Below, piece after piece: positions 1 to 25,822 of a stretch of 25,822 nucleotides of DNA. Source of the DNA: a virus; IMG/VR virus record IMGVR_UViG_3300034104_002124, positions 1-25,822 of that record; one strand, given 5' to 3'. Each line of letters begins with the position of its first letter. Positions within the stretch are counted from its first letter, which is position 1. Under the pieces are notes generated by a model, which did not search any database, was not told the DNA's origin, and saw only the letters and a list, made by a program, of their open reading frames with translations. Both the position numbers and the translations under genes were made by a program.

Positions 1-220
1 TATCGTAATATGGTAAAGTTTCTTTCAACTTAGGATCGTACATGAACATGTACATATTACCAGGTTCAATTTTAGAGGTAAGATCCCCTAAGTCAGTTTT
101 TTTGACATCGTTATAGTCAGTAAGTTGTCCAGCCATTTTTTTGACTGAATTCATATACCAATTAAACGATCTGTCCTGATCGCCTGCGGCTGCTCTTATA
201 TTTTGAAATGGATTTGACAT
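1..220 (-). CDS. Unidentified T4-like phage protein, 5' part only
   Basis: An open frame begins at an ATG (bases 220-218 on the minus strand) and runs off the left edge, giving about 73 residues. It starts MSNPFQNIRAAAGD and includes the stretch MYMFMYDPKLKETLPYYD. I remember similar 'YDP...LPYYD' stretches from conserved proteins of unknown function in marine T4-like phages; that is a memory-based link, not a search. It lies directly downstream of gp4 on the same strand, separated by 42 bases. In T4 gene 2 (DNA end protector) is next to gene 4, but I see no sequence evidence that this is gp2. There is no Shine-Dalgarno sequence before the ATG; instead a TATAAATA late promoter ends 5 bases upstream. 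The C-terminal part is outside the window. Confidence 0.75.
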   Translation of the reverse strand, partial: MSNPFQNIRAAAGDQDRSFNWYMNSVKKMAGQLTDYNDVKKTDLGDLTSKIEPGNMYMFMYDPKLKETLPYYD

Positions 221-221
221 G

Positions 222-237
222 TCATTATTTATAATGA
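222..237. repeat. Perfect 7-bp inverted repeat centred on the late promoter
   Basis: TCATTAT and ATAATGA form a perfect 7+7 inverted repeat around a central TT, and the TATAAATA element lies inside it. It could be an operator-like palindrome or a product of AT-rich composition. It has no GC stem or T-run, so it does not look like a terminator. Confidence 0.4.
226..233 (-). promoter_or_regulatory. T4-type late promoter (TATAAATA), minus strand
   Basis: The minus strand reads TATAAATA, the exact T4 late-promoter -10 element recognised by the gp55-type late sigma factor. It is in the 42-base gap between gp4 and the next leftward gene. T4 late transcripts begin roughly 5-7 bases after this element, which puts the start at or next to the A of the ATG at 220. 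The transcript would then be leaderless. The match is exact, but the element is short and AT-rich, so location is the main support. Confidence 0.6.
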
Positions 238-262
238 TTTATGCAGCATCTAAACAATAACA

Positions 263-712
263 TTATAATCCAAGTTCTTTTTCAGTTATAATTTTAAACT
301 CCCACTTTCTATTTTTACAATATTCAGTAGCAGCCTCCCACTTAGCAAGATTAACTCCCCACTGTTTTACTTCATTGATAAATCTTGCAGTTTTACGTGT
401 GGGAATTTTAGGTTCTTTTGTAAATCTGAGAGGTTTTACTTCTATCAAATACATTTTTTGATTATTGTTTTCATCATTTATTTTAAGATAAAAATCAACA
501 AAATATCTATGTATTCTATTGTCTAAAGGAGAGCGATATGGTATAATGATTTCTTCACTTCCCCATTCTAGCACAGAAGAATTTTTATCACACCAATTCA
601 TAAATTTTAATTCATATCCTGATCTATAAACGATGTTATCAACATCCCCTCGGTATTTTATGGGGTTTCTTGGAATAAATTTTCCTTGATATAATTGTTT
701 GGTGTATGTCAT
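263..712 (-). CDS. gp4: Head completion nuclease, T4 gp4 (gp50) family
   Basis: This 149-residue protein matches the T4 gp4 head-completion family in length and in landmark motifs: GKFIPRNPIKYRGD near residues 11-24, 'YRSGYE' at about 29-34, 'SEEIIIPYRSPLD' at about 52-64, then 'HRYFVDFYLK' and 'YLIEVKP' (residues 88-94). The E (residue 35), D (73) and E-x-K (91-93) resemble the acidic/lysine core of restriction-endonuclease-like TnsA folds, which fits the nuclease-like role proposed for this family. In T4 the protein is needed to finish DNA-filled heads before tail joining. The ATG at 712 gives about ten residues before the conserved GKF start and has no good Shine-Dalgarno sequence. The first codons are copied in a tandem duplication just upstream. 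The gene points away from the tail block, as I remember for T4 gene 4. Confidence 0.85.
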   Translation of the reverse strand: MTYTKQLYQGKFIPRNPIKYRGDVDNIVYRSGYELKFMNWCDKNSSVLEWGSEEIIIPYRSPLDNRIHRYFVDFYLKINDENNNQKMYLIEVKPLRFTKEPKIPTRKTARFINEVKQWGVNLAKWEAATEYCKNRKWEFKIITEKELGL

Positions 713-719
713 AAGATGT

Positions 720-727
720 TATAAATA
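720..727 (+). promoter_or_regulatory. T4-type late promoter, copy 1
   Basis: An exact TATAAATA element in the upstream copy of the duplication, reading toward the fibre-like gene at 807. Transcription would start near 733, leaving a leader of about 74 bases. Confidence 0.55.
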
Positions 728-760
728 ATGAATAAATGTTTAGTGTATGTCATAAGATGT

Positions 761-768
761 TATAAATA
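761..768 (+). promoter_or_regulatory. T4-type late promoter, copy 2
   Basis: An exact TATAAATA element in the downstream copy of the duplication. The predicted start near 774 leaves a leader of about 33 bases with an AGGA ribosome-binding site, which is the most ordinary promoter-to-gene layout in this region. Confidence 0.65.
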
Positions 769-806
769 ATGAATATAAACTATTTATCATAATAGGATTC
801 AAATAA

Positions 807-1682
807 ATGGCAATAACTTTAAGAAACACTAAAGGCATCCCGTTAACCACTGAGGAACTGGATCAAAACTTTAGTGAAATTAGTACAAAAATAGATTCCA
901 GTTCTTTAGGATCTGGTGTGGCTACTTTTTTGGGTACACCTTCTAGTGCAAACTTATTAGCGGCAATAACTAATGAAACAGGAACTGGTGCGTTAGTATT
1001 TGCTACTAGCCCCACATTAGTAACACCAGCACTTGGTACTCCAACAAGCGGTACTTTGACAAACGTAACTGGTCTTCCAATAGCAACTGGTGTGTCTGGT
1101 CTTGGTACGGGTGTAGCAACCTTTCTTGCTACACCTTCTAGTGCAAACTTATTAGCGGCAGTAACTAATGAAACAGGAACTGGTGCGTTAGTGTTTGCAA
1201 ACTCACCCACATTAGTAACACCAGCACTTGGTACTCCAGCGAGTGGTACTGTAACAAATTTAACTGGCACAGCATCTATTAATATTAACGGCACGGTGGG
1301 CGCTACAACAGCAACAACTGGAAATTTTACTAATATCACTGGAAACAATTTAGTAAATACTGTTATTCGAGGCAAAGTTCAAGCACTCGGTAGTATTTCA
1401 GGTGCAGTTACTATAAATATGTCACTTGGTGATACAGTTACTGCGACAATTACGGGCAATACCACATTTTCAATAACTGGTCTTACTAGTGGTTCAACGA
1501 ACACAGTTTATCTTATATTAACCAACAGTGGCGCTGGTACCATTACTTATCCAACAGGTACTACGTTTAATCGAGGAGTTGCTCCAATTACAAGTGCAAC
1601 AGGCAAAACTTTAATTATTCTAGACACTGTAGATAATGGGACTACTTATATGGGTGTTCAATCTTGGCGTAGTTACGCATAA
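807..1682 (+). CDS. Repeat-containing tail-fibre-like structural protein
   Basis: A 291-residue protein. The N-terminus (residues 1-31) has the 'LTTEELDQNF' pattern that opens many phage tail-fibre or virion-fibre proteins. Residues about 38-155 hold two copies of a 65-residue repeat with the core TPSSANLLAA..TNETGTGALVF followed by 'SPTLVTPALGTP' and 'SGT.TN.TG'; the copies are also close at the DNA level (195-base offset). The C-terminal region (about 190-291) is Thr/Gly-rich, probably beta-structured, with 'GAGTITYPTG' and a final 'YMGVQSWRSYA'. This repeat is widespread in marine phage fibre proteins, but its exact receptor role is unknown. It has an AGGA site upstream and is followed after 9 bases by the Thr-rich gene, which suggests co-expression. 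Confidence 0.75.
   Translation: MAITLRNTKGIPLTTEELDQNFSEISTKIDSSSLGSGVATFLGTPSSANLLAAITNETGTGALVFATSPTLVTPALGTPTSGTLTNVTGLPIATGVSGLGTGVATFLATPSSANLLAAVTNETGTGALVFANSPTLVTPALGTPASGTVTNLTGTASININGTVGATTATTGNFTNITGNNLVNTVIRGKVQALGSISGAVTINMSLGDTVTATITGNTTFSITGLTSGSTNTVYLILTNSGAGTITYPTGTTFNRGVAPITSATGKTLIILDTVDNGTTYMGVQSWRSYA
918..1265 (+). repeat. Two 195-bp repeats in the fibre-like gene
   Basis: The segment around 941 and that around 1136 are near-identical copies, 195 bases (65 codons) apart, covering 'TPSSANLLAA' to 'SGT'. Such in-frame repeats allow fibre length to change by recombination. Confidence 0.8.
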
Positions 1683-1691
1683 GGATTTGTT

Positions 1692-3191
1692 ATGAGCTGG
1701 ACTAGAAAATTATTTACATCTGGTGGAAATAATACCAGTGTAGAAACAAGTTTCCCAACTAATACCACTACAAGTTGGAATACAAATACTACTAGATTAA
1801 CTAATATTCTAACTAGTAGAAGTACCACTACTGTTTGGGAAATTCCAGGTAACACAACTACTACATTTTTAACTAGTAGAACAACATCTGGAAATACTAG
1901 TTTTTCAACTTTAACTACTTTTCCGACTTTAACTACTTTTTCAACAGATACATTGTATTCAACAAATACATTGTATTCAACTAATACACCTGTTCCAACA
2001 ACTACTAACTGGAATACAAGCACTACTTTTTCAACAAATACTCCTGTTCCAACAACCACTGACTGGAACACACTATTAACTGCATATACAGTTCCTACTA
2101 CTTATTCATTAGGAAATACTTCTAGAAATACAACCACTACTTTTCAAACTTCTAGAATTACAAGCGGGTTTACTTTTATTAATACTTCTAGAAATACAAC
2201 CACTACTTTTCAAACTTCTACAAATACAAGCAGAAGCACTACTACATCTTGGTCTAGTTCTTTTAATTTTAATACTACTACATGTTGGCAAACAAATGCG
2301 AACACTTGTAGAAGTACTGACATAGGTATAACCACTTTTCAAACAAGTTTTAATACTAATTTTAATGATACTAATAATGGGTGTATTAATTATAATACAT
2401 ATGGGCAAGAAACATCCAGAGACTCACCTTCTCCTGGATGTACATTACAGTCATGCGACTTAATTAGTCAAACATATGATTCTTATATATCTCCCGAAGA
2501 CGGAGAGACAGAACTTCAATATCTGGCACAGGAATGCTATAGTTGTGCTGTTAACTGTAATGTTAATACTTCTTCAACTACTACAGCTCCAATTCCTGGT
2601 ACGACTTGTTACGATACTTTTTTTAACACTTGTCGGTCAACAAATACATCAGGAACAACAACTGCTAGTAGAAACACTACTACTAATTATACTACATTTT
2701 GGAACTCAAGCCGGCTTACCAATACAGAGTTTGGAACAAATACTACTTTTTTCTCAAATGCTACATTTTGGAATACAAGTAAGTCAACAACTACAAATTG
2801 GACTACAAATTCATCTGTTTCAACTAATGTAGAAGAATATATAAATACTTCTAGAAGTACAAATTCATCTGTTTCAACGAACACTTCTGCGCTTACAAAC
2901 ACTTCTAGAAGCACGAATACGCCGTATTCGACAAATACACCGTATCCAACAAATACACCATATCCGACCAATACTAGTAGAAACACCAATACTACTAGTA
3001 ACACTTTAACAACTGCGTCAGGTACTTTTACAACTGATTTTAATACAAATAGAACAACATCGACAACAAATACTTTTAGTCAAAATACGACTACTCAATT
3101 TACAACAGAAGCAACAACTTCTTGGCAAACTCAATACTCATCGAATACAACAACTACTACCAGTAGAACCACCAGCTGGATAACTGAATAA
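1692..3191 (+). CDS. Thr/Asn/Ser-rich hexapeptide-repeat protein with Cys-rich core
   Basis: A 499-residue protein I cannot assign to a named family. Most of it is Thr, Asn and Ser in a pattern of about six residues, for example STNTLY-STNTLY-STNTPV at about residues 90-107 and TNTPYS/TNTPYP runs at about 405-427, with an aromatic or Pro/Val residue recurring. 'TSR[ST/NT]T' units are frequent. Residues about 198-314 break the pattern and carry ten cysteines (198, 206, 231, 250, 255, 282, 285, 289, 306, 314). I see no signal peptide, hydrophobic segment or catalytic motif. TxT arrays of this type can form regular beta-solenoids, as in insect antifreeze proteins, but that is inference. The AAGGA site near 1682 and the position between fibre genes suggest an exposed virion part. 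The base composition gives long mirror-strand open frames, which are shadows. Confidence 0.8.
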   Translation: MSWTRKLFTSGGNNTSVETSFPTNTTTSWNTNTTRLTNILTSRSTTTVWEIPGNTTTTFLTSRTTSGNTSFSTLTTFPTLTTFSTDTLYSTNTLYSTNTPVPTTTNWNTSTTFSTNTPVPTTTDWNTLLTAYTVPTTYSLGNTSRNTTTTFQTSRITSGFTFINTSRNTTTTFQTSTNTSRSTTTSWSSSFNFNTTTCWQTNANTCRSTDIGITTFQTSFNTNFNDTNNGCINYNTYGQETSRDSPSPGCTLQSCDLISQTYDSYISPEDGETELQYLAQECYSCAVNCNVNTSSTTTAPIPGTTCYDTFFNTCRSTNTSGTTTASRNTTTNYTTFWNSSRLTNTEFGTNTTFFSNATFWNTSKSTTTNWTTNSSVSTNVEEYINTSRSTNSSVSTNTSALTNTSRSTNTPYSTNTPYPTNTPYPTNTSRNTNTTSNTLTTASGTFTTDFNTNRTTSTTNTFSQNTTTQFTTEATTSWQTQYSSNTTTTTSRTTSWITE

Positions 3192-3203
3192 AGGAGATTT
3201 ATA

Positions 3204-3707
3204 ATGTTATATGCTAGAATAAATGTAGAAACTAACGAGGTGTTAGAATATCCTATAAATGAGGTTAAATTGCGTGATCACTTGGTGAATACTTCTCTGC
3301 CAAGAGTTATCACAGATTTTTCTTTAGCGGGAACACAATATGTTTGTGTGCCACCTGTACCTTTTGATAGTATAACTTTAAGACCAACAGAAACCCATCA
3401 GTTAGAAACCACTTCAGCATATTATGATGATGAAACTGATACATGGGTTAGAGTATATGAATTGGTTGAAGTTAGGCCTTCTAAAAGAGCTATTAGAACT
3501 GAATTTCGCTGGAAAGAACTTTCTAAAAGAAGAGCAGCAGCACTGTCAAAACTAGATGCTAAAATTATGCGTAACCTGAGTGAAACTAGACAGGGGTTAG
3601 CTACTACTGAAAATATTGAAGACTTAGATGCCAAAGCACAAGAGTTGAGAGATATGACAAATTTAGATGCATGGGATATTGACGAAAGAACCTTTTTTGA
3701 TGTATAA
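3204..3707 (+). CDS. Tail-fibre-assembly-like small protein
   Basis: A 167-residue protein with a strong AGGAG site 8 bases before the ATG. The N-terminal half (about 1-95) is mixed and beta-rich: it opens MLYARINVETNEVLEYPI, a pattern like phage proteins that follow fibre genes, and includes 'LAGTQYVCVPP'. The C-terminal half (about 100-160) is strongly helical and charged, with 'AKAQELRDMTNLDAWDI' near the end, resembling the helical tails of tail-fibre-assembly chaperones. The position directly after two fibre-like genes supports an assembly or chaperone role for them. I cannot name the family with certainty; a minor virion protein is the alternative. Confidence 0.6.
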   Translation: MLYARINVETNEVLEYPINEVKLRDHLVNTSLPRVITDFSLAGTQYVCVPPVPFDSITLRPTETHQLETTSAYYDDETDTWVRVYELVEVRPSKRAIRTEFRWKELSKRRAAALSKLDAKIMRNLSETRQGLATTENIEDLDAKAQELRDMTNLDAWDIDERTFFDV

Positions 3708-3740
3708 TAAATAATATTTTTATAATGATAGGTTTATATA

Positions 3741-4712
3741 ATGATGCAATCGTTAGAATTAGAACCAAAAAGTGAAGAAGATGTCAAGCCCCTTCTCATA
3801 GAAAATAAAATGTCTGACAGGTATAATGAGCGAAAAAAGATCGGTCCTTATGCCTCAAGATCAGAAAGAAATGCATGGGCAGTAGAAAATGAAGATTTGG
3901 TTCGTTCATTATCTCCTTGGCCCATTACCTATGATGTGGGTGCAATTCAAGGCAATGATTTTAGCGAATTTACTTATACAGAATTTGCCGGCGGCGGCAT
4001 ATGGGTAAACACTCAATCTAGGGAAATAAACTGCCGTCTGATTGACTTTGCATCTAAAGTTGATTCTGGAAAAGAAGGTGAAGAATTATTTGAAAAATTT
4101 GTAGCTTCTTTTTCTGATAAGTATGTGATGGAAGAACTTGATGAGAAATATAAAAACATTAAACATGTTGTATTTTTACCTGGACATAATCTTTTAGATT
4201 TAGTAGATACTGAAGCATTAACTAAACTATTAAAAGAAGAAGATGATGTTCAAGTAAAACCTCATCCACTGACACATGGAGATGCTATTCGATTAGTATC
4301 AAGAAGATGTGGTTGGCAAAAGGTACTTCCTAAAAACATTTCAGGTGCTAAACTACTTGAACAATGTGAAACAGTTTACAGTACCACTGCATCTGAAATG
4401 ATTATCACTGGTGCTGCGCTAGGAAAAACTGTTTACGATCTTTCAGTATACAGTGCATCGGGTGCAGGAGTGTATCAACCCATTCATCGTGTCATTTCAT
4501 ATCTACAAAAAAGAGAAGGAAAGGAAGCTGCAAAAAAAGCAATTGCTAATATTATTGCTTGCCCTTGGTCAGGGGTAGTTTTCAAATTTCATGATAACTA
4601 TGAAGAAAGAATAAAAATGTATTTTGATAAAGCACTGGAACTAAGAGAATTGTATCGTCCACTGTCTTGTGGTCGTGGTGATTTAGATAAAAAGAAAGAT
4701 GTTAAAAAATGA
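3741..4712 (+). CDS. Possible GT-B-like polysaccharide/glycosyl transferase
   Basis: A 323-residue protein, charged at both ends. The central part (about residues 140-245) looks like the C-terminal nucleotide-sugar half of GT-B or capsule-transfer enzymes: 'VVFLPGHN' strand, 'VQVKPHPLTHGD' (an HP motif), 'LLEQCETVYSTTASEMIITG' and then 'GKTVYDLS'. That order (HP, Ser-rich loop, Glu on a helix, G-K-x-V-x-D) resembles KpsC/KpsS and CDP-glycerol transferases. This is an analogy, not a confirmed hit, and the first 100 residues are not recognised. The gene sits behind fibre genes and overlaps the next one by ATGA, so the two are translationally coupled. Two adjacent ATGs (3741, 3744) are possible starts, and an in-frame ATG at 3810 is another option. 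It might modify a virion protein or act on host glycans. Confidence 0.45.
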   Translation: MMQSLELEPKSEEDVKPLLIENKMSDRYNERKKIGPYASRSERNAWAVENEDLVRSLSPWPITYDVGAIQGNDFSEFTYTEFAGGGIWVNTQSREINCRLIDFASKVDSGKEGEELFEKFVASFSDKYVMEELDEKYKNIKHVVFLPGHNLLDLVDTEALTKLLKEEDDVQVKPHPLTHGDAIRLVSRRCGWQKVLPKNISGAKLLEQCETVYSTTASEMIITGAALGKTVYDLSVYSASGAGVYQPIHRVISYLQKREGKEAAKKAIANIIACPWSGVVFKFHDNYEERIKMYFDKALELRELYRPLSCGRGDLDKKKDVKK

Positions 4713-4885
4713 AACCTGAACATCGAAAAAGAGCAGAGATATGTAATTCTTGTGAACACTTAAATAAAACAATAAGTGTTTGCAAGAAATGTGGTTGCTT
4801 CATGCCCGCCAAAACCCGTTTAAACTGGGCATCATGTCCAGTTGGCAAATGGGATAAAATAATCATCAAAGAAATTAAAGAATAG
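4709..4885 (+). CDS. 58-residue zinc-ribbon protein
   Basis: A short open frame of 58 codons whose ATG overlaps the TGA of the upstream gene (ATGA). It has two Cys pairs, C12-x2-C15 and C25-x2-C28, with extra C30 and C43 in 'CKKCGCFM' and 'CPVGKW'. Four of these can bind one zinc ion in a ribbon. I remember similar tiny 'ICxxC...CxxCGCFM..K.....CPxGKW' proteins in marine T4-like phages, where their role is unknown. Coupled translation suggests it works with, or is dosed with, the glycosyltransferase-like protein. Too short to be listed by most length cut-offs, but the motif is clear. Confidence 0.8.
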   Translation: MKPEHRKRAEICNSCEHLNKTISVCKKCGCFMPAKTRLNWASCPVGKWDKIIIKEIKE

Positions 4886-4894
4886 ATTATTTAT

Positions 4895-4902
4895 TATAAA
4901 TA
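4895..4902 (+). promoter_or_regulatory. T4-type late promoter upstream of gp48
   Basis: An exact TATAAATA element in the 48-base gap between the zinc-ribbon gene and gp48. Predicted initiation near 4908 leaves a leader of about 26 bases. It would drive the rightward baseplate block. Confidence 0.65.
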
Positions 4903-4931
4903 GTGTAAATTACTTCATTAGAGTTTACACT
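4902..4931 (+). repeat. 8-bp inverted repeat in the gp48 leader
   Basis: AGTGTAAA (4902-4909) and TTTACACT (4924-4931) are perfect reverse complements with a 14-base loop that holds the only Shine-Dalgarno-like bases (TTAGAG). The right arm ends 2 bases before the gp48 ATG. The left arm overlaps the promoter end and predicted start site, so full pairing requires a transcript that reads through from upstream. Confidence 0.55.
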
Positions 4932-4933
4932 TC

Positions 4934-6157
4934 ATGTCGAGACGATCACAAGTTGCCCGCGAACAGCGGGAACGTCAACCAAATCAAGGTACTCAAGGTC
5001 CTCAGCTAGAGGAAACTCTAGAATCGCGCAGGCAACGAGAGCGTCTAGAATTTCTAGAAAAAGATGCTAATACTCCACTAAAAATAATTAGCTCTCCTAC
5101 AACACATCAATATCCTTTAACTTTAGAAAATAAAGAAGAGTTTGTACACAGTGTTATTTTTTACATTAATGCTAGAAATAATACTAGAGTAGGCGCAGCT
5201 TCAGCATCACAACTTGCTAATAATACCGCGTTTCAAGACGCACAAAAAGTTCTTGGTGAACAACTTGCCAGTGAAAATCGTTTAAAGTCAGAATCTGCTG
5301 ATGCTTTTTTAGCATCAGTGGCAGCCGTTGCAACTGCTACCTCTGTATATGGTGTTGTCAAAACTTCAGTTGAAGGAGGATCGCCAGGTGGAAAAATTAT
5401 CGAAACTGGAACCCTGGCGCTCGGCGTTGCTGCGGCCGTAGGTGTTGGTACTGAGGCTACTTCAACTGTAAGATTGCTTTCTGCAATTGAACTATATGTC
5501 TCAGCACCTCCTTCTGCTGAATATGCTGCTGAATGGCAAAACGCTGACATAGGCGCTCTTGCGGGAACATTAGCATCAGGTGGCATAGGAGCAAATGGAG
5601 CAAAGTTAGATTTTAAAGATATTTTGGAAGATGGAGGTTCTTTGGCGACATTTGCTGGTAGAAGCATAATACAAGCAGCAGCCGCAGCTCCCAGAGAATT
5701 CGGAATTACAGGTGATCTGGGAGCAGGAATAGAAGCAACTAGTAAAAAAGTAGCAAATCCTTATAGAGAACAATTATTTAAAAATATGGGATTTCGATCA
5801 TTTGGATTTTCATACAAATTTAATCCAAGAAATACCGCAGAATTAACTTCAGTTATGGAAATTATACAACTTTTTAAATATCACATGCACCCTGAAATAG
5901 ATACTTCTAGATTATTTTTGATATATCCTTCCGAATTTAATATTGAATACCGTTATAAGGGTAAAATAAATGAATATATACACAAAATTTCCACATGTGC
6001 ATTAACCAATGTTAGAGTTACTTACGGTAGTTCAGATTTTACAACATTTTCTGGTACGTCCGGCGCCCCCTCTGAAATTAATTTAGACTTGACATTCTCA
6101 GAATTGGAAACTCTTTCTAACAATAGAATAGGACAAAATTGGAGGAATAGTTATTAA
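4934..6157 (+). CDS. gp48: Baseplate tail-tube cap, T4 gp48 family
   Basis: A 407-residue protein assigned to gp48, which caps the hub and starts tail-tube polymerisation. T4 gp48 is 364 aa. The N-terminus is very charged (Arg/Glu/Gln, residues 1-45). Residues about 60-80 include 'HQYPLTLENKEEFVHSVIFYINAR'-type beta structure. A long Ala/Gly-rich middle part (about 115-260) contains 'IELYVSAPPSAEYAAEWQN', which is usual for marine gp48. The C-terminal domain (about 285-400), with 'FGFSYKFNPRN', 'IIQLFKYHMHPE' and 'LDLTFSELETL', is the tail-tube-like fold shared with gp19/gp54. It overlaps gp53 by one base (TAATG), so the two are likely coupled. I see no gp54 in the window. Confidence 0.8.
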   Translation: MSRRSQVAREQRERQPNQGTQGPQLEETLESRRQRERLEFLEKDANTPLKIISSPTTHQYPLTLENKEEFVHSVIFYINARNNTRVGAASASQLANNTAFQDAQKVLGEQLASENRLKSESADAFLASVAAVATATSVYGVVKTSVEGGSPGGKIIETGTLALGVAAAVGVGTEATSTVRLLSAIELYVSAPPSAEYAAEWQNADIGALAGTLASGGIGANGAKLDFKDILEDGGSLATFAGRSIIQAAAAAPREFGITGDLGAGIEATSKKVANPYREQLFKNMGFRSFGFSYKFNPRNTAELTSVMEIIQLFKYHMHPEIDTSRLFLIYPSEFNIEYRYKGKINEYIHKISTCALTNVRVTYGSSDFTTFSGTSGAPSEINLDLTFSELETLSNNRIGQNWRNSY

Positions 6158-6663
6158 TGTTTTTTAAATCAATGAAAGGACTATTATATCCAATACACGA
6201 CAACCAGATTGTGGTTACTGATATATTTAAAAGAGTTGGGTTAAAAAAACCTGTAGTGGGTAAATTGGCGTTAGAAAAATATTATATTGATGACGGCAAT
6301 ACGCCTGAAGATATTGCAAAAATATTTTATAACAATGTTTATTATCATTGGGTAATTCTTGTTGTTAATGACATAGTTAATGTGTATGAGGAATGGCCTA
6401 AACCTGAAGCTGCTTTACTTGATTATGTAAGAGACAAGTACGGCGCCGGCACCGAAAACCATGACCATCATTATGCTTTGGCTGAAGATACTTCTATTAT
6501 TGTTGATTATGATGCTGCCAAAATAGTCAGTGGAGAATATGTTGCTATATCTAATTACCAGTATGAATTAGAATTAAACGAAAACAAAAGACAAATTTCT
6601 ATATTGAGACCAGACTACTTAAAAGAGTTTGTAACACAGCACACTAAATTGATGGCAATTTAA
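6157..6663 (+). CDS. gp53: Baseplate wedge subunit, T4 gp53 family
   Basis: A 168-residue protein, close to the length of T4 gp53 (196 aa). It has family landmarks: an N-terminal 'NQIVVTDIFKRVGL' segment, 'LEKYYIDDGNTPEDIAKIFY' at about residues 41-60, 'YYHWVILVVNDIVNVYEEWP' at about 63-82, and the C-terminal 'LNENKRQISILRPDYLKEFV'. gp53 joins wedges around the hub in T4. Its LysM-like N-terminal region is compatible with the 'DGNTPEDIAKIFY' stretch. The GGAGG at about 6140 lies inside gp48. It starts on the last base of the gp48 stop codon, and the next gene starts after 1 base. Confidence 0.85.
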   Translation: MFFKSMKGLLYPIHDNQIVVTDIFKRVGLKKPVVGKLALEKYYIDDGNTPEDIAKIFYNNVYYHWVILVVNDIVNVYEEWPKPEAALLDYVRDKYGAGTENHDHHYALAEDTSIIVDYDAAKIVSGEYVAISNYQYELELNENKRQISILRPDYLKEFVTQHTKLMAI

Positions 6664-6664
6664 A

Positions 6665-8053
6665 ATGTCGTATAATGATGAAATTTTACAAAAAGCTGGT
6701 ACAGTATTAACAGAAGAAATAACCATCTCTTTAGTAAATGGTGTTGTTGTTGATTTAGTCAATTTTGTGGTTGAATTGAATTTATATGAAGACATTTTTT
6801 CTCCCTGTTTGACCGGCAATCTTACTATTGTCGATTCTGCAAATTTAATATCTGAACTTCCAATATTAGGTATTGAAGTTATTACCATTAAATATCGAAC
6901 ACCAACATTTGAAAACATTCCTTCAAATGTCATCGAAAAAACCTTTCAATTGTATTCCATAGAAAATAGAACTCTTAATGGTGATAGAGAAACAATGTAT
7001 ACTATGAATTTTATTTCAGTTGAAGGTTTTATGGATCAAATAGAAACTTTAGTACGCTCCTTTTCAGGAACTACTGATGAAATTGTAAGTAAAATTTATA
7101 ATGATTATATTGCTAAAGCTAGAAGACTAGATACTCCTGATAAAAAAACTTCATTGGTTATTTTTGATACCCCCCATACAAGTAGATTGAGATATATTTC
7201 TAATCATTGGTCACCATTTAAAAATTTATCATTTATTGGTAAACGTGTTAAAGGTAATATACTAAACAGTTCTGATTATTTTTTTTATGAAAGCAATAAA
7301 GGCTTTTATTTTACTAGTATAGAAGGATTAATAACACAGCAACTTGCAACCGGACATTTTGAAGAATATGTAATTGAGGTGCAAAAGAATACTACTCCCA
7401 GAAGAACTTCTGGTATTGTATATAAAGGCGTTAATGTTCCTCCTGATATGACTAGATTGAAAAATATAAAGATGCCAAAAACTTTTGATGCTATTGAAGG
7501 CATCATGTCTGGATATCATTCTAATTCAATTAGAGGATATGATTTAACGACAAAAAAAATGACAGAATCTACTTTTGATTTTAGAGAACAAAATGCAGCA
7601 TTTGTTAAAACAGATGCGGGTATCGCATTTCCGAATATTGCTAGTAATCCATATGCACATTCACAATTTGTAACATACAACACTAATTTGTATAACGATT
7701 ATGGTGTTACTGATCATTTAGAAGATTTGCCAGCTGGTCATCCAGCACAGTATGTTACAGATAGAATACACTATAGAACATCATACATAAATTCATTTAA
7801 TAATTTTAAATTTGAAATTGAAATACATGGTAGAACTGATATTGAAGTTGGTATGTTAATACAAATTTTATATCCGTCTGCTAGAACAAAGTTAGAGAAT
7901 GAAAATACTCCAGAACAAGCACATGATCAATTATTATCAGGGTCATATTTAATAACTGCGATACATCATACTTTTAAGTTTGGTGAGCATTCTATACTTG
8001 CTGAAGTTGTAAAAAATGGATTGAATAAAAGTCTTGGAGAAAACAGTGAATGA
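6665..8053 (+). CDS. Baseplate hub subunit, gp27-like
   Basis: A 462-residue protein. The N-terminal part contains 'VVELNLYEDIFSPCLTGNLT' and 'VDSANLISELPILGIEVI' (about residues 35-75), the pattern of phage hub proteins of the gp27 / VgrG-N type that form the trimeric ring beneath the tube. The middle part has 'YTMNFISVEGFMDQIE' and the C-terminal part has 'FEIEIHGRTDIEVGMLIQIL', 'LLSGSYLITAIHHTFKFGEH', typical of hub beta-barrels. T4 gp27 is 391 aa, so this one is longer. It overlaps the spike gene by ATGA, the usual neighbour of a hub gene, since gp27 and gp5 form one complex. The precise T4 name is an inference from position and motif style. Confidence 0.65.
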   Translation: MSYNDEILQKAGTVLTEEITISLVNGVVVDLVNFVVELNLYEDIFSPCLTGNLTIVDSANLISELPILGIEVITIKYRTPTFENIPSNVIEKTFQLYSIENRTLNGDRETMYTMNFISVEGFMDQIETLVRSFSGTTDEIVSKIYNDYIAKARRLDTPDKKTSLVIFDTPHTSRLRYISNHWSPFKNLSFIGKRVKGNILNSSDYFFYESNKGFYFTSIEGLITQQLATGHFEEYVIEVQKNTTPRRTSGIVYKGVNVPPDMTRLKNIKMPKTFDAIEGIMSGYHSNSIRGYDLTTKKMTESTFDFREQNAAFVKTDAGIAFPNIASNPYAHSQFVTYNTNLYNDYGVTDHLEDLPAGHPAQYVTDRIHYRTSYINSFNNFKFEIEIHGRTDIEVGMLIQILYPSARTKLENENTPEQAHDQLLSGSYLITAIHHTFKFGEHSILAEVVKNGLNKSLGENSE

Positions 8054-9516
8054 ACAGACCAAATTTTAAACTCTGGTTAGGTGTTGTTGAAGATAGAGCA
8101 GACCCAGAATACTTAGGAAGGTATAGAGTAAGAGTATTAGGTTATCACACTGCGAATCGTGATGTATTGCCTACTACCGATTTACCGTGGGCAGTTGCTA
8201 TCATGCCAGTAACGTCTGCTAGTATATCAGGAATAAGTGATACGCCTAGTCTAGTTGAAGGTTCTACAGTAGTTGGTTTTTATGCTGACGAAGATGATCA
8301 GATACCTATAATTATGGGTTCTTTGGCTGGAATGCCTTTGCAAAGAATAGACGATTCTTCTATAGGATTTTTTGATCCTAAACACAGATATCCTCGTAAC
8401 GGAGAAGACGCCGGTTATAACGCACTCGGTGAACCTGATATATCAAGACTAGCAAGAGGCAAAGATGCTGAAAAACATGCTAGTTTAATATCAAAAAGAC
8501 AAACCATTTCTAAACAAATACCCAGAGCAGTTTCTCCTAGCGTACCTTCAGTCGGTGAAGATAAACCGTCTGCAACATATACAAGAGAATTTTGGGATGA
8601 ACCTCATCCTAGATTTGGATCTACAGATCAAGGAACATATACACCAGCCGGTTCTATTCCTACCTTTGAAACTAGTAAAACGTCAGTGTATCCTTTTAAT
8701 AGAGTGGTTGAAACAGAATCTGGGCATGTATTTGAAGTAGATGATACACCAGGTAATGGTAGAATACATGAATATCATAACTCAGGTACATTTTATGAAA
8801 TTCAATCTGACGGTAAAAAAATTACTAAAATAGTCGGTGATGAATATGAAATTACTTTAGGTGATAAAAAAGTTACAATACAAGGTTCGTGTGATGTTAC
8901 TATAGGCGGTAATGTTAAGTTATATGTACAAGGTGATTTATATACTGAAGTAGATGGTAATCAATTTACTACAGTAAGAGGAGACCGAGTTACTAAAATT
9001 GGTGGCAATGATTTAACTGAAATATTAACAGATTCAAATACTCAAATAAATGGTAGTAGAGGTCTTAGAATTAGTGGTGATGATTCTGAAACAGTAACAG
9101 GAACTCAAACACATTCTGTTGGTAGAACTAAAACAACCACAGTTGGGGGCAATGTTTCTGAAACTCACGCTGGCAAAATGACTACCTCAGTTGCAGATAC
9201 TTATAATATTTTGGCTGTTGAATCTATTAGTATAGCATCAGGCGAAAATGTTAATATAGGATCTGGTGGAGATTTAATAATAAAATCTAATGGTAAACAA
9301 GAAATTGAATCTGTTAGTTCAACACAATTACTTAAATCTTCATCGACTCAAACCTTAACCGCTAGTGTTACAAACATAGACCAAAATGTTAATGTTACCG
9401 GTACATTAGACGCTTCAGTACAAGTTAAAGCAGGTTCGCCAGAGATTACATTAACTGGACACAAGCACACCGTTGGTGGGTCTGCTGCACCACAGACAGG
9501 CACACCAATTCCATAA
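8050..9516 (+). CDS. gp5: Central spike/hub protein, T4 gp5-like without lysozyme domain
   Basis: A 488-residue protein. Residues 1-105 form the OB-fold ('FKLWLGVVEDRADPEYLGRY', 'STVVGFYADEDDQIPIIMGS'). Residues about 105-215 are a Pro/charged linker, where T4 gp5 has its lysozyme domain; I find no lysozyme-like catalytic layout there. From about 220 'ESGHVFEVDDTPGNGRIH' and 'GTFYEIQSDGKKI' introduce a long beta-helix (about 250-460) of V-x-G-type repeats that forms the needle in trimers. The end, 'TLTGHKHTVGG', has H471-x-H473, like the iron-binding tip of other phage spikes (P2 gpV type). The protein would pierce the outer membrane. Cell-wall cleavage, if needed, must come from another protein. 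Confidence 0.85.
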   Translation: MNRPNFKLWLGVVEDRADPEYLGRYRVRVLGYHTANRDVLPTTDLPWAVAIMPVTSASISGISDTPSLVEGSTVVGFYADEDDQIPIIMGSLAGMPLQRIDDSSIGFFDPKHRYPRNGEDAGYNALGEPDISRLARGKDAEKHASLISKRQTISKQIPRAVSPSVPSVGEDKPSATYTREFWDEPHPRFGSTDQGTYTPAGSIPTFETSKTSVYPFNRVVETESGHVFEVDDTPGNGRIHEYHNSGTFYEIQSDGKKITKIVGDEYEITLGDKKVTIQGSCDVTIGGNVKLYVQGDLYTEVDGNQFTTVRGDRVTKIGGNDLTEILTDSNTQINGSRGLRISGDDSETVTGTQTHSVGRTKTTTVGGNVSETHAGKMTTSVADTYNILAVESISIASGENVNIGSGGDLIIKSNGKQEIESVSSTQLLKSSSTQTLTASVTNIDQNVNVTGTLDASVQVKAGSPEITLTGHKHTVGGSAAPQTGTPIP

Positions 9517-9528
9517 TAGGAGAATAAT

Positions 9529-10131
9529 ATGAGTTGTGGACCATCAGAAGGATTATTAAAATTAGCAGATAAAATAGAATCTGCTAATACCGCATTAGAC
9601 AGTGCTATTAATGGTGTTGTAAGTGGTGCTGTCGGCGGATTAAAGGCAACAATACTTGCTCAAGTTAGTGCTATAAAAGCAAGTTTGAAATCTATGATAC
9701 CTGAAATAGATTTTCCTAAAATTCCAAATAGTTTGCAGAATGATATAATTTCTTTTGCTCAAAAGTTAATTGTCACTAAACTTGCAGGCGAGGCTTTGCA
9801 AAATGAACTCACAAATTTGAAAACTAAATGGAGTGGTGTTGATTTAGGCGATATAGATTTAAATGATCTACCAAATCTTTTAAGATCGGGTGCTTTTGAT
9901 TTAGAAAATATTTGTAAAATAATTCCTAATTACGAATTGGATGGTGCTGAAATTATTCTGAGAGGAACTCCAGCATCTTTTCCTGAAATAGATGCTGCTG
10001 CAATTATAAGAGGTCACCGATTACCAGAATTACCAAAACCCAGTTTGACGGTAGACATAGAACGCCGAAGAAGAGAAGCAGGTGAAAGATTTCTTAATAT
10101 CGTGCCTCCATCATTATACACTGAGTTATAA
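9529..10131 (+). CDS. Unknown structural protein between spike and gp25
   Basis: A 200-residue protein I do not recognise. It starts at an ATG with a good AGGAG site. The N-terminal half (about 1-70) is helical and low-charge, 'SAINGVVSGAVGGLKATIL', followed by Lys/Leu-rich helix to about residue 100; the middle has 'LGDIDLNDLPNLLRSGAFDL'; the end is basic and Pro-rich, 'RGHRLPELPKPSL' and 'IERRRREAGERFL'. Marine T4-like phages often have a small unnamed gene between gp5 and gp25, so it is probably a conserved baseplate part. The stop codon overlaps the late promoter of gp25. Confidence 0.7.
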   Translation: MSCGPSEGLLKLADKIESANTALDSAINGVVSGAVGGLKATILAQVSAIKASLKSMIPEIDFPKIPNSLQNDIISFAQKLIVTKLAGEALQNELTNLKTKWSGVDLGDIDLNDLPNLLRSGAFDLENICKIIPNYELDGAEIILRGTPASFPEIDAAAIIRGHRLPELPKPSLTVDIERRRREAGERFLNIVPPSLYTEL

Positions 10132-10134
10132 ATA
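10127..10134 (+). promoter_or_regulatory. T4-type late promoter overlapping a stop codon, upstream of gp25
   Basis: An exact TATAAATA element overlaps the TAA stop of the preceding gene (10129-10131). It ends 5 bases before the gp25 ATG at 10140, so initiation would fall on or next to the ATG. There is no Shine-Dalgarno sequence in front of gp25. Confidence 0.5.
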
Positions 10135-10139
10135 CATAC

Positions 10140-10544
10140 ATGGCTCTTTTAACTAAACAGATAACTAAACTTTACAAAGATTTGGATTTAGCATTTACTT
10201 TAAATCCAGTTACAGGTGACGTTGGCAAAAAAATAGATGTCAATGCTGTTTCACAGTCTTTAAAAATTTTAATATTAACTAATTTTTATGAAAGAAGATT
10301 TGCTCCAGAAAAAGGAGCAAATTTACGAGCAATGTTATTTGAAAACATGACTCGCTTACAAGCAGAAGTTATTTCTAAAGTAATAAGAAATTTAATAGAA
10401 GCATATGAACCAAGGGCTGTGATTGAAAGTATAGCGGTTATCCCTGACTATGACAAAAATTTATATCAAGTTTCTATCTATTATTTTGCTAGGGGATTTA
10501 CTCAACCACAAGAGTTTAATGTAAACTTACAGAGACTAAGGTAA
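10140..10544 (+). CDS. gp25: Baseplate wedge subunit, T4 gp25 family
   Basis: A 134-residue protein of the gpW/gp25 family, matching T4 gp25 (132 aa) in length. It shows 'DLDLAFTLNPVTGDVGKKID' at about residues 15-34, 'LILTNFYERRFAPEKGANLR' at about 48-67, and the family's 'YEPRA' motif at about 95-99 followed by 'IPDYDKNLYQVSIYYF'. In T4, gp25 forms the inner wedge core with gp6 and gp53 and acts as the first layer template for the sheath. Spacing to gp6 is 3 bases. Confidence 0.9.
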   Translation: MALLTKQITKLYKDLDLAFTLNPVTGDVGKKIDVNAVSQSLKILILTNFYERRFAPEKGANLRAMLFENMTRLQAEVISKVIRNLIEAYEPRAVIESIAVIPDYDKNLYQVSIYYFARGFTQPQEFNVNLQRLR

Positions 10545-10547
10545 AAA

Positions 10548-12455
10548 ATGCCTCAAATAAATGTAACCGAATTAGATTTTGATAATATAAAACAAAATTT
10601 AAAAACCTTTATGCAATCTCAAGCAGAATTCTCAGATTATAATTTTGAAGGATCTGCGTTGTCTGTTTTATTGGATACCTTAGCATATAACACTCACTAC
10701 AATGCAGTTCTTGCACACTTGTTAGCAAATGAATCATTTTTAGATTCAGCAATAAAGAGAACATCTGTGGTATCCTTAGCTAAAACTTTAGGGTATACTC
10801 CTCGTTCTAGAAGATGCCCTGTTGCAACAATAAACTTTACTATTACACCTTCTGGTGCATATACTAGTAGCACATATACTTTACCCAGAGACACTGTTTT
10901 TACGACATCGTTAAATGGTACTTCATATACTTTCGTCCCATCAGAAGCAGTCACTGCTACTTTACAAGATGTTTCAGGTACAGGTAAATTTGTTTTTTCT
11001 AATCTTAAACTGAAAGAAGGCAAAAGAATATCAAATAGTTTTCTAATTGCTGCTGAAAAAGAATTAGACCCTGTTATTATACCGAACAAAGATGTAGACA
11101 CTTCCACTTTAAGAGTTAGGGTTCAAACATCAGGATCAAATTTTAACTTTGAAACATATGTGTTACATACTGGTATTTTAGACATAGACGAATCTTCAAA
11201 AGTTTATTTTCTTGAAGAAACAATAGAAGGATTGTATTCTATTACATTTGGTGATGATGTAATAGGTAAGCAATTAACTGCTGGTAATGTTGTTATTGTA
11301 GATTATATAAACACAAATGGAGTTACTGCAAATGGAGCAAAAACTTTTACTTGTTCAGCAACTTTAACAGGTGGAGGTGAAATTAAGGCTTATAGTGGAA
11401 ACGTTGCAGCCTCAGGCGGGCAAAATAAAGAAAGTATAGACAGCATTAAAATCAACGCCCCTAAATATAATTCTGCTAGAGAAAGAGGAGTAACTGCCTC
11501 TGATTACAAATCTTTAATATTAGCAAGTAATGAAAACATTCAGTCTTGCTCAGTGTGGGGCGGTGAAAGTAATGATCCTCCCATTTATGGTAAGGTCTTT
11601 ATTTCATTAGACCCTATTCCTGGGCAAATTATAACACAGCAAGATAAAGATAATATTGTAAGTAACATTATTGATCCAAGAGGATCTATTGCAATTCTAC
11701 CTGAGTTTGTTGATCCAGAGTATACATTTATTACATTGAAAGTAGGAGTTGTTTATAATGTTAATGCAACATCACTTACTCCTGGGCAACTTTCTTCTTC
11801 AGTATCAAGTGCAATTTCAACATTTTTTAACACTGAACTTAATATATTAAATAAAAACTTTTATTTTTCTGCATTGCATACCATTATTAAAGGTGTTTCT
11901 AATTCAATTATTTCAATAAACATTATTCCGTCTTTACAAAAGAGAATAGAAATATTAGATTTTGACAGAGATGTAAATTATACTTTTACGTTTAATTCCA
12001 GAGTACAACCAAGAGAATTACATAGCACTTGGTTTAATTATACGAATAATGACGCGACAAATAAAGTAAAATTACAAGATGTTCCTAATGCAGATGTTGT
12101 CTCACCTGAGTATAATGGATTTGGTACTGTATTTTTACAATCTGATTCTGGTTTTAAAATTCGAGATATAGGAACAATTGATTATTCAACTGGTAAAATT
12201 ACAATTCTTGCTATGAGAGTGTCTGCTCTTTTTGGTAATGAAACCGCTATTCGTGTAAGTATTAGACCTCATGATGATGTTAATGACATATTAACAACTA
12301 CCTTAACAAGAACTGCTCAAGTATCTACAGCAGCAGTTATACCAACTCCTTCTAAAAATACAGTTCTAGCATTGGATGATACAGTACAAAGTACATTAAC
12401 TGGTGCAAGAACAGGATTGCAAATAAACATAATACCTAAGGCAGAAGGGTTTTAA
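10548..12455 (+). CDS. gp6: Baseplate wedge subunit, T4 gp6 / baseplate J family
   Basis: A 635-residue protein, near T4 gp6 (660 aa). The N-terminus is typical: 'LDFDNIKQNLKTFMQSQAEF' (about 8-27), 'SALSVLLDTLAYNTHYNAVL' (about 36-55), 'ANESFLDSAIKRTSVVSLAK' and 'LGYTPRSRRCP'. The middle has 'YSITFGDDVIGKQLTAGNVV', 'ARERGVTASDYKSLILAS' (baseplate-J signature), and the C-terminus ends in a beta-rich part with Thr-rich linkers. gp6 dimers make the iris that holds the baseplate and opens on sheath contraction. The stop overlaps the gp7 ATG by one base (TAATG). Confidence 0.9.
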   Translation: MPQINVTELDFDNIKQNLKTFMQSQAEFSDYNFEGSALSVLLDTLAYNTHYNAVLAHLLANESFLDSAIKRTSVVSLAKTLGYTPRSRRCPVATINFTITPSGAYTSSTYTLPRDTVFTTSLNGTSYTFVPSEAVTATLQDVSGTGKFVFSNLKLKEGKRISNSFLIAAEKELDPVIIPNKDVDTSTLRVRVQTSGSNFNFETYVLHTGILDIDESSKVYFLEETIEGLYSITFGDDVIGKQLTAGNVVIVDYINTNGVTANGAKTFTCSATLTGGGEIKAYSGNVAASGGQNKESIDSIKINAPKYNSARERGVTASDYKSLILASNENIQSCSVWGGESNDPPIYGKVFISLDPIPGQIITQQDKDNIVSNIIDPRGSIAILPEFVDPEYTFITLKVGVVYNVNATSLTPGQLSSSVSSAISTFFNTELNILNKNFYFSALHTIIKGVSNSIISINIIPSLQKRIEILDFDRDVNYTFTFNSRVQPRELHSTWFNYTNNDATNKVKLQDVPNADVVSPEYNGFGTVFLQSDSGFKIRDIGTIDYSTGKITILAMRVSALFGNETAIRVSIRPHDDVNDILTTTLTRTAQVSTAAVIPTPSKNTVLALDDTVQSTLTGARTGLQINIIPKAEGF

Positions 12456-15400
12456 TGTCCAGTAGAATACCTGAATATTCTAGATATGTTTCTTCAATCA
12501 CTATCACCAATGGTGGTAGTGGATTTAGTATTCCCCCAACAATCACAATATCAGGTGGGGGTGGAACTGGTGCAACTGCATCTGCTTCTGTATTTAATGG
12601 TATCATACAAACAGTAACTATAACAGAAGAAGGATCAGGTTACACAACATCACCCACAGTAACTGTAACAGGTGGTGGTGGATCAGGTGCAGTACTAGTT
12701 GCAGTATTGTCTTTTGCTGCATTACCCACAACAGAATATCAAGAAATTTCTAGTTTAGGTATCAAGTATACTTTACCCGAATTTATCAGAGAAGACTATC
12801 CTGACTTTGTAACTTTTTTAGAAAAATATTATGAGTTCATGGACCAGACAAATAACCCTGATCAGCTTTTACTCAATAAACGATATTATGATATTGATGA
12901 TTTAAATGATGCTGAATTAAATAAAAAGGCACTAGAATTTGCTAAAGATTTTCCACAAGTTTTAGCAATAGAAAAAAAGAAATTATTTAAAAATATTAAA
13001 AGTTTATATGAGTCTAAAGGCAGTGAGAGGTCAATCAAGGCATTTTTCAGACTAGTATACGATGAAGAAATAGAATTATCTTATCCTACTCAGTTTATTT
13101 TGAGAGCGTCTGATGGTATTTGGCGACAAGATAATTCCGTCAAAGTATTATTGGGATATGAAGATCACAGACCTACAAATTTATATGCTAAAGCAATAGA
13201 CATTCTATATTATGAATCTATAGGATATACTGGAAGTATTCCTAATCGTAGAGCAATTACAGAACCAAAGAGAATATCAACTGCGGTTGTTAGAGCAAAT
13301 AAAATTGCATATACAACCCCAAGTAAGTACGAACTATTCTTAGAACTTCCGAGATCGGTGACTAGTATTCCCGGTCCAGGAACTGGTGCTGCTGCTACTT
13401 TAACTATTGTCAGCGGTGTAATTACAGCAGTAACTTTAACATCTGGTGGTTCTGGATATTTAGCTGCTCCAGATGTAATTATAACAAGTACTGGCAGTGG
13501 TGTTGGTGCGGATATTGTAGCTATCGTAGAAAATGGTAGCGTCACTGGATTCATTATTAACAGTGGAGGTTCTTCTTATGTTAGTGGAACCACTACTATA
13601 GCATTTAATGCTCACTCAATAAATTCAACTGTCGCAACTAGTGGTACTGCTGGTCAATTTACTTGTGGTAAGTCTGCTATTGCTGTTGGTGATCAAGTAA
13701 AAATTACTGGCACACTAGGCGGCACTGGAACAATTTCTGGTTATACTAGCGGCAATGTTTATAAAGTTTCTGCTATTAGTGGATCAGTTACCAGGATTAC
13801 TGTAACGGCTGGAGGTTCTGGTTACACTAGCGATCCTACTGTTGTATTCTCAGGTGGCGGTGGTTCGGGTGCTACAGCTACAGCTACTCGTACAGGTAAC
13901 ATAGTTACTAGTATCAATGTGACGAATGGGGGTTCTGGTTACACCAGCGCACCTACTATTACAATAACCGGTGGTGGTGGTTCTGGTGCTACAGCCACTT
14001 CTGTAGCACCTTTACCTGCTGTGACTAGTTTCACTTTAACCACAACTGATGATATTGCTATCGCAACAACAGCAGGTAGTTTAACTGGTTTAACGTATAC
14101 TGTAAACACAAAAAAGTATTATGAAACAGTTATACTTTTAAAAGATGCGCCAAACACAGAAGCAAATATAAAAGGATATTTAACTAGATGTTTAACTTCA
14201 GTGACATCAGGCGCCTATGCAAATTATTCAGTATCTAGTGTTACTGTAACGGCTGGAGGTTCTGGTTACACTAGCGATCCTACTGTTGCATTCTCCGGGG
14301 GTGGAGGTTCTGGTGCAGCAGCCACTGCTGTACGTGGAACAGTTACCGGTATCACTGTAACGGCTGGAGGTTCTGGTTACACTAGCAATCCTACGGTTGC
14401 AATAACGGGAGGTGGAGGTTCTGGTGCTACAGCTACAGCCACTCGTACAGGCAATGCAGTTACTGGAATCACTATTACAAATGGAGGTACTGGTTATACT
14501 AGCAATCCTACTGTTACAATAACAGGCGGCGCCGGCTCTGGTGCTACAGCCACTGCTGTACGTGGAACGGTTACTAGTGTTACAGTTTCCAATGAAGGAT
14601 CAGGTTATACATCAGTACCAACAGTTGCTTTTACTGGAGGTGCAGGTTCGGGTGCTACAGCTACTGCTGTAATACAAGGCGATGCGGGATTCAAAGTAGG
14701 CGATGTATTTAGTTTTGCTCAAACTGAAAATGATCTTTCATACATTAGAGTTAAAGAAGTGGGAGTTGAAGAACTAGGTGCAATTAATGTTCCTACTTCA
14801 TGGACTATTTTAGCCCCAGGATCTGGGTATACTTCAGCGTCAACAACAGATACTATTACATCAGATACTGGAGAAACTTTACAAATAACTTTGAATTCTG
14901 ATTATCTGTTTGCATATGATGGTTACTATAAAAATGATAGAGGCAAACTATCTAGTTTAAACATTTTACAAGACAATTTTAAATTTCAAAATTATTCTTA
15001 TATAATCAAATCTTCGCTTCCTCAATATATCTGGAATGATGTATTTAGAGAACATATGCATCCAGCAGGAAAAGAGGTATTTGGTGATTTATTTTTAATA
15101 TCTGATTTAGATATTTCAATTGTGTTTAGTACCACTGGGTTAAATCTTAATGAATTTATTACAGAAGATTTGACAGATGCCAGTGATGTACTAGTAATAA
15201 GTTTTAGTACTACACGAGAAGATAGTACTACCAATTCAGATACTTTCACTATATCAATAGAACCGTTTTTTACAGATTCTGTTAGTGCTGCTGAGATTGA
15301 TTTTCAAGACTATGGTCCAGAGGATTATTTTCCTGAAGGATATACGGGAATTATTGCTATTATTAAAAACGTAGAAAAATCACTTTTAGATTCTTCTACA

Positions 15401-16648
15401 ACTAGTGATGTTGCTAGTATAAATATGAGTTGGAATAGAACATTTACAGATCCATTTGGATTTGGAACAAATCCTTCAGCAGATGATACTGTAGTAATAG
15501 AAACAATTTGGACAAGAAGTTTAGAAGATTCAACAACTGAAATAGACGATACAGTTGCAATAGGAACAGCAAGAAGTATTGCAGATTCAACAACTGAAAT
15601 AGACGATACAGTTGCAATAGAAACAGCAAGTAGTTTTGCAGATTCAACAACTGAAATAGACGATACAGTTGCAATAGGAACAGCAAGAAGTATTGCAGAT
15701 TCAACAACTGAAATAGACGATACAGTTGCAATAGGAACAGCAAGAAGTATTGCAGATTCAACAACTGAAATAGATGATATTGCAGTAATAGAAACAACTT
15801 GGACAAGAAGTATTGCAGATTCAACAACTGAAATAGATGATATTGCAGTAATAGAAACAGCAAGAAGTTTTGAAGATTCAACTGTTGCAATAAACGATAT
15901 TGCAGTAATAGAAACAACTTGGACAAGAAGTTTAGAAGATTCAACAACTGAAATAGACGATACAGTTGCAATAGGAACAGCAAGTAGTTTTGAAGATGCT
16001 AGTGCTGCTGCTGATATTGATTCTGGTGTTCAAGATTATGGTCCAGAGGATTATTTTCCTGAAGGATATACGGGAATTATTGCTATTATTAAAAACGTAG
16101 GAAAATCACTTTTAGATTCTTCCATAACTAGTGATGCTGCTAGTATAAATATGAGTTGGAATAGAACATTTACAGATCCATTTGGATTTGGAACAAATCC
16201 TTCAGCAGATGATATTGCAGTAATAGAAACAACTTGGACAAGAAGTTTAGAAGATTCAACAACTGCAATAAACGATAATGCAGTAATAGAAACAGCAAGA
16301 AGTATTGCAGATTCAACAACTGCAATAGATGAAATCGAAATATTAAGAGGAAAAGGTTTTGAAGATTCAACAACTGCAATAGATGATATTGCAGTAATAG
16401 AAATGGAATGGACAAGAAGTTTTGAAGATTCAACAACTGCAATAGATGATATTGCAGTAATAGAAATGGAATGGACAAGAAGTTTTGAAGATTCAACAAC
16501 TGCAATAGATGGAATAGCAATAATAAAGGAAATAGATTTTGAAGATTCAGCAACAGCTTCAGACTCTGGCAGTATAACGTTACTCAATTATATCGACCCA
16601 ACATACTTTTCAGAAGATTATGTTGGTGAAGTTACAAACATAACATAA
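12455..16648 (+). CDS. gp7: Enlarged baseplate wedge protein, gp7-like with repeat insertions
   Basis: A 1397-residue protein; T4 gp7 has 1032. Conserved-looking parts are 'LPEFIREDYPDFVTFLEKYYEFMDQ' split at about residues 107-131, 'FAKDFPQVLAIEKKKLFKNIK' style helix at about 168-188, and 'FAYDGYYKNDRGKLSS' to 'HMHPAGKEVFGD' at about 820-885, as in gp7 of marine T4-like phages. Between them lie insertions: Gly repeats at about 12-86, a mixed block at about 301-551 (Gly repeats nested in a 'GTAGQFTCG' module), and Gly repeats at about 594-744. Residues 892-1397 are an acidic extension of 19/21-residue repeats. gp7 starts wedge assembly in T4; the additions are likely surface decoration. No frameshift is seen: the frame stays open over 4.2 kb. 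Confidence 0.8.
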   Translation: MSSRIPEYSRYVSSITITNGGSGFSIPPTITISGGGGTGATASASVFNGIIQTVTITEEGSGYTTSPTVTVTGGGGSGAVLVAVLSFAALPTTEYQEISSLGIKYTLPEFIREDYPDFVTFLEKYYEFMDQTNNPDQLLLNKRYYDIDDLNDAELNKKALEFAKDFPQVLAIEKKKLFKNIKSLYESKGSERSIKAFFRLVYDEEIELSYPTQFILRASDGIWRQDNSVKVLLGYEDHRPTNLYAKAIDILYYESIGYTGSIPNRRAITEPKRISTAVVRANKIAYTTPSKYELFLELPRSVTSIPGPGTGAAATLTIVSGVITAVTLTSGGSGYLAAPDVIITSTGSGVGADIVAIVENGSVTGFIINSGGSSYVSGTTTIAFNAHSINSTVATSGTAGQFTCGKSAIAVGDQVKITGTLGGTGTISGYTSGNVYKVSAISGSVTRITVTAGGSGYTSDPTVVFSGGGGSGATATATRTGNIVTSINVTNGGSGYTSAPTITITGGGGSGATATSVAPLPAVTSFTLTTTDDIAIATTAGSLTGLTYTVNTKKYYETVILLKDAPNTEANIKGYLTRCLTSVTSGAYANYSVSSVTVTAGGSGYTSDPTVAFSGGGGSGAAATAVRGTVTGITVTAGGSGYTSNPTVAITGGGGSGATATATRTGNAVTGITITNGGTGYTSNPTVTITGGAGSGATATAVRGTVTSVTVSNEGSGYTSVPTVAFTGGAGSGATATAVIQGDAGFKVGDVFSFAQTENDLSYIRVKEVGVEELGAINVPTSWTILAPGSGYTSASTTDTITSDTGETLQITLNSDYLFAYDGYYKNDRGKLSSLNILQDNFKFQNYSYIIKSSLPQYIWNDVFREHMHPAGKEVFGDLFLISDLDISIVFSTTGLNLNEFITEDLTDASDVLVISFSTTREDSTTNSDTFTISIEPFFTDSVSAAEIDFQDYGPEDYFPEGYTGIIAIIKNVEKSLLDSSTTSDVASINMSWNRTFTDPFGFGTNPSADDTVVIETIWTRSLEDSTTEIDDTVAIGTARSIADSTTEIDDTVAIETASSFADSTTEIDDTVAIGTARSIADSTTEIDDTVAIGTARSIADSTTEIDDIAVIETTWTRSIADSTTEIDDIAVIETARSFEDSTVAINDIAVIETTWTRSLEDSTTEIDDTVAIGTASSFEDASAAADIDSGVQDYGPEDYFPEGYTGIIAIIKNVGKSLLDSSITSDAASINMSWNRTFTDPFGFGTNPSADDIAVIETTWTRSLEDSTTAINDNAVIETARSIADSTTAIDEIEILRGKGFEDSTTAIDDIAVIEMEWTRSFEDSTTAIDDIAVIEMEWTRSFEDSTTAIDGIAIIKEIDFEDSATASDSGSITLLNYIDPTYFSEDYVGEVTNIT
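12488..12712 (+). repeat. Gly-rich GGSG-x-x repeats, gp7 N-terminus
   Basis: Two in-frame copies of the pattern 'GGSGF...PPTITISGGGGTGATA' and 'GSGYTTSPTVTVTGGGGSGA' at the very start of gp7 (residues about 12-86). Confidence 0.8.
13636..14106 (+). repeat. 'GTAGQFTCG' module interrupted by Gly repeats in gp7
   Basis: Residues about 396-446 ('[10 protein letters not shown]' to 'VYKVSA') and about 518-551 ('AVTSFTLTTTDD' to 'LTGLTYTV') match, in order, a continuous module in the DUF4815 protein at 20041-20295. In gp7 two Gly-repeat units (13791-14004) sit between the halves. Confidence 0.75.
14233..14685 (+). repeat. Third Gly-rich repeat array in gp7
   Basis: Four tandem units of about 33-37 residues, 'TVTAGGSGYTSDPTV' then 'GGGGSGA.ATA'. 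Some sections repeat exactly in DNA, such as the 'acggctggaggttctggtta' stretch found near 13806, 14250 and 14361. Confidence 0.85.
15305..16265 (+). repeat. Imperfect 235-bp segmental duplication in gp7 tail
   Basis: Bases 15305-15539 and 16031-16265 are nearly identical (same length, 726 bases apart, few substitutions, no indel). Each encodes 'DYGPEDYFPEGYTG' to 'DPFGFGTNPSADD' and the start of the 19/21-residue repeats. Confidence 0.85.
15527..16550 (+). repeat. 57/63-bp tandem repeats encoding acidic 19/21-residue units
   Basis: Units begin at 15527, 15584, 15641, 15698 and 15755 (57 bases: DSTTEIDDTVAIGTARSIA type), then alternate with 63-base units that add Trp-Thr (15755, 15875), and resume after the segmental duplication. 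Bases 16364-16426 and 16427-16489 are a perfect 63-base tandem copy. All units keep the frame. Confidence 0.9.
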
Positions 16649-16665
16649 ACTTATTGGAGAAAAAA

Positions 16666-17112
16666 ATGATTAATACTGATGAATTAAAAATCACAGGAAG
16701 TGTTAATGTAGTAATTCATGATGAGAGTGGAAAGCAAAAAGAAAATTTTACTATTCCTAATCTGGTAGTGAATACTGGTCTTGCTTATATTGCCTCTCGT
16801 ATGAAAGATACTACTGCAACTGCAATGTCTCATATGGCAGTGGGTACGGATAATACAGCAACTGCTGGGGGTAACACTGCTCTAGGAACTCAACTCGGTT
16901 CTCGCGTATCATTAACATCAACTACAGTTACATCTAACTCAACTGCATATGTTGCGACATTCGGAACCGGAGTAGGAACTGGTGCGTTAACTGAAGCAGG
17001 CATTTTTAATGCTTCTACATCTGGTACAATGCTTTGCCGGACAGTTTTTGCAGTAATTAACAAGGGTGCATCGGACACGATGACCATCACTTGGACCATC
17101 ACTATTTCTTAA
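16666..17112 (+). CDS. Small structural/fibre-like protein between gp7 and gp8
   Basis: A 148-residue protein from the ATG at 16666, which has a GGAGA site at the right distance; an in-frame TTG at 16654 is a weaker start because it would use the Shine-Dalgarno bases as codons. Visible parts: 'ITGSVNVVIHDESGKQKE', 'IPNLVVNTGLAYIASRM', 'MSHMAVGTDNTA', 'LGSRVSLTSTTV', 'GALTEAGIFNASTSGTMLCR', and 'FAVINKGASDTMTITWTITI'. I remember similar TEAGIF...KGxxDTxTITWTI proteins in many phages, usually called tail-fibre or structural. No enzyme motif. It lies in the wedge gene cluster, so it is likely a baseplate ornament. Confidence 0.7.
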   Translation: MINTDELKITGSVNVVIHDESGKQKENFTIPNLVVNTGLAYIASRMKDTTATAMSHMAVGTDNTATAGGNTALGTQLGSRVSLTSTTVTSNSTAYVATFGTGVGTGALTEAGIFNASTSGTMLCRTVFAVINKGASDTMTITWTITIS

Positions 17113-17124
17113 TAGGAAAATAAA

Positions 17125-18729
17125 GTGGCATTGTTACTAACAAGATCAGGAAGAGTAGAATTAGCTAGGTCTTTTCATAGAGATATTCTAAACTCTAATG
17201 ATCTTGTATATTTTGCAATTGGTAGAACAACACCTTGGGATGACGAACAACTTCCAGAGGAACCTATTGACTCTAACTATTATCTAAATGAGTTTAGACG
17301 AAATATTATGTTTGTTCAGAAAATTACTTCTGCTAACATATGCCACTTAGCTAGAAGAATAGACTGGACATCTGGAACAGTATATGATCCTTATGATGAT
17401 AGCTATTCTGAAGATAATATCGCTGAGTCTGGAGCCGATAATTTAGCGGATGCTAATTTTTATGTTATAACTAATGATTTTAATGTGTATAAATGTTTAG
17501 ATAATAACAATGGCGCTCAAAGTACTACTAAACCGGAAGGAACAGGACCAACAAATATTGAACATGATGGAAATGGTCAAGATGGGTATATTTGGAAATT
17601 TTTGTTTCAAATATCTCCAGCAGATCGAACTAAATTTTTAGATTCTAATTTTATTCCAGTAAGAAAACTAACAGGAAATCCAACGTTTGATGTTAACGGT
17701 GTACTTGATGCATTAGCGATCACTGCGGGTGGTTCAGGATATAGCACAGCGCCTCAAGTCACTATTGACGGAGACGGCACCGGCGCAGGTGCTAGTTGTA
17801 CTATATCAGGGGGTGCAGTAAATACTATAACTGTAACGGCGGCAGGTTCTGGTTATTCTTTTGCAACTGTGATTTTTATTGGAGGCGGAGGTTCAGGCGC
17901 TACAGCATCAGCAACATTAGGTGTAGCAGATGCATTACCCTCACTTCAATCAGCAGTAGAAAGCACCTCAACCGGTGGTACAATAGGAAGAATTGTTGTA
18001 TCTGATGGTGGCGTAGACTATATTAGTGGAGCTGTTACTGTTGTTATAACTGGTGATGGTTCAGGTGCTACAGCTACTGCCACAGTAGTTGATGGAGAAA
18101 TCACAAACATTACTGTTACTAATGAAGGATCTGAATATACTTTTGCCGATGTCACTTTTTCATCAGCCACTGGTACACTTGCTGTTGCTAGAGCCGTTAT
18201 TGCACCAATTGAAGGTCATGGTTCAAATCCTACTCGTGAATTGTATGCTAGTAGAATAGGCATTGTATCTACTTTATTTGATAAGGACAATGCAGATTTA
18301 ACATTAGGAAATGATTTTAGACAGATTGGTCTTGTTAAAAATTTAAAAGATTATCCTAAAACAGCAAATTTTACATCATCAACAGGCAATGCTTCTTTTA
18401 TAGTTGATGTAGCTACTGGTGCTGCTGGTAATTATGCAGTTGATGATATAATTCTTACAAATGATGCTGTTCCAGGTAAGTTTAGAGTAACACAAAAAAT
18501 TGATAATGTTTCATCTTATAAAATACATCTACAAAAAATTAGAGGTAATATAACCTCAAGTAGTACATTATCAAATGAAACACAAACACTTTCAGGATTA
18601 AGTATAAATAGTCTGACAAACCCTGAATTCAATATTACTTCCGGTGAAATTGTTTATATTGAAAATCGAGTAGCGGTTAATAGAAATGAAAACCAGGCCG
18701 AGACTATAAAAGCAATTGTAACCTTTTAG
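17125..18729 (+). CDS. gp8: Enlarged baseplate wedge protein, gp8-like
   Basis: A 534-residue protein; T4 gp8 has 334. It begins at a GTG with an AGGA site, giving MALLLTRSGRVELARSFHRD; 'YFAIGRTTPWDD' at about 30-41 and 'NGQDGYIWKFLFQISPADRT' at about 151-170 are typical gp8 landmarks. Residues about 196-356 are an insertion of Gly repeats ('ITAGGSGYSTAPQVTIDGDG' type). After it the core resumes with 'GHGSNPTRELYASRIGIVS' and 'DFRQIGLVKNLKDY'. In T4 gp8 dimers bind gp7 and gp10 in the wedge. Without the insertion the length is near T4 gp8. Confidence 0.85.
   Translation: MALLLTRSGRVELARSFHRDILNSNDLVYFAIGRTTPWDDEQLPEEPIDSNYYLNEFRRNIMFVQKITSANICHLARRIDWTSGTVYDPYDDSYSEDNIAESGADNLADANFYVITNDFNVYKCLDNNNGAQSTTKPEGTGPTNIEHDGNGQDGYIWKFLFQISPADRTKFLDSNFIPVRKLTGNPTFDVNGVLDALAITAGGSGYSTAPQVTIDGDGTGAGASCTISGGAVNTITVTAAGSGYSFATVIFIGGGGSGATASATLGVADALPSLQSAVESTSTGGTIGRIVVSDGGVDYISGAVTVVITGDGSGATATATVVDGEITNITVTNEGSEYTFADVTFSSATGTLAVARAVIAPIEGHGSNPTRELYASRIGIVSTLFDKDNADLTLGNDFRQIGLVKNLKDYPKTANFTSSTGNASFIVDVATGAAGNYAVDDIILTNDAVPGKFRVTQKIDNVSSYKIHLQKIRGNITSSSTLSNETQTLSGLSINSLTNPEFNITSGEIVYIENRVAVNRNENQAETIKAIVTF
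17707..18195 (+). repeat. Gly-rich repeat insertion in gp8
   Basis: Four degenerate units with 'GGSGYS', 'GAGAS', '[21 protein letters not shown]' pattern. They are more diverged from one another than those of gp7, so this insertion may be older or less exchanged. Confidence 0.8.
18603..18610 (+). promoter_or_regulatory. Possible late promoter inside gp8, for the giant gene
   Basis: An exact TATAAATA element lies 128 bases before the start of the giant gene, inside the end of gp8. Similar in-gene matches occur elsewhere by chance (1412, 2840, 15418, 16144), so this is a weak call. Confidence 0.25.
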
Positions 18730-18738
18730 GAAAAATAA

Positions 18739-21700
18739 ATGGCTCTTAATTTAAATACTTCACCCTATTTTGATGACTTCGATGTTGATAAAAATTATAA
18801 CCGAATTTTATTCAAACCTGGAGTCGCAGTTCAAGCTAGAGAATTGACGCAATTACAAACAATTCTTCAAAATCAAATTTCTAGCATAGGAAGTTACACT
18901 CTTAAAGAGGGTGCAATTATTTCTGGGTGTGAAGAAAGCATCAGCATTGTCGATTACATTAAAATTAATGATGTAGACAATAGCAGTGTAGCTTTAATTA
19001 ATTCACAACTGGTAAATTTTATAGGTGAAGAAGTTACAGGAGGCACAACTGGTCTCAAAGCTAAAATTGTAGATGTAAGGCAAGGTTCTGTTGCTGGCGC
19101 ACCTGATTTTAAAACACTATATCTCTCCTACACAAGTTTTGGTGGAGGAACTATCAGACATTTTTCTTCAGGTGAAGTATTAACAATTACATCTAATGGC
19201 AATTACCTTGGAAAAACATTTGTTGTTAACAGTACATCAGGGTCAACATTAGGCAACAGGTTTTTTGGAGTAACTACTAAAATTCAATTGTCTCCTGGTA
19301 TTATATATGCTAAGGGTCAATTTTTAAAGACAGAAACTATTTCAACTTATGTCAGCCCTTTTAATAATTCAATTAGAGCTAAAGTTGGTTTTGTTATAAC
19401 TGAATCTATTGTTGGTTCTTCAGATGATGATAGTTTAGTTGATCCTGCAAGTGGAACATTTAATTTTGCTGCACCTGGCGCGGATAGATATAAGTTGGTA
19501 GCAACTCTTGAATCTTATTTAGTTAATGAAGAAGTTTCAGACAATTTTTATCAATATGCTGAATTTGAATATGGTAGCATTACTCGTACTAGAATTTTAT
19601 CTGATTCTCTAAATCAAGTAGGCGATCAAATAGCAAAAAGAGCATACGAGGCAAATGGTAATTATGTTGTTAATGGATTATTAGTATCTGTCAAAGAACA
19701 TTTGAATGATGGCGATAATAAAGGAGTATTTACTACTGGTGCAAATGGGGGTTTAGCTACTAAACTTGCGGTGATTATAGAATCTGGTAAAGCAAATGTT
19801 GGGGGATATTTACGAGAATTAAAATCACCACAACTTATTGCAATAGATAAACCAAGCAGTTTCAATACAATAGATGACTCAACACTAACTACATCATACG
19901 GGAATTATGTTAACGTAAATGAATTTTGTGGTGCATGGGATGTTGATGGCGGCGAACCAGTACTTTTGTATGGTAACGCAAGAGACTCTGTAACAAATGG
20001 TGTTTTTTCAACACCCCCTGCATTAACTGCAACAGTTGCAATCTCTGGAACTGCTGGTCAATTTACTTGTGGTAATTCTAATATTGTTGTTGGTGATTTG
20101 ATAAAAATTACTGGTACATTAGGCGGCACTGGAACTATTACTGGTTATACTTCCGGTACTGTTTATAAAGTCTCTGCTAAAACTGGCACTGCACCATCAG
20201 TAACTGCCTTTACTTTAACAACAGTTGCTGGCGCAGCTATTGTAACAACGGCAGGTACACTGACTGGATTGACGTACACTGTTTCTGGTAATAGAATTGG
20301 TACTGCTAAAATTCGCCATTTTGTATTAGATTCTGGCACTGCTGGAACGGCAGCTGCTCAATATAGAATGTATTTGTATGATATCAAAATGGAATCTGGC
20401 GATTTCAAAGATGTTAGATCAATATATTACGATGCAGCACTAGCAGATGGTATTGCTGATATTGTATTAGTTGATGGCAATGCTGTTTTAAATGAAGAAG
20501 AATATAATAGATTTTTGTGGCGTTTACCAAAAGTTTCTATTAAAACACTACGAGCAGTTGGCAATGCATATGATTATGATTTTCAATATACAAAAGAATT
20601 TGATGCTGAATTAAACGCATCAGGAAGTGTCACACTTACAGTATCTGGAGACGAATCTTTTACATTCGGTACATTAACAGATACTGTAATAGCTGCCAAT
20701 ATTCAAATGGTAGCTAAAGATAGTTTTGATATCGGTGCTACTCCAATAGTTGCTGGTCAATACATTGATATTCTTAGTACTAATGCTGTATTTAGCTCCG
20801 CCCCGACTGTTGTTCAAAATAGTGCTACCTCAATTACTATTGACGTTCCTAATATAACTGGTTCGGACAGAAAAGTTAAAGTTTATATTACAGTTAAAGT
20901 ATCAAACACTACACCAATTGCAAAATCTTTAGTAGTAGACCGATATGTTAGAATTGATACTGGTACTAATGTGGCATCAACTAGTGGAGATTATACTTTA
21001 GGCGTATCCGATTTATTCAGAGTAGTTCAAATTACAGCAACTACTAATGCTAACTATACAACTGGTGCTGAAGATGTCACAGATCAATTCAGAGTTGATA
21101 ATGGTCAAACGGATAATTTTTACGGTTTAGCTTCTATCAAATTAAAAGCATCTAGTACTCTTAATCTTACAACTAAAAGATACATTCAGGTTAAGTATGA
21201 AAAATTTACTAGAACTGTAAATGGTCCCAGTTTTGCATGTGTAGATTCTTATCCAGTGGATGACACTGGTGCTACTGGCATAAAAACAGAAGAAATACCA
21301 CTTTACATATCACCTACTCGCGGAATATTTGATTTAAAAAATAGCATAGACTTTAGACCATATGTAACAGATACTGCTGTAGATACTTCTACCGCTGCTT
21401 CTGCTACTGTAAACCCTAGTCTTAATTCTATCATAGCAAGACCTTCAAATGGTTTGACTAACCCAGTACCTGTTCAAGAATTTACAACTGATTTGCAATA
21501 TTACTTAGCACAAGGTGCCCGCGTTGTTCTTGATAACACAGGTGAATTTAAAATAGTACTTGGACCACAAGATGAAAGAGTAGACATACCTTCACCTGAA
21601 GGCAATCAAATGACTTTGGCTACTTTTATAATGCCGCCGTATCCTTCTTTGGCTGCAAGTGCTGCTAAAATTTATAATAGACCTGACCTGGCTATTAAAG

Positions 21701-24700
21701 TTTCTCAAGTTGAAAATTCAAGATATACAATGAGAGATATTGGTGCATTAGAGAAAAGAATTAAAAACCTAGAATACTATACATCGCTTTCACTGTTAGA
21801 AAAAGAAGCTAAAGATTATAAAATTTTAGATTCAAGCGGTGTTGATAGATTTAAAAATGGATTATTAGTAGATCCATTTAGAGGACATGCTGTAGCAGCA
21901 GTTACTCACCCTGACTTCAAGTGTTCTATTGATAATGTAAAACAAGAATTACGAGCATATTTTTCGGATGATACTGTAGATTTTAGACCAATTAATACAG
22001 GGCTTGAAACGGGCGCCGCACAATCGACCTCTGTATTTCACGTTCCTTATACAGAAGTAGTATACACAGAACAATTGCAAGCAAGCAAAGCAAGTCCTAT
22101 TGTAATTGAATTGTTGTATGATAATAATACGAGTTCTACAGCACCTGTTTTTATTAATGCATCAGGAACTCCAGTTTCTTTAGCAGCGGTTGTAATTCCT
22201 TCACCACCGACGGTAAACTCGGTACTGCCTACAGGGAATACTCCAATATATCGTTTATTTAGGAGTGATTCTGCGGTTGATGAAGGTGGCACTGTAACAA
22301 TTACGGTTGAAACAACAAATGCATTAACAGGTACTACAGTAGGTTATACTGTAACAGGTATAGCAGCAGGAGACCTTTCTTCAGGTTCACTGACAGGCAC
22401 ACTCACATTATCTAGTGGTGGTACTGCTCAAGCTACATTTGGTATTTTAAATGATGCAGTTACTGAAGGGGTGGAAACTTTAACCTTTACATTGGCTAGT
22501 CAAGACAGTCTTGAAAATTGGACTTCCGGTACTGTAGGAGCAGCCGGGCCTTCTACTACAGTAACTATTAACGACACATCAACTTCAGGTACTTGTATTA
22601 GTCCATATGTACTGAATTCTGACGGAACTGCGTGTGTTCCACCTACTTGCGGTGCTGGTTTTGCGTGGAGTGCTAGTGAACAAGCATGTATACCAGCTGT
22701 TATTTCAAAATCGTATGCAGGCACTCTCAGCATTAGCCCAGCACAAGATCCTTGGTCTGATACTAATTATGTAGAATCTGCACACAATAATAAATCAGGT
22801 GCATTAGACCAATTTGAAACTGAAGACGCTTTTCACACTACGTGGCGCGTCTGGGAAGAAACTAATCTCAATATAATCGCCTTGCCTCCTATAAAAGAAC
22901 TCGAATTCGATAGACCCAACGATCTCGAATTCGATAAACCCAACGATCCGATACGCTGTTTGCTACCAACAACGCCTTCTATTGTCAATATATTTACCCC
23001 TCCTTCTTATTCTGGAATATTGCTAGAAGATAATATTGTCAGTGTTGGTGAAAAAACTATCAATACTAATTTGCCTGTTTTTGCCAGACCTATTGTTTTA
23101 TCTGGAACTGTTACTGGTCTTGCTCCAAACGCAGTGCATACTGTTACGATTGGTGGTGTTGTACAATCAACAATTACAACTGATTCACAAGGTAGAGCAT
23201 CTGGTAGTATTGCCATAGATTCAGGTCAATTTAAAGCTGGTGCAATAGATGTTGTATTGACTGGAACTTCTAGTTTTGGAACTAATTCTGCTGCTTCTGC
23301 TATATTTTATGCAGGCGATGCTATTACTTCACTACAACAAGAGTATGATCGGGTTGTAGCGTCTCAACCTGCTAATAATGTTATTCAAGCATCTAGTGTT
23401 ACATTAGATCCAATATCTACTTTAGGTGTTGTTAGTACAACTGGTACTTATACAACATCTACCGTTAATGCAGATTATAGAACTACTTTTATACCAGCGG
23501 TAACAACTAATGCTACTACTATTGAAACGGTAGCAGCAGATCCAGGTGTTACGAGTATAGATACAGTTGTCATTACAAATGTAGCAATAGCGCCAGAAGT
23601 AACAATTGCAGATTCATATAATGACTACGGCTATCATGGAGATGGTGCAGATACTTATCCTTTAGTATCAACACCAAGTGAAAACTTTACAGTTACAGGT
23701 GATCCTGCAATAACAGTTGAACCAATTAATACTGACATAACGTTTGATTATGATTTGAGTACATTTGCTGATGAAGCAGATTTTGCAGAAAACAATTATT
23801 TTTACAATCCTGGAATGTATGGTGGATTTTGTGGATTTGGCGATCCAATGGCACAAACATTTACAGTAGATAATTTCTCAGGTGGTATGTATGTTTCTTC
23901 TGTAGACTTATTCTTTAAAAATGTTTCAAGAGAAGGTGACAATAACGGAATCACATTAGAACTCAGAGAAGTTATTAATGGATACCCAGGTCCCACAGTT
24001 ATTCCTGGTGGTTCAGTACACAAGCGTAGAAGTGATTGTAGTGTGTCAACAGGTAGTGGATCTTCTACAGTTTTTAATGGAACTAAATTCCAGTTCCCAA
24101 TTCCTGTATACTTAGAATCAGGAAAGGAATATTGTATTGTTCCAATTCCAGAAGCAGATGATCCTAATTATGAAGTTTGGATTGCTGAGTTAGGCGAATC
24201 TCAATTTGGTACTTCTAAAACCATTAGCAAACAAGCTCACACTGGTATATTGTTTACTTCTGCTAATAACAGAACTTGGACTGCACATCAATCAGAAGAC
24301 ATGATGTTTAGAATCAATCGCTGTAACTTTAGAACAAACAGAGATTATATTGTAACACTTAATAACAACGATGTGGATTGGTTAGAATTTTCTGGTTTTA
24401 GTTCTGGCACTGAATTTGCTATGGGTAGTTATATTCATAATTTTACTTTCACCATCACTAGTGGTGGAACTGTCTATACCAGTGCGCCCACTGTTACAAT
24501 ATCAGGTGGTGGAGGAGGATCAGGTGCTACAGCTACAGCTACTCTTACTGATGGAGTAGTTACTGGAATTACACTCACTAACCCAGGCACAGGATATCTT
24601 TTAAATCCAACCGTCACACTAACAGGCGGTGGTTTTACTACTGCGGCTACTGTAACTGCTGTTTTAAATAGAGCTAAAATTATTAGAAACATCACTAGAT

Positions 24701-25822
24701 ATAATTCAACAACCGCACTTGTTGTAGCTGGTAATTTTAGTACTAGTAACGCTGCTCCTAACTTAGCACGAACTCTTGTTGGTGATGGTACTAGAACAGC
24801 CACAATTTCAAGTATTAATAATCGCGTAGTTGATGCTTACGTACTTAAAGCTAAATCTGAGAATCATGCTAATTTAGGTACAATCACACCTAAAATTGCA
24901 TTGACAAACACCGGCGCAGCAACAATTGTTCCAACTACTAGTGCTACAATAGCGAATGCTACAGTAGAAATAGATGCAGAAAAAACTATATTAAGTTATT
25001 CAAATGAAATAGCAACATATGGTGGTGATGCTTACGAAAAATCTGCAACTATTGAATTCGTTTTAAATACTACAGTTAATAATTTAAGCCCTATGGTCAA
25101 TGTTGAAACACTGATTCTTGCTACATTTAAAAATGAAATTAATAATGATGCTTCTAATGAAGAAGTTAGAGTTGGCGGATCAGCTACAAGCAAATATATA
25201 TCTAGAAAAGTAGTCTTAGCAGAAGGTCAAGATGCTGAAGATTTGATTGTATACTTAGATAACAAAATACCGACAGAAGGTAATGTAAAAGTATACGCTA
25301 AATTTAAAAATGCAGCAGACGATGGCGATTTCTTAGAAGATATTTTCTGGAAAGAACTTGAAATATTAGATAGCCCTTTCAACACCGCATCACAAGAATA
25401 TGGCGAATATTCATATAAAATACCTGCTAAAGCAAGCGGTTCTGGTTTAAATGGTAGTGATATATTTGAGTATGATGTTAGCAGAATTTCTAGCATTGCA
25501 GTTACTGCTGGCGGTTCTGCTTACTCTACTGTACCTACTGTTTCGATAACAGGCGGTGGTGGTTATGGTGCTACTGCACAAGCCACTATTTCAGCAGGAG
25601 CAGTAACAGCTATCACTATATTGAATCCTGGTAGAGGTTACACTAGCAATCCTACTGTTACAATATCAGGTGGTGGTGGTTCAAGTGCCACAGCTACTGC
25701 TGCAAGATCAACTATAACATATACTGGTTATAAAGAATACGCAATTAAAATTGTACACTTGAGTAGTAACAGTGCTAGAATACCTAAGTCCACTAAGTTA
25801 AGAGCATACGCATTGCAGGTAT
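18739..25822 (+). CDS. Giant DUF4815-type virion protein, partial (no stop in window)
   Basis: An ATG at 18739, 9 bases after the gp8 stop and with an AGGA site, opens a frame with no stop to the right edge: at least 2361 codons. Opening '[20 protein letters not shown]' and '[20 protein letters not shown]' (about residue 995) and '[20 protein letters not shown]' (about 1701) are typical of DUF4815 proteins of marine phages, thought to be baseplate or fibre-base parts. Insertions: 'GTAGQFTCG' module at about 435-520, a Calx-beta-like domain at about 1171-1278, four cysteines at 1286, 1299, 1304, 1317, a 24-base tandem repeat at about 1388-1403, and Gly repeats at about 1902-1975 and 2252-2323. 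Its neighbours in T4 order suggest the position of gp9/gp10. The C-terminus lies beyond the window. Confidence 0.85.
20041..20298 (+). repeat. 'GTAGQFTCG' module in the giant protein (intact copy)
   Basis: Encodes '[18 protein letters not shown]' to 'TLTGLTYTV'. The first half is very similar to gp7 bases 13640-13790 at the DNA level as well, and the second half to 14007-14106. Confidence 0.8.
22250..22572 (+). other. Calx-beta-like domain in the giant protein
   Basis: Residues about 1171-1278 contain '[15 protein letters not shown]', '[14 protein letters not shown]', '[13 protein letters not shown]' and '[15 protein letters not shown]'. The DEG...V.....T......YT..G......(S/L)G and EG.E...L.L pattern is that of Calx-beta domains, calcium-linked beta-sandwiches found in surface proteins. 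It is inserted within the DUF4815 protein and would probably be exposed. Confidence 0.65.
22591..22701 (+). repeat. Two copies of an 18-residue two-cysteine motif
   Basis: Cys1286-x12-Cys1299-x4-Cys1304-x12-Cys1317. The copies '[18 protein letters not shown]' and '[18 protein letters not shown]' align in tandem (TC...AC[VI]P). Each may close one disulfide or bind metal. Confidence 0.65.
22900..22947 (+). repeat. 24-bp tandem duplication
   Basis: Bases 22900-22923 and 22924-22947 differ at one position and encode 'LEFDRPND' then 'LEFDKPND'. It follows the proline-containing hinge after '[13 protein letters not shown]'. Confidence 0.9.
24441..24660 (+). repeat. Gly-rich repeats, giant protein (first array)
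   Basis: Two units: '[20 protein letters not shown]' then '[19 protein letters not shown]' in the giant protein. Confidence 0.8.
25492..25707 (+). repeat. Gly-rich repeats, giant protein (second array)
   Basis: Two units: '[20 protein letters not shown]' and '[19 protein letters not shown]', closely like those in gp7. Confidence 0.8.

Follow-up and report, generated by a model that had tools for sequence, protein, structure and literature searches.

The stem of the T4 tail-fibre protein gp37 has an HxH iron-binding core. The adhesins AIDA-I and TibA have a repetitive, beta-type passenger, and a transferase gene lies adjacent. In gp37, residues 882-931 and 960-1009 (50 residues each) make up the stem and residues 932-959 the tip, with both termini at the knob (PMC9603124). 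Many hydroxyl side chains of the TibA adhesin are modified in the cytoplasm by a dedicated transferase, TibC (PMC4358343).

The window analyzed here, a single IMG/VR contig of 25,822 nucleotides (IMGVR_UViG_3300034104_002124), carries a T4-like baseplate cluster (gp48/tail tube cap, gp53, gp5-like hub/lysozyme and gp25) and, at 1692-3191, a threonine-rich repeat (T-repeat) protein that recalls both systems. Like the distal tip of gp37 (D10-D11), it would be a terminal tail-fibre segment with a variable tip. The gp37 chain runs out along the stem to a receptor-binding tip and back, and the arm lengths of the T-repeat protein suggest a counterpart of this course. There is no detectable sequence similarity between the two, and the T-repeat protein has no histidine and hence no HxH core. 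It differs further in its Thr/aromatic tetrads or hexads, its arms of up to 273 residues, its Cys-rich head, and its own gene with a transferase-homologue partner. As sequence relation and histidines are both missing, the likeness to gp37 is one of working principle and not of family membership. With AIDA-I and TibA and their heptosyltransferases (Aah and TibC, BAHT family) the locus shares an adjacent dedicated transferase gene, here a homologue. Unlike these adhesins, the T-repeat protein is a phage structural protein in which Pfam finds no autotransporter beta-barrel, and it would be only a presumed substrate of its neighbour; the partner itself belongs to another subgroup than Aah and TibC, has an HP motif and is capsule/sialyltransferase-like.

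The ORF at 1692-3191 is not an orphan and belongs to a previously unnamed family of apparent virus attachment fibres, found in several unrelated groups of bacterial viruses. Our main reading, with a probability of roughly 0.6, is that it encodes a stem-and-tip fibre that binds the receptor and has a modifying enzyme of its own. It would form the distal, receptor-binding tail-fibre segment of a T4-like phage, docked by a short basic N-terminal peptide onto the fibre encoded at 807-1682. The next ~185 residues would extend as a beta arm whose Thr and Arg/aromatic side chains share one face; a small Cys-rich head would follow, and an antiparallel arm of equal length would lead back, so that both termini lie at the base of the stem and the variable head forms its tip. 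A single rigid stem is probably built from two or three such chains. In the host cytoplasm, the 3741-4712 product would most likely add sugar to Ser/Thr of the arms, and the chaperone-like 3204-3707 protein would aid folding of the fibre. The features concerned are as follows.

807-1682, plus strand: preceding, more proximal tail-fibre gene (phrog_7760 tail fibre, E 9e-8), in the same position in all members
1692-3191, plus strand: T-repeat fibre protein, 499 residues, intact ORF, putative hairpin fibre
1692-1727, plus strand: basic N-terminal anchor of 12 residues, MSWTRKLFTSGG, conserved in T4-like members
1728-2282, plus strand: repeat arm 1, residues 13-197 (185 residues), equal in length to arm 2, with one alternation phase along most of the arm
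2283-2633, plus strand: Cys-rich head, residues 198-314, with 10 Cys; residues ~220-292 are a predicted folded beta domain
2388-2531, plus strand: hypervariable head loop, residues 233-280, with 39% amino acid identity and pS 0.60 against the related contig L006
2634-3188, plus strand: repeat arm 2, residues 315-499 (185 residues), ending in the conserved cap TSRTTSWITE
3204-3707, plus strand: small gene between fibre and transferase homologue, 167 residues, conserved family A3, probable tail-fibre assembly chaperone
3741-4712, plus strand: GT-B, HP-motif glycosyltransferase homologue, 323 residues, phrog_26179, partner of the T-repeat fibre
4709-4885, plus strand: Zn-ribbon-like ORF of 58 residues (CNSC...CKKCGCFMPAKTRLNWASCPVGKW), lying after the transferase homologue and before gp48, with similar ORFs in L011, L019 and L049

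Copies of the ORF that are 99% identical in three other contigs, divergent orthologues with conserved synteny, and a dN/dS of ~0.5 against L006 indicate a real gene. Its product contains 163 T, 70 S, 61 N, 27 F, 18 R, 17 Y and 12 W and no His, that is 33% Thr, 14% Ser and 12% Asn, with Thr, Ser and Asn together at 59% and Ser plus Thr at 47%. The earlier note had described a Thr/Asn/Ser repeat that patterns about 400 of the 499 residues, and this was borne out by residue-identity autocorrelation, in which the period-6 signal stands far above shuffles (z = 7.3, 7.0 and 7.7 at lags 6, 12 and 18). Nearly all odd lags are negative, which points to a beta-type alternation that sorts residues onto two faces over long stretches. 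The repeat part, about 400 residues, falls into two arms, residues 13-197 and 315-499, on either side of a Cys-rich, T-poor centre that the earlier note had missed. The hexapeptide unit which that note proposed is correct for the window's protein and is a variant of its lineage: the family-wide unit is a tetrad, T-x-[R/Y/F/W]-x-T, with period 4 in most other lineages and lag 4 dominant in Lullwater, BL198, KVP40 and L242. The window protein has 43 occurrences of T.[RYFW].T against 7.8 +/- 2.6 in shuffles, and the motif is enriched, mostly 3- to 9-fold over shuffles, in every protein of a scoring set that left out DLP_6.

Relatives were found in uncultured T4-like contigs, Caulobacter phages (Lullwater, BL198, Cr30), KVP40-like Vibrio phages and, as a fused domain, Stenotrophomonas phage DLP_6; outside the uncultured T4-like contigs they are mostly recognizable by composition and position only. 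T4-like members from the locus scan have in common a 12-residue basic start (MSWTRKLFxxGG), a Cys centre and a C-terminal cap (TTSWxTxxSxNTxTTTSRTTxWxT), and the more distant among them are 27-43% identical to the window protein. Similar basic starts are also present in the Caulobacter forms. The cultured-phage proteins of the same build (Lullwater gp41 with 215 residues, BL198 gp046 with 217, Cr30 gp254, KVP40.0254, a V07 gene, and ORFs of F86 and D527) were missed by sequence search and were reached via homologues of the 323-residue neighbour at 3741-4712. A tblastn search of the T-repeat protein against cultured phages gave zero matches, probably because low-complexity masking hides the protein; megablast of the whole window against cultured phages likewise gave none, and a C-terminal DNA motif searched in bacterial genomes returned only chance matches in unrelated frames. 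Pfam, PHROGs and PDB searches with the window protein also gave zero matches, in keeping with the earlier statement that no defined family accommodates it. KVP40.0254 belongs to phrog_30374, a family without recorded function, and the T-repeat proteins of other lineages are in no PHROG. A literature search turned up no description of the T-repeat protein and no paper connecting it with glycosylation.

Some members are hidden in existing records. Vibrio phages F86 (L248:6921-7526) and D527 (L251:6925-7476) each have a complete T-repeat ORF immediately before the transferase homologue; their records leave it unannotated and give short overlapping CDS in its place. In DLP_6, T-repeat sequence makes up about 570 C-terminal residues of AAY80_265 (L258:8-3874), annotated as a baseplate-wedge protein, and a stretch close to the middle of this domain is free of repeats.

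The arms are equal in length across the family. They were compared in 12 members, counting arm 1 from the end of the 12-residue anchor to the first Cys and arm 2 from the last Cys to the C-terminus. The pairs were 185/185 (window), 272/273, 85/86, 186/187, 154/154, 155/156, 262/265, 146/144, 100/104, 165/161, 234/227 and 264/247, so that over arms of 85-273 residues the mean difference is 3.4 residues, where random placement of the head would be expected to give 183. The difference is usually at most 4 residues, arm lengths correlate with r=0.993 (13 members), and the 12 anchor residues account for the whole length difference between arm 1 and arm 2 in the window protein. An automatic criterion independent of Cys, the T-poorest stretch, was applied to 20 proteins, among them forms that have just a short turn in the centre, and located the break at a fraction of 0.52 +/- 0.04 along the repeat region. 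Short forms without the Cys head also turn in mid-protein (KVP40 57/57, Lullwater 100/101, with the turn picked by eye). Equality is imperfect: L019 is off by 17 residues, and L006, excluded from the 12-member test as a near-duplicate of L007, by 25 after the anchor, the latter because 26 residues of one arm are missing. This in-frame 26-residue difference in arm 2 of the otherwise near-identical contigs L006 and L007 is the sole clear one-sided arm change between close relatives, for which slippage or assembly collapse are possible origins.

The simplest reading of equal arms around a head is a stem in which both arms of one chain run antiparallel as a hairpin that ends in the head, a fold we infer from primary structure. 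With straight strands, arms of 185 residues would make a stem of about 60 nm. Alternation phase is mostly single within each arm and is strict over more than 100 residues. A mirror-register test of arm 1 against arm 2 found parity coherent inside the arms and no preferred offset, hence the exact strand register is not fixed. Structure prediction, which the earlier note had proposed as a check, was run with AlphaFold2 on the monomer and gave pLDDT below 30 for both arms, and pLDDT 75-91 only over the Cys module (residues ~220-292). The best Foldseek match of the T-repeat model was not below E 0.09, and the predicted head module had no fold match.

Alternatively, the protein could be a largely disordered, heavily glycosylated, mucin-like bristle or spacer in which only the Cys module folds, serving in hydration, shielding or weak glycan contact. 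The low confidence of the arms beside a confident Cys module would agree with this, and 47% Ser plus Thr next to a glycosyltransferase homologue suits a mucin-like chain. We nevertheless consider it unlikely, as such a chain needs neither a strict alternation phase over more than 100 residues nor near-equal arms over a threefold size range, and a spacer is not expected to replace the distal 700 residues of a tail fibre, as described below for Percyvirus.

For the stem-and-tip fibre, the head is where variability would be expected, and it is found there. Cys 231 and Cys 250 are invariant in 13 members. Compared with L006, the window shows 97-98% identity in the flanking fibre, small and transferase genes and 76% in the T-repeat protein; pS reaches 0.60 in the head loop (residues 233-280) and falls to 0.04 in the adjoining residues 281-330. 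So sharp a drop suggests that the loop was exchanged by recombination, as expected for a receptor-binding tip.

The gene order in the window is a gp4-like head closure gene on the minus strand, followed on the plus strand by the fibre at 807-1682, the T-repeat gene, the 167-residue gene, the 323-residue gene, the Zn-ribbon ORF and gp48, and the same order recurs in divergent contigs. The C-terminal domain of the 807-1682 fibre weakly resembles the fibres that precede the T-repeat gene in Caulobacter phages (hhalign probability 60, E 9e-5) and is probably the docking partner of the T-repeat protein. The 3204-3707 product is a probable tail-fibre assembly chaperone, a call that leans on the match of its L242 homologue, the sole one to match, to Phage_tail_APC (PF16778; E 4.3e-4, 20.5 bits against a Pfam cut-off of 26.6). 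No chaperone-like gene was found between the T-repeat gene and the transferase homologue in Lullwater and Cr30.

Within Percyvirus, some phages have a classical tail fibre and others, instead of its distal 700 residues, the T-repeat gene and transferase homologue. The fibres of Percy and KSC are 1013 and 1054 residues long, and both phages lack the two genes. BL198 and ERS have a 408-residue fibre, the first ~290 residues of which are 52-60% identical to the Percy and KSC fibres, followed in the same slot before the pinholin by the T-repeat gene and then the transferase homologue. This swap implies that the T-repeat protein stands in for the distal, receptor-binding part of the tail fibre. Against a tail-fibre role, the KVP40 copy lies outside the annotated tail cluster. 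The rigid, possibly glycosylated fibre that the earlier note had offered among its options gains support from gene context, the distal swap and the partner gene.

This partner and the fibre gene form an obligate pair. Where the two are adjacent, the transferase homologue is always downstream, and at every transferase-homologue locus with an intact upstream flank a T-repeat ORF, recognized by an objective motif score, ends no more than 561 bp upstream. All other loci with the transferase homologue alone are contig ends, except in DLP_6, whose repeat forms part of the baseplate-wedge protein far from the transferase homologue; a contig-end stub in L235 still reads the T-repeat C-terminus TSNDTSRSTSRITEWLTTYPQNTEVLTSRSTTWFTQ. 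Among T4-like loci anchored on gp48 that extend 2.5 kb or more upstream, 12/48 have both genes, 36/48 neither and 0/48 one alone, near-duplicates being included so that these are not independent events. The two genes are gained and lost together. More telling than the locus counts are the Percyvirus swap and the independent phage groups: the pair is found in the unrelated cultured phages Lullwater, BL198, Cr30, KVP40, V07, F86 and D527.

We take the 3741-4712 product to be a GT-B glycosyltransferase homologue of the capsule/sialyltransferase-like group, with putative catalysis. K173, H175 and P176 (K-x-H-P) and E219 (Ser/Thr-Glu region) are invariant, or close to it, across 14 divergent sequences. 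Its family resembles KpsC, Capsule_synth (PF05159), GT52 and polysialyltransferases in profile matches that extend over the K-x-H-P to Ser/Thr-Glu region, and differs from this group in being encoded in phage structural clusters beside a Thr-repeat fibre. A profile from diverse homologues matched KpsC (6mgb) at E 0.0076, GT52 was matched by one member (E 5e-4) and Capsule_synth by two (E 1.6e-3), and for most members the matches lie below or near curated cut-offs. On its own, the window's 323-residue protein had no family match in the HP-motif GT-B profile comparisons, and a profile from the first, closely related alignment gave only chance matches against PDB, so a more diverse alignment was needed. 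NCBIfam yielded nothing useful. The structural model is poor (pLDDT 39.7), with top Foldseek matches that are mostly GT-B at TM-scores of ~0.25. Homologues fall in phrog_26179 and phrog_30602, for which PHROGs records neither a function nor a link between the families, phrog_30374 included.

It is also conceivable, at low odds, that the transferase homologue modifies the host surface (O-antigen or capsule, with seroconversion or superinfection exclusion) and that its place beside the fibre reflects matched receptor biology instead of protein glycosylation. Its closest named families, which are of capsule/LPS type, would fit such a role. Against it, the gene sits in the late structural cluster and adjoins the fibre in unrelated phages, is never without the T-repeat gene at intact loci even though the fibres differ, and shows much stronger conservation, at 98% against 76% for the fibre.

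The same obligate pairing and gene order would be expected if the homologue were catalytically inactive and served as a folding chaperone for the T-repeat fibre, and the absence of a separate chaperone-like gene between the pair in Lullwater and Cr30 would agree with that. We regard this as improbable, given the conservation of catalytic-type residues, K-x-H-P and Glu, across the 14 divergent sequences and the separate chaperone-like gene that T4-like members also carry.

A Thr-ladder beta-solenoid that binds ice or glycans, as the earlier note suggested by analogy to insect antifreeze proteins, shares with these the Thr rows at i, i+2 and in the window member the regular T-x-T rows with period 6/18, but is very improbable: most relatives have a tetrad unit and the family no common coil length (unit 4 or 6), bulky Arg and aromatic residues at T+2 break the Thr face every 4-6 residues, the fold match is absent, and the central head with equal arms is left unexplained and favours an out-and-back hairpin.

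Extending the stem-and-tip reading, the family could constitute a new receptor-binding class: a single-chain giant hairpin of Thr-x-aromatic/Arg tetrads with arms of up to ~270 residues and a swappable tip, O-glycosylated by its own CMP-sugar-type transferase, the cassette being mobile among T4-like, Autographiviridae, Cr30 and KVP40 groups. This broader proposal is tentative, and we place it somewhat short of even odds. If true, a low-complexity ORF that goes uncalled or unnamed in annotation would be the host-recognition fibre of several phage groups, and the equal-arm rule would make stem length and tip readable from sequence. Fixed pairing would make glycosylation of a virion protein directly testable in phage adsorption, for which Lullwater or BL198 on Caulobacter crescentus CB15 would offer a simple model.

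In L048 (5132-9733) and L076, the same slot holds another repeat fibre with PGNVASYNAP units, followed by a 2OG-Fe(II) oxygenase (PF13640, E 2e-19) and a GlcNAc-type transferase (PF11397, E 1e-26), both called by Pfam in L048. These enzymes may act on the fibre as a pair, one hydroxylating proline and the other adding sugar. A fibre with a modifying enzyme thus looks recurrent in this slot, which supports action of the transferase homologue on its neighbour and suggests modified repetitive fibres as a general solution.

Two further features of these regions were observed. A radical SAM/SPASM gene lies on the minus strand beside the gp4-like head closure gene in L011 (3449-4414), L019 (1499-2467) and L066 (8343-9308); the call comes from Pfam in L066, and the L011 and L019 genes have the same start. 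In the window, the baseplate-region protein encoded at 12455-16648 has tandem repeats of the DSTTEIDDTVAIGTARSIA type, and repeats recur in 12455-16648, 17125-18729 and from 18739 to the end.
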